A DNA stretch of 64,000 nt from Bacteroidetes bacterium 43-16 (lineage in GTDB: Bacteria > Bacteroidota > Bacteroidia > Chitinophagales > Chitinophagaceae). The notes below the pieces were generated by a model, which saw only the letters and a program-made list of their open reading frames with translations, had not been told where the DNA came from and did no database searches. Position 1 is the first letter of the stretch, and each line of letters opens with the position of its first letter. The DNA is taken from positions 452,869-516,868 of the forward strand of contig MKTB01000017.1 of assembly GCA_001897525.1 (NCBI GenBank). The letters run 5' to 3'. Both the position numbers and the translations under genes were made by a program. Below are positions 1 to 64,000 of this stretch, one piece after another.

Positions 1-1
1 A

Positions 2-673
2 ATAAAAAGTATTTTATTATCCATTTTATTACTGATTTCTTTACTCTCCCTGAGCTCTTGTTTTGAGACTATTGAAGAGATCAATTTGAATAATGACGGT
101 TCGGGTCGTATGGTGCTGACCTTTAATGGTTCTCAGAGTAAAGCCAAGCTGGCTTCCATCATGAAACTAAAGTCAGTAAACGGGCACAGAGTACCTTCCA
201 TCCCCGAAATTAACAGTGAATTGGCCCAGACGGCAGCCCAGCTAAAGGCCATCCCGGGCATCAGTAATGTAAAGACCAATGCCGATTTCCAAAATTATAT
301 TATATCCGTAAGCTTTGATTTTAAAGAAGTGTCACAGATCAATCAGGCATTCAGTAAAATGCTTACAGCCTACAAGATCCCTACCTATAACGCAGCTACG
401 TATGTGTACAATAAGAGTACAAAAACCTTCACTAAAACATACCAGCTCAATCCGGCAACTAAAAAGCAATACAATGAGCTGAAGCAGGAAGATAAAGACG
501 TGTTTAAAAGTGCACAATATACCAGCGTGTATCGCTTCCAGTCTTTGGTGAAATCTGTTGCCAATGCAAAAGCCAGTGTCTCTGCTTCTAAGAAAGCAGT
601 GATGCATAAAACCCCGATCTTAAATATCGTAAACTCAGGGGCATCTGTCAATAATTCTATTCAATTACAATAA
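2..673 (+). CDS. Lipoprotein of unknown function (5' end outside window)
   Basis: The reading frame is open from the first bases of the window, so the start codon lies upstream. Translation of the first 60 bases gives a hydrophobic stretch ending in the lipobox LSSC (Cys codon at 59-61), followed by acidic residues (FETIEEIN), so this is an exported lipoprotein missing only its first few residues. The mature part has about 200 residues, is Lys/Ser/Asn-rich with no further membrane segment, and I do not recognise a family. A TTG at 86 should not be taken as the start because it would remove the signal peptide. The next gene starts 15 bases downstream on the same strand, suggesting one envelope operon of three genes. 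Confidence 0.8.
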   Translation: MKSILLSILLLISLLSLSSCFETIEEINLNNDGSGRMVLTFNGSQSKAKLASIMKLKSVNGHRVPSIPEINSELAQTAAQLKAIPGISNVKTNADFQNYIISVSFDFKEVSQINQAFSKMLTAYKIPTYNAATYVYNKSTKTFTKTYQLNPATKKQYNELKQEDKDVFKSAQYTSVYRFQSLVKSVANAKASVSASKKAVMHKTPILNIVNSGASVNNSIQLQ

Positions 674-688
674 ATATCTATCCAGCTG

Positions 689-2752
689 ATGAAAAAGCTC
701 TACTATATTTTGCTGTGCGGAATAATGGTTCCTGTTGCAGCAAAAGCGCAACAATCTGCCATACCGGCACCCCGGGATGCAAAATTCGTTTTAGAATATA
801 ACCTCCCGTTTATATTTACACAGACCTCCCCGGAACGACTGAACTTATCTGAGATCGGAAGCCAAATGTATGAAGCGCTCCTGGTGAAAAATAAAAATTA
901 TGAATCTGAACCCGACATCAATAAGTCTGGTATAGACCATTCGCGTAAAGCTTATATGCACATTGTGAGCACAGATAGTATTGAATATACCGTGCGCTTA
1001 CTTCCTGTGAAAAATATGGACTTATTTAAGCAATCCATAGAGATCAATGCAAAAACGGAGCAGTCAAAGGTGGACAAAGGCACTTTTTACAACCTGAAAT
1101 ACAGGGATCTTGCTTTTATACCCAATGCCGGAGATTACGCGGTCCTGGTTTCGTCTTCCAGTACTTACAAAGCTTTTGATGATTCTGCCCGTGCCGAAAG
1201 GTGGGGTATTGAGTATGACAAAGGATATGGCTGGGACGGAGCGACTACAACGGAGATTGCTCCGCCGGAAGAGTGGGACACAACAACGGAGGCTTATGCA
1301 GTCGCAGATGCTGCCGAGGCTGTGCCCGTTGAAGTTGAGATAGCCCCACCGCCACCACCTGTGGTAAGTGCGCGCGATGCAGCGAGGGAAGCCGCCAGGG
1401 CTGCATCAGAAGCAGCTGAGGCGGCGGCCGAGGCAGCTGCTGCAGTGGCAGATACGGTTGTTTATACAGAGGGTTACGATGAAGATGATGATGCGGTGGA
1501 TAGTGCTGCCAGTGCGGTAGAATACACCTATAATGATTCGGAATATGAAGCGTACCAATCTAAAAAGGATTCCATTTTTAATATCTGGATGAAAGATTTT
1601 GTTACCGGCTTCGTTAATGAAAATAAGGACAGCTACAGCAGGCTGCAGCAGCTCAAAGATTTTGAAGCCCCTCAGAAAAACTCCGCTGCAACATTTTACA
1701 TGAACAGCATGGGCTTTAATGTAAGAGATCTGTACGGCATGTATGGTTTTTTCGGGATGAACAGGTACAATAAAAACCAGGAAGCCGTAAAGTTAAACGA
1801 TAACTGGAGCATGATCCAGTTGAATTTTGCAACTGATGCTATCCAGTTGAATGCTACTTCCAGGCTCACCGATCAGATGTCCAAAAGCAGCAACCGCATT
1901 TATAAAAGAAAGTTCAACAAAAAGTTCAATAAATACATCAATAGCCAGACGGATATCGGTGTAATGGGCATGGCCATGAACACGAAAAACTACCTGGAGG
2001 AAACGCCGGTGATAGTAAAAGAGGTGATGAGTACTTTTGGGGCGTGGGCAGACGAAAGTGCGCTTATTGCCGACCTGTTTGGTATTGTGATCGATGAAAA
2101 AGCAATAGGAAAGGTCATTTGGGGCGATGGTGCTTTTGTGATGACCAATGTCAAAGAGAAGGAATATCAATCGATCAAGTATAAGTGGGATGAGGAAAGC
2201 TATGAATCTTCTGAAGAAGAAGTGACCGAGAAAGAAATGCTGCCCAATTTCCTGCTTATGTTCGACACCAAAGATGAGGCGATCATTAAAAAGATACTTG
2301 ATTTTGGGGTGAAAAAGAATGCCTACCAGGTAAACAACAATATTTATGTTGCCAAGAAACTTTCCGGCAGGTATGATCCCTTTGAATATTTCTGTACCGT
2401 TAAAGATGGTATCGTGTTCATCGGTACTGAATTGCAGGAAATAGAAAATATACAAAAAGGCATCCACAGGGGCAGTGTGTCCGGAGCAGATAAAAAGCTG
2501 ATGAAAAACAATGCTGTCTTTGGCTGGTTTCATCCAAAAAGACTGGTCGGTAAGTTTGCCCAATCTGACGATGATAATCTGAAAATGATCCGGGTGAATA
2601 ATATGCTGAACAGCCTTGGCGTGATGCAGTTCCATAGCGGGAAAGTGAAAAACAATAAGGTTAAAGCTGATTTTAATTTAATGACACCAAATAGTAGAGC
2701 CAATTCCTTTGAATATTTAATGTATTTAATTGATGACTTGAAACATTTATAG
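689..2752 (+). CDS. Secreted protein with Ala/Pro-rich insert, unknown function
   Basis: A 687-residue protein starting with a Sec signal peptide (MKKLYYILLCGIMVPVAAKAQ, cleavage after AKA). Two folded-looking parts flank a low-complexity insert at about residues 190-290. The insert contains a five-proline run, an Ala/Glu/Arg-rich helical segment (AREAARAASEAAEAAAEAAA) and an acidic Asp/Glu/Tyr/Ser tail. The outer parts are rich in Tyr, Lys and Asn, as in periplasmic or surface proteins of Bacteroidota. The stop codon abuts the ATG of the next gene, so translation is probably coupled. No family recognised; the function is unknown. Confidence 0.85.
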   Translation: MKKLYYILLCGIMVPVAAKAQQSAIPAPRDAKFVLEYNLPFIFTQTSPERLNLSEIGSQMYEALLVKNKNYESEPDINKSGIDHSRKAYMHIVSTDSIEYTVRLLPVKNMDLFKQSIEINAKTEQSKVDKGTFYNLKYRDLAFIPNAGDYAVLVSSSSTYKAFDDSARAERWGIEYDKGYGWDGATTTEIAPPEEWDTTTEAYAVADAAEAVPVEVEIAPPPPPVVSARDAAREAARAASEAAEAAAEAAAAVADTVVYTEGYDEDDDAVDSAASAVEYTYNDSEYEAYQSKKDSIFNIWMKDFVTGFVNENKDSYSRLQQLKDFEAPQKNSAATFYMNSMGFNVRDLYGMYGFFGMNRYNKNQEAVKLNDNWSMIQLNFATDAIQLNATSRLTDQMSKSSNRIYKRKFNKKFNKYINSQTDIGVMGMAMNTKNYLEETPVIVKEVMSTFGAWADESALIADLFGIVIDEKAIGKVIWGDGAFVMTNVKEKEYQSIKYKWDEESYESSEEEVTEKEMLPNFLLMFDTKDEAIIKKILDFGVKKNAYQVNNNIYVAKKLSGRYDPFEYFCTVKDGIVFIGTELQEIENIQKGIHRGSVSGADKKLMKNNAVFGWFHPKRLVGKFAQSDDDNLKMIRVNNMLNSLGVMQFHSGKVKNNKVKADFNLMTPNSRANSFEYLMYLIDDLKHL

Positions 2753-4060
2753 ATGATCAGAAAAATTATTTTATACGTAGTCGGTATATTATTACTCCTG
2801 GCAGCGGGTTTCTGGGCTTTTTTATATTATCAAAGATGGAGCTCTTACCAGGTAAATATACCGGCACAGGCCGACAGGGTGGTGAGGATCAACCTGGAGC
2901 AGATCGGTAAAAAGATCTTAAAAACAGCCGATAAATCGAAGATGCAGCAGAATGAATTGGTGCCTTTAGTCAACAAATCTTTTGACTTGCCTTTTAATCT
3001 TTTTGCTTTTGGCATTAAGAGTTTATCGACCAGTGTCTATTTCACTAAAGTGAAAATTGCCGATAAAGAGGCTTTCAATGAATTGATCGGGAAAGTTTTC
3101 CCAAATGGCCAGGACAGCTTAAGACATAATGCCACCAATACGATGAGCATTATGTTCAATAGTGAGCATGCTGTGGTGATCTGGGGTAAAGACACCACTT
3201 TGCGCGTGTTTAGCCAATCCAGCGATTTCCTGAATAATAAAAATGTAGTCGAATTCAGTAAGAGCCAGCTTTATGAGGTCAAAGAGATAGATGCAGACCT
3301 GTCTTCATTGGGCAATATGTATAATTTTGCCATCAACTTTGAACAAGGGAAGATCTCCGGAAGCTTTGTCAGCAACGTACAGCAGGAGAGCCCCATCAGC
3401 CTGAAAGTGCCTAAAGAATCGGCCCTGGCAGTGATCTCCAAAGAAAACTTTTTCTCTTTATTAAATAAGCTGGGCATTAAGGAGCTTACACCCAATGTGT
3501 CTACACAAGAACTGAATGCCTATGCCCACCAGGGATTTGCCCTCTATATAAATGGAGAAACAGAGCAAGTCAAATCGGTAGTTACCTATGAGTATGATGA
3601 TAATTTTGAAAAAGTAGCGGTAAAGAAAACAGAGCCGGTGACTGTACCTAACCTGAACCTGAAGATACCATTAAGCAATGAGCATACGGCAATGAATTCT
3701 TTGCTCTCGGCCCAGGTGCTGATAGGTGCCGATAGTGTCAACAATGCCATACTACCTTTATGGAACATGAAGTATTTCCTCAAGTCGGGAAGGACCTTAT
3801 TCATGTATGCCAGCCAGGACCTTGATACAGCTATTGCACAGCCCGTACAATTAGAAACAGATGCCGACCTTGTGGCCTGGATCGATTTTCAAAAGCTGAG
3901 CAATATGTCTTCACTGGCAGAGCTTAAATCTTATTTAAGTGTATTTGATCAACTGAGTATCAACCACGATACCGGCGACACGTACAAGATCGAGCTGAGC
4001 TTTCAGAATAAAAACAGGTCTTCACTGGCCCAGCTCATAGACCTGATCGCATCAAGATAA
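2753..4060 (+). CDS. Membrane-anchored periplasmic protein, unknown function
   Basis: 435 residues. Residues 4-27 form one strong membrane segment (IILYVVGILLLLAAGFWAFL) followed by YYQRW, so this is a signal anchor with the remainder in the periplasm. The following motif ADRVVRINLEQIGKK and the repeating pattern of beta strands recall the secreted protein encoded just upstream, and the two may be related components of one envelope assembly (inference). The ATG directly follows the upstream stop codon. The 3' end overlaps the convergent mqnA gene by 9 bases. No recognised domain. Confidence 0.85.
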   Translation: MIRKIILYVVGILLLLAAGFWAFLYYQRWSSYQVNIPAQADRVVRINLEQIGKKILKTADKSKMQQNELVPLVNKSFDLPFNLFAFGIKSLSTSVYFTKVKIADKEAFNELIGKVFPNGQDSLRHNATNTMSIMFNSEHAVVIWGKDTTLRVFSQSSDFLNNKNVVEFSKSQLYEVKEIDADLSSLGNMYNFAINFEQGKISGSFVSNVQQESPISLKVPKESALAVISKENFFSLLNKLGIKELTPNVSTQELNAYAHQGFALYINGETEQVKSVVTYEYDDNFEKVAVKKTEPVTVPNLNLKIPLSNEHTAMNSLLSAQVLIGADSVNNAILPLWNMKYFLKSGRTLFMYASQDLDTAIAQPVQLETDADLVAWIDFQKLSNMSSLAELKSYLSVFDQLSINHDTGDTYKIELSFQNKNRSSLAQLIDLIASR

Positions 4061-4798
4061 TTGCCGGATATAGTCCAGGAACAAGTTTAATCCTTCGCGT
4101 TTACTGTCGTCAAATTTATACTGAATATTTTGGCGATAGTAAACATTAAGGTCATAGAAAGGGTAGGGATGAGCAGCCACCACCTCGTCTATATGATGTA
4201 GCCCTGCTTCATTAGCCTGGTTGAAATCGTGTATAAACTGCTCTGGTAATGCTTTGTTGGCAATCCAGGCAGCAAAGATAAAGTCCAGGCCGGTTAAGGA
4301 TTTCCAGTGTTCGGCCAGGTCATATATGTATTCAAATTTATCCAGGGATTGCAATGCTCTATCGCCAATGATCACACCGGCAACTTTTCCCTGTATCTGG
4401 TCAATATACTGCTCCGGTGCATCTTCTAAGGGAATATCCAGGTTCCAGTGTTTTTTCAATAATATTTCTGCCAGCCGCACCGATGTCCTGGATTGATAAT
4501 CGAGGTATATCTTTTCCACCTGGTCTAAGGGTACCTGGCTGAAAATGCATACAGAAGCCACTTTGCCGGATGCTGCAATACCGTAATCGGAGATGATCTG
4601 GGGATTGGGGATATTTAATAAAGCCGCAGTAGATACCAGCCCGAGGTCTGTAGAGCCGTCCGTAAGATGCTTCGCGATGAGGGACGGATATTCTAAATTG
4701 AGCACTATCTGTTGTATTACCGGGTGCCTTTCTATACCATACAAGAGTGGTTTTGTATTTAAATAACTTACCGCGCTAACTTTTACCTTATGATTCAA
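4052..4798 (-). CDS. mqnA: Chorismate dehydratase MqnA (menaquinone synthesis)
   Basis: 248 residues resembling the MqnA/MqnD periplasmic-binding-protein fold: an N-terminal KVSAVSYLNTKPLLYGI segment, a central STDLGLVSTAALL segment and GDRALQ near residue 150. MqnA converts chorismate to 3-[(1-carboxyvinyl)oxy]benzoate, the first step of the futalosine route to menaquinone; MqnA is favoured over MqnD by the SYLNTKPL start and the length. No other mqn gene is in the window. A TACTTTTG -7-like element on the minus strand lies at 4821-4828, upstream of the start. It is divergent from rnhA. Confidence 0.85.
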   Translation of the reverse strand: MNHKVKVSAVSYLNTKPLLYGIERHPVIQQIVLNLEYPSLIAKHLTDGSTDLGLVSTAALLNIPNPQIISDYGIAASGKVASVCIFSQVPLDQVEKIYLDYQSRTSVRLAEILLKKHWNLDIPLEDAPEQYIDQIQGKVAGVIIGDRALQSLDKFEYIYDLAEHWKSLTGLDFIFAAWIANKALPEQFIHDFNQANEAGLHHIDEVVAAHPYPFYDLNVYYRQNIQYKFDDSKREGLNLFLDYIRQLS

Positions 4799-4857
4799 AA
4801 TGTAATTGTAAATTTGTTGGCAAAAGTACCGTATAAATCTTCAAAAGAAAATACAAA

Positions 4858-5322
4858 TTGTCCTTAATCATTTACACAGACGGTGCCTCCAGAGGAAACC
4901 CGGGCAGGGGAGGCTACGGCATAATACTACAGTGGGGTTCCGTAAGAAAAGAAATAGCACAGGGATTTAAGTTAACGACGAATAACCGGATGGAGCTCCT
5001 GGCGGTTATTGTGGCGCTCGAGTCCCTTACACGCGAAGGTATAGAGATCATGGTGTACTCCGATTCTAAATACGTCATAGATTCTGTAGAGAAAGGCTGG
5101 GTCTTCGGCTGGGAAAAGAAAGGCTTTACCGGCAAGAAAAACCCCGACCTGTGGATGCGTTTCCTGAAATCTTACCGTAAACACAGGGTTAAATTTCATT
5201 GGGTGAAAGGCCATGCCAATAACCCGTTCAACAACCGTTGTGATGAACTGGCAACAGGGGCTGCAGATGGCCAAAACCTGATTACGGATGTAGGATATGA
5301 GCAGGAATTTTATGCTTCTTAG
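4858..5322 (+). CDS. rnhA: Ribonuclease HI
   Basis: 154 residues covering the complete RNase H fold. The acidic catalytic residues are visible: D in IYTDGASRGNPG, E in NNRMELLAV, D in VYSDSKYVIDSV and D in NRCDELA, plus the HWVKGHA motif. The enzyme cleaves RNA in RNA-DNA hybrids (Okazaki primers, R-loops). The start appears to be TTG: an in-frame TAA lies 24 bases upstream and no ATG intervenes. A TAAATTTG -7-like element at 4809-4816 would give a short leader. The 3' end overlaps the convergent porin gene by 4 bases. Confidence 0.93.
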   Translation: MSLIIYTDGASRGNPGRGGYGIILQWGSVRKEIAQGFKLTTNNRMELLAVIVALESLTREGIEIMVYSDSKYVIDSVEKGWVFGWEKKGFTGKKNPDLWMRFLKSYRKHRVKFHWVKGHANNPFNNRCDELATGAADGQNLITDVGYEQEFYAS

Positions 5323-7340
5323 TTCATCATGATCCAGTTAAAACCAAATCTTATATGTGCATTTGCTGCCGGGTAACCGGGTGTATTAATTACATTTTTC
5401 ACCCATAACATTTGCTGCAACTGGTCGCCGATCACAAATGCCCTCAGTCTTTTTACTTTAAAATTAAAGAAGGCCGATAAAGCCGGGACATTATCCAGTG
5501 TGATATTGTCCTGGTAGTAATACTGGTTAAAAACAGCATTATAGCCATCAGCTTTATAAGGCGTATGATAGCGTACTTCAACACCCAGGTAGGCATCCAG
5601 CCTGTCTTTGAACATCGGTGCTTTATAAGCCAGCTGGTGACGCAGGAGGAATGCCGGTAAATTGATAGGGGCATTGCCTGCTTTCTGCTGCCATACCACT
5701 TCATTGTCCAGGGAGAATGCACCAAAGGTGAACAGCTTTCTTCCCGTAAACTGAAGTACGGAAAATACAGTACTATACTGTTGGAATTTCAAGGATTCAT
5801 CCAGGTAAATATAATTACCGATCAACTGGTTTTTAAAGCCCATATTTATCTTAAGGGCTTTGATCCACAGATTGGCGTAAAGCTGCGTATTCGTGGTATT
5901 GGAAAAGCTGTTGTTAATTTCAAATACATTGCTTTTAAAAATACCTTGTTGGTACGTTGGCGCTACAATACTTTGTGAAGCTCCCAGCGTGAACTGCCCT
6001 AGCTTCGGAAAACTTTTGGAGAACTGGCCGTCCATTTTAAGATTGCCTGCAGCCGGCCCGAAATAAAAGAAGACCAGGTCAGCCAGGTAAGACCATTGAT
6101 TATCTTTCAAGGCATCCTTTCTCAACTGCCCGAATACATAACTGCTGCCATAGTCATCCATCAATCTTTCATGCACAAAATCCTTAGTGCTAAAACGGTC
6201 ATACCTGAACCCGATCCCGGCTTCTATATGTACCAGTTGACTATCCTTCCCTAAAAAGGTATTTAAGGAAAAACGATTGTCTATAACCGTATTCATTTGA
6301 TAGGAGCGTACTGTATCATTACCGGCAAAAGACATGCTGTCGTAGAAGCTGTAATAAGCAGGGTCGGGGAGTGCATCCTGGTATTTATGCAGCACTCTCC
6401 TTATATCCAGGACATGCTTGATGGAAAACCTGGGCGTAAACCTGTATTGTACATTCGTGGAATCTTCATTGTATAAAGAGTCCTTTTGACCCCAGGCATA
6501 ATTGTTCTGCACAAAAAACTGGAGCTCACTTTGCCTGTTGTGTACCGGGGAGGTGGAGGCCCTTAATCCGGGTTGAATATTAACCGGTATAGAAGCACGG
6601 TTAGAGAAATTCGGATTACTGAGCAGGCTATCCGCCAGGATACCGCCATTCTCATCATTCTTGAAATTATTATAGATAAAGGCAAATTTAGTTTCCAGCC
6701 TTTCATCTTCACTTTTGTAATTAGAGCTCACATAGGCGTTCAGACCATTGGATTTTTGCATTTTAAAATAACCATCAGAAACATTGTTGGCTATTCTGAA
6801 CGTGAAGTTCCATCTCGGGTTAATGTTCTGCGTATGCATCATATCCACCCACTGCATCTGCTTGGGGCCAAGCATGAAAGAGAAGGAGGTATAAGGTCTT
6901 GTAGTGTTGATAAAATGAATGCTATCTATGGTGTACTTGTAGACATTCCAGGTGTCGTAGCCGAGTCTCAGGCCCGGCGTATTATTCAGGTTGAAGATCG
7001 TTTCCCTTGCCGGGGAGCCGAGGTTGCCAAGGCTTGTGTACCATGCCGGCTGACGGTATTGATTTCTATGAAAAAACAGGAGACTGCTGTCGTAAAAGTG
7101 AGGAACCTCAGATTTTAAATATTTATATGAGATAACGGCAGGCTCTTCATCCCAATCCGAGGGCTTTTTCTTTTGCGTAGTATCGCTCTGGTCTTTATTA
7201 TCCGCAAAAGGATCTCGCTGATCCAGGTTAGAATTGCCTTGGGTATTAGGCCTGTTGCCCAATTGTGCCCGGGCATTAAGCGCCAGCAGGCAAACCGGTA
7301 GTAAGCAAAATAATATATGTGTCAATAATCTTCTGAGCAT
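5319..7340 (-). CDS. Putative outer-membrane porin, Porin_10 family
   Basis: About 673 residues. I place the start at the ATG at 7338-7340 because it gives a clean signal peptide (MLRRLLTHILFCLLPVCLLA, ending NARAQ); the frame is open 39 bases further upstream, but that extension is not signal-like. After a Pro/Asp/Gln-rich linker (RDPFADNKDQSDTTQKKK) the sequence is an alternating amphipathic barrel with many aromatic residues and ends in FGFNWIMMN. This matches the Bacteroidota putative porin family, probably a channel for an unknown solute. A TAGCTTTG -7-like element on the minus strand is at 7377-7384. Confidence 0.85.
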   Translation of the reverse strand: MLRRLLTHILFCLLPVCLLALNARAQLGNRPNTQGNSNLDQRDPFADNKDQSDTTQKKKPSDWDEEPAVISYKYLKSEVPHFYDSSLLFFHRNQYRQPAWYTSLGNLGSPARETIFNLNNTPGLRLGYDTWNVYKYTIDSIHFINTTRPYTSFSFMLGPKQMQWVDMMHTQNINPRWNFTFRIANNVSDGYFKMQKSNGLNAYVSSNYKSEDERLETKFAFIYNNFKNDENGGILADSLLSNPNFSNRASIPVNIQPGLRASTSPVHNRQSELQFFVQNNYAWGQKDSLYNEDSTNVQYRFTPRFSIKHVLDIRRVLHKYQDALPDPAYYSFYDSMSFAGNDTVRSYQMNTVIDNRFSLNTFLGKDSQLVHIEAGIGFRYDRFSTKDFVHERLMDDYGSSYVFGQLRKDALKDNQWSYLADLVFFYFGPAAGNLKMDGQFSKSFPKLGQFTLGASQSIVAPTYQQGIFKSNVFEINNSFSNTTNTQLYANLWIKALKINMGFKNQLIGNYIYLDESLKFQQYSTVFSVLQFTGRKLFTFGAFSLDNEVVWQQKAGNAPINLPAFLLRHQLAYKAPMFKDRLDAYLGVEVRYHTPYKADGYNAVFNQYYYQDNITLDNVPALSAFFNFKVKRLRAFVIGDQLQQMLWVKNVINTPGYPAANAHIRFGFNWIMMN

Positions 7341-7525
7341 CAAAAATACGTGTAAACAAGGCTTTAGCACCAGCGGCAAAGCTATTTAAAATTACAATAT
7401 TAAACGATTAAAAGTCTGGAATTGATATAAGACTAAGGACAGATAACAGATATTAACAAATGGATATTTTACAAATAAACGCTTACCTTTAAGGCTGATT
7501 TTGAATTTAAAAATAAAATTAAGAT

Positions 7526-8053
7526 ATGAGCATTCGCAGGCCGTTTAATTTAAACAAATGGATAGATGAAAACCGACATTTATTAAAGCCACCTGTGGGC
7601 AATCAGCAGGTGTATCATGAAGTGGATGATTTCATTGTAATGGTCGTAGGTGGGCCCAACAGCCGTAAAGACTTTCATTATAATGAGACGGAAGAATTGT
7701 TTTTCCAACTGGAGGGAGATGTTGTCGTGCGCATTATTGAAGAAGGCAAAATAGTGCCTATAGAAATCAAAGCAGGAGATATGTTCCTGTTGCCGGCAAG
7801 AGTGCCGCACTCGCCACAACGCGGACCTAATACCGTAGGCCTGGTAATTGAGCGTGTGCGTCCCAGTACGATGATGGATTCCTTTGCCTGGTATTGCGAA
7901 AACTGCTCCCATAAATTATATGAAGAGTTCCTGCCCGTAGCAGATATAGTGTCCCAGTTACCACCGGTGATGAATGCTTTTTATGCAGATGAGGCCAAGC
8001 GAACCTGTGAAAAGTGTGGTACCGTAATGGAGCCGCCACAGAAGCTTGCTTAA
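7526..8053 (+). CDS. nbaC: 3-hydroxyanthranilate 3,4-dioxygenase
   Basis: 175 residues of the cupin family. Iron ligands are visible as H and E in DFHYNETEELFFQLEGD and H in LLPARVPHSPQR. The C-terminal rubredoxin-like metal site (CENC and CEKC) is typical of the bacterial enzyme. It opens 3-hydroxyanthranilate to aminocarboxymuconate semialdehyde, the precursor of quinolinate, in the kynurenine route of tryptophan breakdown and NAD synthesis. No other kynurenine gene is nearby, so it is transcribed alone, ending at the hairpin at 8104-8136. The symbol haaO is also used. Confidence 0.92.
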   Translation: MSIRRPFNLNKWIDENRHLLKPPVGNQQVYHEVDDFIVMVVGGPNSRKDFHYNETEELFFQLEGDVVVRIIEEGKIVPIEIKAGDMFLLPARVPHSPQRGPNTVGLVIERVRPSTMMDSFAWYCENCSHKLYEEFLPVADIVSQLPPVMNAFYADEAKRTCEKCGTVMEPPQKLA

Positions 8054-8103
8054 GTTGATGAGCTGATGTGAAGATGCATTGATAAGATAACTAAAAAGGT
8101 AAC

Positions 8104-8136
8104 AATTCCCGGTACAAGACCTGTGCCGGGAATTTT
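8104..8136. terminator. Bidirectional terminator hairpin
   Basis: Stem AATTCCCGG (8104-8112) with CCGGGAATT (8126-8134), extended inward by GT/CA pairs, followed by TTT. It lies between the convergent dioxygenase and MFS genes and can serve both. Confidence 0.75.
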
Positions 8137-8153
8137 CAATAGGGATATCATTC

Positions 8154-9392
8154 TTATGATTTATTTCTTTTCCTGCTACCTTCTATATTGGGCAAAAATC
8201 CGGTGATGATGCCAATGAGGGGTAAGTAAGCACAAATAGAAAATACATATTCGATGCTTGTCTTATCGGCTATCCAACCCAATACGGCCGAACCAATACC
8301 GCCCATTCCAAAGGCAAAACCAAAGAACAAACCTGCGACCAGTCCCACTTTACCGGGAATAAGATCCGTAGCATACACCAATATGGCCGAAAATGCCGAG
8401 GCAATAATTACCCCGATGACAACCGCCAGTACGACGGTACCAAATAAGTTCATATGCGGTAACAACAAGGTAAAGGGCGCTGCTCCCAAAATAGATACCC
8501 AAATAATGAGTTTACGACCATAACGATCCCCCAATGGTCCGCCTAAGATAGTGCCTATGGCGACAGCAGCCAGGAAGGTGAATAAATATATCTGTGACTG
8601 CTGTACCGTTACATGAAATTTATCGATAAGGTAAAAAGTAAAATAGCTGGTCATAGAGGCCATGTAGAAGTACTTCGAGAAAATAAGGACCAATAAAATG
8701 ATGATGGAGATAATCACTTTTCTTTTAGGAATAAGGGGAGTGGCAAGGTCTGTCGTGATTACTTCCGGATGAGTTTTGATTTCTTTTTTGGGTGTGCTGA
8801 GGGGCAAATTGTATTGGTACCATTTACCTACCCATGTTAATAGCAGCATACCGCCAATAGCCAGCAGGCCAAACCAGCTGATAAAATGTTGCCCGAAAGG
8901 GATGACGACAAGCGCTGCAAGCAGAGGTCCTGTTGAGCTGCCTGCATTACCGCCCACCTGGAAGATGGATTGTGCCAGTCCTTTTTTACCGCCCGATGCC
9001 AGGTGTGCCACACGTGAAGCTTCCGGGTGAAAGATGGAAGAACCCATACCAATGAGGCTTACCGAAGCCAGTATATAGTAAAAGTTAGATGCAAAGGCGA
9101 TACAAAGTAAACCCGTAAAGGAGAATACCATACCTATAGCCAGCGACCGTGGATTGGGCTTTTTATCCGTATATAAACCGACAAAAGGCTGCAGTATAGA
9201 TGCCGTTAACTGGAATACCAGGGTAATAATTCCGATTTGAGTAAAGGAGAGTGCATAATTTTCTTTTAACAAGGGATATACGGCCGGTATCACAGATTGT
9301 ATCAGGTCGTTAAGCAAATGGGAGAAACTTATAGCAAACAAAATAGGGTAAACTGTTTGCCGGCTGTTGAGAGTAGTGGTTGTTGCTTTCAT
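8154..9392 (-). CDS. MFS exporter, fosmidomycin-resistance (Fsr) type
   Basis: 412 residues with about twelve membrane segments. The motifs SHLLNDLIQSVIPAVYPLL at the N-terminus, GLYTDKKPNP in the first cytoplasmic loop and GMGSSIFHPEASRVAH are characteristic of the fosmidomycin-resistance branch of the major facilitator superfamily, proton-driven exporters of small molecules. The real substrate cannot be told. A perfect inverted repeat CATCAG-N5-CTGATG lies 12 bases upstream of the ATG and resembles the site in front of the adjacent GntR regulator, so this exporter is probably that regulator's target. Confidence 0.88.
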   Translation of the reverse strand: MKATTTTLNSRQTVYPILFAISFSHLLNDLIQSVIPAVYPLLKENYALSFTQIGIITLVFQLTASILQPFVGLYTDKKPNPRSLAIGMVFSFTGLLCIAFASNFYYILASVSLIGMGSSIFHPEASRVAHLASGGKKGLAQSIFQVGGNAGSSTGPLLAALVVIPFGQHFISWFGLLAIGGMLLLTWVGKWYQYNLPLSTPKKEIKTHPEVITTDLATPLIPKRKVIISIIILLVLIFSKYFYMASMTSYFTFYLIDKFHVTVQQSQIYLFTFLAAVAIGTILGGPLGDRYGRKLIIWVSILGAAPFTLLLPHMNLFGTVVLAVVIGVIIASAFSAILVYATDLIPGKVGLVAGLFFGFAFGMGGIGSAVLGWIADKTSIEYVFSICAYLPLIGIITGFLPNIEGSRKRNKS

Positions 9393-9403
9393 ATGATTAC
9401 ATT

Positions 9404-9420
9404 CATCAGGTCATCTGATG
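9404..9420. promoter_or_regulatory. Operator-like inverted repeat upstream of MFS exporter
   Basis: CATCAGGTCATCTGATG: perfect 6-bp arms around 5 bases, ending 12 bases from the exporter start. It matches the site at 10107-10123 at 14 of 17 positions (shared CATCA, TCATC, GATG). Spacing and dyad symmetry fit a dimeric FCD-type GntR repressor. Confidence 0.6.
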
Positions 9421-9440
9421 TTTAAATGAATTAAAAAAAA

Positions 9441-10094
9441 TTATAAGGTGCCGATAATCTTTTTAGCGGCCTGCAATGCCAGACCCGGATTGCCAGCTTC
9501 AATATGTTTCAGCAGGTCCTCATGTATGGCTTGCGATTGGGTAAAGGGTATGGTGCCTGTATAGGCCTGCGAAAAAAAACGGGTTACGTGGATGGACAGG
9601 GTTTTATACAGTTCAGCCAGGATGGTATTGCCACAGCTTTCAGCAATATTGGTATGGAAGGCGATGTCCGCTTCAATACAGGCATTCAACTGACCGGCTT
9701 GAGCCTGTTTCCATCTTTCTTTCAGGTTTTTGGTCATAGCCCGCAGGTGCTTGGTAGTACGGTGCTGGCAGGCTTTTTCAATAATCTGTAATTCCAGGAT
9801 CTGGCGTACTTCAAATACCTCCGCAAAATCGGCATCGCTGATTTTTTCATCCAGGGCGGTATGCCCGGTAAGGCTGATCACAAAAGTGCCCAGGCCTTGC
9901 TGTACATGTACAAAACCAGATTGGGCCAGGTTTTTAATGGCCTCACGGATGGTAGAGCGACCTACACCAAATTTCTCCATTAATTCAGGCTCCGTAGGCA
10001 GTTTGCTGTCAAGGGCCAGTACACCGCTTTTAATGCGGTGCTTTAAGGTGTCGGCCACATCCTGGGCCAGGGATTTTCTTTGAATCGGTTGCAT
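9441..10094 (-). CDS. GntR-family regulator, FadR/FCD subfamily
   Basis: 217 residues. An N-terminal winged helix-turn-helix (about residues 8-72) has the GntR signature LPTEPELMEKFGVGRSTIRE followed by the wing QQGLGTFV. The C-terminal all-helical FCD ligand domain (about 85-215) contains EADIAFHTNIA and AIHEDLLKHIEAG, whose Asp and His residues usually bind a metal near the ligand pocket. Such proteins are repressors released by an organic acid or other small effector. It lies just upstream of the MFS exporter on the same strand; each gene has its own copy of a 17-bp dyad at its 5' end, indicating autoregulation and control of export. Confidence 0.9.
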   Translation of the reverse strand: MQPIQRKSLAQDVADTLKHRIKSGVLALDSKLPTEPELMEKFGVGRSTIREAIKNLAQSGFVHVQQGLGTFVISLTGHTALDEKISDADFAEVFEVRQILELQIIEKACQHRTTKHLRAMTKNLKERWKQAQAGQLNACIEADIAFHTNIAESCGNTILAELYKTLSIHVTRFFSQAYTGTIPFTQSQAIHEDLLKHIEAGNPGLALQAAKKIIGTL

Positions 10095-10106
10095 AGAATT
10101 TTGTTA

Positions 10107-10123
10107 CATCATATCATCAGATG
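10107..10123. promoter_or_regulatory. Operator-like site over the GntR transcription start
   Basis: CATCATATCATCAGATG, the partner of the site at 9404-9420. It lies 13 bases from the gntR ATG and 4 bases downstream of the predicted -7 element, covering the expected transcription start, as expected for autorepression. Confidence 0.6.
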
Positions 10124-10127
10124 TTTG

Positions 10128-10160
10128 CAAAAGTAATAATTATTGGTAGTTTGTCGCAAA
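10128..10160 (-). promoter_or_regulatory. Bacteroidota-type promoter of gntR
   Basis: On the minus strand, TTTG (10157-10160) is followed after 21 bases by TACTTTTG (10128-10135), matching the TTTG / TAnnTTTG housekeeping promoter of Bacteroidota. Confidence 0.55.
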
Positions 10161-10316
10161 TAAAATTTTAAGCGGCTTGTGGCTGGTATCAAAAGGATAT
10201 GGCTGTGCACGAGTATGTTTACGGATTGTATCAGGTTTTGGTATGAGTTAACTGGACTATTAGGGTTGATTACTTATGGCGTTTATATTTAGGTGTAGTG
10301 TGTTTTCATTTTTATT
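10161..10316. other. Intergenic, no feature seen
   Basis: Region between the gntR promoter and the 16-bp direct repeat that opens the hairpin-rich unit. I see no gene or clear structure in it. Confidence 0.4.
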
Positions 10317-10318
10317 AC

Positions 10319-10416
10319 TTAACATAATATAAATTATAGGACAAATCGGTGGCTGCGTTTTGGCCGGACAGTTAATGCAGCCCAGTGCCGTTTGTCCTAT
10401 AACAATATTATGTTAA
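10319..10416. repeat. 98-bp long imperfect hairpin
   Basis: Left arm 10319-10345 pairs with right arm 10391-10416 (TTAACATAATAT and TATAGGACAAA blocks), and inner blocks CGG/CCG and GGCTGC/GCAGCC pair with bulged bases, leaving a 20-base tip. The block TTTGTCCTATAA of the right arm recurs at 10479-10490. I see no promoter or gene inside it. Confidence 0.55.
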
Positions 10417-10560
10417 ATAATGTATCAGCTTTTGTACTGCTATTGAGCTTTTGATTTTCGATCAGTTCGGCTTTTCGGTTTGTCCTATAATTAGTCGTTA
10501 TGTCTGCGGCTCCGCTTTAAGGCGGAGCCTTGCCCTTGCGGGTAAATAGCCGTAAAGGCA

Positions 10561-10641
10561 GGCGCTTCATGGGCTGGTAAAAATTCCTGTGTCGAACTGA
10601 AAACTTACACAGGAAGTTTTTACTGCACCCATGTTCACGCC
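10561..10641. repeat. 81-bp long imperfect hairpin
   Basis: Four paired blocks in order: GGCG/CGCC, CATGGG/CCCATG, GTAAAAA/TTTTTAC and TTCCTGTGT/ACACAGGAA, separated by small unequal bulges and closed by a 14-base loop (10593-10606). This is far beyond a simple terminator and has no T-run. Confidence 0.6.
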
Positions 10642-10713
10642 GTATTTATAGTGTCTTTAAAATTTTTGCCTTTTTGCCAACGCTTCTTTTTTCTCTTTTT
10701 TTATGGTCGCTCG

Positions 10714-10862
10714 CTGGCCTGTAAAAATGCAATATGCTTGTAGGTCTTTAATTGCATTTTTCCAGTCGGACGCTCGCGGAGTTGGTTTATTATCCACTTT
10801 TTGCTTGTCCAAAAAGTGGAGCAAAAAAGACCCCGGAAATCGGTTGCCGGGGCGATTTCCGG
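10714..10862. repeat. Cluster of three hairpins
   Basis: AAAAATGCAAT (10723-10733) pairs with ATTGCATTTTT (10751-10761), with CTGG/CCAG outside. TCCACTTTTTG (10793-10803) pairs with CAAAAAGTGGA (10810-10820). CCGGAAATCG (10833-10842) pairs with CGATTTCCGG (10853-10862). All three are perfect over 10-11 bp within 150 bp. Confidence 0.6.
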
Positions 10863-10935
10863 AGGGAATATCTATTGAGCGGTGTGCTTGGCAAATCAAC
10901 TGTGGAATATAATTGCCTGACGGACGCAGGCGGTT

Positions 10936-11370
10936 TCACAGCTCAATAACGGCATCCAGCATGTAATGGCTAAGCGTTTCGATGGCTTTGGTAAATACTT
11001 TGATCTGCCAGGTTGAAAAATGGCGCAATGCTCCGGGCTGTTCGTTAGCCAGAAATATATTGTCGGGCGTGGTAAAAACCATGCTGGGTACCAGGTAATG
11101 CACGGGTTTTATATCGTTCATATACACGGTGAGCAGTATCAACAAATCCGGGTGCGGTGTATAATCGAAATCGCGTTGGTTGATGTAAACGCTGCGGGAT
11201 TCGTCTAAATTCAGGAAGCATAAAATGACTTCGCGCGTATCGCCATTGTTAGCTATAAATCTGATACGATCTTTTGAAACCTGCTCTGGTAGCGGTTTGT
11301 AGCCCAACTGGTTTAATTTATGGGTTAATGTGGCTTTAGCTTCCGTTTGTATATGTTCTTCCCCAGTCAT
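10936..11370 (-). CDS. Orphan protein of unknown function
   Basis: About 144 residues when started at the ATG at 11368-11370 (MTGEEHIQTEAKATL); an ATG 36 bases upstream gives a less likely Cys/Trp-rich extension. The protein is soluble, with no signal or membrane segment; recognisable stretches are VILCFLNLDESRSVYIN and HYLVPSMVF. No family recognised. It lies alone on the minus strand between the hairpin cluster and the right-hand direct repeat, so it may be the cargo of that unit. Low-GC neighbours to the right also appear to be accessory. Confidence 0.6.
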   Translation of the reverse strand: MTGEEHIQTEAKATLTHKLNQLGYKPLPEQVSKDRIRFIANNGDTREVILCFLNLDESRSVYINQRDFDYTPHPDLLILLTVYMNDIKPVHYLVPSMVFTTPDNIFLANEQPGALRHFSTWQIKVFTKAIETLSHYMLDAVIEL

Positions 11371-11596
11371 TATGCTAAAGTTCCACTTTTTTGTGCATTC
11401 CAACAATCTCTACTTAACATAATGTAAGGCGCCTACACAATCTCGATCTTTTCTCTTTGAAACCGCTCTTGCAAGGCTTTACTGTTTGCATAGCTTAGCT
11501 TTTTTGTTGGTACAAAGCAACGGCCGCCATGTATTGTTTCCTACAAAAATTGATTGTGTGTTACACCAAAACGCTTGTATTTTATGTATCTTTAGG

Positions 11597-11629
11597 TTTG
11601 CTAAATCTAATTTGAAAAAACTAAATTTG
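11597..11629 (+). promoter_or_regulatory. Bacteroidota-type promoter of XRE regulator
   Basis: TTTG (11597-11600) and TAAATTTG (11622-11629) separated by 21 bases. The predicted transcription start falls at about 11635, which bears on the choice of start codon for the gene that follows. Confidence 0.55.
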
Positions 11630-11634
11630 CTCCT

Positions 11635-12093
11635 ATGACAACACATACTGCTATGCCGAACCACAAAGTACACGAAGGCCGCAACATTAAACGCTTCCGC
11701 GAAATGCTGGGTATAAAACAAGATGCCCTTGCTGCAGATCTGGGCGATGACTGGAACCAGCAAAAGATCTCTTTGCTGGAACAAAAAGAAACCATTGATA
11801 CTCCCCTACTCCAGCAGATTTCTGCCCTATTGAAAATACCGGTGGAGGCGATCCAAAATTTTGATGAGGAACAGGCACTAAACATTATAACCAACACATT
11901 TAATGATAACTCTTGCTCAAATGGTAATGTAAATTACAATTCTACTTTCAATATTAATCCTATTGAAAAATGGGTTGAGGCTTTAGAAGAGATAAAAAAG
12001 CTAAATGAAGATAAGATTACCCTATATGAAAGGATGTTGAAGGAGAAGGATGAAATGATGGCGAGGTTGGAGAAGCTGATTAATAACAAATAA
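11635..12093 (+). CDS. XRE-family helix-turn-helix protein with coiled-coil tail
   Basis: 152 residues from the first ATG. Residues about 12-75 form an XRE/Cro-type helix-turn-helix (GRNIKRFREMLGIKQDALAADLG...ISLLEQKETID). A linker with NFDEEQALNIITNTFND is followed by a Lys/Glu-rich coiled coil (about 110-150). The HTH and linker resemble the 129-residue protein at 32301-32690, so the two are paralogues. Because the promoter predicts transcription from about 11635, and the paralogue has only four residues before HEGRN, the second ATG at 11653 (MPNHKVHEGRN) may be the true start. A terminator hairpin follows. Target unknown. Confidence 0.8.
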   Translation: MTTHTAMPNHKVHEGRNIKRFREMLGIKQDALAADLGDDWNQQKISLLEQKETIDTPLLQQISALLKIPVEAIQNFDEEQALNIITNTFNDNSCSNGNVNYNSTFNINPIEKWVEALEEIKKLNEDKITLYERMLKEKDEMMARLEKLINNK

Positions 12094-12101
12094 CTATAGT
12101 G

Positions 12102-12128
12102 AAACGAGGACTTCCTCGTTTTCTGTTT
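12102..12128 (+). terminator. Rho-independent terminator
   Basis: AAACGAGG-ACTT-CCTCGTTT followed by TCTGTTTTTTT. A near copy of the same hairpin ends the gene at 12567-13415. Confidence 0.75.
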
Positions 12129-12300
12129 TTTTCAGAAACCCTGCCTTAAATTGGGGTTTTCTTATATTAAAAATACCGTGAAAACACGCTTGTGCGAGTA
12201 GTAGTGTTTTATCAACTTTACTGTATTAATGATAAATGCTTATAAAAAGGCACAGATGTAAAAAATTGAAGTATACTATGATACAAAAAGCAAAATAACT

Positions 12301-12555
12301 ATGACACAAAAACAATTAAAAGAAGTAATGAAATTTCATCTTTCCAATTTCAATGATGAGGAGGTAGAAATTAATGATGAAACCATTCATAATACAGTCT
12401 TGAGTGACTCTGATGGTTACGGAGCTGCCAATTCTAAAGCTATTTATAGAGCTTCGATCAGATGGACAATGAAAAAAAATGCGCATCAGGATAAACCCTG
12501 GCCCACAGATTGGTTCGATAAAAGCGTTGAATACCTTTCTTCCAAAATTCTTTAA
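12301..12555 (+). CDS. Small orphan protein
   Basis: 84 residues, soluble, acidic N-terminal half (HLSNFNDEEVEINDETIHN) and a Trp/Lys-containing C-terminal half (IRWTMKKNAHQDKPWPTDWF). No family recognised. It begins with an ATG and ends 11 bases before the next gene, so the pair is likely cotranscribed. AT-rich, within the accessory block. Confidence 0.6.
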   Translation: MTQKQLKEVMKFHLSNFNDEEVEINDETIHNTVLSDSDGYGAANSKAIYRASIRWTMKKNAHQDKPWPTDWFDKSVEYLSSKIL

Positions 12556-12566
12556 ATGTAAATACA

Positions 12567-13415
12567 ATGAAAAAAATATTCTTTGTAATCATATTCTTCG
12601 CAAACTTAAAGGTATCCGGGCAAGATAAGCCTATTGCGATTGATTTAAGTACCATTAAAACTGAACTGAAACAAAATGCCATTAGTGTAGGTATCAACTA
12701 CATAAAATCACTTGATAGTCTTTTTCAACTTCAGGACATATTAGTGGCAAATAAAAATTCATTATTCCAGGTAACACCGCAATTTAATGTGCAAACAGGC
12801 ACTAGTGACGCTTTTTCGTCTATTAATGCAAAAGTAACCGGCTTGTTTATGACCTTCAGGGATACTACTATTGCTGAACAAAAAACGCCCAATACTGCCA
12901 GAGGGTTTCAAACATTTCCCATTTCTATAGGAATTGAAACAAATAACAAATTCAATATTATTAATGGGATTGTTGAAGCAGGTTGGGTTCCCTGGTACCA
13001 AACTCAAGGTAATAAAAGAACGCCTAAATGGCTAAAAAATACAAAGTTTGGCATCTTCTTACAGGGAGGCTATAAATTTGGTATTGATACAACCAATTTT
13101 ACAGCTATCGGTGGCGCAAAAGATGAGAGTAAAGAAGACGTGGACAAAGCAATTTTTAGAGCAAAATCGAGTTTCGGTTTTAATACAAATTCTCTTTTTG
13201 AATTAAGTGGAGTTGGCATCGCATTATTAGGTAATGGAGACCTTTGGTACGATTTCTTAAACAGCCAGGTTTATTATACGATTCAAGGAAAATTAAGATG
13301 CTATCTTACAAATAATAAGGATAAATATTTTGACTTCAAATATCAAAAAGGTTCTGGTGCGCCAAACTTTAACGAAGGAGATCAATATGGACTAGGATTA
13401 ACGGTAACATTCTAA
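12567..13415 (+). CDS. Secreted protein, probable outer-membrane beta-barrel, unknown
   Basis: 282 residues with a signal peptide (MKKIFFVIIFFANLKVSGQ). The mature part alternates short hydrophobic strands and turns (ISIGIETNNKFN, GIFLQGGYKFGI, AKSSFGFNTNSLF) and ends in GLGLTVTF, with a terminal Phe typical of outer-membrane barrels. No family recognised. Follows the 84-residue gene closely and ends at a hairpin (13513-13534) like that of the XRE gene. AT-rich relative to flanking core genes. Confidence 0.65.
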   Translation: MKKIFFVIIFFANLKVSGQDKPIAIDLSTIKTELKQNAISVGINYIKSLDSLFQLQDILVANKNSLFQVTPQFNVQTGTSDAFSSINAKVTGLFMTFRDTTIAEQKTPNTARGFQTFPISIGIETNNKFNIINGIVEAGWVPWYQTQGNKRTPKWLKNTKFGIFLQGGYKFGIDTTNFTAIGGAKDESKEDVDKAIFRAKSSFGFNTNSLFELSGVGIALLGNGDLWYDFLNSQVYYTIQGKLRCYLTNNKDKYFDFKYQKGSGAPNFNEGDQYGLGLTVTF

Positions 13416-13512
13416 TATTGCACATAAAAGCATCCCTGCATCTGAAACATTTTAAAACTAGGAAACATATCATTCAAAACAATCAGGTATATTTTATTTA
13501 ACTTTGAACAGC

Positions 13513-13538
13513 AAAACGGGGGCTTCCTCGTTTTGTTC
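13513..13538 (+). terminator. Rho-independent terminator-like hairpin
   Basis: AAAACGGGG-GCTT-CCTCGTTTT, extended outward by GAACA/TGTTC. Nearly the same stem-loop as at 12102-12121, so one has probably been copied from the other. Confidence 0.65.
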
Positions 13539-13564
13539 ACGTTTTATAGCACTTAAATACCATT

Positions 13565-14308
13565 ATGAGCCGACAAATAGTCTACCTGCTGACCTTAATT
13601 TTATTCGTTTCCTGTCAAAGGAATAATGAGCAACAAGAAAATCCGGGGCAGGAAAGCGCTGCTACAGATACTCTTGGTATCGTAAATAACCCTAAGAATA
13701 ACCTGAATATACAGATGAACACCTTTACAGAAATTGACAGTTCTGGTATTTTGATGTTCCCTTTATCTATGGGCGAAACCGAAAGAGAAGGCAAAAGTCG
13801 CTCTTACAAAGAAATGCCGGACAATACCTGCTGGAATATTATCTTTTATAATACCCAGACACAGGCTTATCACTTACTGAACGATAGAAAAATGCTCATT
13901 GAAAGCTATGGCTACAAATATGGTAATGCAGAAAATGCAAGTATCGCGCAGAAGAGCAATTATATTTTTTATACCATTCGCACAGATGATCTCAACAAAG
14001 ACAAAAAACTAAACAATCAAGATCCTCAGTATCTTTTTGTCTCGGACAAAATGGGTAACAATTTTAAACAATTATCACCTGCCGGGTATCATTTAAGCAA
14101 CTGGGAGTTTATAAAAAGTAGTAATAGGATCATCATGACCGTGGTAAAAGACAGCGACAAGAACAATAAATTTGACGAGGCAGACGAAATCACCACCTTT
14201 GAGATAGCGTTGGATAAAGAAAACGAAGCCCAAGAAATATTCTCAGAGGAGTTTAAGAACAATTTAAAAATACTCTTTGACAGGGACTGGAAGCGATTGA
14301 AACAATAA
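13565..14308 (+). CDS. Lipoprotein with two EF-hand-like loops
   Basis: 247 residues. N-terminal signal ends VSC (Cys about residue 18) followed by a Gln/Glu/Asn-rich tether. Two Asp/Asn-rich loops, DLNKDKKLNNQD and DSDKNNKFDEAD, have the spacing of calcium-binding EF-hand/dockerin-type loops and sit in similar contexts (about residues 145-160 and 200-215). Between them are segments resembling a beta-propeller blade (YLFVSDKMGNNFKQLSP, related in look to TolB/WD40-like sequences). Calcium binding is inference. Family not recognised. Confidence 0.7.
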   Translation: MSRQIVYLLTLILFVSCQRNNEQQENPGQESAATDTLGIVNNPKNNLNIQMNTFTEIDSSGILMFPLSMGETEREGKSRSYKEMPDNTCWNIIFYNTQTQAYHLLNDRKMLIESYGYKYGNAENASIAQKSNYIFYTIRTDDLNKDKKLNNQDPQYLFVSDKMGNNFKQLSPAGYHLSNWEFIKSSNRIIMTVVKDSDKNNKFDEADEITTFEIALDKENEAQEIFSEEFKNNLKILFDRDWKRLKQ

Positions 14309-14329
14309 GCCGCTGCTGTATTTTATTTC

Positions 14330-14400
14330 GCACCCATCACCCATCACCCACCACTCACCACTATTCACTATTCACTATTCACTATTCACTAATTCCCTAT
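14330..14400. repeat. Short tandem repeats CACCCAT / TTCACTA
   Basis: Runs of CACCCAT(C) and then several copies of ATTCACT in tandem. The same TTCACT(A/T)-type words recur at 60999-61030 and, in reverse orientation, at 62175-62415. Confidence 0.6.
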
Positions 14401-14405
14401 TCCCC

Positions 14406-14984
14406 TCACTTAACTCCCTGCAGGAAAATATAATAATAGAGTGCCAGGCACAGGATAAAGAGGATACCTAGTATAAATCCTAATATAGCTCCGGCTATTT
14501 GTATTTTTGACAATAACGGGTTTAATAACCTGTTTACTTTCTGTTCCCACTCTGCACCAGGTAAGGCGCTTATGCTGGACCGGACTTTCTCTGCGATCTT
14601 TTCATTATTGAACTCCTGCTGCGCTACCTCTTGTATTAAAGCAGGCAGTGACTCCATGATCTCTTCCATCACTACTTCTTTGGCCTGGACCATTAATTTA
14701 TCTCCCGAAAACATCGCCAGTACCGGCATTTTCTTTTGCAATTTATTATCCAGGAAAGCGCTTATCTTCTCCGAGATCATCGGCTCATAAGTTTTGATCT
14801 TTTCTGCCGCGATCATGCCTTGCAGGCCTTTGGACAGGTCTTGCTCCGCGATCATTTCGGCCGCAATATGGGAAAATTCCGTTTTCTTTTTATAAAAACC
14901 TTGTAACAGGATTACAGTGAATATCTTGAATACAATCCATGAAAGGAGGGCTGCTGCTATGGGAAATAATGCGATAAAGAACAT
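14406..14984 (-). CDS. DUF445-like membrane protein
   Basis: 192 residues with a membrane segment at each end (about 3-28 and 160-188) and a helical middle. It resembles short members of the DUF445 family (SEKISAFLDNKLQKKMPVLAMFSGD followed by a pattern of conserved Glu and Leu). These are inner-membrane proteins of unknown role. Divergent from the HD-domain gene across a 120-base gap. Confidence 0.65.
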   Translation of the reverse strand: MFFIALFPIAAALLSWIVFKIFTVILLQGFYKKKTEFSHIAAEMIAEQDLSKGLQGMIAAEKIKTYEPMISEKISAFLDNKLQKKMPVLAMFSGDKLMVQAKEVVMEEIMESLPALIQEVAQQEFNNEKIAEKVRSSISALPGAEWEQKVNRLLNPLLSKIQIAGAILGFILGILFILCLALYYYIFLQGVK

Positions 14985-15065
14985 GAATAGGCTGTTTAAA
15001 ACGCAAAAGTATCAGAAAGCAGGCAATAATGCTGCGATTTATACCCTTAATTTAAAAACAATTTC

Positions 15066-15095
15066 TTTGTGGCGCTTGATAATTCTTTAATTTTG
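15066..15095 (+). promoter_or_regulatory. Promoter of the lipid A operon
   Basis: TTTG (15066-15069) and TAATTTTG (15088-15095), 18 bases apart: a good -7 match with slightly short spacing. The predicted transcription start is within a few bases of the TTG start codon at 15108, implying a very short leader. Confidence 0.45.
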
Positions 15096-15107
15096 CCAAT
15101 TACATAA

Positions 15108-16355
15108 TTGCAGATTCAATTGTACGGCAAAATAATTAATGATCCTGTTTACGGTTTTGTTCAGTTTACTGAAAGAGAACTCATGCAGGTGATCGAGCAC
15201 CCCTGGTTCCAGAGGCTCAGAAGAATTAAGCAAATGGGCATGGCCCAGCTTGTTTATCCCGGGGCGGTGCATACGCGTTTTCACCACTCCCTGGGTGCCT
15301 GTCATTTGATGGGCATTGCCCTGGAAGGACTGCAAAGAAAAGGGGTGAGCATCTCTCCTGAGGAGACCCTCGCTGCACGTTCGGCCATTTTATTGCATGA
15401 TATAGGACACGGTCCTTTTTCCCATGCCCTGGAGCATACCCTTATTCCCGTTTCCCATGAATCTATTTCTTTAAAGATCATGGAGACCCTGAATACCCAG
15501 TTTGGGGGTACCCTTTCCGGAGCGATGGAGATCTTTAAGAATGATTACCCTACTCCATTTTTGCACCAGTTGGTGAGCAGCCAGCTCGATATGGACCGGA
15601 TGGACTACCTGAACAGGGATAGCTTCTTCTCTGGTGTGGCAGAAGGAACGATTGGTTATGACCGCATCCTTCAAATGCTTACTGTTGTGAATGGTCGCCT
15701 GATGGTGGAGGAAAAGGGCATTTATTCGGTAGAGAAATTTATTGTTGCCAGGAGGATCATGTACTGGCAGGTCTATCTGCATAAAACTGTGCTGGGTGCC
15801 GAAAAACTGGTGATCAAGATCCTGAAAAGGGCCAAAGAACTGGCCGAACAGGGCCAGCAGTTGTTTGCCACGCCTTCATTAGGATTTTTCCTGTATGAAA
15901 AACTGAAAAAAGAAGATTTTGAAAGTGATATTCATATTCTTGAAAAATTCTGTGCTATAGATGATTCAGATGTGATCTGCAGCATAAAAGAATGGAGCAA
16001 TCACCCGGATGAGATCCTGTCTCGCCTTTGCCGCATGTTTACCAACAGGAATTTGTATAAAGTAAAACTGTCTTCTGAGGAAAATACGGAACTTTATGAG
16101 CGCTACCTGGCACTGGGCCGTGAAAAAGGTCTTTTGAACGAGGAAAACCAGGAATATTTTTTATTCAGGGGCAGCACGAGCAATAATGCTTATCATGCCA
16201 CTGATGACAATATCAATATCTATATGAAAAGCGGTAGAGTGGTCGACATTTCAGGGGTCAACAACAGCTTGATCGGGAATGGTGTTTCGGGAGAAATCAA
16301 AAAGCACTACATATGTGCGATACCAGAACTAAGAATTCTATCGTTAGATAAATAA
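15108..16355 (+). CDS. HD-domain phosphohydrolase (COG1078 type)
   Basis: 415 residues. The HD metal site is visible: RFHHSLGACHLM (first His), AILLHDIGHGPFSHALEH (HD plus His) and SQLDMDRMDYLNRD (distal Asp). This arrangement is that of the dGTPase-like phosphohydrolases, which hydrolyse nucleotides; the physiological substrate is not known. The start is TTG: a stop codon lies directly upstream and no ATG is available. First gene of the HD-lpxD-lpxC/fabZ-lpxA-ABC run, an arrangement common in Bacteroidota. Confidence 0.87.
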   Translation: MQIQLYGKIINDPVYGFVQFTERELMQVIEHPWFQRLRRIKQMGMAQLVYPGAVHTRFHHSLGACHLMGIALEGLQRKGVSISPEETLAARSAILLHDIGHGPFSHALEHTLIPVSHESISLKIMETLNTQFGGTLSGAMEIFKNDYPTPFLHQLVSSQLDMDRMDYLNRDSFFSGVAEGTIGYDRILQMLTVVNGRLMVEEKGIYSVEKFIVARRIMYWQVYLHKTVLGAEKLVIKILKRAKELAEQGQQLFATPSLGFFLYEKLKKEDFESDIHILEKFCAIDDSDVICSIKEWSNHPDEILSRLCRMFTNRNLYKVKLSSEENTELYERYLALGREKGLLNEENQEYFLFRGSTSNNAYHATDDNINIYMKSGRVVDISGVNNSLIGNGVSGEIKKHYICAIPELRILSLDK

Positions 16356-16376
16356 TTTGAAATATATCAAGTCATT

Positions 16377-17426
16377 ATGCAGGTTACAGCAGCGCAGATC
16401 GCACAGCTCTTAAACGGTACCATAGAGGGAAACCCGGAAGCAATCATCAATACCTTTTCAAAAATTGAAGAAGCTGGCCCCCAATCTTTATGTTTTATTG
16501 CCAATCCTAAATATATACCTTATTTATATAGCTCTCCTGCAGCCGTTGTTGTAGTGGCTAAGGATTTTGTGGCAGAAAAAGCATTTACTACTACCCTGAT
16601 CCGCGTGGAAGACGCTTATGCGGCCTTTGCACAGCTGTTACAGATGTATGAGACCATCACGGGCGCAAAGAAGAAGAAGGGCATAGAAACCCAGTCTTTT
16701 GTAGCAGATACGGCAAAGGTGGATGAAACCGCATATATAGGTGCTTTTAGCTATATCTCTGCCGGGGCGGTGATCGGGAAAAATGTCCAGATCAGTCCTA
16801 ATGTCTTTATCGGGGAGCAGGTAGTGATCGCAGATAATACGGTGATTCATCCGATGGTGAGTATTTATAAAGATTGTAAGGTGGGAGCCAATGTGATCAT
16901 TCACAGCGGCACGGTGATCGGTTCAGATGGTTTTGGCTTCGCGCCAAAAGCAGATGGTACTTATGATAAAGTGCCACAGATCGGCAACGTGATCATTGAA
17001 GATCATGTGGAGATCGGGGCCAATACCTGTATCGACCGGGCGACTATGGGCGCTACGGTTATAAAAGCCGGAGTTAAATTAGATAACCTGTTGCAAATAG
17101 CTCATAATGTGGAGATTGGGTCTAATACGGTGATTGCGGCACAGACCGGGATCTCTGGTTCTACCAAGCTGGGTGCCAATTGTGTGATTGGTGGCCAGGC
17201 AGGTATTGTAGGGCACATCACCCTGGCCAATGGTACTAAGATCAATGCGCAAAGTGGTGTTTCCAAAACCATTAAGCAGGAAGGTACGGCCATCAGTGGC
17301 AGCCCGGCCTTTGATTATAAAAGTGAGGTGAAAAGCCAGATCGTTTTCCGTCAACTGCCCGAAATGCTGGATAGAATAAACAAATTGGAGGCTGAATTGA
17401 AAGCCTTGATAGAAAAAAATAGCTAA
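16377..17426 (+). CDS. lpxD: UDP-3-O-acylglucosamine N-acyltransferase LpxD
   Basis: 349 residues. An N-terminal uridine-binding domain (about 1-100) is followed by a left-handed beta helix of hexapeptide repeats (about 105-310; for example IGKNVQISPNVFIGEQVVI and IIEDHVEIGANTCIDRAT) and a C-terminal helical tail. The catalytic His is expected in LLQIAHNVEIG. It adds the second hydroxyacyl chain to UDP-glucosamine in lipid A synthesis. Starts 21 bases after the HD gene and precedes lpxC/fabZ. Confidence 0.95.
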   Translation: MQVTAAQIAQLLNGTIEGNPEAIINTFSKIEEAGPQSLCFIANPKYIPYLYSSPAAVVVVAKDFVAEKAFTTTLIRVEDAYAAFAQLLQMYETITGAKKKKGIETQSFVADTAKVDETAYIGAFSYISAGAVIGKNVQISPNVFIGEQVVIADNTVIHPMVSIYKDCKVGANVIIHSGTVIGSDGFGFAPKADGTYDKVPQIGNVIIEDHVEIGANTCIDRATMGATVIKAGVKLDNLLQIAHNVEIGSNTVIAAQTGISGSTKLGANCVIGGQAGIVGHITLANGTKINAQSGVSKTIKQEGTAISGSPAFDYKSEVKSQIVFRQLPEMLDRINKLEAELKALIEKNS

Positions 17427-17524
17427 GTTTGCCGTGCTTTTGAACAGGAATACCTGTTTTATGGATACAACATTATCCTCATCAGCATCATTCATTATAT
17501 AAATAATACTAATCATTACAATAA

Positions 17525-18934
17525 ATGATTCAACAGGTTAATCAGACTACATTACAAAATACAGGAAGCCTTTCGGGTATAGGATTACATACCGGGGCAA
17601 AAACTACCATCACCCTGCACCCTGCCGATGCTAATTTCGGCTATCGTTTTAAACGTACCGACCTCGAAGGGGAGCCTATGGTGAAAGCAGATGTGGACTT
17701 CGTTACCGATACTTCAAGGGGAACGACCATTGAGCATAAAGAAGCTAAAGTGAGCACTATTGAGCATTTACTGTCTGCTTTTGTGGGTATGGGTGTAGAT
17801 AATGTATTGATAGAGATTGACGGACCTGAAGTGCCGATTATGGACGGTAGTGCGATGCCTTTCGTTGAGCTGATCGAAGAAATCGGGGTAAAAGAACTGG
17901 AAGCAAAAAAGAACGTATATACCCTGCCCGAGAACCTCCATTATTATGATCCGGTGAAGAATGTGGATATGCTGGCTGTACCGGCAGCGCATTATTCTTT
18001 TACCTCTATGATTGATTTTAATTCCCAGGTATTAGGCACACAGCATATTTCTATCAGTGATCTTTCTGAGTATAAAGCAGAGATCGCTTCCTGCAGGACT
18101 TTCTCTTTCTTACATGAACTGGAATACCTGCTGGACAATAACCTGATCAAGGGCGGAGACCTGAACAATGCTATTGTAGTGGTAGACAAGCCTATCTCTG
18201 ATGATACGCTGACTAAGCTGAAAAAGGCCTTCAATAAAGAGAATATCGACGTTAAGGACGGGGGTATTTTGAATAACCTGGACCTGCGTTATTCTAATGA
18301 ACCTGCCCGCCATAAGTTATTGGATATCGTGGGTGACCTGGCTTTGAGCGGTTACAGCATCAATGCTAAAATCATAGCCCAGAGACCTGGTCATGCCGGG
18401 AATGTGGCCTTTGCCAAGGTGATCAAAGATTATATTAAGAAGAATAAAGCGGCGCTGGAAGCCCCGGTTTATGACCCTAATAAAGAACCGGTCTTCAATA
18501 TTAACGAGATCGAGTCTAAATTGCCGCACCGTTACCCTTTCCTTTTGGTAGACAAGATCATTGAACTCACTGAAAATTATGTGGTAGGGATCAAGAATGT
18601 GACCATGAACGAACCGTTTTTCCAGGGGCACTTCCCTAAGAATCCGGTAATGCCCGGCGTCTTAATAGTAGAATCGCTGGCGCAATGCGGTGGTTTGCTG
18701 GCTTTAAGCATTATGCCGGAAGTACCGGGTGGTTATGATACCTATTTTGTCAAAATAGATAAGGTAAGGTTCAAGCATAAAGTAATGCCCGGTGACACGC
18801 TGATCCTGAAAATGGAATTGATGGCACCGATCCGCAGAGGTTTATGCGAAATGAAAGCAACTGCTTATGTAGGCAATAAAGTAGCCGCAGAGGCTGAATT
18901 AATGGCTCAGGTAACGCCCAGTGCGAATAGATAA
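17525..18934 (+). CDS. lpxC: Bifunctional LpxC / FabZ
   Basis: 469 residues, a fusion found in Bacteroidota. Residues 1-about 310 are UDP-3-O-acyl-N-acetylglucosamine deacetylase (zinc-site segment STIEHLLSAF, MDGSAMPFV, and the C-terminal HKLLDIVGDLAL with zinc ligands). Residues about 325-469 are the 3-hydroxyacyl-ACP dehydratase FabZ (LPHRYPFLLVDKI, then GHFPKNPVMPGVLIVE carrying the catalytic His and Glu). The fusion couples the committed step of lipid A synthesis with fatty-acid elongation, which compete for hydroxymyristoyl-ACP. Between lpxD and lpxA. Confidence 0.96.
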   Translation: MIQQVNQTTLQNTGSLSGIGLHTGAKTTITLHPADANFGYRFKRTDLEGEPMVKADVDFVTDTSRGTTIEHKEAKVSTIEHLLSAFVGMGVDNVLIEIDGPEVPIMDGSAMPFVELIEEIGVKELEAKKNVYTLPENLHYYDPVKNVDMLAVPAAHYSFTSMIDFNSQVLGTQHISISDLSEYKAEIASCRTFSFLHELEYLLDNNLIKGGDLNNAIVVVDKPISDDTLTKLKKAFNKENIDVKDGGILNNLDLRYSNEPARHKLLDIVGDLALSGYSINAKIIAQRPGHAGNVAFAKVIKDYIKKNKAALEAPVYDPNKEPVFNINEIESKLPHRYPFLLVDKIIELTENYVVGIKNVTMNEPFFQGHFPKNPVMPGVLIVESLAQCGGLLALSIMPEVPGGYDTYFVKIDKVRFKHKVMPGDTLILKMELMAPIRRGLCEMKATAYVGNKVAAEAELMAQVTPSANR

Positions 18935-18955
18935 AAATTACATTACAAAGGAACA

Positions 18956-19753
18956 ATGATTCATCCGTTAACCTATATCCATCCTGAGGCTAAGATCGGG
19001 AAAAACGTAAAAATAGACCCCTTCTCTACTATTCATAAAAATGTAGAGATCGGTGATGGCACCTGGATCGCTTCCAATGTGACCATTATGGAGGGGGCCC
19101 GTATCGGTAAAAACTGCAGGATATTTCCCGGGGCAGTGATCTCGGCTATCCCGCAGGACCTTAAGTACCAGGGGGAAGAAACGGTTACCATTATCGGGGA
19201 TAATACTACCATCCGGGAGTGTGTGACCATCAATAAAGGGACCAGTGACCGCGGTATGACGCAGATCGGGAACAATTGCCTGATCATGGCTTACTGTCAC
19301 GTGGCGCATGATTGCATCATCGGGGATAATTGTGTGTTTTCCAACAGTACTACCCTGGCAGGGCACATCACCGTAGGCAGCAATGTCGTACTGGCGGGCC
19401 TGGTAGCGGTACAGCAGTTTGTCAACATCGGTTCTCATGCCTTCGTTACCGGGGGGTCTCTGGTGAGAAAAGATGTACCCCCGTTTGTTAAAGCAGCGCG
19501 TGAGCCGCTTTCCTATGTTGGGGTCAACTCTGTAGGTTTAAAGCGTAAAGGTTATTCTTCGGAGACCATTAATCATGTTATGGATATCTACCGTATACTT
19601 TATGTAAAGGGCTATAATATTGCCAATGCATTGAGTATTATCGAGGCAGAGATCCCGTTCTCAGAAGAAAGGGAACAAATTCTAAAGTTCATCAGAGAGT
19701 CTAAGCACGGCATTATGCGCGGGCTTACTACAGGTACTGCAAATGAAGATTGA
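18956..19753 (+). CDS. lpxA: UDP-N-acetylglucosamine acyltransferase LpxA
   Basis: 265 residues of hexapeptide-repeat beta helix (IGKNVKIDPFSTIHKNVEIG and following) and a C-terminal helical domain. The catalytic His lies in MAYCHVAHDC. It catalyses the first step of lipid A synthesis, O-acylation of UDP-GlcNAc. The last 11 bases overlap the start of the ABC ATPase, showing translational coupling. Confidence 0.95.
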   Translation: MIHPLTYIHPEAKIGKNVKIDPFSTIHKNVEIGDGTWIASNVTIMEGARIGKNCRIFPGAVISAIPQDLKYQGEETVTIIGDNTTIRECVTINKGTSDRGMTQIGNNCLIMAYCHVAHDCIIGDNCVFSNSTTLAGHITVGSNVVLAGLVAVQQFVNIGSHAFVTGGSLVRKDVPPFVKAAREPLSYVGVNSVGLKRKGYSSETINHVMDIYRILYVKGYNIANALSIIEAEIPFSEEREQILKFIRESKHGIMRGLTTGTANED

Positions 19754-20360
19754 GCTACAACAGGTTAGCAAAAGATATATCAGGGACTGGGTCTTTAAAA
19801 ATGTTGGTGCAACATTTGATGGGGCTGGTGTCTATGCCTTACTGGGATCTAATGGTTCTGGTAAATCCACGCTGTTGCGGCTCATAGCCGGTATGCAACA
19901 GATCAGCAGCGGGCAGATCGTATATGAAATTGAAGGGAAAAAAATTGAAGCCGATACCTTGTATCAATGTGTCGGCTTTTGTGCGCCCGCCATGGACGTG
20001 ATCGAAGAGATGACACTTTCTGAATTCCTGCATTTTCATTTTAGTTTTAAAAAAATATTACCCGGCTGGACGGTAGATAAGATCATTACTGCCCTGGAAA
20101 TGGAAGCGGTACGCCATAAGTTTATCCATGATTTCTCTTCCGGGATGAAGCAAAGGGCTAAGCTGGCCCAGGCTTTCTTTTCGGATACTCCTTTTTTATT
20201 GCTGGATGAACCCTGCAGCAACCTCGATCTTAAGGGTGTGGCGATGTACCAGGACTGGCTGCAGCAACTGGGTAAAGACCGCCTGGTCGTAGTGGCTTCT
20301 AATGATGAAAGGGAATATCCCGGTGCTTTGCAGACGATTAGCCTGATTGATTACAAGTAG
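19743..20360 (+). CDS. ABC transporter ATP-binding protein
   Basis: 205 residues, a single ATPase domain with Walker A LLGSNGSGKSTLLR, signature FSSGMKQRAKLAQA and Walker B PFLLLDEPCSNLDLKG. The H-loop is degenerate (VVASNDEREYP in place of a His). No permease gene is adjacent, so its membrane partner is encoded elsewhere or absent. Overlap with lpxA and conserved position in lipid A clusters suggest a role in envelope biogenesis (inference). Confidence 0.88.
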   Translation: MKIELQQVSKRYIRDWVFKNVGATFDGAGVYALLGSNGSGKSTLLRLIAGMQQISSGQIVYEIEGKKIEADTLYQCVGFCAPAMDVIEEMTLSEFLHFHFSFKKILPGWTVDKIITALEMEAVRHKFIHDFSSGMKQRAKLAQAFFSDTPFLLLDEPCSNLDLKGVAMYQDWLQQLGKDRLVVVASNDEREYPGALQTISLIDYK

Positions 20361-20370
20361 TCTTTTTTTA

Positions 20371-20580
20371 ATGGTTAATGGTTAATTATTGGTGATTGGT
20401 GATTGGTGATGGGTGACCACTACCTGTTTTGTTACTTAAAGTAAACTAACCATAAACTACCGCGCTCTGGGTGACACCAGGAAGCTGTCCTGTTGCGCCT
20501 GTCGAAACATGTGCCGTCCTGTCGAAACATATGCCGTCCTGTCGACGGGCGATAGCGAGCGGAGACATCTCTTCCCAATT
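20371..20580 (+). repeat. About 200-bp dispersed repeat, copy A
   Basis: Starts with TGGTTAAT/GGTGATTGG short repeats, then a conserved core from GTAAACTAACCATAAACTAC (20441) to GAGCGGAGACATCTC (about 20572). Contains an internal 21-base duplication around 20510-20540. A second copy follows in tandem and a third lies inverted at 32839-33005. Confidence 0.75.
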
Positions 20581-20775
20581 ATTAATGGTTAATTATTGAT
20601 GGTTAATGATTGGTGGTTGGTGATGGGTGATCACTGCCTGTTTTGTTCTCTAAAGTAAACTAACCATAAACTACCGCGCTCTGGGTGACACCAGTAAGCT
20701 GTCCTGTTGAGCCTGTCGAAACATGTGCCGTCCTGTCGACCGGGCGATAGCGAGCGGAGACATCTCTTCCTAATT
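20581..20775 (+). repeat. About 200-bp dispersed repeat, copy B
   Basis: Tandem copy of the preceding unit, offset 214 bases at its first conserved block (20655). Lacks the internal 21-base duplication. The rest of the interval to purL is a GGTGAT-rich tail and a TAATTTTG -7-like element at 20939-20946. Confidence 0.75.
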
Positions 20776-20982
20776 GTTGATGGTTAATTATCTATGGGTG
20801 ATAGGTGATGAGTGATGGGTGATGGGGTAAGAAAGTTAGGTGTATTTTTATTTCGGACAGGTTTGTCTTAAATTAAATTATCTTTCTTTTGGGGTAATAT
20901 GGGCGACTTTACTGTTTAATTTATCGGTAATAATTCCTTAATTTTGCACCTTAGTTATTATAAGCTTCAATAACAACACATA

Positions 20983-23900
20983 ATGATTCATTTCTTCGTG
21001 AACCCAAAGAACATCGTTTATGGTGTTCAAACTGCACAAAACCTTTCTACAGAAGACTCTCAAAAGCTGAACTGGCTGTTTGGCAAAGCTCAAAAACTCG
21101 ATGATACCACGCTCAACCATTATTATGTGGGACCTCGTGCGGCAATGATCACTCCCTGGAGTACCAATGCGGTAGAGATCACGCAGAATATGGGTATTGA
21201 AGGTATTATCCGTATTGAGGAGTTTGAGCCTGTACCGGCTGATTTTAATGATTTTGACCCGATGATCTCGCAGAAGTATGCTGCGCTGACACAGGAAATG
21301 TACACGATCAACATCAGCCCGGAGCCGGTGCTGGAGATTGATGATATTGCTGCTTATAACAAACAGGAAGGCCTGGCCCTGAGTGGCGAGGAAGTGGCTT
21401 ACCTGGACCAGCTGGCGGTAAAGATTGGCCGTAAGCTGACGGATGCGGAGGTATTCGCTTTTTCGCAGGCTAACTCGGAGCACTGTCGCCACAAGATCTT
21501 CAATGGTACTTTTGTGATCGATGGGGAAACGATGCCGACTTCTTTATTTAAACTGATCAAGAAAACTTCTGAAACGCATCCTAATGATATCGTTTCGGCT
21601 TATAAGGATAATGTGGCTTTCGTGAAAGGACCGAAAGTGACGCAATTTGCGCCTAAGTCTCCGGATAAACCGGATTTTTACGAGGAAAAGGAGTTTGAAT
21701 CGGTATTGTCGCTTAAAGCGGAAACGCATAATTTCCCGACTACGGTAGAGCCTTTTTCGGGCGCTGCAACGGGTTCGGGTGGTGAGATCCGCGACCGCCT
21801 GGCTGGCGGACAAGGTGCTTTGCCCCTGGCTGGAACGGCAATTTATATGACGGCTTATTCGCGCTTGCTGGAAGACCGTCCCTGGGAAAAAGGTATGGAG
21901 GCCCGTCAATGGCTGTACCAGACTCCGATGGATATCCTGATCAAGGCTTCTAATGGTGCTTCTGATTTTGGTAATAAATTCGGGCAGCCTTTGATCACTG
22001 GTTCGGTATTGACCTTTGAACATGAAGAAAATGGCCGTAAGCTGGGTTATGATAAGGTGATCATGCAGGCCGGTGGTGTCGGTTATGGCAAACTGGAGCA
22101 AGCTAAAAAACATACACCGCAGGTGGGCGATAAGATCGTGATCCTGGGTGGTGAGAATTATAGGATTGGTATGGGTGGTGCTGCGGTATCTTCTGCAGAC
22201 ACCGGTGCTTTTGGTTCGGGTATTGAGTTGAACGCGATTCAGCGTTCTAACCCGGAGATGCAGAAGCGTGCGGCTAATGCGATTCGTGGTCTGGTAGAGT
22301 CGGACCATAACCCGATCGTGTCGATCCATGACCATGGTGCGGGCGGACACTTGAACTGTCTGTCGGAACTGGTGGAGGATACGGGCGGACTGATCGACCT
22401 GGATAAATTGCCGGTGGGTGACCCTACTCTTTCTGCCAAAGAAATTATTGGTAATGAATCCCAGGAAAGAATGGGCCTGGTGATCGGTGAAAAAGATATT
22501 GAAACGCTGAAGCGTGTAGCGGACCGTGAGCGTGCGCCTATGTATACGGTGGGTGATGTGACGGGCGATCATCGCTTTACTTTTGAGTCGCAGACGACGA
22601 AGGAAAAGCCGATGGATTATGCGCTGGAAGATTTCTTCGGTTCTTCTCCTAAAACGATTATGAATGATAAGAAAGTGGCTTATAATTATGCAGGGCTTTC
22701 TTATGAGGTGAATAATATCCCGACTTATTTAGAGCAATTATTGCAACTGGAAGCGGTGGCTTGTAAGGACTGGCTGACGAATAAGGTGGACCGTTGTGTG
22801 GGTGGCCGCGTGGCTAAGCAGCAATGTGCCGGACCTTTGCAACTGCCTTTGAATAATGTGGGTGTGATGGCTTTGGATTATAAATCGGGTCAAGGTATTG
22901 CTACTACGGTAGGTCATGCTCCATTGATTGCGCTGGTAGACCCGGCTGCGGGTTCAAGGAATGCGATGGGTGAGGCTTTGTCTAATATAGTGTTTGCACC
23001 GATCAAGGATGGTTTGAAAGGGATTTCTCTTTCTGCCAACTGGATGTGGGCTTGTAATAATGAGGGTGAGGATGCGCGTTTGTATGAAGCGGTACAGGCT
23101 TGTTCTGACTTTGCGATTGCTTTGGGCATCAATATCCCTACGGGTAAAGATTCTCTGTCGATGAAGCAGAAGTACCCGAATGGGGAAAATGTGATCGCTC
23201 CGGGTACGGTGATCATCTCTGCAGGTGGTAACTGTATTGATATTAATAAAGTGGTAGAGCCTGTATTGCAGAAGAATGCCGGTTCGGTATATTATATTAA
23301 TTTGTCTAAGGATGCTTTTAAGCTGGGTGGTTCTTCTTTTGCGCAGATCCAGAATAAGATCGGTGATGAGGTGCCAACGGTGAAGGATGCGGACTATTTT
23401 GCTACAGCTTTCAATACGATCCAGGAGGCGATCAACCAACAGCAGATTGCTGCGGGTCATGATGTGGGTTCCGGAGGTTTGATCACTACGCTTCTGGAAT
23501 TGTGTTTTGCGGATGTGAACCTGGCGGCTGATTATGACCTGAGTGCTTTGGATGAAGTGGATACGGTAAAGGCATTGTTCAATGAGAATATCGCGGTGGT
23601 ATTACAGGCTAAGGAAGATAAGGATTTTGAAAGCCTGTTTACGAATGCCGGTATTGATATTGTGAAGATTGGTACGGTGACAGAAGGGGCTGCTGTAAGT
23701 GTTAAGAATAATGGGGACAGCTTTAGCTTTAATGTTGCGGATACGCGTGATACCTGGTATAAGACTTCTTTCCTTCTGGACCAGAGGCAGTCTAAAAATG
23801 GTATGGCGCAGGAACGTTTTAATAATTATAAACATCAACCATTACACTATACTTTCCCGGCACATTTTGATGGGAAGCGTCCCGTCATGTCGAGCGGAGT

Positions 23901-24666
23901 CGAGACATCTCCTCGTCCTAAAGCGGCCATCATTCGCGAAAAGGGTTCTAACTCGGAGCGTGAAATGGCGAATGCTATGTACCTGGCTGGTTTTGATGTG
24001 AAGGATGTGCATATGACGGACCTGATTTCGGGTCGGGAGACTTTGGAGGATATCCAGTTCATCGGTGCGGTGGGTGGATTCTCCAACTCTGATGTATTGG
24101 GTTCGGCCAAAGGTTGGGCCGGTGCTTTCCTGTATAATGAAAAGGCGAAAAAGGCTTTGGATAACTTTTTTGCCCGTCCGGACACGATGTCGGTGGGTAT
24201 CTGTAACGGTTGCCAGTTGTTTATGGAACTGGAACTGATCAACCCGGATCATACAGAGCATGGAAAGATGCACCATAATATTTCTGGTAAGCATGAATCG
24301 AATTTTGTTTCGGTGAAGGTGCAGGAGAATAACTCCATTATGCTCAAAACCCTTGCTGGTAGTACTTTGGGCGTATGGATCTCGCATGGTGAGGGTAAGT
24401 TCAACCTGCCTGCTGCAGAAAACCAGTATGATATCGTAGCCAAGTATGCTTATGAGGGTTACCCGCATAACCCGAATGGTTCTGATTATAACACGGCGAT
24501 GTTGTGTGATACAACGGGTCGCCACCTGGTGACGATGCCGCATATTGAGCGTTCTATCTTCCAGTGGAACTGGGCGCACTACCCTGCAGATCGTCGTGAC
24601 GAGGTGAGCCCGTGGATCGAAGGCTTTGTGAATGCAAGGAACTGGTGTGTGGAAAACGGAAAGTAA
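20983..24666 (+). CDS. purL: Phosphoribosylformylglycinamidine synthase PurL
   Basis: 1227 residues, the large single-chain type. Order: N-terminal domain, two AIRS-like synthetase halves (SEHCRHKIFNG; AETHNFPTTVEPFSGAATG; HDHGAGGHLNCLSELVE), then a class I glutaminase with nucleophile C1074 in GICNGCQLF and IREKGSNSEREMANAMYLAG at its start. It converts FGAR and glutamine to FGAM in purine synthesis. Residues 967-977 (PVMSSGVETSP), in the linker before the glutaminase, are encoded by a fragment of the dispersed repeat. A diverged copy of the last 25 or so codons follows the stop. A -7-like TAATTTTG lies at 20939-20946. Confidence 0.97.
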   Translation: MIHFFVNPKNIVYGVQTAQNLSTEDSQKLNWLFGKAQKLDDTTLNHYYVGPRAAMITPWSTNAVEITQNMGIEGIIRIEEFEPVPADFNDFDPMISQKYAALTQEMYTINISPEPVLEIDDIAAYNKQEGLALSGEEVAYLDQLAVKIGRKLTDAEVFAFSQANSEHCRHKIFNGTFVIDGETMPTSLFKLIKKTSETHPNDIVSAYKDNVAFVKGPKVTQFAPKSPDKPDFYEEKEFESVLSLKAETHNFPTTVEPFSGAATGSGGEIRDRLAGGQGALPLAGTAIYMTAYSRLLEDRPWEKGMEARQWLYQTPMDILIKASNGASDFGNKFGQPLITGSVLTFEHEENGRKLGYDKVIMQAGGVGYGKLEQAKKHTPQVGDKIVILGGENYRIGMGGAAVSSADTGAFGSGIELNAIQRSNPEMQKRAANAIRGLVESDHNPIVSIHDHGAGGHLNCLSELVEDTGGLIDLDKLPVGDPTLSAKEIIGNESQERMGLVIGEKDIETLKRVADRERAPMYTVGDVTGDHRFTFESQTTKEKPMDYALEDFFGSSPKTIMNDKKVAYNYAGLSYEVNNIPTYLEQLLQLEAVACKDWLTNKVDRCVGGRVAKQQCAGPLQLPLNNVGVMALDYKSGQGIATTVGHAPLIALVDPAAGSRNAMGEALSNIVFAPIKDGLKGISLSANWMWACNNEGEDARLYEAVQACSDFAIALGINIPTGKDSLSMKQKYPNGENVIAPGTVIISAGGNCIDINKVVEPVLQKNAGSVYYINLSKDAFKLGGSSFAQIQNKIGDEVPTVKDADYFATAFNTIQEAINQQQIAAGHDVGSGGLITTLLELCFADVNLAADYDLSALDEVDTVKALFNENIAVVLQAKEDKDFESLFTNAGIDIVKIGTVTEGAAVSVKNNGDSFSFNVADTRDTWYKTSFLLDQRQSKNGMAQERFNNYKHQPLHYTFPAHFDGKRPVMSSGVETSPRPKAAIIREKGSNSEREMANAMYLAGFDVKDVHMTDLISGRETLEDIQFIGAVGGFSNSDVLGSAKGWAGAFLYNEKAKKALDNFFARPDTMSVGICNGCQLFMELELINPDHTEHGKMHHNISGKHESNFVSVKVQENNSIMLKTLAGSTLGVWISHGEGKFNLPAAENQYDIVAKYAYEGYPHNPNGSDYNTAMLCDTTGRHLVTMPHIERSIFQWNWAHYPADRRDEVSPWIEGFVNARNWCVENGK
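23883..23913 (+). repeat. Dispersed-repeat fragment inside purL
   Basis: The 31 bases starting CGTCATGTCGAGCGGAG and ending GAGACATCTCCT match the terminal part of the intergenic 200-bp repeat (best seen in the inverted copy at 32839-32885). They preserve the purL frame and fall in the interdomain linker. Confidence 0.7.
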
Positions 24667-24674
24667 ATCGAAAT

Positions 24675-24708
24675 AAACCTATAAGGTTTCAAAAAACCTT
24701 ATAGGTTT
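24675..24708. repeat. RAYT-type palindrome, copy 1 (purL terminator)
   Basis: Perfect 15-bp arms AAACCTATAAGGTTT / AAACCTTATAGGTTT around a 4-base loop, 9 bases after the purL stop. Likely also acts as a terminator. Five further copies in the window. Confidence 0.85.
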
Positions 24709-24712
24709 TGTG

Positions 24713-24790
24713 GATCGTCGCGATGAGGTGAGCCCTTGGATCGAAGGCTTTGTGAATGCAAGAAACTGGTGTGTGGAAAACGGAAAGTAA
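24713..24790 (+). pseudogene. Duplicated 3' end of purL
   Basis: Repeats the last 78 bases of purL, offset exactly 124 bases, with a few substitutions (for example GTGACGAG to GCGATGAG, AGGAAC to AGAAAC), including the stop codon. The duplication continues through the following palindrome. It has no start of its own and is a remnant. The substitutions are mostly synonymous, hinting at gene conversion or duplication of a formerly functional end. Confidence 0.8.
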
Positions 24791-24798
24791 ATCAAAAT

Positions 24799-24832
24799 AA
24801 ACCTATAAGGTTTCAAAAAACCTTATAGGTTT
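24799..24832. repeat. RAYT-type palindrome, copy 2
   Basis: Same 15-bp arms and 4-base loop as copy 1, at the end of the duplicated purL tail. Confidence 0.85.
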
Positions 24833-24840
24833 GATAAGAG

Positions 24841-24876
24841 CACCCTGCAAGATTATTTTTGCAGGGTGTTTGTTTT
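24841..24876 (+). terminator. Rho-independent terminator
   Basis: CACCCTGCAA and TTGCAGGGTG (24859-24868) pair around 8 bases, followed by TTTGTTTTT. Presumably the original purL terminator, now separated from the gene by the duplication. Confidence 0.75.
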
Positions 24877-24918
24877 TAGATAGGTATTTTCATAATGAAT
24901 TATTTGTAATTTTAAAAT

Positions 24919-25533
24919 ATGAATAATTATCATCTGGCATTGTTACCTGGAGAGACTTATCATTTGTTTTCAAGGGCTATTGGTGGAGAACGACTGTTTT
25001 TATCGGAAGAGCATTATCATTTTTTTCTTAGAAAAATAAAGCAGCATACTTCAGCGGTTTGTGATTTATACTGTTATGCTTTATTACCGAACCATTTCCA
25101 TTTACTGGTTAGCATAAAAGAAAATGAGGTCATTGTTCAGCATTTTAAAGAAATAAAGAAAAGAGCATTTGATGTAATGAAAGATAATCTTCCTGACTTT
25201 ATCATGGAGCGATTCAGTAATTGTTTGAATAGTTATACCAAATCGTTTAATAAAGTAAATGGACGTAAAGGTGCTCTGTTTATGGACTATATGAAGCGGA
25301 GCTTAGTGAGTAAGGAGGCTGACTTTACTAATTTTGTCTGGTACATACATAAAAATGCGGTGCATCATCAATTAGTTAAGTCGGTAGGTGATTGGAAATA
25401 TGATAGTTACCGTTCTTTGTTGAGCGAGGCACCTACGTCATTGCTAAGGGATGAAGTGATCCGTTGGTTTGGTGGAAGGGAAGAATTTATTAAATTCCAT
25501 CAACAGGATGTTGATCCGAAAATAAACCTATAA
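24919..25533 (+). CDS. REP-associated tyrosine transposase (RAYT, Y1/HUH family)
   Basis: 204 residues, single Y1 transposase domain. The HUH metal motif is HFH at residues 59-61 in YALLPNHFHLLVS, and the candidate catalytic tyrosine is Y142 in FVWYIHKNAVHH. This family cuts single-stranded palindromes and is thought to spread REP elements. Palindromes with 15-bp arms lie on both sides (24675, 24799, 25524, 25649), the third overlapping the last codons and stop. The stop TAA is in fact supplied by the palindrome. It is a single-copy domesticated-type gene with no terminal insertion-sequence ends visible. Confidence 0.9.
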   Translation: MNNYHLALLPGETYHLFSRAIGGERLFLSEEHYHFFLRKIKQHTSAVCDLYCYALLPNHFHLLVSIKENEVIVQHFKEIKKRAFDVMKDNLPDFIMERFSNCLNSYTKSFNKVNGRKGALFMDYMKRSLVSKEADFTNFVWYIHKNAVHHQLVKSVGDWKYDSYRSLLSEAPTSLLRDEVIRWFGGREEFIKFHQQDVDPKINL

Positions 25534-25556
25534 GGTTTCAAAAACCTTATAGGTTT
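25524..25556. repeat. RAYT-type palindrome, copy 3
   Basis: AAACCTATAAGGTTT / AAACCTTATAGGTTT with a CAA loop, followed by T. Overlaps the end of the transposase gene and provides its stop codon. Confidence 0.85.
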
Positions 25557-25648
25557 TGTGTTGCCCTGCTGCTTAGCCCTGCCTTTCCATTTAATACTCC
25601 CGGTAGCACCGGCTTCTGAAAAATATGAAAAAAGCCATCTGAACGGTT

Positions 25649-25681
25649 AAACCTATAAGGTTTCAAAAACCTTATAGGTTT
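25649..25681. repeat. RAYT-type palindrome, copy 4
   Basis: Identical arms and CAA loop to copy 3, 93 bases further on, with unrelated sequence between. Confidence 0.85.
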
Positions 25682-25810
25682 TGAACTTCCCCAACTCTTC
25701 TGTATAAAGCTGGGCCTTGGTTTTTAGGAGTTTTTTTTACTCATCCAAAAAGAAAGGGTATTATACGAAATGAATTAATCACCTATAATTGATCATCTAT
25801 ATATTTAGCC

Positions 25811-26824
25811 CTATTGTTTGAATACTTCTTTTCTATGCCATTCCAGGTTTTCCTGTGCAGGTTGATATTGGGATTCTGTAGGTAAAAAAATAGGCCGGCC
25901 TTGCAGGTTATTCAAGCTGTAGGGATGTGCTTTATCTTCGTTAATATGCGAGGAAACGAGTACCCGGTAATGTTCATCAATACTGACCAGTCCCCGGTCA
26001 AAGGCACGGTGCAGGTTGGGACATAATGCAATGCCATTACTTACCTTATCATCGTGAGTGACCGCAAAGGGTATAATATGGCAGGCATCAATGAAATTGT
26101 ATCTAAAGGTAGTGCGCATACGCATTCCGGTCATAGCGCAGGTGTCCTTGTACAACCGGGGGATATATCGTTTAAACAGGCCGGAGCGTACAAATACATC
26201 TTCTTCGGTAACGAATGACAAATGCTTATATCTTACCTGTGGATCGTTGAGTACCAATGATTGTACCTCTTGATAAAAGCCGTCATTGATTTGCTTGTGT
26301 TGGTAATAACCAGCTTGTTCTTTCTCAAAATATGTGGATAGTATAGCAGCTCTTGCTATCGTTCTGTTTTCGACTTCTGCTAAGTGTAAAAACAGTTCAT
26401 CACGAAAAGCGCCAAATGCTACAGTATGGGATAATGCTTGTACGCTTTTAATAGGTGCATTGATCTGCAAGCCTGGATGTGGATATAAAGTCCAGAAGGA
26501 CTGCCCGGATACTTTCTCGGACTGCAGATAGTAGAAGGGTTGGGTAAAATCGGGCTGGTGGGCTGTAGGTACCAATAGCCGCCAGTTCTCCTGGAATAAA
26601 CCTACAAGATCAACGTTGACCTCAAACCGGTTTTTTAAAACAATACCTCTGTCTATCAACTCAATCAGGGTTAATAATAGTACTGGTTTATGTGGTGCCG
26701 GGCCATACCTGGTAACACCTCGTTTTAAATGGCAAAATGCATTGATGTATGGCTGAAAAGGGTTATCCATGGATTTTAAAGATAGTAAAGATGTTGTAAA
26801 AGAATCCAATTTTGGCATAAGCAT
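25811..26824 (-). CDS. HNH endonuclease, McrA-like restriction type
   Basis: About 337 residues. The C-terminal part (about 225-315) is an HNH_2-type nuclease: CAMTGMRMRTTFRYNFIDACHIIPF, then NGIALCPNLHRAFDRGL, which supplies the His-Asn-His metal site. The N-terminal part (about 20-170) resembles the accessory domain seen in putative type IV or modification-dependent restriction enzymes (YGPAPHKPVLLLTLIELIDRG). Several ATGs are near the N-terminus (residues 1, 3 and 19); MDNPFQPYINAFCHLKRG from residue 19 would also be a sensible start. Lies beside the transposase and TIR-STAND gene in a defence-like region. Confidence 0.82.
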   Translation of the reverse strand: MLMPKLDSFTTSLLSLKSMDNPFQPYINAFCHLKRGVTRYGPAPHKPVLLLTLIELIDRGIVLKNRFEVNVDLVGLFQENWRLLVPTAHQPDFTQPFYYLQSEKVSGQSFWTLYPHPGLQINAPIKSVQALSHTVAFGAFRDELFLHLAEVENRTIARAAILSTYFEKEQAGYYQHKQINDGFYQEVQSLVLNDPQVRYKHLSFVTEEDVFVRSGLFKRYIPRLYKDTCAMTGMRMRTTFRYNFIDACHIIPFAVTHDDKVSNGIALCPNLHRAFDRGLVSIDEHYRVLVSSHINEDKAHPYSLNNLQGRPIFLPTESQYQPAQENLEWHRKEVFKQ

Positions 26825-26975
26825 TTATACATACCCATAAAAATACTTCTAAGTACTACATTTTTTAATGTATGCTATAGGTTTGTTGCTTATGGGAATC
26901 TATAAGGGTAATTTGCAATACATGAGTTCTTATGTAGTATTGGTAGGAAAGGATCGGAATAAAAGCCAGCAATTG

Positions 26976-27395
26976 CTAGCAGTTCAGGAACACTCCTTGT
27001 GAAGTCCGGAACATTCGTTGTAAGGTCCGGAATACAGTTTGTAAGGTTCGGAACATCGCTTGTAAGGTCAGGAAAACCGTTTGTAAGGTCGGGAACATGA
27101 CTTGTAAGCTCCGGAATATCGCTTGTAAGGTCCGGAATATCGCTTGTAAGGTTGGGAACATTACTTGTAAGGTTCGGAAAACCGTTTGTAAGGTCGGGAA
27201 AACCGTTTGTAAGGTCGGGAATATCGCTTGTAAGGTTGGGAACATGACTTGTAAGGTTCGGAAAACCGTTTGTAAGGTTCGGAACATCGTTTGTAAGGTC
27301 GGGAACATGACTTGTAAGGCTCGGAATATCGTTTGTAAGGTTCGGAAAACCGCTTGTAGGGTCAGGAATATCTTTTGTAAGGTCCGGAAAACCAG
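26976..27395. repeat. 21-bp tandem repeat array, about 20 units
   Basis: The unit TTGTAAGGTCCGGAATATCGC (written in one form) recurs with exactly 21-base spacing from 26997 to 27375 (19 clear anchors) plus a diverged unit before. Position-specific variation (GGTC/GGTT, GGAA followed by CAT, TAT or AAC) makes several unit subtypes. Because 21 is a multiple of three, two opposite frames stay open: a heptad CKVRNIA pattern on + and FRTLQTV on -. No start-site context supports either as a gene. The flanks up to the HNH gene and the TIR gene are AT-rich and featureless. Confidence 0.9.
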
Positions 27396-27551
27396 CTTTT
27401 TGCTTAACTATTTATATGTTTAATAGAAAAAATACGGGAATTCCAGTATAGGATATTTATAAAGAGTAGAAGATATTTGTTGCATTAAATCAAGGGATTG
27501 GTTTAGAAATTACAAATGAAATGATTATTATTTACTGATTAACCTATAAAT

Positions 27552-29873
27552 ATGAATAGAGCTTTTTTATCACACAGTAGCAAACAAAAGCAGCTGGTAC
27601 AGCAAATTGCAAATAATTTAGGTAAAGCAAACTGTGTTTTTGACGAATTTGAGTTTGAATCAGGAATGCCACTTTTTGATGAGATAAAAAAAAGTATTGG
27701 ACAAAGTGATGTCTTTGTTTTATTTTTATCAGATGATGCATTAAATTCTGAATGGGTTAAATTAGAGATTACTGAAATTAAGAATTTAATAGATAATGGA
27801 TTAGATAAACAGTTCTTTCCAATTTTGATAGACAAATCTTTGGATGTTTCAAATGATGAACGAATTCCAAACTGGATAAAAAAATTTTTATTAAAACCAA
27901 TCTCTGAGCATTTTCTAATTACAAAGAAAATAAGGCAAAGACTCCTTGAATTGAGATTGGACACCAATCCGATTTTTAAAGCTAAGGCTAGTTTATTTGT
28001 AGGGAGGCAAGATTTATTTGATCAATTAGAGGCAAAAATTTATTCTTTATCTGAAATGAAGCCTAGATCAATTATTGTTTCTGGATTTGAGGGTATTGGT
28101 AGAAGAACATTTCTTAAAGAAGCTTTTTTAAGAGAAAAACGAATAAAAGATTTTTATTCACCAATATACATTACTCTTGATACAAAGGATAGCATAGAAG
28201 ATTTTATTCTTAAATTACAGGATTACAAAGGAGGGAATACAGCCGAATACCTAGATCAGCTTTCTCAAGTAGAGTTTGAGGAAAAGGTTTTGGAAGCAAA
28301 AAAGCTCCTAATAGCAGTAAAGAATTCGAATGAATATGTATTTATTATCGACTCTGGATGTATCGTAAAGCCTAATAAGCAATTAGCAGATTGGTTTTTA
28401 CAAATAATTGACAGCGAAGAATTCGACAATCTTTTTACACTAAATATTATTTCAAGATTTAGACCCTCAAATGAGTTAATTAGAGGTAATAAAGGTATAA
28501 TTCATTTTAATGTTTCGAATTTATCTGAAAAAGATACGGAAAAATTATTTGTTAAATATTATTCATTTCTTAAACTTGATCTAAAAACAGATCAGGCACA
28601 AGAAATTCTAAATGTTCTTAATGGTATTCCATCTCAAGTCCACTATGCTGTTGAAAGAATTAAGGATTTCGGTATCATTGAAACATTAAAGAAAAAAGAG
28701 GAGATAGTTGATTATGGAGAAACACAAGTTTATTATATGGTTGATAATATTAGGTCTAAAGGGAAATTCGCTTTTGATCTACTAGTTTTAATCTCAAACT
28801 TTGATTTTATAAGTTATGATTTTGTTTATTCCATTGTTGGTAAAACAGAAGAGGTTGATAATTTACTGGAAGACTTTTTCATTACTGGTGTTTTTGATTT
28901 AGTCGGAGCTAATAAAGAGTATATTAAAGTCCATTATCCAATTGCAGATTATTTAACCCGATCGAAAGCTAAGATTGACTCTTCATTTAAGCTTACATTA
29001 AAGCAGAAAATAAATAGTTTTATAAATGATGAGGGAAAAATTAAGGATTTTCAGGATGTTTCTGAACTATTACATAACATTAAAGGTGCAATAATTGCCA
29101 ATTATGATTTGCCGGACAAATACTATATTCCTTCATTTGTTTTGAAGACAATTGTAGAACTTTATTACTTGGAAAATTATTCAAGCGTTATAGCCCTTAT
29201 AGATAAAGTTCTTGAAAATTCCAGTCGAATTGATAAAGATCTTGTTAGAGAATTTAAATATTGGCTTTGCCTATCACTGGCCAGAAAAAAAGAGCCAAGG
29301 TTTGAATCTGAAGTGAAAAATATTGAAGGTGCAGATTATAACTATCTTTTTGGTTTTTATTTTAGAATTAACAAACAATTAGATAATGCAGAAACTTATT
29401 TAAAAGGAGCCCTTTTAAAAAATCCAGGTTTTCAAAGAGCAAAAAGAGAATTAGTAAATGTTTTGCTATTAAAATCAAATTTTAGCGAAGCATTAAGTAT
29501 GGCAAAGTCAAATTATGAGAATCAAAAGTTAAATGCATTTCATATTCAAGCATATTTTATTTCATTAACAAGAAAAAAATTCCTATCAAAAGAAGACAAA
29601 TTAATGATAGAAGAACTTCTTAAAAATATAGAGCGTAGTTCTGATTTTAGAGCTAAAGAAATAGCATCTGTTATGCAAGGAGAATATCTTTATTATGTTA
29701 AAAATGATAAAGCTAATTCAATCAGAACGTTGAGAGAATGTTTAGATAAAAATAAGAGTAAACACTATCCTAAAAAGGCTTTAAATGATATTTATAAAAG
29801 AGCTGATCTGATAATGATTGCTAACGAACTAAATTCAAAGTACAATAACGATGATGAGACATTTGACTATTAA
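27552..29873 (+). CDS. TIR-STAND NTPase-TPR protein, probable anti-phage defence
   Basis: 773 residues. Residues 1-about 130 are a TIR domain (FLSHSSKQK, then DEFEFESGMPLFDEIKKSI and the motif NSEWVKLE with candidate catalytic E72), which in bacterial defence proteins cleaves NAD+. Residues about 150-420 are a STAND-type NTPase with P-loop GFEGIGRRT (178-186; Arg where Lys is usual) and a Walker B-like YVFIIDSG. A winged-helix-like part follows, and the C-terminus (about 600-770) is helical repeats of TPR type, the likely sensor. The gene is far more AT-rich than its neighbours, indicating transfer. No partner gene adjoins it. Confidence 0.85.
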   Translation: MNRAFLSHSSKQKQLVQQIANNLGKANCVFDEFEFESGMPLFDEIKKSIGQSDVFVLFLSDDALNSEWVKLEITEIKNLIDNGLDKQFFPILIDKSLDVSNDERIPNWIKKFLLKPISEHFLITKKIRQRLLELRLDTNPIFKAKASLFVGRQDLFDQLEAKIYSLSEMKPRSIIVSGFEGIGRRTFLKEAFLREKRIKDFYSPIYITLDTKDSIEDFILKLQDYKGGNTAEYLDQLSQVEFEEKVLEAKKLLIAVKNSNEYVFIIDSGCIVKPNKQLADWFLQIIDSEEFDNLFTLNIISRFRPSNELIRGNKGIIHFNVSNLSEKDTEKLFVKYYSFLKLDLKTDQAQEILNVLNGIPSQVHYAVERIKDFGIIETLKKKEEIVDYGETQVYYMVDNIRSKGKFAFDLLVLISNFDFISYDFVYSIVGKTEEVDNLLEDFFITGVFDLVGANKEYIKVHYPIADYLTRSKAKIDSSFKLTLKQKINSFINDEGKIKDFQDVSELLHNIKGAIIANYDLPDKYYIPSFVLKTIVELYYLENYSSVIALIDKVLENSSRIDKDLVREFKYWLCLSLARKKEPRFESEVKNIEGADYNYLFGFYFRINKQLDNAETYLKGALLKNPGFQRAKRELVNVLLLKSNFSEALSMAKSNYENQKLNAFHIQAYFISLTRKKFLSKEDKLMIEELLKNIERSSDFRAKEIASVMQGEYLYYVKNDKANSIRTLRECLDKNKSKHYPKKALNDIYKRADLIMIANELNSKYNNDDETFDY

Positions 29874-30012
29874 TAATAATTTTTAAATATAGTAGTGAAT
29901 AATGTAAGTTGAAATAGGATTATTATTTTATTTCTTATAAAAGTTAAAGAAGTTAATGTAATTTCTCCATTTTTGAGGTATATAATTAATAATCGTTACC
30001 TAACTGTTCATA

Positions 30013-31005
30013 TTACCCCTCCCCCAACCTCTTCCTTAACAAACACAAAACCCCCAGTTCCTCCACAGAGAGCTGCTCATTGTTTTTGAGTAGTCTTTTT
30101 ACCGAACGGTTCATATTGGCTAAGGTGCGGCCCTGGGTGTAATGCGTGATCACCCGGGGGTCGATGTAGGAACTGCGCGCGATGGCCGGGGTATTGCCCA
30201 GCTTTTCGCTTACCGTCACCACGGCATCGCGGATATTTTTCTTCAATCGCTTCTGGTCTTCGGCCTCCACGGCACCGATCTCGTCCAGGGCCATAGCAGC
30301 GATCACGGTACCGGCCCAGGTACGGAAATCTTTGGCGGAGAACTCCTCGCCCATCGTCTCGCGGATATACTCGTTCAGGTCATTGCTCCGGATATCATGT
30401 AAATTATCTTCCTCATCCAGGTATTTAAAGATCTCATAGCCCGGCAGTTCGTCCAGCTCCTGTACGATCTTAGTCAGGCGTGCATCCATTATATGCTTTT
30501 CCTGGTCTTGTCCCGACTTGCCCCGGAAGCTAAAGATCATTTCATTGCCCCTGATCTCCAGGTGCTTGCTGCGTAGTGTGGTGAGCCCGTAGCTTTGATT
30601 GGCCTTTCGGTAGGATTCATTGCCGGGTCTGAAGAAGGCTGCATCCAGCAGGCGCACCATGGTAGCCAGTACCTTATCGCGGCTCAATTTACGTTTGCGT
30701 AAATGCTGACCCGTCACCCGGCGCATATGCTCGAGCTGCTTTGCAAAGCGGATGATGCGGTCAAACTTCAGCTCATCCTGCTGCTTGCGGTATTTAGGAT
30801 TGTAGATATATTGTTTACGGCCTTTGGCATCATAGCCCGTGGCTTGTACCTTGGCCCTCGGCGAGGTATTGATGCTGACCTGCTCCCAGGCCGGGGGGAT
30901 AACGAGAGATTTGAAAAACTCCTTCAATTGAGGATCTGATATAGGCTGACCCGAATTGTCGGTATAACTAAAGCCTTTCCCTTTTCTGATGCGCTGACAG
31001 ATCAT
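30013..31005 (-). CDS. DNA topoisomerase IB
   Basis: 330 residues, poxvirus-like bacterial type IB topoisomerase. Active-site segments: VRLLDAAFFRPGNESY (first Arg), LTTLRSKHLEI (Lys), KDFRTWAGT (Arg) and ARSSYIDPRVI (nucleophilic Tyr). It relaxes supercoils by a 3'-phosphotyrosine intermediate; scattered among bacteria and not essential. The strand-divergent neighbour is a beta-lactamase-fold hydrolase. Starts at MICQRIRKGKGF. Confidence 0.93.
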   Translation of the reverse strand: MICQRIRKGKGFSYTDNSGQPISDPQLKEFFKSLVIPPAWEQVSINTSPRAKVQATGYDAKGRKQYIYNPKYRKQQDELKFDRIIRFAKQLEHMRRVTGQHLRKRKLSRDKVLATMVRLLDAAFFRPGNESYRKANQSYGLTTLRSKHLEIRGNEMIFSFRGKSGQDQEKHIMDARLTKIVQELDELPGYEIFKYLDEEDNLHDIRSNDLNEYIRETMGEEFSAKDFRTWAGTVIAAMALDEIGAVEAEDQKRLKKNIRDAVVTVSEKLGNTPAIARSSYIDPRVITHYTQGRTLANMNRSVKRLLKNNEQLSVEELGVLCLLRKRLGEG

Positions 31006-31218
31006 AAATTATTCGCTTAAGTAATTGATTAAGTTATCTTTCGAACATAAATCTACACAGAAATGTTTTAAAAGAAAGTGAAATGTGTACAAAAAGAAGC
31101 GTAGCCGGAATCGAGCAGAAATGAAATAATGCGCTAATTTAGACCGGTTAAGTGCGCGGCGCTGTACCCTATAGATTTATGGGCCGCTTAAGACAGTATA
31201 AAAACGACTGAAACAATC

Positions 31219-32274
31219 ATGAAATACCTTTTTACACTTACCATATGTGCAATGGCCCTTTTGTGGACCAGCTGCCAGGGGACTGCCCGGGTCAAGGATG
31301 ACTATACCACAAAGATCGACAGTTTAATCAAGACTACAGAACCCCGGAGTTTTAATGGAGTAATCCTGATCCGGCAAAAGGGGGAAACCAAATATGCCAG
31401 GGCACAGGGCTTTGCAGATGTTAATCAAAAAACAGCCTTGAAGGTGGCAGATCAATTCTCTACCATGTCCATCGCCAAGCAATTTACCGCTGCTTTGATT
31501 TTGCAGCAAGTGGAAAAAGGTAGTATTGATTTGCAAGTGCCCATCCGCAAATACTTACCCGGTTTTAAGTATGCCTGGGCAGATTCCATTACCCTGCATC
31601 AATTGCTGAACCATACTTCCGGTCTGCAAAGCGATGATATGGACAAACCCCTGAAATTCAAACCCGGCAGTGCGTTCAGCTATTCCAATGTGGGCTATGC
31701 TGTAGCCGGCCTGGTCCTCGAACAGCAAAGTGGTCAGTCATTTGAAGCATTGGTCAGCGCTTTATTCAAGCAATGCCAGATGGTACACAGCTGCTACCCT
31801 TCTGTCCCCAATAGTAAACACTTAAGTAAAGGACATACGATCCAAAAAGACGGAACAGTGGTGCAACATGAAACTGTCCGTTTCGATGCGAGCCATTGTT
31901 TTGGCAGCCACCTGGTGGTTACCGTTCCCGACCTGGCAACATGGAATGACTACCTGCATGGCGGAAAATTATTAAAACCCGCTACTTATAAATTAATGTG
32001 CAGTTATGAGAAGACCAATGCCCATCCCCTTTTTGGCGACCAGGCCATTGGCTATGGCTATGGCCTGCGCATCAATGACCGGGACAGCATCCCGGAGCTC
32101 GGACATACGGGTTTTCACCCGGGCGAGGGCTTTACGGCCGTTAATCTATACTATCCCGGAACCCAAACGAGCATTATTGTTTTGGAAAATATAGCCAGCG
32201 AAAACTTTGAGATCGCCTATTATTTTGAACAGGAGATCCGCAAAATAGTGAAGGCAGGCAGCCTGCTGCGATAA
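31219..32274 (+). CDS. Class C beta-lactamase-fold serine hydrolase, lipoprotein
   Basis: 351 residues. Signal ends LLWTSC (lipobox Cys at residue 19). The three motifs of the serine beta-lactamase fold are seen: SIAK (nucleophile Ser), YSN in SYSNVGYAV, and HTG in LGHTGFHPGEGF. Such proteins are esterases, peptidases or penicillin-binding-like enzymes; true beta-lactamase activity cannot be assumed. Anchored in the envelope. Convergent with the XRE paralogue. Confidence 0.88.
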   Translation: MKYLFTLTICAMALLWTSCQGTARVKDDYTTKIDSLIKTTEPRSFNGVILIRQKGETKYARAQGFADVNQKTALKVADQFSTMSIAKQFTAALILQQVEKGSIDLQVPIRKYLPGFKYAWADSITLHQLLNHTSGLQSDDMDKPLKFKPGSAFSYSNVGYAVAGLVLEQQSGQSFEALVSALFKQCQMVHSCYPSVPNSKHLSKGHTIQKDGTVVQHETVRFDASHCFGSHLVVTVPDLATWNDYLHGGKLLKPATYKLMCSYEKTNAHPLFGDQAIGYGYGLRINDRDSIPELGHTGFHPGEGFTAVNLYYPGTQTSIIVLENIASENFEIAYYFEQEIRKIVKAGSLLR

Positions 32275-32300
32275 ATACAGGTTTGCCGGCACAGACCAGA

Positions 32301-32690
32301 TCAGGGGCGCTTCATTCTCTGTTCCAGTTTCCTGATGACAGCTTCCTTTTCTTGAAGCATCCGTTCATAAAGTTCTATGAGTTTATCTGCAGGATCGGAG
32401 GTGCATTGAATATTTTCGGCACGGGCATAGGCAATGGAGCCTTCATTAAAAGTATTAGATACAATGTTCATGCTTTGTTCCTCGTTGAAGTTTTGAAAAG
32501 CTGCCACAGGTATATTTAATGCGACAGATATTTTTTGGAGTATGGGTATCTCTATCATAGCACTTGATTCAAGTAATTCTACGGCTTCCGTATTCCAGTC
32601 CATGCCCAGCACCTCGGCCAGTATGGTTTGTGGCAGGCCCAGGCTTTCCCGGAAACGTTTTACATTGCGACCTTCATGTATACTACTCAT
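32301..32690 (-). CDS. XRE-family helix-turn-helix protein, paralogue of 11635-12093
   Basis: 129 residues. HTH at about 4-70 (HEGRNVKRFRESLGLPQTILAEVLG, close to the other protein's segment), then NFNEEQSMNIVSNTFNEGS, equivalent to NFDEEQALNIITNTFND, and a C-terminal coiled coil (ELYERMLQEKEAVIRKLEQ). The two proteins differ in the middle and keep the same architecture. No target is evident; the neighbouring dispersed repeat lies upstream. Confidence 0.82.
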   Translation of the reverse strand: MSSIHEGRNVKRFRESLGLPQTILAEVLGMDWNTEAVELLESSAMIEIPILQKISVALNIPVAAFQNFNEEQSMNIVSNTFNEGSIAYARAENIQCTSDPADKLIELYERMLQEKEAVIRKLEQRMKRP

Positions 32691-32838
32691 ATGATTATGG
32701 GTTGATCATAGGAGCAGTTTTAAAATTGTAGGAAGTGTAAGGTGATCAAAAATAATTAAATTATTAATCGCTGATAGATTTTGTAAGGGGATAAATTATT
32801 CCTTTTGCCGGGTAAAATATGCTTTCAGGGCGTTTCCT

Positions 32839-33005
32839 CATAAGATCAGGAGATGTCTCCACTCGCTATCGCTCGGTCGACATGACGGCACACGTTTCTA
32901 CAGGCGCAACAGGACAGCTTCCCGGTGCCACCCAAAGCGCGGTAGTTTATGGTTAGTTTACTTTAGGGAACAAAACAGGCAGTGATCACCCATCACCAAT
33001 CACCC
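32839..33005 (-). repeat. About 200-bp dispersed repeat, copy C (inverted)
   Basis: Reverse complement matches copies A and B at 20371-20775: GGTGATGGGTGATCACTGCCTG, the CTAACCATAAACTACCGCGC block and the GAGACATCTC end, with scattered substitutions. Occupies most of the gap between the XRE and anti-sigma genes; nothing else is seen there. Confidence 0.75.
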
Positions 33006-33027
33006 ATAAATAATTAACAATTATAAA

Positions 33028-33822
33028 TTAAGATACCGGCCCCATCACGTACAATTGAGTCAGGTCAGGCGAGGGACTACCTCCGGCCTTTTCAAGCGTG
33101 ATGGCAAAAGCCTCCGCATTAGGTATAGTAGACAATGCTTTACCAAGGTCCTGGCCGGGTGTGTACAAGCCCGCATCTACAGGCTGACCGTTCACCATGG
33201 CCCAGAGCTGGTATTGCCTGCCTTCCGGCGCTTTGGGCAGCGCTGCGGCATCGAGATATACTTGTTTGGTCTGCTCATTCCAGAAGACCAATGCATGTTC
33301 AGAAGGGTGAGTTTCAACACCTTTAAGGCGCACCACTTTCATTTCCGGTTTAGCCAGCATGGCAATCCGGCTTTCGGCAGCGGCAATTTCCAGGTCCTGC
33401 TGCTGCTGGCGACTGATGATTGTAGCCAGTTCGCGTTCTTTTTGTGTATTCTCCTGGTTATAATAGATATTAGCAGCAACACTCAATACCAGTAATACAG
33501 AAGCCGCCATTGCCCAGCCCTTCCAGGCCGTGCTTTTACGTGCTTCCATACGGGGCATTACAGGTTCTTCAACAGGTACACCGCCTCCGCCGGAAACTTC
33601 CGCTTCCAGCCTGCTCCATATTTTTTCCTTTAAGCCGGCAGAAGGACTTACTGCCAGGTGGCCTGCCATCAGTTCCAGCGATTGTTGCGCTTCGGTGATG
33701 GCCGCTTTTATCTCGGGAAAAGATTGTTGCATACAGTCCAGCATAGCAGCTTCCTCCGGGCTTGCAGTGCCCAGTACGTAGCTTTCAATAATGCCGGATG
33801 ATATGATATCCTGAGTGTTCAA
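33028..33822 (-). CDS. RskA-like anti-sigma factor
   Basis: 264 residues. Cytoplasmic N-terminal part (about 1-95), one membrane segment (about 99-118, WKGWAMAASVLLVLSVAANI), a coiled coil (about 120-155) and a periplasmic RskA domain with the characteristic PEGRQYQLWAMVNGQPVDAG. It binds and holds the neighbouring ECF sigma factor until released by proteolysis or an envelope signal. Encoded 24 bases downstream of the sigma factor on the same strand. Confidence 0.88.
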   Translation of the reverse strand: MNTQDIISSGIIESYVLGTASPEEAAMLDCMQQSFPEIKAAITEAQQSLELMAGHLAVSPSAGLKEKIWSRLEAEVSGGGGVPVEEPVMPRMEARKSTAWKGWAMAASVLLVLSVAANIYYNQENTQKERELATIISRQQQQDLEIAAAESRIAMLAKPEMKVVRLKGVETHPSEHALVFWNEQTKQVYLDAAALPKAPEGRQYQLWAMVNGQPVDAGLYTPGQDLGKALSTIPNAEAFAITLEKAGGSPSPDLTQLYVMGPVS

Positions 33823-33846
33823 AACTAAAAATGTATTATACTTTTA

Positions 33847-34395
33847 TTAATCATTAAAAAATGTTCTCAACTTCTTTAAGGCACTGCGCATGCGTGTCTT
33901 AACCGTGCCCAGGGGCATGCCCGTTTCTTCCGCGATCTCTGCCTGCGTATATCCTTCGAAATAAGCTTTGGAGATCAGGAGGGTATTTTCCTGGTCCAGC
34001 ACCCCCATCAGATCTTTCAGGTCCAGCCTGGCCGAAGCCGCCGGTTGAGAGAGTTCTGAGGAACCACTTTCATTATATACGATATTATCGATGGTTTGGT
34101 TTTGCAGTTGTTTTTTATGTCCTTTAGATTTCAGGGCATCCAGCGCGGTATTCCTGGCAATATTCAACATCCAGGTATATAGAGTGCCCTTTTGTTCATC
34201 AAAGCGGTCTATATACTTCCATATCTTCACAAAAGTTTCCTGCAGGATATCCTCGGCGCTTTCCTTAGGCGTGATCATTTGCATGATGACCCCGAGCAAT
34301 GCTGCCGAATAGGCATCATACAACAGGTCGAAGCCCTTTCGTTCCCGTCTGCGGAGCATGTCCGCCAGTGCTGCCTGATTGATAATGGAAGTCAA
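33847..34395 (-). CDS. ECF RNA polymerase sigma factor, SigK-like
   Basis: 182 residues with sigma region 2 (about 20-90, including DILQETFVKIWKYIDRFD and WMLNIARNTALD) and region 4 (about 125-180, with YTQAEIAEETGMPLGTVKTRMRSAL). The RskA-type anti-sigma partner follows. In mycobacteria the SigK/RskA pair controls the fasciclin proteins MPT70/MPT83, and a fasciclin gene lies just across from this pair, so regulation of 34523-35760 is plausible (inference). Confidence 0.9.
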   Translation of the reverse strand: MTSIINQAALADMLRRRERKGFDLLYDAYSAALLGVIMQMITPKESAEDILQETFVKIWKYIDRFDEQKGTLYTWMLNIARNTALDALKSKGHKKQLQNQTIDNIVYNESGSSELSQPAASARLDLKDLMGVLDQENTLLISKAYFEGYTQAEIAEETGMPLGTVKTRMRSALKKLRTFFND

Positions 34396-34522
34396 AAAAA
34401 TGATTTAGATACGGCACAAATGTAAAGGAAATGAATGAGATATGCTATAAATAAACAAAAAAAATACCTTAAGGCAATCTATACGCTTCCGGCTGTCGTA
34501 TATATTTCAAAACGTCTTAATT

Positions 34523-35020
34523 ATGAAAAAAGGCTTGTTGATAGTTGCGCTGTCTGTACTGGCACATATTGCACCGGCACAGCAGCAGCCGAAGAATCCT
34601 TACTATTCCCGCACCGATACTACAAAATTGCAGGTATCCAACAAGGTCTGGAAAACGATATTGCCCAAAGAGCTATACCTGGTGGCACGGGAAGGGGCTA
34701 CAGAGACCGCCTTTACCGGTAAATATTATGAGTTCGATGAGAAAGGAACTTATTACTGTGCCGTATGTGGCAATGCCTTGTTCCATGCGACCTCAAAATT
34801 TGCTACTACCTGTGGCTGGCCCTCTTTCTTTGAGCCGCTGCGCGCCAATGCAGTGAGCTATCAGACCGATCGCTCCTATAATATGGTGCGTACAGAAGTC
34901 AAGTGCGGCAGATGCGATGCCCACCTGGGCCATGTGTTTGATGACGGGCCTGCACCTACGGGTAAAAGGTATTGCATGAATTCTGTATCGCTGGACTTTG
35001 AACCTTTTAAAAAGAAATAA
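34523..35020 (+). CDS. msrB: Periplasmic peptide-methionine (R)-S-oxide reductase MsrB
   Basis: 165 residues with a signal peptide (MKKGLLIVALSVLAHIAPAQ), so it acts outside the cytoplasm. Zinc site CAVC and CGRC; the nucleophile is Cys in GKRYCMNSVSL and the candidate resolving Cys is in TTCGWPSF. It reduces methionine-R-sulfoxide in proteins, using an extracytoplasmic reductant. Divergent from the sigma factor and upstream of the fasciclin gene; this pair likely responds to oxidative stress at the envelope. Confidence 0.93.
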   Translation: MKKGLLIVALSVLAHIAPAQQQPKNPYYSRTDTTKLQVSNKVWKTILPKELYLVAREGATETAFTGKYYEFDEKGTYYCAVCGNALFHATSKFATTCGWPSFFEPLRANAVSYQTDRSYNMVRTEVKCGRCDAHLGHVFDDGPAPTGKRYCMNSVSLDFEPFKKK

Positions 35021-35193
35021 GCTGGATGCTTCGCTTTCTTTTACCGGGGAACAAAAAAAAGAATATAGAGTCAATAAACGGAAGCGTGAAAAAAATATTT
35101 TTTTAAATTTTTCCGGCATTTAAATCCAAACACCAGCATACCTCGTAAATAATAGTACAAAACTTTTCAATCCATAAATAAAAAACTAAGATT

Positions 35194-35760
35194 ATGAAAT
35201 TCAGATCAATTGTATTGCTTGCAGCTACAGCCGCCACATTAATGGGAAGCACTTATATGAGCCAGGCCCAGACTAAAGAGAAAACAGTTATGGTAGGCGG
35301 TGCGCCGATGTACCCTTCCAAAAACATTGTTGAAAATGCAGTGAACTCTAAAGACCACACTACACTGGTAGCTGCGGTGAAAGCTGCAGGATTGGTAGAA
35401 ACTTTACAGAGTGCCGGACCATTCACCGTATTGGCACCTACAAATAGTGCTTTTGCTAAAGTACCTAAGGATGCGCTGAACAGCCTGATGATGCCGGAGA
35501 ACAAAGCACAACTGACAAAAATATTGACTTACCATGTGATTCCGGGAAAATGGAGCGCCGCACAGATCATGAAAGCGATTAAAGATGGTAAGGGTATGTA
35601 TGAAACAAAAACAGTACAGGGTGGCAAGCTTACCTTTTGGATGAAAGGGAAAGATGTGTATGTAAAAGATGCTCATGGTAGTAGTGCCAAAGTAACCATC
35701 GCTGATGTCAATCAGTCTAATGGTGTGATCCATGTGATCGATGGTGTATTAATGCCATAA
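35194..35760 (+). CDS. Secreted fasciclin-domain protein
   Basis: 188 residues with signal peptide (MKFRSIVLLAATAATLMGS...SQAQ) and one fasciclin (FAS1) domain (about 45-185): AGPFTVLAPTNSAFAKVP, LTKILTYHVIPGKW and GVIHVIDGVLMP. Fasciclin domains mediate adhesion or envelope interactions. Followed by a strong terminator. Candidate target of the adjacent SigK-like sigma factor. Confidence 0.92.
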   Translation: MKFRSIVLLAATAATLMGSTYMSQAQTKEKTVMVGGAPMYPSKNIVENAVNSKDHTTLVAAVKAAGLVETLQSAGPFTVLAPTNSAFAKVPKDALNSLMMPENKAQLTKILTYHVIPGKWSAAQIMKAIKDGKGMYETKTVQGGKLTFWMKGKDVYVKDAHGSSAKVTIADVNQSNGVIHVIDGVLMP

Positions 35761-35832
35761 GTGACTGTGAACAGGTAGGCTTTGCCAAACTGTATGAAAC
35801 ACTAAAAGACTTTTTGTGGTGTTTTGATTTTG

Positions 35833-35870
35833 AAACCTTGCAGGATTTCGGTTCCTGTAAGGTTTTTTTT
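35833..35870 (+). terminator. Rho-independent terminator
   Basis: AAACCTTGCAGGA (35833-35845) pairs with TCCTGTAAGGTTT (35853-35865) around a 7-base loop, and TTTTT follows. Serves the fasciclin gene. Confidence 0.8.
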
Positions 35871-35921
35871 ATTGTGGTAAGCGCTGCTTATTCTGTTGAA
35901 AAGCTCACTTTACTCCTGGTA

Positions 35922-36260
35922 TTATTTTTCTTTTTTCAGCCTGATGATCTTGCGGACCAGTTCCAGGGGCAAAGGCTGATCATGCAGGAAATGCAATGTA
36001 TCTTTCGTTTTGGGGGCTTTATAATCATCAATCTCCGGCAATAACTCTTTCAATCCATATACCGGGTAAAAACCGATGTGCTTCTTATAGGCCGCAAAAT
36101 AAAGATGCCGTTTTCCTATCCTGAAGGCCGGTATCTGGTAGCGGATACTCTCTTCCGTTCCCGGGAGCTCTTCATGGAAAAGTGCTCTCAGGGCATTTAG
36201 ACGCGCTTGTATCTCTGGCCCAAAGCCAGAAATATATTGCGTTACCGCATCATTCATCAT
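35922..36260 (-). CDS. DUF1801 / YdhG-like protein
   Basis: 112 residues matching the DUF1801 fold seen in YdhG and the frataxin-like Fra family (TEESIRYQIPAFRIGKRHLYFAAYKKHIGFYP). Roles in iron delivery are reported for some members; here unknown. First of three small genes on the minus strand (DUF1801, DoxX, SRPBCC) read towards it. Confidence 0.85.
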   Translation of the reverse strand: MMNDAVTQYISGFGPEIQARLNALRALFHEELPGTEESIRYQIPAFRIGKRHLYFAAYKKHIGFYPVYGLKELLPEIDDYKAPKTKDTLHFLHDQPLPLELVRKIIRLKKEK

Positions 36261-36271
36261 TCCTTACTTTT

Positions 36272-36649
36272 TTATTTATTAATGACAGGCAGATACTTAT
36301 GCCGGTTATCTATAATGATCCAGAGCAGGATCGCCCAAAGCACCAGTGCAATGGGAAGGCCTTCCGGAGCTACCGTAATGTGCGTGAGCAGGATACCCAC
36401 CATCAAAGGGAAGATCACTAATGCACCCAGCGCCCTTGTACGGGGTATAAGGATCAACAGCCCGCCAAGCACCTCAGCAAAACCCACGAGTGGCATGAGC
36501 CAGGCAATCTCTGCAAATGCAGCACCGTCTTTGGCCATCCCTTCGGGAACCTTTTCCGGCATAGGCATATAGTGCAAAAATTTATCCAGGCCGCCATTGA
36601 GCATCATCAGTCCAAACAGCGAGAACAATATGGTTTTTACAATTTTCAT
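36272..36649 (-). CDS. DoxX-like membrane protein
   Basis: 125 residues with four predicted membrane segments. The pattern GGLDKFLHY near the N-terminus and WLMPLVGFAEVLGGLLIL match the DoxX family of small membrane proteins. Related proteins act with thiol or redox stress systems, but no function is assigned here. Starts just downstream of the DUF1801 gene in the transcription order. Confidence 0.83.
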   Translation of the reverse strand: MKIVKTILFSLFGLMMLNGGLDKFLHYMPMPEKVPEGMAKDGAAFAEIAWLMPLVGFAEVLGGLLILIPRTRALGALVIFPLMVGILLTHITVAPEGLPIALVLWAILLWIIIDNRHKYLPVINK

Positions 36650-36732
36650 AAAAAGCTATTTAGTTTTTATTGATCCTGAAACAAAACCCTGTTTCTGTTA
36701 TAAATATATTATACTATTATAGTAAAACAAAG

Positions 36733-37182
36733 CTATCGCTCTGCCAATGCTTTTAACTTGTCCAGGGCCAGCGGCCAGGTCTTGTCAAAATAATCGAGGT
36801 GTTGCTCATTGCAATCTACATCTACGGTAACCTTAGTCTTGCCGTTCTTTTCCTCGAATGTGTAATTTTCCAAAGCGCCTGCCCAGCCTTCTGTAGCCGG
36901 ACCTTCTGTAATGATCTCTTCCCCATCCAGCACGCCATAATGGCGCAGGGAGACAAACTCATTGGGTATATGCTCCATTACCTCGGCCACCATACCTTCT
37001 TTTTTACCTTCCTTGCTGATACCCGTAAACTTGATGTTTTCGCCCTTTGCCCAGCTGCCTTCAAAGTCTGAAGTAGGGTTAAATGCCTCGGTCCATTGCT
37101 TATAAGTAGCCTTATCCAGCATGGTTGCCGCTACTTTTGCAGCAGGAGCATTAATGTCGATGTTATAATGCAGTGTTTTCAT
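36733..37182 (-). CDS. SRPBCC / AHSA1-like protein
   Basis: 149 residues with the SRPBCC (START-like) beta-barrel: NIDINAPAAKVAATMLD, then YKQWTEAFNPTSDFEGSWAKG, and YTFEEKNGKTKVTVDVD. Members bind hydrophobic ligands or act as AHSA1-type Hsp90 activators; no specific role can be given. No signal peptide. Confidence 0.85.
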   Translation of the reverse strand: MKTLHYNIDINAPAAKVAATMLDKATYKQWTEAFNPTSDFEGSWAKGENIKFTGISKEGKKEGMVAEVMEHIPNEFVSLRHYGVLDGEEIITEGPATEGWAGALENYTFEEKNGKTKVTVDVDCNEQHLDYFDKTWPLALDKLKALAER

Positions 37183-37305
37183 GTCTTGTTGTTTTTAATG
37201 AACTAAAAAACCGGAAGCCCGGTAAGATTGAGTGATTAAAGTTAGGCACTTATGCGGAGAGATTACTTGCCCTAAGGCAAGAAACGAGCGCGAGCATATG
37301 CCCGG

Positions 37306-38385
37306 TCAGAATAATTTTAACTGGGTGCCTGGTGTATTTTCTTTGCTGTCCGGGGACTCAAAATTAGCGATGCCGATGCCTAAAAGCCGCACCCGCTTCT
37401 CCTCCAGCGGTGCTTTCTCGAGGATGGCCTGTACCATAATCAATAGTTCCCCCAGCTCCCGGACAGGCGCTGTACCGGACAGACTACGGGTAATGAGGGT
37501 GAAATCATGGAATTTAAATTTAAGGGTCACCGTTCTTCCCTTTAAACCGGAACGCTGCAGCCTGCTCATCAGGCGTGCTGCAAGTATTTCCAGCTCCGGC
37601 AACATCTCTGCCTTACTGCGGAGGTCCTCCTGGTAAGTATCTTCCACGCTTACAGATTTTGTGGCACGATGGGCCTGCACCTCGCGGTCATCTATACCCC
37701 TTACGATCTGGTAATAGAACTTGCCTGTTTTACCAAACTTCTGTACCAGCACCTGTTCAGGGAGCTGTTTCAGGTCTTTGCCGGTAAACAGGCCCATGGC
37801 CTTCATCTTCCGGGCGGTGACCTTCCCTACCCCGAAAAATTTCTCTACAGGTAAGGCTTCCATAAAAGCTTCTATTTTTGAAGGCCCTATAAAAGTAAGC
37901 CCATCCGGCTTGTTCATATCAGATGCGATCTTGGCCACAAACTTATTGACCGAAACACCGGCAGAGGCCGTCAACTGCAGCTCTTCCCGGATCGCTTTCT
38001 TGATCTGCGCTGCGATCTCTATGGCTGAACCGATACCCAGTTTGTCTTCCGTTACATCCAGGAAAGCTTCATCCAGGGAAAGGGGTTCTATGATATCGGT
38101 ATAGCGGTGGAAGATCTCCCGGATATGCCGGGAAACAGCCTTGTAAGCATCAAACCTCGGGAAGACAAACAGGGCTTCCGGGCAGAGCCTTTGTGCCGTT
38201 TTCGAAGACATGGCAGAGCGGATCCCAAACTTCCGGGCCTCGTAGCTGGCCGTAGCCACCACCCCGCCCCGGCCCTCGGGGCTGCCACCCACCACCAGGG
38301 GCAGGCCCCTGTATTCCGGGAAATCCCGCTGCTCTACAGAGGCGTAGAAAGCGTCCATATCTATATGAATGATCTTGCGTTGCAT
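37306..38385 (-). CDS. dinB: DNA polymerase IV (translesion)
   Basis: 359 residues, Y-family polymerase. Catalytic acidic residues: D in HIDMDAFYASVEQRD and DE in SLDEAFLDVTED; the steric-gate region is DAFYAS. The C-terminus ends QLKLF, a beta-clamp binding motif. It bypasses DNA lesions with low fidelity. No LexA-like box was identified by eye in front of it. Confidence 0.95.
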   Translation of the reverse strand: MQRKIIHIDMDAFYASVEQRDFPEYRGLPLVVGGSPEGRGGVVATASYEARKFGIRSAMSSKTAQRLCPEALFVFPRFDAYKAVSRHIREIFHRYTDIIEPLSLDEAFLDVTEDKLGIGSAIEIAAQIKKAIREELQLTASAGVSVNKFVAKIASDMNKPDGLTFIGPSKIEAFMEALPVEKFFGVGKVTARKMKAMGLFTGKDLKQLPEQVLVQKFGKTGKFYYQIVRGIDDREVQAHRATKSVSVEDTYQEDLRSKAEMLPELEILAARLMSRLQRSGLKGRTVTLKFKFHDFTLITRSLSGTAPVRELGELLIMVQAILEKAPLEEKRVRLLGIGIANFESPDSKENTPGTQLKLF

Positions 38386-38934
38386 GGAGTGCCTGATGGA
38401 ATAATGGGGTTTATGCTATAATCGCTAACAAAGATAAAGTATCTCTGCTTCAGATATTTAAAGCCGGTAGCGCATCCATCAAATGCTAAGAAACCGGACC
38501 GGCTTCCTTTTCTGTTTAGCAGCGCTGTGCTCCGCCTTCATCCCAGAGCATCATCTTTATCTTGTCTTGCAAAGCTTACTATATGCTACAAGTATATTTT
38601 ATATATAGCTAAAGAGTAGTTAAATATGGTATTGTATAATCTTTATGTATAAAGAGCAGTAAATTTAGGAATGAAAGTAACGTATCATTAAAATTTTGCA
38701 TTATAGGATATAACCTAAGTCCTCAATTTATTTAAAAACCGAGGCCCTGCATCATAGCTACCCGGCTGATGGAGGTATTACCAGAAATGAATTGTTATTA
38801 TCAGTAAGCTGCAAAATATCGCTTATTGCTTTGATCACCAGATGATAAGCAATACGCTAAGCCTTAAACGTGTTGTCTAACCTGTTACCAGGCTTCCTGC
38901 AGCTAATAGGACATAACAGAAAAAATGTTAACGT
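38386..38934. other. Intergenic, no gene seen
   Basis: About 550 bases, AT-rich in the middle (38580-38700). Contains only weak dyads (GCTTAT/ATAAGC at about 38820-38850). No credible gene, promoter match or repeat of the families described here. Confidence 0.4.
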
Positions 38935-39273
38935 ATGTTTTTTAAAACACCAGCTTTATACAATTGGAAATTTCCATTTAATTTCCTTTTTAAGTTTGAT
39001 CCTGTACTTTGGCATCAACGTCCTAATTTCAGAATGCGCATGGTGAACCATATTATAGAGAGTGATATGGCCATTAACCTGTCTAAAGAAGAGTTGATCA
39101 GTATTTTCGGCAATGGCAGGGATGAAGCGCATTGGCACCTGGTCAGCTACGACATCCCTACTCCCTTTTTTTCGATCTACAAGAAAAAGCTGAACTTCTA
39201 CTTTAATGATAAACGGGTAGACAGGGTTGTGTTGAAATTCAGGCGTAAAGTTTTGACCAAAAAAGGTAAATGA
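38935..39273 (+). CDS. Small orphan protein
   Basis: 112 residues, basic and aromatic-rich, without signal or membrane segment. Conserved-looking stretch EELISIFGNGRDEAHWHLVSYDIPTPFFS. No family recognised. It has a proper ATG and is not overlapped by any better candidate. Leads towards the FAD oxidoreductase across 140 bases. Confidence 0.55.
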   Translation: MFFKTPALYNWKFPFNFLFKFDPVLWHQRPNFRMRMVNHIIESDMAINLSKEELISIFGNGRDEAHWHLVSYDIPTPFFSIYKKKLNFYFNDKRVDRVVLKFRRKVLTKKGK

Positions 39274-39411
39274 TCGCCTGTTGCCGCTTTTTGTTTATTG
39301 GCCCTGAGCGAGTTGCATGATAAGGGCAAAAATGTTAAAGACCTTAATTTGCCGCAATTGTATGTCAAATAAAGTATATTCGGGCAGCAAATGTCTTAAC
39401 AGGCAAACTTT

Positions 39412-40620
39412 ATGATGAAATTAAAATCCAATGAACCCTTCTGGCTGGTAAAAAACGGCCTCAAGCACTCCTATCCTTCCCTGGACAAAGATATCAGTAC
39501 CGATGTTCTGATCGTGGGCAGTGGCATTACCGGAAGCCTCATCGCACACCGCTGTATGGAAGCGGGGCATAAAACGGTACTCATCGACCGGCGCGAAGTG
39601 GCCAATGGCAGTACCTCGGCCACGACTTCTATGTTGCAGTATGAGATCGACGTGCCTTTATACAAACTCATAGAACAGATTGGCGAAGAAGGTGCAGTAG
39701 CAGCTTATAAAGCCTGCTTCGATTCTATTGATGACCTGGCTAAAGTGGTCAAACAAATCAGGTCGGGATGCGGATTCAAAAAGAAAGACTCCCTCTACTT
39801 TGCTGCCTACAAAAAGGATTTGGACTGGCTGAAACAGGAATTTGAAGCGCGTAAAAAACATGGTTTTCCCGTAAAGTGGCTGGAAGCAGCAGATATTCAA
39901 GAGAAATTCGGGCTTGAAAATGCTCATGGCGGCATCCTCTCTGCGCAAGGCGGCAGTATAGATGCCTTTTGCCTGGCTCATGATATCCTGGCCTATAATT
40001 ATAAAAAAGGACTGGAGATTTATGATAAAACAGATATTGAAGCCGTCCGCTATCAAAGAAATGGGGTGATCGTCACCACCGATTATGGTAATACCATTAA
40101 AGCCAAAAAAATCATTTATTGTAATGGTTTTGAAAGTACGGAGCTGATCAAAGAAAAATTTGTAAGTCTTTTGTCTACCTATGCAGCCGTAAGCGAAGTC
40201 GCCGAAAACGATTTTAAACAACTGAACAATACCTTGTTCTGGAATACCGCCAGTCCTTATATGTATATGCGCACGACTGATGATAATCGTTTGCTCATCG
40301 GTGGTGAAGATGAAGATTTTGTCAATGCAAAGAAAAGAGACCAGTTGCTGACGGCAAAGAGCAGGAAGCTGGAAAAGCAGGTAGAACGTATGTTTCCCGC
40401 TTATGATTTTCGTACCGATTTTGTCTGGGCAGGTACCTTCGGGGAGACCAAAGACGGCTTGCCCTATATAGGCACCCATAAAGATTTTCCGGGCGCTTAT
40501 TTCGTGCTTGGTTTCGGGGGCAATGGCATCACCTTTTCTGTGATCGGTATGGATATGGTGGCCGCTATGTTGCAGGGTAAAAAGCATCCGCTGAGTAAGT
40601 ATTTTAGCTTCGGGCGTTAA
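39412..40620 (+). CDS. FAD-dependent oxidoreductase (DAO family)
   Basis: 402 residues. Rossmann FAD-binding motif DVLIVGSGITGSLIAHRCMEAGHKTVLID near the N-terminus (about residues 28-60) and C-terminal segment FVLGFGGNGITFSVIGMDM that closes the FAD site, typical of D-amino-acid-oxidase/glycine-oxidase-like enzymes. The substrate cannot be told. Two ATGs overlap at the start (MMKLKSN). Stands alone on + strand. Confidence 0.87.
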   Translation: MMKLKSNEPFWLVKNGLKHSYPSLDKDISTDVLIVGSGITGSLIAHRCMEAGHKTVLIDRREVANGSTSATTSMLQYEIDVPLYKLIEQIGEEGAVAAYKACFDSIDDLAKVVKQIRSGCGFKKKDSLYFAAYKKDLDWLKQEFEARKKHGFPVKWLEAADIQEKFGLENAHGGILSAQGGSIDAFCLAHDILAYNYKKGLEIYDKTDIEAVRYQRNGVIVTTDYGNTIKAKKIIYCNGFESTELIKEKFVSLLSTYAAVSEVAENDFKQLNNTLFWNTASPYMYMRTTDDNRLLIGGEDEDFVNAKKRDQLLTAKSRKLEKQVERMFPAYDFRTDFVWAGTFGETKDGLPYIGTHKDFPGAYFVLGFGGNGITFSVIGMDMVAAMLQGKKHPLSKYFSFGR

Positions 40621-40727
40621 CGATACCCTGTTCCGGGGAGAATTATTTACCTAAGCTGGTGTCATGCTCCCCCTTTTCCCGATATTTGCGACAATAGAAC
40701 ATTTAAATAGCAGCAATAAATTATAGC

Positions 40728-41816
40728 ATGAAAAAAGTTTTGAATAAACAGTCCCTTTCCTTTTTAGCTTCCTATATCAATAATCCCTCGCCTACTTCTT
40801 TTGAAGCTGCAGGGCAAAAACTATGGTTGCAATACCTGGAGCCTTATATTGATGAATGGTTTATTGATAACTATGGTACCGCTGTAGGGGTGATCAACCC
40901 GGGTAAGGAATATAAAGTAGTGATAGAAGCGCATGCTGATGAGATCTCCTGGTATGTGAATTACATCACCAGCGATGGACTGATCTATGTGATCCGCAAT
41001 GGCGGCTCCGATCACCAGATCGCTCCTTCCAAGAAAGTATTGATCCACGGTGATAAAGGTACTGTGCGTGGCGTTTTCGGCTGGCCGGCCATTCATACCC
41101 GTAATGGTGAGAAGGAAGAAGCGCCGACTTTAAAAAATATCTTTATTGACTGTGGCTGCACTTCCAAAGAAGAAGTGCTGGCTTTGGGGATAGATATCGG
41201 CTCGGTGATCACCTATGAAGATACGTTTGAGGTACTGAACGACCGCTATTATATGGGCCGTGCGCTGGACAACCGCATCGGTGGCTTTATGATCGCAGAG
41301 GTGGCACGCCTGTTAAAAGAAAACAAGAAAAAGTTACCTTATACTTTATATATCGTCAATGCCGTACAGGAAGAGATTGGGCTGAGGGGTGCCGAAATGA
41401 TCGCGCGCCGCCTGAAACCTGATGTCGCTATCTGTACCGATGTAACGCATGATACGCATACGCCTATGATCAATAAGATCACACAGGGAGATGTGCAATG
41501 TGGTAATGGCCCGGTGATCGCTTATGGCCCTGCGGTGCAGATGAATCTCCTGAAGCTGTTGACCGATACGGCTGAACAAGAGAAAATTCCATTGCAAAAA
41601 AATGCCTGTTCCCGCTCTACCGGTACCGATACGGATGCATTTGCTTACAGTAATGACGGTACTCCTTCTGCATTGATCTCCCTACCCTTAAGGTATATGC
41701 ATACTACCGTAGAGATGGTGCACAAAGATGATGTAGCCCATGTAATACTATTGATATACAATACGTTGTTGAATATTAAAAAAGGGCACTCTTTTAAGTA
41801 TTTTGATAAGCTATAA
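40728..41816 (+). CDS. M42 family metallopeptidase
   Basis: 362 residues. Co-catalytic metal-site residues are visible: HADE (H and D), MGRALDNRIGG (D), AVQEEIGLRGA (two Glu), ICTDVTHDTHTPM (D) and RYMHTTVEM (H). These tetrahedral aminopeptidases (glutamyl/deblocking type) trim peptides in the cytoplasm. Followed by RAYT-type palindrome copy 5. Confidence 0.92.
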   Translation: MKKVLNKQSLSFLASYINNPSPTSFEAAGQKLWLQYLEPYIDEWFIDNYGTAVGVINPGKEYKVVIEAHADEISWYVNYITSDGLIYVIRNGGSDHQIAPSKKVLIHGDKGTVRGVFGWPAIHTRNGEKEEAPTLKNIFIDCGCTSKEEVLALGIDIGSVITYEDTFEVLNDRYYMGRALDNRIGGFMIAEVARLLKENKKKLPYTLYIVNAVQEEIGLRGAEMIARRLKPDVAICTDVTHDTHTPMINKITQGDVQCGNGPVIAYGPAVQMNLLKLLTDTAEQEKIPLQKNACSRSTGTDTDAFAYSNDGTPSALISLPLRYMHTTVEMVHKDDVAHVILLIYNTLLNIKKGHSFKYFDKL

Positions 41817-41832
41817 GTTGTAGCGCCTGTTA

Positions 41833-41865
41833 AAACCTATAAGGTTTCAAAAACCTTATAGGTTT
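41833..41865. repeat. RAYT-type palindrome, copy 5
   Basis: Identical 15-bp arms and CAA loop to copies 3 and 4, 17 bases after the M42 peptidase stop. It is about 16 kb from the transposase gene. Confidence 0.85.
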
Positions 41866-41946
41866 TGATGTCCCCTTGCTGTATCCTGCTCCTCGATATA
41901 TCTATTACTGCTTGATTGCTGCAGGACAGTCCTTATTTTACAAAAA

Positions 41947-41977
41947 AACCTCCCGGCATAGGCCGGGAGGTTTTTTT
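41947..41977. terminator. Bidirectional terminator
   Basis: AACCTCCCGGC / GCCGGGAGGTT (41947-41957, 41962-41972) with A-run before and T-run after, between the convergent M42 peptidase and the giant gene. Confidence 0.85.
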
Positions 41978-41998
41978 AATGAACGCTATTTTACCAGG

Positions 41999-44900
41999 CT
42001 AAGCCGGGTTAACGGGGAACAGTGTATTGATCCTGTTCTGGTTGGCTGTTTGTAAACGGTTAATGGTATTGAGGCCATTGTCAGTAAAATCAGCCGGGTC
42101 CATAGGACTGGTCATCACGGTATTTACCATACCCGTTCTTTGCGTAAAGGTCCGTTCTCTACCGTGGTTCAGGATATCGCCGCTTATGGATGGACTGTTG
42201 TGTCCATCAGGAGAGATGGTGCTGCCCAGCAGAGAGTGCAGTATCTCATGGGCCGTGGTTTCACCGATCAGCCTGCCCAGCATTTTGACGGCCAGTGCTT
42301 CCATGGCCGGGTTGCTTGTGGTCGCATTGGTGAGTTCATTGATCAGGGCAATGGTTTGTGTATCCAGTTCCAGGGTACTGCCGGGATTATTGGTGGCATA
42401 GGCACCCGGGTAGACCTCTATAAGGTCATTAAAGACCGTAGGTCCGGCTCCTGCACTACTCAGACCAGTAGCACCCAATAAGCTCGGCCTGGATGCATCT
42501 ATGTTTTTCACCACCAGAGATGTGATCATATTGGCAGGCAGGTGTGTTGGCATCGTTTCGTTAAGCCCGGCCAGTTGCCATATGGTACGTACATTAACCC
42601 GGCGCAGGATCGTATTACAGGTATCCCGCATTTCGGCGACAATAGCATTTTTCAGATGCACGACATGGTAAGTGTTCAGTGCGGCATCGAAGGCAGCGCT
42701 GTCTTCTGTGATCCTTACAAACTGTGGTACAGAAATGGTAAAGTTAATGTGCCTGCTTACGGTAGGGCTTACGCCATTGCTGGTCGCGCTCACCTTTACC
42801 TGGTGAATGCCCGGTATGATACCGCTGATGTTGGTCGTAGCGGCATTGGCTGTGCCGAAGCTTACATTGGTACCGGAAATGTTTTCCCATAAAATAGTCG
42901 GGTTAGAGATACCCACTACATTGACCCCCATATTGATCACCCCGGTTTTAGCATCTGAGGCCGGTTCAAAGGCCCTCAGGTCTGCGCCGTTATTCAGCAA
43001 GGAGATACGGGCGGCTGTACTGTCTTCTAAAGCGTTGCCGATGACCAAAGATTCTGTACTGCCATCAGGATCGATGCGTTGTGCACTTACATTCTTACCT
43101 TCTGCTGCTGCTTCTACTGCCGCTTCTGATAAAGAAGGCCTGCTTTGCTCGCGTTCTGCAGCAGATTGTGTCCTGCGGGTTTCTCCGCCATCAATTTGCT
43201 GCTCCAGGTGCTGCTGGGTTAAGCTGCGGTGCTGGTCTGGTGTGATAGCACCGCTTTCCCTTGCATTGTCCAGGCTTTGTGCAATGGAATTGGCATTTTG
43301 TGTATTGTGCTGCTGCATGGCGAGGCCTTTTGCCATTTCTGCAAATGCTTTTGCATTCTCATTATTGGAGAGGTAGGTCCTGATCGCATTTTGCTGGTTG
43401 CCCTGCAGGCCCGTGATGTCGGTGAAGATGCCTGATTTTCCCAGCAATTCTGAAAGCCCGGATAATCCTGCAGCGGGTTCCGGTGTGGCAGGGGCATTCT
43501 GGATATTGATCATCGGGGAGGCAAAGTCTTTAAAGGCTGCTTTCCAGTCTGTAACCGTTGGGGTGGGCGCAGTGATTGGCATAAAGCCGGTAGGTTCATC
43601 TGCTTTGAATTTATCCCAGTCCTGCGATGAGTTCGGGTAGACTTTCTCGCAGGCATTGCAGGCACTCTGTACTGTTTCCAGGTAGACCCCTTTTGTAGGC
43701 ACGCTGATGCGGAAAGGTTCCATCGGGGTAATGGGTTCATATTGTTTCAGCAATTCGTCCCCTTTCAGCATATTCGCTTCGTCAGCACCAGGTTCTATAA
43801 TATAGGACTGGCTGATGCGGTAGCCGGCGGCTACCGGGAATACCAGTGCATTACCGGCAATACCCATCATCTGGTTTTTAACCACAGAGGCCAGGCTCCT
43901 GTAGGCTACCGGGTTGCCATATTCATTGAAGATCTGGATGGTAAAGCCGTCCAGGAGCATATAGCGACGGTCTTCGTCCAGGTTTTTCCAGAGCACTTTA
44001 TTGTAATGCTCCATATTGCTGTTGAGGTGCTCGATCAACTGGCGCACCAGGTAGATGTCCTCTTTCCTTGGATTACGTTTTTCATCGCTATTTAAAGGAG
44101 TCGGGATCTGTGGCACATTGTCGCGCAGGTCATTACGCAATGTTTTGCGTAAGATCACATTGCTGCTGAAATTGGTACTGTATTGGATATCTATGGTTTC
44201 GAGGTTCAGGGTAATTAAGTTGAAGAAAGCTTCCCTTTCATTCAGGGAAAGTCCGCCGGGCAGGCTGTAATTGATCTTCAGGTCCTGGATGTCACTCCTT
44301 CTCAGTGAAGTACTGCCCATCAGCTGAACTGTCATGAGCCTTTCGCCACCGTAATACCTGCCCTGGGGCGTGAGGTCGAGCTGGCCCAGGGGCTGGAAGC
44401 TGAAGCAGTTGTCGCGGATGAGCTTATCTGCGATCAGCGGGGCTATATTTTCCTGGAAGATGCGGTCCCAGTCGGACACTACATTACCATTGAAATACTG
44501 GAACAATTCTTTCAGCGACATGCCCAGTATTTTGGCATAAGCCGTCCATAACGATCTTTCCGTCTCCATACCGGCAAAGAAATCCATTGGTGTGCCGGTA
44601 GCATCTCCATGGAAAACGATGGGTAAGAAATTGGAGAAGAGATCTATAGGCCCGTTAAAATTGACCCGGATACATTGTGCCGGAGGCACGGTTTCAAAAT
44701 TGGCATCCAGGGTCATGAACATATCAAAAATAGCTTTCCGGGTAAGCACCTCTGTGCTATTGGTCTGGTATTTGATGCTGGGACCTTTTGCGGCACAAGG
44801 TACCACAGCCCCCACAATAGAGTCCTCAATATTGGTGCGTATAGTTCCGGCAATATCTACGCCACCCTGCGTGGTCACGGTTTTCTTGATGACCGGGAAA

Positions 44901-47608
44901 GACAGGATGCGGTCAAAACGTGTTTTGGGCCTGGGGATGTGGATGCGTACCTGCATCTGCCCTTTGATCTCGGTGATGCGCTCATCGGCATACATACCAT
45001 TGGGGTAATCTACCTGGGCATAATTGGTGCGGATGCGGTCATTGGCATCAAAAGCTTTAAGGAGCGGATGCTGTCTTCCCCTGAATAATAAACGGAAAGG
45101 CTGGAGGTAAGTATTGGAATGTATCGGTTTTAAGTTGGCCGCCAGTACGTCTTTCCATTTATAGATATTTTCCCTGGTGAAATTGGTCATCAGGAAAGGA
45201 ACGAAAACACATTCCTCTGCGCCTACCAGTTCCTGGTAGATGGCATAATGGCGCAATACTTCAAAGTACATCATCGTCAGCCCGTGACAGTGGTTATGGT
45301 TGGAGATGACCTCTGTGCTGGCCGAGTAGTTTTGGTTCTCTTTTACCGTGGTCACTACAGATGCATTCATGCCCCTGTAACTTTCCGCATTCTGCATGAT
45401 GGTCTGGCGCAGCCGTTCGCCAAAGAACTGGGAAATGTTGCGGCCGCTGTTTTGTGAGGCGCTGGAGGTGGCATTGGAGTAGCCTCCTGCAACGCCCAGG
45501 GATGCCCCGAAAGGACCATAGGAGGCACTGGCTCCCAGGCCCGCGCTCACGCCCGATGTTTCAGCAGAGCTTCTTCCCGACATGGACTCGTTGACCAGGC
45601 CGCTGATCTGGTCGGTAATGGAACGATCATTGAGCAGGTCGGCAGATAAACGTTCCGATTGTGTGATGCCCTGCGTTTCTGCACCCAAGAGGCTCCTGTT
45701 GCTGTCAAAAACAACGATCTGCTTCTTCTGGCCCGGTGCTAAGGGTAAGGAGTATAATAATTCGCCTAAAGAATACCCGTCTGCTTTAAACTTGGATTTA
45801 TAATGCAGGATATGCCCGGTGGCTATGCTTACGGATTGATAAAAGGAGAGGTTCTCTTTGGCATCCGGGGCATCCTGCCACATGATAGGGTTTTCCAGTC
45901 CTATGGGCTGGCGCTGGACCAGGGAATTGCCCCCGCTTAGTTTAAACTCAAAATTACCATTTCCGGTACTGTTTTTTTCCAATACATAGTTGGCCACATC
46001 AGGATCAGAGATCCTTACAATGGCATGGTAGTTGTATTCCCTCAGGGTCCTGTTGGGTGTGGTGAGGCTCATGCAGGAGCTACCTATGTCCTGGGTATAT
46101 TCATCGGAATTGATCAGGTCTGCCTGGTCCGGTAAGCGATGGGTTTTAGGTGTACTGTGACAGCTGCAGTCTTCATCCCCTTCATGATCATGCGCTTCTA
46201 TGGGGTTATCGCTGATGAGCAGGTACAGGAAATCATCGGCGATGCGCTCTTCGGTGTTTTCGTTTTGTTCTATGGGAATATTGGTGGCATCATTGGGCAG
46301 CGTAGAGATGATGGCCTGGGACTCTGTATATTGCCCGTAAGGGTAAGGCAGGGAAAAGTAGCCGCCATTGTCTGTTTGAGCCGAACCTACGATACGGTAA
46401 ATGGTGTCTCCCTGTTTTTTAGCCTGGATCAGTACGGTCAGGTCTTTTACACTGGCTGAAGACACTGTGCTGATGACCTGGCCCCTTAATTTTTTCTGGG
46501 CGGTGTTAGTGCCGTTATTATTATTGTTGTTGATCGTTCCCGGGCTGAGCAATTGTACCCTTATATGGATATCGTTCAGCGCTTCATCTGAAGGGCTGAA
46601 GTTCTTTAACCACAGTACAGAGCCATCATATCCTTTTACAGTTACGGTGATGGGATTAATGGCATTTTCCTGTATATTAAAGCTAAAGGGTAAAGGCAGG
46701 TTGGCTATATCGGCCTCTGTGCTCAGCGTGCTCCAGTCAAATGTTTTTGTTTTGGTGTCCTGGCCGGTCGCATAACTGATGTTGAGTGTGTAAAAATCCA
46801 GGGTGGACACAGGCAGTTCCTTATCTGTATTGATGGTAAAAGTCCCGCCTGCTTCCAGGCCTTTGAACTGTTCGGGGATCTCTATCGGGAAGTCCAGCAA
46901 GCGGCCCATATCAAATGTTTTCAGGCTTGCTTTTACTCTTTTTACTACTGCATCCAGCATTTCCTTGCTTTTGTCGCCATATTGCGCATAGGCTTTGGTA
47001 TAGACGGTATTGATCATGGTCATCATCTGTTCGTGATACACAGAGCTGTCTATGAAATAGGTATCATCTTTTACACGAATAGCATACAGTAAGATAATGA
47101 AGATCCAATTGCCCAGGATGCCCAGGTTAAGGGTGTCGACCAATTCTGAGTAAACGGCTTTGTTCAGGTAGAGTGCTTCGTAGCCGGGAATGTAATTGGC
47201 TTCGTTCATCTGCCCTCTTTTTTGCAGGTAGAAAAAATCGACAACTTCAAATTCCCGGATGACCTCACCTGCCAAAAGAACTTTTATCTTGTAAGATAGA
47301 TCATCAATATTGACGGCCGGCATACCGGGTATCAGTTGACCGGCCTTGTCCATGAGCTCTGAGAGGTACTCTATCTGTATCAGCTTATCCTTGCTGCCGG
47401 GCAGGCTGACCTGGTAAGTGGCACCTGATACTTCTGTGGTGATATTGAACTCGTCTACCTTTACGCGTTCTATTAGTTTTGAGGCCTTTTCCTTGTCAGA
47501 ACGGATCTCGTGTTTCTTGTATTCAAATACCGGCCCGTTGAAGGTTAAAGGCAGGGGGAACGGCAAAGCACCTTCCAGATATTTTAATGATTTTAAAAGA
47601 ATGGGCAT
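41999..47608 (-). CDS. Giant 1869-aa protein with C-terminal HEILH motif, family unknown
   Basis: 1869 residues, no signal peptide or clear membrane anchor. N-terminal part unassigned; an Asn run (about 359-366) precedes a beta segment resembling carboxypeptidase regulatory domains (KKLRGQVISTVSS...). His/Asp/Cys-rich HDHEGDEDCSCHS at about 475-490. Gly/Ala/Ser-rich stretch about 670-735. Cluster NHNHCHG at about 770. A long helical, Gln/Ala-rich region about 1440-1560. An Ig/PKD-like stretch (about 1580-1650). The C-terminus has HEILHSLLG at 1787-1795 with GDILNHGRER 25 residues later, as in zinc-dependent proteases. Function unknown; large size and modular build suggest a secreted or particle-associated protein. 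Confidence 0.8.
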   Translation of the reverse strand: MPILLKSLKYLEGALPFPLPLTFNGPVFEYKKHEIRSDKEKASKLIERVKVDEFNITTEVSGATYQVSLPGSKDKLIQIEYLSELMDKAGQLIPGMPAVNIDDLSYKIKVLLAGEVIREFEVVDFFYLQKRGQMNEANYIPGYEALYLNKAVYSELVDTLNLGILGNWIFIILLYAIRVKDDTYFIDSSVYHEQMMTMINTVYTKAYAQYGDKSKEMLDAVVKRVKASLKTFDMGRLLDFPIEIPEQFKGLEAGGTFTINTDKELPVSTLDFYTLNISYATGQDTKTKTFDWSTLSTEADIANLPLPFSFNIQENAINPITVTVKGYDGSVLWLKNFSPSDEALNDIHIRVQLLSPGTINNNNNNGTNTAQKKLRGQVISTVSSASVKDLTVLIQAKKQGDTIYRIVGSAQTDNGGYFSLPYPYGQYTESQAIISTLPNDATNIPIEQNENTEERIADDFLYLLISDNPIEAHDHEGDEDCSCHSTPKTHRLPDQADLINSDEYTQDIGSSCMSLTTPNRTLREYNYHAIVRISDPDVANYVLEKNSTGNGNFEFKLSGGNSLVQRQPIGLENPIMWQDAPDAKENLSFYQSVSIATGHILHYKSKFKADGYSLGELLYSLPLAPGQKKQIVVFDSNRSLLGAETQGITQSERLSADLLNDRSITDQISGLVNESMSGRSSAETSGVSAGLGASASYGPFGASLGVAGGYSNATSSASQNSGRNISQFFGERLRQTIMQNAESYRGMNASVVTTVKENQNYSASTEVISNHNHCHGLTMMYFEVLRHYAIYQELVGAEECVFVPFLMTNFTRENIYKWKDVLAANLKPIHSNTYLQPFRLLFRGRQHPLLKAFDANDRIRTNYAQVDYPNGMYADERITEIKGQMQVRIHIPRPKTRFDRILSFPVIKKTVTTQGGVDIAGTIRTNIEDSIVGAVVPCAAKGPSIKYQTNSTEVLTRKAIFDMFMTLDANFETVPPAQCIRVNFNGPIDLFSNFLPIVFHGDATGTPMDFFAGMETERSLWTAYAKILGMSLKELFQYFNGNVVSDWDRIFQENIAPLIADKLIRDNCFSFQPLGQLDLTPQGRYYGGERLMTVQLMGSTSLRRSDIQDLKINYSLPGGLSLNEREAFFNLITLNLETIDIQYSTNFSSNVILRKTLRNDLRDNVPQIPTPLNSDEKRNPRKEDIYLVRQLIEHLNSNMEHYNKVLWKNLDEDRRYMLLDGFTIQIFNEYGNPVAYRSLASVVKNQMMGIAGNALVFPVAAGYRISQSYIIEPGADEANMLKGDELLKQYEPITPMEPFRISVPTKGVYLETVQSACNACEKVYPNSSQDWDKFKADEPTGFMPITAPTPTVTDWKAAFKDFASPMINIQNAPATPEPAAGLSGLSELLGKSGIFTDITGLQGNQQNAIRTYLSNNENAKAFAEMAKGLAMQQHNTQNANSIAQSLDNARESGAITPDQHRSLTQQHLEQQIDGGETRRTQSAAEREQSRPSLSEAAVEAAAEGKNVSAQRIDPDGSTESLVIGNALEDSTAARISLLNNGADLRAFEPASDAKTGVINMGVNVVGISNPTILWENISGTNVSFGTANAATTNISGIIPGIHQVKVSATSNGVSPTVSRHINFTISVPQFVRITEDSAAFDAALNTYHVVHLKNAIVAEMRDTCNTILRRVNVRTIWQLAGLNETMPTHLPANMITSLVVKNIDASRPSLLGATGLSSAGAGPTVFNDLIEVYPGAYATNNPGSTLELDTQTIALINELTNATTSNPAMEALAVKMLGRLIGETTAHEILHSLLGSTISPDGHNSPSISGDILNHGRERTFTQRTGMVNTVMTSPMDPADFTDNGLNTINRLQTANQNRINTLFPVNPA

Positions 47609-47614
47609 ATTTTA

Positions 47615-47797
47615 TTATTTTGAGAGATGAATGGAATAATTTATTCTGGAGCAATTTATAGTGTCTGAGTAGGTGACCTGGAGCGTGAAAGGTTGCGTGG
47701 AGGAATAATTACAAGATCGGGCCGGACACGATGTGCTGAACTGGGAATGGATAAGGCTTATATTGGTGGGGGGTAATTGCCTGTTAATTACCTGCAA
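47615..47797 (-). CDS. Possible small Cys-rich ORF upstream of giant gene
   Basis: 60 residues, ending 6 bases before the giant gene start on the same strand. Contains TSCPARSCNYSSTQP and FTLQVTYSDT. No family. The tight spacing suggests an upstream gene, but the composition may be chance; I hold it as doubtful. Confidence 0.2.
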   Translation of the reverse strand: MQVINRQLPPTNISLIHSQFSTSCPARSCNYSSTQPFTLQVTYSDTINCSRINYSIHLSK

Positions 47798-48062
47798 GTT
47801 CTTTCTTTATTTTCCCTGATTGGAGTGTGATATGGCTTTCTGTAGCAACAATTATGTTGTTGTTTTGTCTTTAGTTATATTTTGTAATATATTGGTTATT
47901 ATTGTTTTGTGTTTATTTTGCCTGCTATATTTTACTCCTGGTTCAGGGTGTTTTAATTTGAGGGTTTTTCCCATTTGAGCAGAAAAATAAAAGCATGTCC
48001 CGGTAGATAAAGCAATGCTGTAACTTTGCAGTCTTAAGAACAATATTTCCAGGATCGGCTTT
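47798..48062. other. Intergenic, divergent promoters region
   Basis: AT-rich gap between the giant gene and truncated haemoglobin. A TAACTTTG -7-like element at 48021-48028 could drive the haemoglobin gene. Nothing else seen. Confidence 0.4.
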
Positions 48063-48446
48063 ATGGAACAGCAAATAGAAGAACAGTCACTTTATGAGAG
48101 AATCGGCGGCGCAACAGCTTTAACCGCTTTATTAGACAGGTTTTACGATTTAGTGTATGCGCATGAGCGGATCAGGCGACTGTTTACCGGTGATAAGGAA
48201 CTGATCAAGCATAAGCAGCAGCTTTTCCTGACCCAGTTCCTGGGTGGGCCTGCTGCCTACACCGAAGCATACGGGCATCCGAGAATGCGCGCTCGGCATA
48301 TGCCGCACCAGATCAGCCAGGAAGATGCCATGGGCTGGCTGGAATGTATGGCCGGGGCCATTAAAGAGCTGCCGATTACAGAAGCTTTAAAGGATGAACT
48401 TTTCGACCGTTTTCCCAGAACGGCATTCTTCATGGTAAATAGTTGA
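48063..48446 (+). CDS. Truncated haemoglobin, group II (trHbO type)
   Basis: 127 residues, two-over-two globin fold. LYERIGGATALTALLDRFYDLV and RRLFTGDKELIKHKQQLFLTQFLGGPAAYTEAYGHPRMRARHMPHQI match group II truncated haemoglobins, with the proximal His in the GHPRMRARH segment. They bind O2 or NO. It is preceded by a -7-like TAACTTTG. Confidence 0.88.
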   Translation: MEQQIEEQSLYERIGGATALTALLDRFYDLVYAHERIRRLFTGDKELIKHKQQLFLTQFLGGPAAYTEAYGHPRMRARHMPHQISQEDAMGWLECMAGAIKELPITEALKDELFDRFPRTAFFMVNS

Positions 48447-48583
48447 TGCTATTTGGATTATATCCCGGAAAAAAAATCTGTAGTGTATTAAACCAGCCCT
48501 TAAAAATCATATCTATGGCTTAAGCAGATGAGCGCAGCCTGCACGATGCGCTTATTGCATTTCATCTTACTATAGCATTATTT

Positions 48584-49015
48584 ATGAAGAGCATTTTATT
48601 TTTATGGGCAGCTTGTTTATTGATGATGAGCTTTCCTGCCCTGGCCCAGAAAGTTGAACTTAAAAAAGGCAAAGTGATCGTCGACAAGCAGGAACGTTTC
48701 CAGTTTGAGCGGAGGTTATTCAACAGTGAATTTGTATTGCGGACTTTACAGGAGGGTGATGAGCTGTTAAGCATCATCCGGAACGATAATGGCACTGATC
48801 ATTATTGGGAGGATGATTTTATCCAGATCGTGTTTCCTGGATCACAGGTAAGCCTAATCTCTTACCGGCTTAAGGATTTGTCTTATGCCAGGCTATTGAA
48901 CATGATTGTCCGCGACCAGGTGATCAGCAGGGATGGGCGTATTGATGAAGAAAAACTAAGGGTGTTTTTTCTTAAGTATGATGATAGCCCTGCCCCGCCT
49001 TTTATGGCTTATTAA
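48584..49015 (+). CDS. Secreted protein of unknown function
   Basis: 143 residues with a clear signal peptide (MKSILFLWAACLLMMSFPALAQ). Mature part about 122 residues, rich in charged residues with an Asp/Arg alternation (IVRDQVISRDGRIDEEKLRV). No recognised family. Located between the haemoglobin gene and the exported gliding-type protein. Confidence 0.6.
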   Translation: MKSILFLWAACLLMMSFPALAQKVELKKGKVIVDKQERFQFERRLFNSEFVLRTLQEGDELLSIIRNDNGTDHYWEDDFIQIVFPGSQVSLISYRLKDLSYARLLNMIVRDQVISRDGRIDEEKLRVFFLKYDDSPAPPFMAY

Positions 49016-49177
49016 TCATTGGATTATGAGGGTTTATAATGGATTTATCTACTGCCTGATAACAACTATTTGGTGCTGAGGCCTAAAAAAAATACATTTT
49101 TGGGTAACAGTTGTTATATTTTATGAATTTTATAGAATATTTTTACCATCTTTAAATGTTTGTTATCATTTCGCAGT

Positions 49178-51319
49178 ATGAAGAGATTCTTTTTTTGCAC
49201 CCTATTATTTTTATATTCTTTACATTCCTCTGCTCAGCTTACCTGTAATGGTTATTGGGGCCCCTTCCTCGTGAACCAGACCTTCGGGCAGGGTAATGCG
49301 ACGGACAACTGGTATGGCCCGCTGGCCACCTATGCACCGGGAGCCAGTACCTCCACGACTTTTGTGGGCACTGCAGGCCCTCCGGGTGGCATGATGTCTG
49401 ACGGACTGTCCGGACTGGTAAAAAACAGCTCAGCGCCGGGTACCGGCCAGGGGATCAACTGGGTGAGCGCTACTGACCATACCGGGGATGCCAATGGGCT
49501 GATGCTCCTGGTTAATGCTCCTTCTACAGCGGCTACGGTATTTTTTGAATATACAATGGATAATCTTTGCCCCAATACAACATTGAGGCTGGGTGTTTGG
49601 GTACTTAATGTAAACTCTGCCAATGTAATTACCAATGCCTGTGGTGTCAATACACAATACCCCAACCTGACATTAAGAGTAGTTGACCCTGTTACCAATG
49701 CAGTACTCGCCCTGGCCAATACCGGTAATGTACCTATTGATACCAGCTGGCACCAGTTCTTTGTAACCTTCAATAATGCTAACAATACTTCTGTAAAACT
49801 CCAGGTGGTTAATAATTCTGTAGGCTCCGGTTGTGGTAATGACCTTGCATTAGATGATATTACTGTTCAGGCCTGTATCCCCGTGTCACAGGTATTACCT
49901 AAACTGGATACCTTGACCTGTTCAAATACTACCCTGGATTTTGTGGCAAATGTGATCAACAGCCCTTACAGTCCTGCAGAATACCAATGGCAGTACAGTA
50001 CAGATGGTGGCGCTACTTGGCAAAACCAGGGATTGCCTTCTGCCAGTCCTAACTATTCGTTTAGCACTACGGGTCTGCCCCTGGGTGAATACCTGATCCG
50101 TTATATTACCGGCTCTGCCGGTACTACGGGGAATATTAACTGTACTTCCACCAGTGATACCTCCAGGGTGGTGGTAGATTCTATCCCGCTTATAGAAATG
50201 TTTGAAACCATTTGCTCCGGTCAATCGATTCCTTTTTTTGGCAGGACACTTACCGAATCCGGTATATATGATACCATCATTCCTTCCTCAGGTATGCGCT
50301 GTGATTCTATGTTCCGGATGGAACTGGTAGTGGTGCCTACCCCACAACAGATTATGATGCCGGACTCGCTCATTGCCTGCCAGTACGACTCTGTTCCGCT
50401 GCAGTCCAATACTTTACCACCCAATAACAGTTATACTTATCAATGGACCCCGTCCACCAATCTGAATGCAGATACGGACCCGAATGTATGGTTCTTTGCA
50501 GATGCTTCGCGCAGGTACGTGCTGCGGGTGACCAATACGGTGAATAATGTGCCTTGTAGCTTAACCGATACAGTAGATGTGATCGTTAACCCCGGTGATT
50601 TCCTCGAAGTGCCGCAAAATGATTTTGCGATCTGTCCCGGAGATTCCGTTCAATTGTCGGTAAGCGGTGCCAATACTTACCTGTGGACACCAGCCAGGGG
50701 CTTAAGCAGCCCGGTAATCGCTAATCCTGTGGCCAGGCCAGAAGTGACTACGACTTATGAACTGGTGGGTACCAGTGTAAAAGGTTGTACCGATACGCAG
50801 CTGGTCAATATTACCGTGCATCCTGCTGCGGTGCTGCAATTGCCGGAAGTCGTGAACCTGTATCCCGGAGAGGTTTACTACCTGGAGCCCGGTACCAATG
50901 CCGTGTTCTTCCATTGGTTCCCTAATTCGGGGATCAATGATGTGGCAATCAGTAATCCGCGCTTTAATCCTGCTGTAGATACGCGCTACTTCGTGACGGC
51001 AAAAACAGATTTCGGTTGTGCCATCAGTGATTCATTTGACATTCGTGTAAAAGAGACGGTGCTGGATATGCCTAATGCTTTTAATCCCAATTATGAGGAA
51101 TATAAAGTGAGTATAAGAGGCATTGCGACTTTAGAGTCATTTGAGATCTATAACCGCTGGGGGCAAAAGGTATTTGAAACAAAAGATATCCGCCAGGGCT
51201 GGAATGGTACCTTAAAAGGTACGCCTCAGCCAACCGGAGTATACGTGTACCAGATAAAAGCGACTACCACAGAAGGTAAGGCCTTTAAACAATCGGGTAA
51301 TGTGACCTTATTGAGATAA
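49178..51319 (+). CDS. T9SS type B exported protein (gliding C-terminal domain)
   Basis: About 713 residues. I choose the ATG at 49178, which opens a signal peptide (MKRFFFCTLLFLYSLHSSAQ); the frame extends six codons upstream only via TTG. The N-terminal half (about 20-240) is a jelly-roll-like domain, and repeated Ig/PKD-like parts follow. The C-terminal 80 or so residues match the gliding-motility-associated CTD (YNRWGQKVFET, NGTLKGTPQPTGVYVYQI). This is the type B signal for type IX secretion and surface attachment. Ends before a 34-bp palindrome. Confidence 0.9.
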   Translation: MKRFFFCTLLFLYSLHSSAQLTCNGYWGPFLVNQTFGQGNATDNWYGPLATYAPGASTSTTFVGTAGPPGGMMSDGLSGLVKNSSAPGTGQGINWVSATDHTGDANGLMLLVNAPSTAATVFFEYTMDNLCPNTTLRLGVWVLNVNSANVITNACGVNTQYPNLTLRVVDPVTNAVLALANTGNVPIDTSWHQFFVTFNNANNTSVKLQVVNNSVGSGCGNDLALDDITVQACIPVSQVLPKLDTLTCSNTTLDFVANVINSPYSPAEYQWQYSTDGGATWQNQGLPSASPNYSFSTTGLPLGEYLIRYITGSAGTTGNINCTSTSDTSRVVVDSIPLIEMFETICSGQSIPFFGRTLTESGIYDTIIPSSGMRCDSMFRMELVVVPTPQQIMMPDSLIACQYDSVPLQSNTLPPNNSYTYQWTPSTNLNADTDPNVWFFADASRRYVLRVTNTVNNVPCSLTDTVDVIVNPGDFLEVPQNDFAICPGDSVQLSVSGANTYLWTPARGLSSPVIANPVARPEVTTTYELVGTSVKGCTDTQLVNITVHPAAVLQLPEVVNLYPGEVYYLEPGTNAVFFHWFPNSGINDVAISNPRFNPAVDTRYFVTAKTDFGCAISDSFDIRVKETVLDMPNAFNPNYEEYKVSIRGIATLESFEIYNRWGQKVFETKDIRQGWNGTLKGTPQPTGVYVYQIKATTTEGKAFKQSGNVTLLR

Positions 51320-51341
51320 TAAAAAGCCCGTAATCATATAA

Positions 51342-51375
51342 AAAATAAGCTCCGGATATATCCGGAGCTTATTTT
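51342..51375. terminator. 34-bp perfect palindrome, bidirectional terminator
   Basis: AAAATAAGCTCCGGATA followed immediately by its reverse complement, with no loop bases. It lies between the convergent T9SS protein and mdh genes and has A/T runs at both ends. Confidence 0.8.
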
Positions 51376-51391
51376 ATGTATTTTGATGACT

Positions 51392-52321
51392 TTAAACCGT
51401 TTTTAATACCTCATTCATTTTACGCACTGCGGCAGCACTTTCATTAAACATGCGCTGCTCCTCGGCATTCAGCTTAAGGTCAATGATCTCTTCCCAGCCG
51501 TAGCGGCCCAGTACTACGGGCACGCCGATACAAATATCCCCTTGTCCGTATTCTCCTTCCAGGTACACCGAGCAGGGAAAGATCTTTTTCTTATTCCGGA
51601 CAATAGATTCCAGCACCATAGTGGCTGCAGCCCCGGGGGCATACCAAGCAGAGGTGCCCAGCAACTTGGTTAAAGTGGCTCCGCCTACCATAGTTTCCTG
51701 GATCACTTTGTCCAGTTCTTCACGGGTAAGTACATCTGTAATAGGAAGATTGTTTAAGGTCGTCAGGCGTGTGAGTGGGATCATGGTCGTATCCCCATGT
51801 CCGCCGATCACTGTGGCCTGCAGGTCATTCTGAGAGCATTTCAGCAGTTTTTGCAGGTTCGTTTTAAACCTTGCAGAGTCCAAAGCTCCGCCCATACCTA
51901 TGACGCGCTTCTTGGGCAGCCCGGTAGATTTCAATACATGATAGGTCATGGTATCCATAGGATTGGCCACGACGACTAAAATGGTATCGGGAGAGTATTT
52001 CAGGATATTATCGGCTACTGTTTTCACAATACCTGCATTAGTACCGATGAGGTCTTCCCGGGTCATGCCGGGTTTACGGGGAATGCCCGCAGTGATCACA
52101 ACAATGTCGGAATGCTCTGTCGCCTGGTAGTCCCCGGTAGTGCCGGAGATATTCACGTCAAAACCCAACAGAGAAGAGCATTGTAAGAGGTCTAAGGCTT
52201 TGCCTTCTGCTACCCCTTCGACAATATCAACAATTACCAGTTCATCACAGATCTCTTTCCGCACAATATTATCTGCACAGGTAGCACCTACTGCCCCTGC
52301 ACCCACTACGGTTACTTTCAT
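51392..52321 (-). CDS. mdh: Malate dehydrogenase
   Basis: 309 residues, lactate-dehydrogenase-like MDH group. NAD-binding VVGAGAVGATCADNI, catalytic His in IGGHGDTTMIP, substrate Arg residues in GIPRKPGMTRED, and D in VIVDIVEG binding NAD ribose. It interconverts malate and oxaloacetate in the citric acid cycle. No operon partner. Confidence 0.95.
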   Translation of the reverse strand: MKVTVVGAGAVGATCADNIVRKEICDELVIVDIVEGVAEGKALDLLQCSSLLGFDVNISGTTGDYQATEHSDIVVITAGIPRKPGMTREDLIGTNAGIVKTVADNILKYSPDTILVVVANPMDTMTYHVLKSTGLPKKRVIGMGGALDSARFKTNLQKLLKCSQNDLQATVIGGHGDTTMIPLTRLTTLNNLPITDVLTREELDKVIQETMVGGATLTKLLGTSAWYAPGAAATMVLESIVRNKKKIFPCSVYLEGEYGQGDICIGVPVVLGRYGWEEIIDLKLNAEEQRMFNESAAAVRKMNEVLKTV

Positions 52322-52381
52322 GTTACAGAACGATTTAGTTATTGCAATTTATTCAATAATCCTGAAGTTTGATAGCCTTTT

Positions 52382-52480
52382 TTAATGGTTAATTATCAAT
52401 TATTGATTGTTAATGTGCAACATGATTAATCACCCCATCACTAATCACCTATAATTTACCATCAACCATTAATAACTCCA
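52382..52480. repeat. TTAAT/ATCACC short dispersed repeats
   Basis: Tandem-like words GGTTAATTATCAATTATTG and TCACCCCATCACTAATCACC, of the same kind as around 20371, 20581 and 32980. It leads into palindrome copy 6. Confidence 0.5.
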
Positions 52481-52513
52481 AAACCTATAAGGTTTCAAAA
52501 ACCTTATAGGTTT
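52481..52513. repeat. RAYT-type palindrome, copy 6
   Basis: Arms AAACCTATAAGGTTT / AAACCTTATAGGTTT with a CAA loop, directly downstream of the radical SAM gene (minus strand). Confidence 0.85.
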
Positions 52514-52519
52514 GATCCA

Positions 52520-54181
52520 CTAAAGCAGTGCTTCATATTCCTGCAATACCCTGCCGGCATGTACCCCGTCAAACTGCACGATCATGAGGTCTTCCTCCGG
52601 TGTAATGATGCCTAAATCGAGATACTGTATCACATTGAAATGCACCGGGTAGATGGCATAACGGTATTTATGGTGGTTGAGGCCCAGTTGTTCAATCTTT
52701 TCAAAACGGGCCACTTTATCTATTTCAAGCAGGAAGAGGTCCTGTGGTTTTACCTTGTAAAAAGTATAATAGTCCAGGGCCAGTAATTCCAGTAAAACCG
52801 GGTCGTCGAAATGGTCTTTAAAATAGGCAAAGGCCACTTCATAAACCTGCTTCAGCGTGTATTTATGGAAAGGATACAGCGCACCGAAGCTTTTACCAAG
52901 TCCCATAAGGGCATCGAATATGCTGTAATTTTCGCTCAGGTATTTTAAAGCATGAAAAGCACGTTTTTTATTCCAGTAGATCTCCAGAGCATGCTCTGCA
53001 AGCGTAATATGGTACAGGTCCTCTTCGCTTAGGAATTTGCTCCTGATGATCTGGTAAGGCGGTTCGGGATCAAATACATAATCATATTGTTCATATTTTT
53101 CCCTTACCGGTGTACCTTTCAGGAACTTGAGGAAGCCCAGTTGCAGTTCCGGCGGATGCAATTTGAAGGTTTGCTCAAAGCTATATTTCAGGTCTTCTAA
53201 ATATTCAAGCGGCAAGCCTACGATCAGGTCGAGGTGCATCTCTATCTTATCATCCAGCTGTTTGATCACAGAGGCCGTTTTGTCAAAGTTCTGCTTCCTG
53301 CTCACGGCCAGGTTACTTTCCTTATTCACCGTCTGTATACCGATCTCGAAGCGGAACAGGTTTTTAGGTACTTTTTCGTTGACAAACTTGATAATATCCG
53401 GGTGGACGATATCAGCGGTTATCTCAAACTGGAAAACATTTTCTTTGCGGTAGTGTTCCAGGATGAAGCCAAAAAGATCAATGGTGAAATCCTTTTTGAT
53501 ATTAAAGGTCCGGTCCAGGAATTTAATGGTCCGGCCATGTTGCATCAGGTAATGTAAATTGGTTTTGATAGTGTCCATGGGCAGGTAACGCACCTTATTG
53601 TCCAGGCTGGCCAGGCAAAACTCACATTTATAAGGACAACCCCTGCTGGTCTCAATATAGCAAACTTTGTTGTGCAATTCTTCTACAGGGTCGTATTGAT
53701 AAGGATTTCTATCTGCCAGCAGGGCCACGTCAAATTGTACCTGCTGTTTGTTGTAATGGATCTGCCCTTCTGATTTGGATACCAGGTTGGCCACATGGCT
53801 CACATCCGGGTAATTGCTGATAAATTGTTCAAAAGGTATTTCTCCCTCCCCGATAATGAGGTAGTCTACATGATCATTGGCAATCACCGGCTCCCATTCA
53901 TAGCTTACTTCCGGGCCGCCCAGCAATACTTTAGTGGCCGGGTTCAGCGATTTGATGGCTTTTGCTACCGCTAAAGTCTGGGTAATGTTCCAGATATAGC
54001 AGCTAAAGCACACAACATCATAGGCAATGCATGCTTTCGCTACATCCAGCGGATCATTCTTAATGGTAAACTCACAAAAATCCAGGTCCCCTTTCTCCCG
54101 GTTCAGATCATATAAAATACGAATAGCCAGGTTAAGGTGAATATATTTTGCATTAAGGGTCGTGAGTAATATCTTGGGCAT
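52520..54181 (-). CDS. B12-binding-domain radical SAM protein (DUF4080 type)
   Basis: 553 residues. N-terminal cobalamin-binding-like domain (about 1-140; LLTTLNAKYIHLNLAIRIL, LLGGPEVSYE), then a radical SAM domain with the Fe-S motif SRGCPYKCEFC (about residues 180-190). The C-terminal region (about 370-553) resembles DUF4080 with KYRYAIYPVHFNV. The substrate is unknown; the family includes BchE-like anaerobic methylases and cyclases. Confidence 0.85.
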   Translation of the reverse strand: MPKILLTTLNAKYIHLNLAIRILYDLNREKGDLDFCEFTIKNDPLDVAKACIAYDVVCFSCYIWNITQTLAVAKAIKSLNPATKVLLGGPEVSYEWEPVIANDHVDYLIIGEGEIPFEQFISNYPDVSHVANLVSKSEGQIHYNKQQVQFDVALLADRNPYQYDPVEELHNKVCYIETSRGCPYKCEFCLASLDNKVRYLPMDTIKTNLHYLMQHGRTIKFLDRTFNIKKDFTIDLFGFILEHYRKENVFQFEITADIVHPDIIKFVNEKVPKNLFRFEIGIQTVNKESNLAVSRKQNFDKTASVIKQLDDKIEMHLDLIVGLPLEYLEDLKYSFEQTFKLHPPELQLGFLKFLKGTPVREKYEQYDYVFDPEPPYQIIRSKFLSEEDLYHITLAEHALEIYWNKKRAFHALKYLSENYSIFDALMGLGKSFGALYPFHKYTLKQVYEVAFAYFKDHFDDPVLLELLALDYYTFYKVKPQDLFLLEIDKVARFEKIEQLGLNHHKYRYAIYPVHFNVIQYLDLGIITPEEDLMIVQFDGVHAGRVLQEYEALL

Positions 54182-54233
54182 GGAGCAAAAATAGGAACAT
54201 CCGGTGACAATTATTCCCGGTATATAGATTAAT

Positions 54234-54258
54234 AAAAAAAGCCGGCTTTTGCCGGCTT
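54234..54258 (-). terminator. Terminator for outer-membrane barrel gene
   Basis: AAGCCGGC-TTTT-GCCGGCTT; on the minus strand the stem is followed by a T-run (the A-run at 54234-54240). Ends the gene at 54288-54992. Confidence 0.8.
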
Positions 54259-54287
54259 CATTATGCTGTCAATATGTTCTGATTAAA

Positions 54288-54992
54288 TTAATCATATTTA
54301 GGTCTGTACGGCAGATCAATACCTACACTTACCAACAAAAGATTTACATTATAATCTTTATACGGCTGTACCGTAAGGCCATTTACCGTTTCCTTGAAAT
54401 CAGGGTTCAGGAAGTTGGTAGGATAGTAAGTTGCTTTCACATACACGCCAGGGTTGAATCTTGCGCCTACAAATACATAAGGCAAAACAGTGGCCGATCT
54501 CTGAGAAAACCATTCATTGGTTTTTACTTTATCATTGCGCTTTACAAATCCTTTTTCTTTAAACCAGAACGGGATATCAATACCACCACCGATCATGGCA
54601 TAGGTACCGAACATATTACCGAATTTCAATCCCAAAGGAATACCGATGGTATAGTTTCTGCGGATCACCGTACTGTCCGGGTTATTGTATTTTTCAATAA
54701 AACCCAGGTTTTTTACACCTAAACCACTGTAAATACCAAAACCTTTGGAAAAATTGTAATGAGCCGTCGTACCGATATGAGGAAACAAAGTAAATCTCGG
54801 TACGGTTACGAAATCTTCACCCGATTTTTCGAGTAAGGAAGAAGACAGTAAATAACTGTCCATGTTAATACCAAAATATACTTTACCCACCTTGCCTGCT
54901 TTCCTGGTTTTTTCGATGCTTTTTGGCGCATCCTGTGCGATAACTGCCTGAGAGAGAAGTGAGGCCAGTGCCAGTGTAAAAAATTGCTTCAT
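54288..54992 (-). CDS. Outer-membrane beta-barrel protein
   Basis: 234 residues with signal peptide (MKQFFTLALASLLSQAVIAQ). The mature part alternates hydrophobic and polar residues with aromatic girdles (TTAHYNFSKGFGIYSGLGVKN, GTYAMIGGGIDIPFWF, PYVFVGARFNPG) and resembles the OmpW/PorT-like small barrel class of Bacteroidota. Function unknown. Divergent from lon. Confidence 0.82.
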   Translation of the reverse strand: MKQFFTLALASLLSQAVIAQDAPKSIEKTRKAGKVGKVYFGINMDSYLLSSSLLEKSGEDFVTVPRFTLFPHIGTTAHYNFSKGFGIYSGLGVKNLGFIEKYNNPDSTVIRRNYTIGIPLGLKFGNMFGTYAMIGGGIDIPFWFKEKGFVKRNDKVKTNEWFSQRSATVLPYVFVGARFNPGVYVKATYYPTNFLNPDFKETVNGLTVQPYKDYNVNLLLVSVGIDLPYRPKYD

Positions 54993-55185
54993 ATACGATC
55001 TAATTTGTTAGTTTTCAAATGACTGCCACAAAGTTAACCTGCAAAGCCCCAAAACTGAAATTTTATCAGCTATTTTTTTTGGCATATTGTTTGAACCATT
55101 ATAGGTGTAGTCCTTTTTAAGGACAGCTTGTTCCTTTATTTGACAATCTGTCAGTAGGGAGATCTTTGTTTTAAAAAAATTATAG

Positions 55186-57597
55186 ATGAATATAAAAGAG
55201 TTGTTGGTACAAAGTAACCAGGGAAGTGATGTTGAGTTTTTACCCATCGTCCCGCTTGGAGAAGCTGAAATGCAGGATGAGGATATTAAAAAACTTCCTA
55301 AAGAATTGCCGATTATCGCATTAAGGAACACCGTATTGTTTCCCAATGTGGTCTTACCTATAACCGTGGCAAGAGATAAATCTTTGCAAGCCATTGAGAT
55401 CGCCCAGAAAGGCGATGGATTGATCGGTGTACTGGCCCAGAAAGATGCTAACGACGATGATCCCTTGACCGATGAGATCTATAAAATGGGTACGGTAGCC
55501 AAGATCATCAAGCAATTAAAATTACCGGATGGCAATACTACCCTCTTCATTATGGGCAGGACCCGCTTCCAGATCAAAAAATATACACAGGAAGATCCGT
55601 ATTTAAAAGCTGAGGTGAAATACCTGGAAGATAAGTTCCCGGAAGGGGATAAAGAGTTCGATGCCATGATAGGCTCTATTAAGGACATCGCAGAGCGGAT
55701 CATCCAGTTGTCGCCCAATATACAGGTGGAGACCGGCATGATGTTGAAGAACATTGAAAGCCACTCTTTCCTGATCCATTATATTGCCACCAACCTGGAC
55801 ACACAACTGAGGGAGAAGCAAAACCTGCTGGAAATCAATGATCTTAAAGAGCGTACTTCAAAATTACTGGGCCTTTTACAATCAGACCTGCAAATGGCTG
55901 AGCTGAAAAACGAGATCACCAATAAGGCAAGGGGCGAGATGGACAAGCAGCAGAGAGAATACTTTTTGCAACAGCAGCTTAAGTCCATCAAAGATGAGTT
56001 GAATGAGGGTAATGAAAAGGAAATCAGTGATTTAAGGAAAAGAGCAGAAGCCAAGAAATGGGACGATAAAGTAGCAGAAGCATTTGGAAAAGATATCGAA
56101 AAGCTGGAGCGTATGCATCCCAGCACACCCGAATATTCTGTTTCCTATAACCATGCTGAACTGATGCTGGAATTGCCCTGGAATGAATATACCACAGATG
56201 ATTACGATCTGAAGAAGGTGAGAAAAGTGCTGGATGAGGACCATTTCGGTATGGAAAAGATCAAAGAGCGCATCCTGGAATACCTGGCTGTACTGAAGCT
56301 GAAAGGAGACATGAAGTCCCCGATCTTATGCTTTGTAGGCCCTCCGGGTATCGGTAAAACTTCACTGGCCCACTCTATTGCCAAGGCAGTGAACCGGAAT
56401 TTTGTGCGTTTAAGCCTGGGTGGTATGAGTGACGAAAGCGAATTGAGGGGACATAGGAAGACCTATATCGGTGCCATGCCGGGCAGGATCATCCAGTCCA
56501 TCAAAAAAGCAAAGACCTCCAACCCGGTGATGATCCTCGATGAGATCGATAAATTGGGTAAAGACTTCAAAGGAGACCCGAGCTCTGCCATGCTTGAGAT
56601 CCTGGACCCGGAACAAAATTCCGGTTTCTATGACAACTACCTGGAGCTGGAATACGATCTTTCAAAAGTATTGTTCATCGCTACAGCCAATAACCTGAAT
56701 ACGATACAGCCGGCCCTGAGAGACCGCCTGGAGATCATTCACCTGAGTGGCTATGCGATTGAAGAGAAGATAGAAATAGCTCAGAAGCACCTCATCAACA
56801 AGCAGAAAGAAGCACATGGCCTGAAAGACGTTAAGTTTACCTTTGGCAAGCCTGCGCTTCAAAAGCTGATTGAAAATTATACCCGCGAGTCGGGCGTGCG
56901 CGAGCTGGACCGTAAACTTGCCGGTGTGATGCGCCATATTGCTATGGACGTAGCGCTGGAGCTTAAGCCCGTAAGCACTGTCACCCCGGACTACCTGGAA
57001 AGTGCATTGGGCAAACCCGTTTACCAGAATGATGAATTTGAAAGCATCAACATCCCGGGGGTGGTCATGGGCCTTGCCTGGACTTATGTAGGGGGTGATG
57101 TATTATTTATAGAGGCCAGCCTCAGCAAAGGTAAAGGTGTGCTCACCTTAACCGGTAACCTGGGTAACGTGATGAAAGAGAGCGCTTATGCTGCTTTATC
57201 TTACCTGAAATCAAATGCTGCGGAGTATGATATCCCCGTTGAAAAATTCGAGGAAACCAATATTCACATCCATGTGCCGGAAGGGGCACAGCCTAAAGAC
57301 GGGCCTAGTGCCGGTATCACCATGCTCACTGCCATTGCTTCTGCTTATACCAATAAAAAAGTAAAAAGCCGTATTGCCATGACTGGGGAGATCACCCTGA
57401 GAGGCCAGGTATTACCGGTGGGTGGTATCAAGGAAAAAATACTGGCAGCCAAGCGTTCTGGTGCTAAAGACATTATTCTTTGTGCCCAGAACCGTTCAGA
57501 TGTAGAGGAAATTAATCCTGCCTTTATCAAAGGCTTAAAATTCCATTATGTAAAAGAAATGGGTGAAGTCCTCCGGATAGCACTCGTAAAGAAATAA
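55186..57597 (+). CDS. lon: ATP-dependent Lon protease
   Basis: 803 residues. N-terminal substrate domain (about 30-240), AAA+ module with Walker A GPPGIGKTS at about 385-393 and Walker B MILDEIDK, then the serine-lysine protease domain with S708 in PKDGPSAGI and K751 in GGIKEKILAAKR, the catalytic dyad 43 residues apart as in known Lon proteins. It degrades damaged and regulatory proteins. Followed by a hairpin terminator at 57620-57646. Confidence 0.97.
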   Translation: MNIKELLVQSNQGSDVEFLPIVPLGEAEMQDEDIKKLPKELPIIALRNTVLFPNVVLPITVARDKSLQAIEIAQKGDGLIGVLAQKDANDDDPLTDEIYKMGTVAKIIKQLKLPDGNTTLFIMGRTRFQIKKYTQEDPYLKAEVKYLEDKFPEGDKEFDAMIGSIKDIAERIIQLSPNIQVETGMMLKNIESHSFLIHYIATNLDTQLREKQNLLEINDLKERTSKLLGLLQSDLQMAELKNEITNKARGEMDKQQREYFLQQQLKSIKDELNEGNEKEISDLRKRAEAKKWDDKVAEAFGKDIEKLERMHPSTPEYSVSYNHAELMLELPWNEYTTDDYDLKKVRKVLDEDHFGMEKIKERILEYLAVLKLKGDMKSPILCFVGPPGIGKTSLAHSIAKAVNRNFVRLSLGGMSDESELRGHRKTYIGAMPGRIIQSIKKAKTSNPVMILDEIDKLGKDFKGDPSSAMLEILDPEQNSGFYDNYLELEYDLSKVLFIATANNLNTIQPALRDRLEIIHLSGYAIEEKIEIAQKHLINKQKEAHGLKDVKFTFGKPALQKLIENYTRESGVRELDRKLAGVMRHIAMDVALELKPVSTVTPDYLESALGKPVYQNDEFESINIPGVVMGLAWTYVGGDVLFIEASLSKGKGVLTLTGNLGNVMKESAYAALSYLKSNAAEYDIPVEKFEETNIHIHVPEGAQPKDGPSAGITMLTAIASAYTNKKVKSRIAMTGEITLRGQVLPVGGIKEKILAAKRSGAKDIILCAQNRSDVEEINPAFIKGLKFHYVKEMGEVLRIALVKK

Positions 57598-57619
57598 TAA
57601 CACTTTATAAGAAAATAAG

Positions 57620-57646
57620 AAAAGCTGAGCCACTCAGCTTTTTTTA
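57620..57646 (+). terminator. Rho-independent terminator of lon
   Basis: AAAAGCTGAG-CCA-CTCAGCTTTT followed by T-run. Confidence 0.85.
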
Positions 57647-57751
57647 TTTTTTACTAAGGTTTACAATAAATGCTGCGTCTTGATTATTGTACGGGAAGAT
57701 AATAAATAAACTACCTTCTTTAAACAAACAAACAAAACCGGTAGGAAAATG

Positions 57752-57813
57752 CTGAAGTTATGTTAGCTATGCTACATTGCCATGAATACACCCTATAACT
57801 TCAGTGTTTTTTG
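57752..57813 (+). promoter_or_regulatory. Long-loop hairpin with T-run upstream of LVIVD lipoproteins
   Basis: CTGAAGTTAT (57752-57761) pairs with ATAACTTCAG (57795-57804) around a 33-base loop; the loop has a small inner stem (TAGC/GCTA), and TGTTTTTT follows. It could be an attenuator or a small RNA end. It precedes the next ORF by about 57 bases. Confidence 0.4.
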
Positions 57814-57869
57814 ATCCGTAGACAAACAAACAGCCCTTTAGACCCATCACATCAGAAAGTATAATATTT

Positions 57870-58391
57870 ATGAAAAAGAACTACATCTTAGTTTTAGCGG
57901 GATTGGCGATTGCTTTTTCCTCCTGCAACCAGGCAAATCTGAAAAGAGATGCTGTATGGGTGCCTGTCTATAAAGACAAGACCGAGGCCAGGGTTATCCT
58001 TAACCTGCCTGCCCAGCAGGTAAGATCCGGCGGCAAGATCTATGCCTATGGGAATTACATCTTTCAACTGGAGCAGAACCAGGGCATCCATGTTTACCGG
58101 CTGGATGATAAGAAACCCGTTCCGGTGAAGTTCATACAGGTATATGGCGCACAGGAGATCGCTATTAAAGATAACCTGATCTATACCAATAATTTTAAAG
58201 ATATCGTCGTATTGAATGCCAGTAATCCCCAGGAAGTCGCTGTAGAAAGCCGTATTCCAGGTGCATTTGATATGAATACCTTTGAATTGCTGCCTCCTTC
58301 CAAAGGGTATTTCCAATGTATAGATACGACTAAGGGAATGCTGATAGGATGGGAAAAACAGGATAATGTTGAAGCTGCTTGTATTTACTAA
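57870..58391 (+). CDS. Lipoprotein with LVIVD-like repeats
   Basis: 173 residues. Signal ends FSSC (Cys about residue 19). The mature part has repeats of the LVIVD / beta-propeller type (IHVYRLDDKKPVPVKFIQVYGAQEIAIKDNLIYTNNF, DIVVLNASNPQEV). Short, so likely partial propeller. Cotranscribed with the next lipoprotein, 15 bases away. Confidence 0.72.
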   Translation: MKKNYILVLAGLAIAFSSCNQANLKRDAVWVPVYKDKTEARVILNLPAQQVRSGGKIYAYGNYIFQLEQNQGIHVYRLDDKKPVPVKFIQVYGAQEIAIKDNLIYTNNFKDIVVLNASNPQEVAVESRIPGAFDMNTFELLPPSKGYFQCIDTTKGMLIGWEKQDNVEAACIY

Positions 58392-58406
58392 AAAATTAAA
58401 CGATCA

Positions 58407-59165
58407 ATGAAAAAAATCATCTATACACTCTTATTAGCTGCCGGTGTTATTTTCACCTTTAGCGCCTGCTCCAAATCTGACAACTCGGCCGCTCCGGGTA
58501 TCGGAGGCTCTGGTACCGGCGGAAGCCTGGCCAGGTTCACCATTTATGGTAATTACCTCTATGTCGTGGACGGCACTTCCCTGAAAACCTTCAACATCAG
58601 CAATCCCAAAAATATGGTACAGGTTTCTGTGATGGAGATAGGTTCCGGTATCGAGACCATCTATCCTTATAACGGAAACTTGTTTATCGGCTCTGCCACC
58701 GCCATGTACATCTATTCTTTACGCAATCCGGAGCAGCCGCAACAGGAAGGTATGGCCAGCCATGTGCGGGCTTGTGATCCTGTAGTGGCCAAAGATAACC
58801 TGGCTTATGTTACCGTACGCAGCACCACTAATGGCAGCCCTTGCGGCGGTAACCTGGACGCGCTGATCGTTTATGATATTTCCAATATACAATACCCGAC
58901 TGCGATCACGACCGTAAATATGTCCAATCCGCATGGTTTAGGTATTGCAGAAAATACACTTTATGTATGTGACGGGCAGAAAGGCCTTAAAGTATTTGAT
59001 GTGAATAATGCCACAAACCCGCGACTGATCAAGTCTGTAGGAGAGTACAATTATTTTGATGTGATCCCTTACAATGATGTATTGATCTGTATGGTAGAAG
59101 GCGGCATGGTCATCTTTGACATCACCGAGAAAGAAAACCCGGTTTTCGTGGCCAAAACTTTCTAA
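58407..59165 (+). CDS. LVIVD-repeat lipoprotein
   Basis: 252 residues. Lipobox FSAC at the end of the signal, then a Gly/Ser tether (GIGGSGTGGSLARF) and about five beta-blade repeats: LYVVDGTSLKTFNISNPKNMV, LIVYDISNIQYPTAITTV, LYVCDGQKGLKVFDVNNATNP, MVIFDITEKENPVFVAK. These repeats form a beta-propeller-like surface protein. Forms an operon with the shorter lipoprotein. Confidence 0.8.
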   Translation: MKKIIYTLLLAAGVIFTFSACSKSDNSAAPGIGGSGTGGSLARFTIYGNYLYVVDGTSLKTFNISNPKNMVQVSVMEIGSGIETIYPYNGNLFIGSATAMYIYSLRNPEQPQQEGMASHVRACDPVVAKDNLAYVTVRSTTNGSPCGGNLDALIVYDISNIQYPTAITTVNMSNPHGLGIAENTLYVCDGQKGLKVFDVNNATNPRLIKSVGEYNYFDVIPYNDVLICMVEGGMVIFDITEKENPVFVAKTF

Positions 59166-59204
59166 AAAAACACGGAATTATTTGTTGATTTTAAGTTTTA
59201 ATAT

Positions 59205-59231
59205 AAGCTGTCAGTAATGGCAGCTTTTTGC
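59205..59231 (+). terminator. Rho-independent terminator
   Basis: AAGCTG with extended stem TCA/TGG and CAGCTT, followed by TTTG. Ends the lipoprotein pair. Confidence 0.7.
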
Positions 59232-59296
59232 TTTTTATTCCTTTAAATATTCGCTTAAAATTAGTTAACTTTGCTCCTCAAATTTTATATTAAGAA

Positions 59297-60688
59297 ATGT
59301 TTGAAAGTCTCAGTGAACGGTTAGACTCCGCCTTTAAGCAGCTTAAGGGTGAGGGCAGGATTACCGAAATCAACGTAGCCGCTACCATAAAAGAAATTCG
59401 CCGTGCATTGGTTGATGCCGACGTAAACTATAAAATTGCCAAAGAATTTACCGATAGAGTAAAAGAAAAAGCTTTAGGTGATAAAGTGCTTACTTCCGTA
59501 TCTCCGGGCCAGTTAATGGTCAAGATCGTTAAAGATGAGCTTGCCGACCTGATGGGCGGAGAAGCTGCAGAGCTGGAACTCACCGGTAAACCAACCGTGA
59601 TCCTGATCGCTGGTCTGCAAGGTTCCGGTAAGACTACTTTCTCCGGTAAACTGGCCAATTATTTAAACAGCAAGAAACATAAGAAACCGCTTTTGGTAGC
59701 TGCCGATATTTATCGTCCGGCGGCGATCAATCAACTCCATGTTCTTGGAGAGCAGATCAAGGTACCCGTGTACTCCGATCCTGAAAATAAAGATGCCGTA
59801 AGCATTGCCAAAGCCGCAGTAGCCAAAGCAAAGCAAGATGGCAACCAGGTCGTGATCATAGATACCGCAGGTCGTTTAGCCGTTGATGAGGCGATGATGA
59901 CCGAGGTAGCCAATATCAAAGAGGCTGTGCAGCCCAGCGAGATCCTGTTTGTCGTGGATTCCATGACCGGGCAAGATGCCGTGAACACTGCCAAGGCCTT
60001 CAACGACCGCCTGAACTTCACTGGTGTAGTATTGACCAAACTGGATGGTGATACCCGCGGTGGTGCTGCTTTGACCATTAAATATACTGTTGATAAGCCC
60101 ATCAAATTTGTAAGTATGGGTGAGAAGCTGGACACTCTGGATGTTTTCTATCCCGAGCGTATGGCACAGCGTATCCTTGGTATGGGTGATATCATCTCCC
60201 TGGTAGAGAAAGCACAGGACCAGTTTGATGAAGAGCAGGCCAAAAAGATTGAAAAGAAGATCAGGGCCAATAAATTTGATTTTGATGATTTCAAAACCCA
60301 GCTGATGCAGATCAAGAAAATGGGTAGTATTAAAGACCTGCTGGCCATGATCCCGGGTGTGGGAAAAGCCATTAAAGATATTGATATCAGTGATGATGCC
60401 TTTAAAGGTATCGAAGCCATGATCGACTCTATGACACCGGCAGAGCGCGCTAATCCTGATCTCATTACTCCGGCACGCCGCAATCGTATTGCCAAAGGGG
60501 CAGGGAAAGACGTTTCAGAAATGAATGCATTCATGAAACAGTTTGACCAGATGCGCCAGATGATGAAGCAGATGAACAAGTTTAAAGGTATGCCGGGAAT
60601 GGGTGGAATGAATCCGTTTGGTGGTGGTAAAGGCGGCGGAATGCCTCCTATGCCTCCGGGCGGTATGCCGAACCTGTTTGGCAAATAA
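59297..60688 (+). CDS. ffh: Signal recognition particle protein Ffh
   Basis: 463 residues. N domain (1-about 90), GTPase G domain with P-loop GLQGSGKTTF (about 107-116), DTAGRL, and TKLDGDTRGGAAL, then the Met-rich M domain (about 300-430) ending in a Gly/Met-rich tail (MGGMNPFGGGKGGGMPPMPP). It binds signal sequences and 4.5S RNA to deliver membrane proteins. A perfect -7-like TAACTTTG is at 59266-59273. Confidence 0.97.
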   Translation: MFESLSERLDSAFKQLKGEGRITEINVAATIKEIRRALVDADVNYKIAKEFTDRVKEKALGDKVLTSVSPGQLMVKIVKDELADLMGGEAAELELTGKPTVILIAGLQGSGKTTFSGKLANYLNSKKHKKPLLVAADIYRPAAINQLHVLGEQIKVPVYSDPENKDAVSIAKAAVAKAKQDGNQVVIIDTAGRLAVDEAMMTEVANIKEAVQPSEILFVVDSMTGQDAVNTAKAFNDRLNFTGVVLTKLDGDTRGGAALTIKYTVDKPIKFVSMGEKLDTLDVFYPERMAQRILGMGDIISLVEKAQDQFDEEQAKKIEKKIRANKFDFDDFKTQLMQIKKMGSIKDLLAMIPGVGKAIKDIDISDDAFKGIEAMIDSMTPAERANPDLITPARRNRIAKGAGKDVSEMNAFMKQFDQMRQMMKQMNKFKGMPGMGGMNPFGGGKGGGMPPMPPGGMPNLFGK

Positions 60689-60698
60689 ATGAAAATGC

Positions 60699-60749
60699 AA
60701 AATTCAAAAGTCAAAATTTGGAAATCCCGGTTTTGGCTTTTGAATTTTT
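60699..60749 (+). terminator. AT-rich hairpin after ffh
   Basis: AAAATTCAAAAG pairs with CTTTTGAATTTT (plus CAAAA/TTTTG inner pairs), followed by T's. Possible terminator or attenuator between ffh and the small membrane protein. Confidence 0.55.
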
Positions 60750-60762
60750 ACTTTTAGAATAG

Positions 60763-60972
60763 TTGAAAATGGAATTTATAGTAGAAGCTATTATATGGAT
60801 TTTTTTCGAGTATTTATTACAGATGCCTGGTGCCGCTATCCGGTGGTTATATCATTTAGGCCGGAAGCCATTTAAGACTATTCTTAAAGATGAGCCCGGA
60901 TATAACACAGCTGTCGGTATCGGAGGTTTAATGATAGTCATTATTCTTATAATAATTATTTTAAACCAATAA
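60763..60972 (+). CDS. Small membrane protein
   Basis: 69 residues with hydrophobic stretches at both ends (about 4-22 and 46-67; VGIGGLMIVIILIIIIL). No family recognised. Lies between ffh and purK, almost touching the frame of the latter; its composition matches a real two-helix protein. Confidence 0.6.
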   Translation: MKMEFIVEAIIWIFFEYLLQMPGAAIRWLYHLGRKPFKTILKDEPGYNTAVGIGGLMIVIILIIIILNQ

Positions 60973-61035
60973 AGTGTGATGCTAAATAGCGTTTTACTAT
61001 TCACTTTTCACTTTTTACTTTTTACTTTTAAATTA

Positions 61036-62175
61036 ATGAACAAACAAATTACAGACTTAAAAATAGGATTACTGGGTGGTGGTCAACTGGGCAGGATGCT
61101 GATGCAGAAAGCAATTGACTGGAATTTACAGATCTCGATACTGGACCCTTCGGCAGATGCGCCTTGTGCACACCTTACGGCTGATTTCCAGGTAGGCGAT
61201 TTCAAAGATTATACTACCGTTTATAACTTCGGTAAAGACAAAGACCTGCTGACCATCGAATTTGAAGATGTCAACAGCGATGCTTTAATGCAACTCGAGC
61301 AGGAAGGCGTAAAAGTATTTCCACAGCCCCGTGTCTTAAAGATTATACAGGATAAAGGCTTACAAAAACTCTTTTACCAGCAGCATAATATCCCTACTGC
61401 CCCGTTTGCTTTGATAGAAAATACCGTAGAGATCGCCCAGAGCGGTATTCCCTACCCTTTCTTCCAGAAACTGCGCACCTCGGGTTATGATGGTTATGGC
61501 GTAAGAAAAGTGAACAGCGATGAGGATTTAAACGATAGCTTTAAAGCACCCTCCGTTATAGAAGCTATGGCCGACCTGGACAAAGAACTTTCCGTGATTG
61601 TTTCCCGGAACGAGCAAGGTGAGACCAATGCTTTCCCTGCTGTAGAAATGGAATTCAATCCCGAGAGCAATATGGTGCAATACCTGTTTGCCCCGGCACA
61701 GATCGATACTACAATAGCAGAACGTGCAAAAGCCCTTGCTTTAACAGTGATCGAAAAGCTGGACATGGTAGGCATCCTGGCCGTAGAGATGTTTTACAAT
61801 AAAGATGGCAGCATCTGGGTGAACGAGGTGGCTCCAAGGCCGCATAACAGTGGTCATCATACTATAGAAGCCGGCTGGTGTTCTCAGTATGAGCAACATT
61901 TAAGAGCGATCTTAAACCTGGCACCCGGAAATACCGAGGCCCAGCAATACGGAGCTATGGTCAACCTGGTGGGTGAAAAAGGATTTGAAGGTACGCCCAT
62001 ATATGAAGGGATAGCAGATATCCTGGGTATGGAAGGCGTATTTGTGCACCTGTACGGCAAGTCCAAAACAAAATCTTTCCGTAAAATGGGCCATGTTACC
62101 GTGGTGGGAAAAGATGCGGAAAAAGTAAAAGCTGATGCCAATAAGATACTAGCTACTATTAAGGTGAAGGCTTAG
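61036..62175 (+). CDS. purK: N5-carboxyaminoimidazole ribonucleotide synthetase PurK
   Basis: About 379 residues. I choose the ATG at 61036 (MNKQITDLKIGLLGGGQLGRML) because the family begins with this motif; the frame extends 20 residues upstream through a hydrophobic, repeat-derived stretch (TTCACTTTT words). ATP-grasp enzyme, with PYPFFQKLRTSGYDGYG and NEVAPRPHNSGHHT. It makes N5-CAIR from AIR, ATP and bicarbonate; PurE converts the product. purE is 340 bases downstream. Confidence 0.95.
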   Translation: MNKQITDLKIGLLGGGQLGRMLMQKAIDWNLQISILDPSADAPCAHLTADFQVGDFKDYTTVYNFGKDKDLLTIEFEDVNSDALMQLEQEGVKVFPQPRVLKIIQDKGLQKLFYQQHNIPTAPFALIENTVEIAQSGIPYPFFQKLRTSGYDGYGVRKVNSDEDLNDSFKAPSVIEAMADLDKELSVIVSRNEQGETNAFPAVEMEFNPESNMVQYLFAPAQIDTTIAERAKALALTVIEKLDMVGILAVEMFYNKDGSIWVNEVAPRPHNSGHHTIEAGWCSQYEQHLRAILNLAPGNTEAQQYGAMVNLVGEKGFEGTPIYEGIADILGMEGVFVHLYGKSKTKSFRKMGHVTVVGKDAEKVKADANKILATIKVKA

Positions 62176-62517
62176 ATAGGGAATAGTGAAAAGTGAAAAG
62201 TGAATAGTGAAAAGAGAATAGTGAAAAGTAAGAAGTAAATAGTGAAGAGTAAGAAGTGAATAGTTGGCTATAAGTTATTTATTGTCAATTTTTTATAAAA
62301 CATACGTCACTTCGAGCGAAATGTAATGAAGTCGAGAAGTCTCAGATAATGGTGAGAAGTGAATAGTAAATAGTGAAAAGTGAATAGTGTATAGTGAAAA
62401 GTGAATGGTGAATAGTGGATAGGGCTTCATTTGGAAAATAGGGTTTTACCTGGATACCTGATTGAAACTTCAATTTTTTATTCAAAATTCAAAACTTAAA
62501 ATTCAAAATTTTAAATA
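62176..62517. repeat. Short-word repeat region (AATAGTGAAAAGTG) with a dispersed-repeat fragment
   Basis: About 340 bases. 62176-62260 and 62350-62420 are imperfect arrays of GAATAGTGAAAAGT-type words. The sequence CACTTCGAGCG...GTCGAGAAGTCTC at 62308-62346 resembles the CATGTCGAGCG...GTCGAGACATCTC fragment found in purL. No gene seen. Confidence 0.6.
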
Positions 62518-63033
62518 ATGATACCAAGAGTAGGAATAATAATGGGGAGTAAGAGTGACTTACCGGTAATGAAAGAAGCGGCAGATTTCCTGGAAGAAAT
62601 GGAAATTCCCTTCGAGATCACCGTGGTTTCTGCCCACAGAACCCCCGAAAGGATGTTTGACTATGCCAAAGAAGCCCCGATCCGTGGTATACAGGTGATC
62701 ATTGCAGGTGCCGGTGGTGCCGCCCACCTTCCCGGTATGGTAGCTTCTATGACCACGCTCCCGGTGATAGGTGTGCCGGTAAAATCCAGCAATTCAATAG
62801 ACGGCTGGGATTCTATCCTGTCTATCCTGCAGATGCCAAGCGGTATTCCCGTGGCTACAGTAGCCCTGAACGGGTCAAAGAATGCTGGTATCTTAGCCGC
62901 CAAGATCCTTGGTGCTGCAGACCCGGCAATCTCCAAAAAAATGAAAACCTTCCAGGAGGGACTTACTGCAAAGGTGATGGATACACTCAAAGACTTTGAT
63001 GCTTTGGATTTTAAATTCCAGGTGAAAAAGTAA
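62518..63033 (+). CDS. purE: N5-CAIR mutase PurE (class I)
   Basis: 171 residues. [26 protein letters not shown] (catalytic His) and [20 protein letters not shown] match the class I PurE fold. It rearranges N5-CAIR to CAIR in purine synthesis. It partners functionally with PurK upstream. A terminator-like hairpin follows. Confidence 0.97.
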
Positions 63034-63053
63034 TCCTTTCCTTTGTTACATAA

Positions 63054-63087
63054 AAAAGCAGCACTACCCTAAGGCAGTGCTGCTTTT
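63054..63087. terminator. Bidirectional terminator
   Basis: AAAAGCAGCACT (63054-63065) pairs with AGTGCTGCTTTT (63076-63087), between convergent purE and dnaJ. Confidence 0.85.
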
Positions 63088-63100
63088 CTTTACAGCAAGA

Positions 63101-64000
63101 CTAGTTGAAGAAGTCGCTTATTTTATCGAAAAAACTTTTCTCCTTGCGAGCTTCTTCTCCCGGCTCTATGTTTTTTGATTGTGATCCTCTTAAGGTTTCT
63201 ATGGCCGCTCTTTCCTCTTCTGTCAATTCTGTAGGGGTCCATATTTTTACCAGTACCAGCTGATCTCCCTTGCCATAACCGTTAATATCCGGGAATCCTT
63301 TTCCTTTTAAGCGGAAAATTTTGCCACTTTGTGTACCCGGTGGAATTTTAATCTTGGCACGGCCATCAATGGTAGGCACCTCTATTTGAGTACCGAACAC
63401 TGCATCCGGGAAAGAAATAGACAGTACATATTGCACATCATTGCCATCCCTGGTCAGTTCAGCGTGTTTTTCTTCCTCTATAAGGATGATCAGGTCGCCT
63501 GCGGGACCGCCGCGTTCACCTGCATTACCCCTGCCGCCCATGCTCAGTTGCATACCGTCCTGAACACCTGCCGGCACATCTATAGAGATCGTTTCTTCTC
63601 CATATACCCTGCCCTCACCTTTACAGGAAGTACATTTATTGGTAATGGTAGTACCTTGTCCTTCACAGGTCGGGCACGGAGATACCGTCTGCATCTGGCC
63701 CATAAAGGTATTCGTCACCCTGCGCACCTGTCCGCTACCGCCACAGGTCTGGCAGGTCTGTACCGAATTTTTATCTTTAGCACCGGAATTACCACAAGTG
63801 GTACATCCTACATGCTTTTTTACTTTTATTTTCTTATTGACCCCATTGGCCATTTCTGCATAGGTCAGCTTCAGTTTAACGCGCAGGTTAGAGCCCCGGT
63901 TATTGCGTCCGCGGCTACCGCCACCGCCACCTCCGAAGAAGTCGCTGAAGCCACCGCCTCCGCCACCGCCAAAGATGTCGCCGAAGTGACTGAATATGTC
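63101..64000 (-). CDS. dnaJ: Chaperone DnaJ, 5' end outside window
   Basis: The frame is open to the last base of the window, giving 299 residues without the J domain. Order: Gly/Phe-rich linker (FSDFFGGGGGG), zinc-finger domain with CxxC pairs (CTTCGNSG, CQTCGGSG, CPTCEGQG, CTSCKGEG), then the C-terminal substrate domains (DVPAGVQDGMQLSMGGRG, KIPPGTQSGKIFRLKGKGFPD) and tail. It acts with DnaK in protein folding. An ATG at 63853 is internal and not the start. Confidence 0.96.
   Translation of the reverse strand, partial: DIFSHFGDIFGGGGGGGFSDFFGGGGGGSRGRNNRGSNLRVKLKLTYAEMANGVNKKIKVKKHVGCTTCGNSGAKDKNSVQTCQTCGGSGQVRRVTNTFMGQMQTVSPCPTCEGQGTTITNKCTSCKGEGRVYGEETISIDVPAGVQDGMQLSMGGRGNAGERGGPAGDLIILIEEEKHAELTRDGNDVQYVLSISFPDAVFGTQIEVPTIDGRAKIKIPPGTQSGKIFRLKGKGFPDINGYGKGDQLVLVKIWTPTELTEEERAAIETLRGSQSKNIEPGEEARKEKSFFDKISDFFN

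Follow-up and report, generated by a model that had tools for sequence, protein, structure and literature searches.

Does a strongly AT-rich gene, whose product joins a TIR domain, a STAND-like core and helical repeats in one chain, encode an immune receptor against phages, and what should be made of the Arg residue that its P-loop carries at the position of the Walker A Lys? The gene lies in the window (the whole 64,000-nt stretch of DNA analysed here) and had been described in a first-pass annotation as an acquired, NLR-like and probably anti-phage gene. Our analysis makes it highly probable that the gene arrived by horizontal transfer and encodes a single-gene anti-phage immune receptor belonging to the TIR-NLR family, acting by a mechanism that we infer. 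The gene and its parts are as follows; counts refer to the 68 distinct full-length family members aligned (see below).

27552..29873, plus strand: TIR-NLR gene, 773 aa, standing alone, with an HNH gene divergent upstream and a topoisomerase IB gene convergent downstream.
27552..27836, plus strand: TIR domain, residues 1-95 (Pfam TIR_2, E 3e-16 over residues 5-95; alternating strands and helices in the model).
27765..27767, plus strand: candidate catalytic Glu72 (Glu in 68/68 rows; aligned with E74 of Cat1).
27990..28751, plus strand: STAND-like NTPase core, residues 147-400 approximately (limits set by eye from the model; AAA_16 below cut-off; Foldseek).
28083..28109, plus strand: variant P-loop GFEGIGRRT, residues 178-186, with Arg184 at the Walker A Lys position.
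28350..28352, plus strand: Asp267, at the end of a Walker B-like strand, VFIID (Asp in 66/68 rows; strand 263-268).
29130..29846, plus strand: TPR-like helical repeats, residues 527-765 approximately, the presumed sensor (helix pairs in the model; TPR_19 at 0.0018, below cut-off; TPR matches in profile searches).

The open reading frame starts with ATG and has no internal stops. The reverse-complement frame, translated across it, contains many stops, and a 142-aa minus-strand ORF overlapping the start of the gene (27539-27967) was taken as a chance occurrence. Full-length homologues at approximately 20 to 63% identity in several phyla, together with a dN/dS ratio of about 0.11 relative to the nearest relative (L038; dS is 2.6, near saturation), indicate that the frame is real. 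GC content is 28.4%, against a mean of 44.6% (sd 4.7) for the 44 window ORFs of at least 150 aa, and GC3 is the lowest of the set (19.7%; mean 48.3%, sd 7.7). The gene is thus AT-rich and an outlier in composition, as had been noted, and the earlier reading of it as acquired is supported. A search of Rfam over 24600-30100 gave no match at the gathering threshold, and a promoter scan returned 19 matches, no excess over the 16.1 (sd 4.8) found in shuffled sequence.

In a Pfam scan of the window protein, the TIR_2 match was accompanied by ThsB_TIR (1.1e-4), with TIR, TPR_19 and AAA_16 matching weakly, all three below their cut-offs; NACHT was absent among the five families listed up to E 0.1. The PADLOC model for TIR-NLR (PDLC03015) matched residues 1-759 with an E value of 2e-123, covering model positions 1-758 of 824. 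No Avs model was among the five PADLOC families returned up to E 1, and the ThsB match was partial, weak (1.5e-6) and confined to the TIR part. Assignment to Thoeris ThsB was therefore rejected, as the match is not full length and the adjacent genes encode an HNH protein and topoisomerase IB, not ThsA; assignments to bNACHT and AVAST were likewise set aside, with no NACHT in Pfam and no Avs in PADLOC. A full-length model match, a TIR domain with a conserved Glu, and a STAND-like core followed by TPR-like repeats are what the TIR-NLR family is recognized by, and all are found here. Judged from its sequence, the gene is a divergent, intact member of an anti-phage family that has already been described. 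The search against TIR-STAND defence families proposed in the first-pass annotation therefore returned a near-full-length match, which argues for the NLR-like defence layout that had been claimed.

A search of PDB sequences pointed the same way. Residues 2-751 matched entries 9m0n and 9umd (10 chains in two entries; "Tetratricopeptide repeat protein", 824 aa) with an E value of 2.2e-115. The 9m0n chain is nearly identical, over all 824 residues, to a protein of E. coli strain B19 that scores 1878.7 bits against the PADLOC TIR-NLR model and covers all of its 824 positions; the window protein is 33% identical to the B19 protein over 753 columns. In strain B19 the gene sits beside tRNA-Leu, flanked on one side by a phage polarity suppression gene and on the other by a gene for a tyrosine integrase; this site is equivalent to the psu-int hotspot described for P4 satellites in excerpts of PMC9122126. 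The STAND-TPR part of the E. coli-type protein occurs in 26 of 5,426 complete E. coli genomes. According to the portions of Rousset et al. 2022 drawn upon here (PMC9122126), a single-gene TIR-STAND-TPR protein from a P4 satellite of E. coli blocks phages. A literature search found no paper containing the codes 9m0n and 9umd and, by topic, none describing these structures among the matches listed.

The fold of the window protein was predicted with AlphaFold2 from a 38-row alignment (A2). The model (mean pLDDT 85.9, pTM 0.66) has the strand/helix alternation of a TIR domain at its N-terminus and ends in a helical array that reaches residue 765, where the TPR-like repeats that had been noticed are found in the same chain as the TIR domain. 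Between these parts lie a P-loop-like strand-loop-helix (strand 173-178, helix 184-194) and the Walker B-like strand. When the model was compared to the PDB with Foldseek, the best match was the tetramer core of the plant TIR-NLR RPP1 (7dfv_B, E 1.4e-9), with a TM-score of 0.35 by query length and 15% identity; the next rows include Apaf-1, NRC3, CED-4 and a MalT complex, with TM-scores by query length of 0.35 at most, and an Avs5 filament is also among the matches listed. Structure 9m0n was absent from the best 50 matches, and its comparison with the window protein is by sequence only. These matches, low as their TM-scores are, support an NB-ARC/STAND-like core, a predicted fold that says nothing of nucleotide binding. 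The outcome that the first-pass annotation had named as counting against it, a prediction lacking an NTPase fold, was not the one obtained.

The presence of a maltose-system structure among the Foldseek matches raises another reading of the gene. Some STAND proteins, MalT among them, act as regulators, and the window protein might be a TIR-STAND regulator with no part in defence. We regard this as very improbable: the Pfam scan of the protein shows no DNA-binding domain, the composition of the gene is odd, the nearest TIR-NLR relatives lie beside restriction-type genes, and the E. coli relative was experimentally tested for phage protection (PMC9122126, in the part cited above).

To return to the reading as an immune receptor, the TIR domain has a candidate catalytic site. 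Glu72, which had been singled out as candidate catalytic residue, is Glu in all 68 distinct full-length rows, a count that, like the other conservation counts given here, rests mostly on loci retrieved with one TIR-domain peptide pattern and so favours that TIR sequence. In a HMMER alignment with the CRISPR-associated protein Cat1, residues S7, H8, D33, S68 and E74 of Cat1 fall on S7, H8, D31, S66 and E72 of the window protein. The NADase site of Cat1 is reported to be lined by these five residues among others, and a D33A change lowers activity in vitro only in part (excerpts of PMC12162218). The alignment suggests that the window protein may be an NADase as well.

In the P-loop, GFEGIGRRT, present at residues 178-186 of the STAND-like core as first noted, Arg184 occupies the position of the Walker A Lys and Arg185 that of the Ser/Thr. 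The sequence departs from the Walker A consensus GxxxxGK[ST], and because of the Arg at the Lys position we do not call the protein a canonical NTPase. The Walker B acidic residue is in place (D267, kept in 66 of 68 rows). The substitution had been flagged as worth testing; it is real, but it is not peculiar to the window protein, since 64 of the 68 rows carry Arg and only four carry Lys (L047, L064, L067 and L070). Arg is therefore a feature of the family, the E. coli member included. On the tree, a quick one with SH-aLRT support only and a midpoint root, the distribution of the two residues requires two changes. The simplest reading of this midpoint-rooted tree is that Arg became fixed early in the TIR-NLR family.

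The 68 rows come mostly from loci among the 80 best of the 113 confirmed places; a contig search with the window protein alone had found no relative, and a search with an alignment (A1) did. Matches were obtained at 96 loci; 72 of these were full length and, with the window added, gave 73 rows (69 Arg, 4 Lys), from which we removed a broken copy (L121) and four records that duplicated others. Of the 24 matching loci not kept as full length, 16 reach the P-loop, 11 with Arg and five with Lys. Three of these Lys rows (L112, L114 and L115) may lie outside the family, as their loop is of the ordinary GVGK[TS]S type and their match to the query ends at about residue 194. As a yardstick, 296 genomes of the phylum were searched for NACHT, and the 30 best-scoring loci listed all have Lys; these loci were ranked by a Lys-type model, are biased to Lys on that account, and do not make a fair sample. 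A limited literature search gave, among the matches listed, no prior report of antiphage STAND proteins with Arg in their P-loop.

PaAvs5 is a STAND protein whose loop is canonical; there, changing the Walker A Lys to Ala abolishes immunity (excerpts of PMC12931631), and this result, taken with the lack of the Lys here, speaks against the receptor reading. It could mean that the STAND core is degenerate and serves as a scaffold with no nucleotide switch, clustering through the TPRs being all that activates the TIR domains. If the site were dead, there would be no need to conserve G183 (68 of 68 rows) and D267, and Lys is present in four rows by way of two changes on the tree; such a scaffold strikes us as rather unlikely, though of the alternatives considered it is the one to which we give most weight. 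Under the receptor reading, the Arg would lead one to expect a switch that is operated by the binding of nucleotide and in which hydrolysis is weak or lacking, which is a guess on our part. A bolder and only tentative proposal, somewhat doubtful as it stands, is that TIR-NLRs form a branch of the NLRs built round an Arg-containing nucleotide switch that was fixed before the family spread across phyla, and that their signalling relies on nucleotide binding and dispenses with ordinary hydrolysis, or uses a different ligand. The Lys of Walker A is commonly described as invariant among P-loop NTPases, and its replacement in 64 of 68 rows turns into a testable matter the question of whether NLR firing needs ATP hydrolysis. 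The Lys members L064, L067, L070 and L047 are natural comparisons for this purpose.

The distribution of the family is patchy. The window genome is placed, by inference, in Bacteroidota, class Bacteroidia, since a locus assigned to its class (L009) yields a protein identical to that of the Flavobacterium rakeshii locus L046. The four same-genus genomes searched have no TIR-NLR match. When 395 genomes of the phylum were scanned with the family model, 45 matched, five of them (that of the window included) over the full length and at 1e-113 or better; the other 40 have partial matches, mostly to the TIR alone. Since partial matches to this model are common, only full-length ones were counted. The nearest relatives are from a Bacteroidales MAG (L038, 63% identity), Cyclobacterium (L039, 58%) and Psychroflexus (L040, 58%), which we take to represent three different orders; L038 is from a metagenome bin and its contig may be misplaced. 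Plasmid matches were found in six of 72,556 records, three of which cover 80% of the query or more, and 50,697 phage records gave no match at E 1e-5. The odd composition, the patchiness and the mixed kinship fit horizontal transfer.

The TIR motif was present in all six viral loci examined (five contigs). One of the viral-contig copies of the E. coli-type gene (L121, and L186) has TIR and STAND in different frames; it is a broken copy or an assembly error, E. coli genomes having intact copies. We also considered a STAND-TPR module joined to some other effector and rejected it. A TIR-less query of 532 residues matched three of 296 genomes, two through TIR-NLR genes and one weakly with stops in frame, and a profile of residues 140-700 approximately, run against the 395 phylum genomes, gave five full-length matches, all to TIR-NLR genes already found, its other matches being short and within the TPR part.

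Two further features lie immediately upstream of the gene:

25811..26824, minus strand: HNH endonuclease gene (HNH_2, 4.9e-12), the divergent neighbour, in the same variable segment.
26987..27393, no strand: array of a 21-nt tandem repeat, about 19 copies, between the HNH and TIR-NLR genes.

The restriction-type HNH neighbour reported earlier is indeed there, but the 68 loci give no sign of a fixed partnership: the HNH family lies near only one other of them (L119, five genes away), and it was dropped as a fixed partner. The HNH gene is probably independent of the TIR-NLR gene. Its product scores 107 bits against the NCBIfam model PT-DNA_restrict (NF045808), below the cut-off of 180, and the gene has no match in any of the four same-genus genomes. 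A search of the window genome for DndC, the only component looked for, gave no match, as would suit a restriction-like HNH enzyme directed at phosphorothioate DNA, whose target has to be absent from its own cell. The pattern for the 21-nt repeat occurs at three places in the genome, all inside the array, and has no Rfam match.

No neighbour family recurs in more than five of the 68 loci (BLASTP at 1e-8; at many loci the flanks are short). One family is found immediately upstream on the same strand in L035, L088 and L098 (gaps of 13, 54 and 48 bases) and near the TIR-NLR gene elsewhere in L077 and L096. Its members are possible accessory genes in part of the family, and they count against a single-gene reading. 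Together with the weak ThsB matches of the TIR part, they leave some room for a Thoeris-like arrangement, in which the TIR domain would make a signal of the cyclic ADP-ribose type for a separate effector and would not itself deplete NAD+. The scarcity of recurrent neighbours, the position of the window gene alone between a divergent and a convergent gene, and the description of the tested E. coli TIR-NLR as a single gene in the cited part of PMC9122126 make such an arrangement quite unlikely. In the window, the gene looks self-sufficient. As to the defence context of the relatives, in L038 the gene is flanked by a type II restriction enzyme gene (4 bases off) and an overlapping methyltransferase gene, and McrBC genes lie near it in L039 and L040. 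In L041 and L082, which come next in kinship, the neighbours tested (two and one, respectively) gave no defence match, which weighs against the receptor reading.

The chromosomal site was compared with that of one same-genus genome (G004). Close kin of the topIB gene (85-90%) occur in three of the four same-genus genomes, and kin of purL (95%) only in G004, where the distance from purL to topIB is about 8.7 kb versus 5.4 kb in the window. Three adjacent genes in the G004 interval (L138:12845-17735) match the PADLOC candidate cassette PDC-M60A/B/C; one encodes a protein of 1125 aa and the other two encode proteins with receiver domains. A beta-lactamase-like gene is on the other side of topIB in G004, indicating that the segment has been rearranged there. 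The purL-topIB segment may be a site where related species exchange defence cassettes, as far as a single sister genome can tell.

Several repeats were observed near purL. The 3' end of this gene is taken in by a 124-bp tandem duplication (24589-24832; two copies, 95% match), to both copies of which G004 aligns with a single stretch. A REP-element-like palindrome, ACCTATAAGGTTTCAAAAACCTTATAGGT, at 25526-25679 has 45 exact copies in the genome; allowing up to two mismatches gives 79 rows (both strands, some places twice) and none for a backwards control. The gene at 24919-25533 resembles a Y1 transposase (Pfam 0.0036, below cut-off) and is possibly a REP-associated tyrosine transposase for these palindromes.

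Under the receptor reading, the protein would be held inactive at rest by the TPR-like array and the NTPase core. Binding of a phage component to the repeats would trigger a change of shape in the STAND core with its bound nucleotide, and the protein would oligomerise, possibly as in the RPP1 tetramer. The TIR domains would then pair and cleave NAD+, and phage growth would end by depletion or growth arrest. The mechanism suggested in the first-pass annotation is the one put forward for the E. coli TIR-NLR in excerpts of PMC9122126, as a hypothesis there too: infection may be sensed by the TPRs, with oligomerisation of the STAND core and degradation of NAD+ by the TIR.

Comparison with known systems places the window protein as follows. 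Plant RPP1 (7dfv, 7crc) is its best match in Foldseek. RPP1 consists of a TIR plus an NB-ARC core, as in the layout of the window protein, and is a plant receptor with LRRs, in place of which the window protein has TPR-like repeats. The Sir2 effector of Avs5 is NAD+-linked. Avs5 (AVAST type 5) shares with the window protein a STAND core, C-terminal repeats and an N-terminal effector linked to NAD+, but that effector is Sir2, not TIR, and the Walker A motif is a canonical GPAGSGKT (excerpts of PMC12931631). With Cat1 the likeness is limited to the TIR domain, where the NADase-site residues line up; Cat1 has a CARF sensor and neither STAND nor TPR. The closest system is the TIR-NLR of E. coli P4 satellites, which has the same three-part architecture nearly end to end, the GxGRR[T/S] P-loop and the catalytic Glu, and probably the single-gene organization. 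It differs in sequence (33% identity), in length (824 versus 773 aa, the window protein being shorter at the C-terminus) and in location, the window gene residing in the chromosomal purL-topIB segment and not in a P4 satellite. With the window protein, a family that has a tested example in E. coli and a solved structure gains a further member, divergent and intact.
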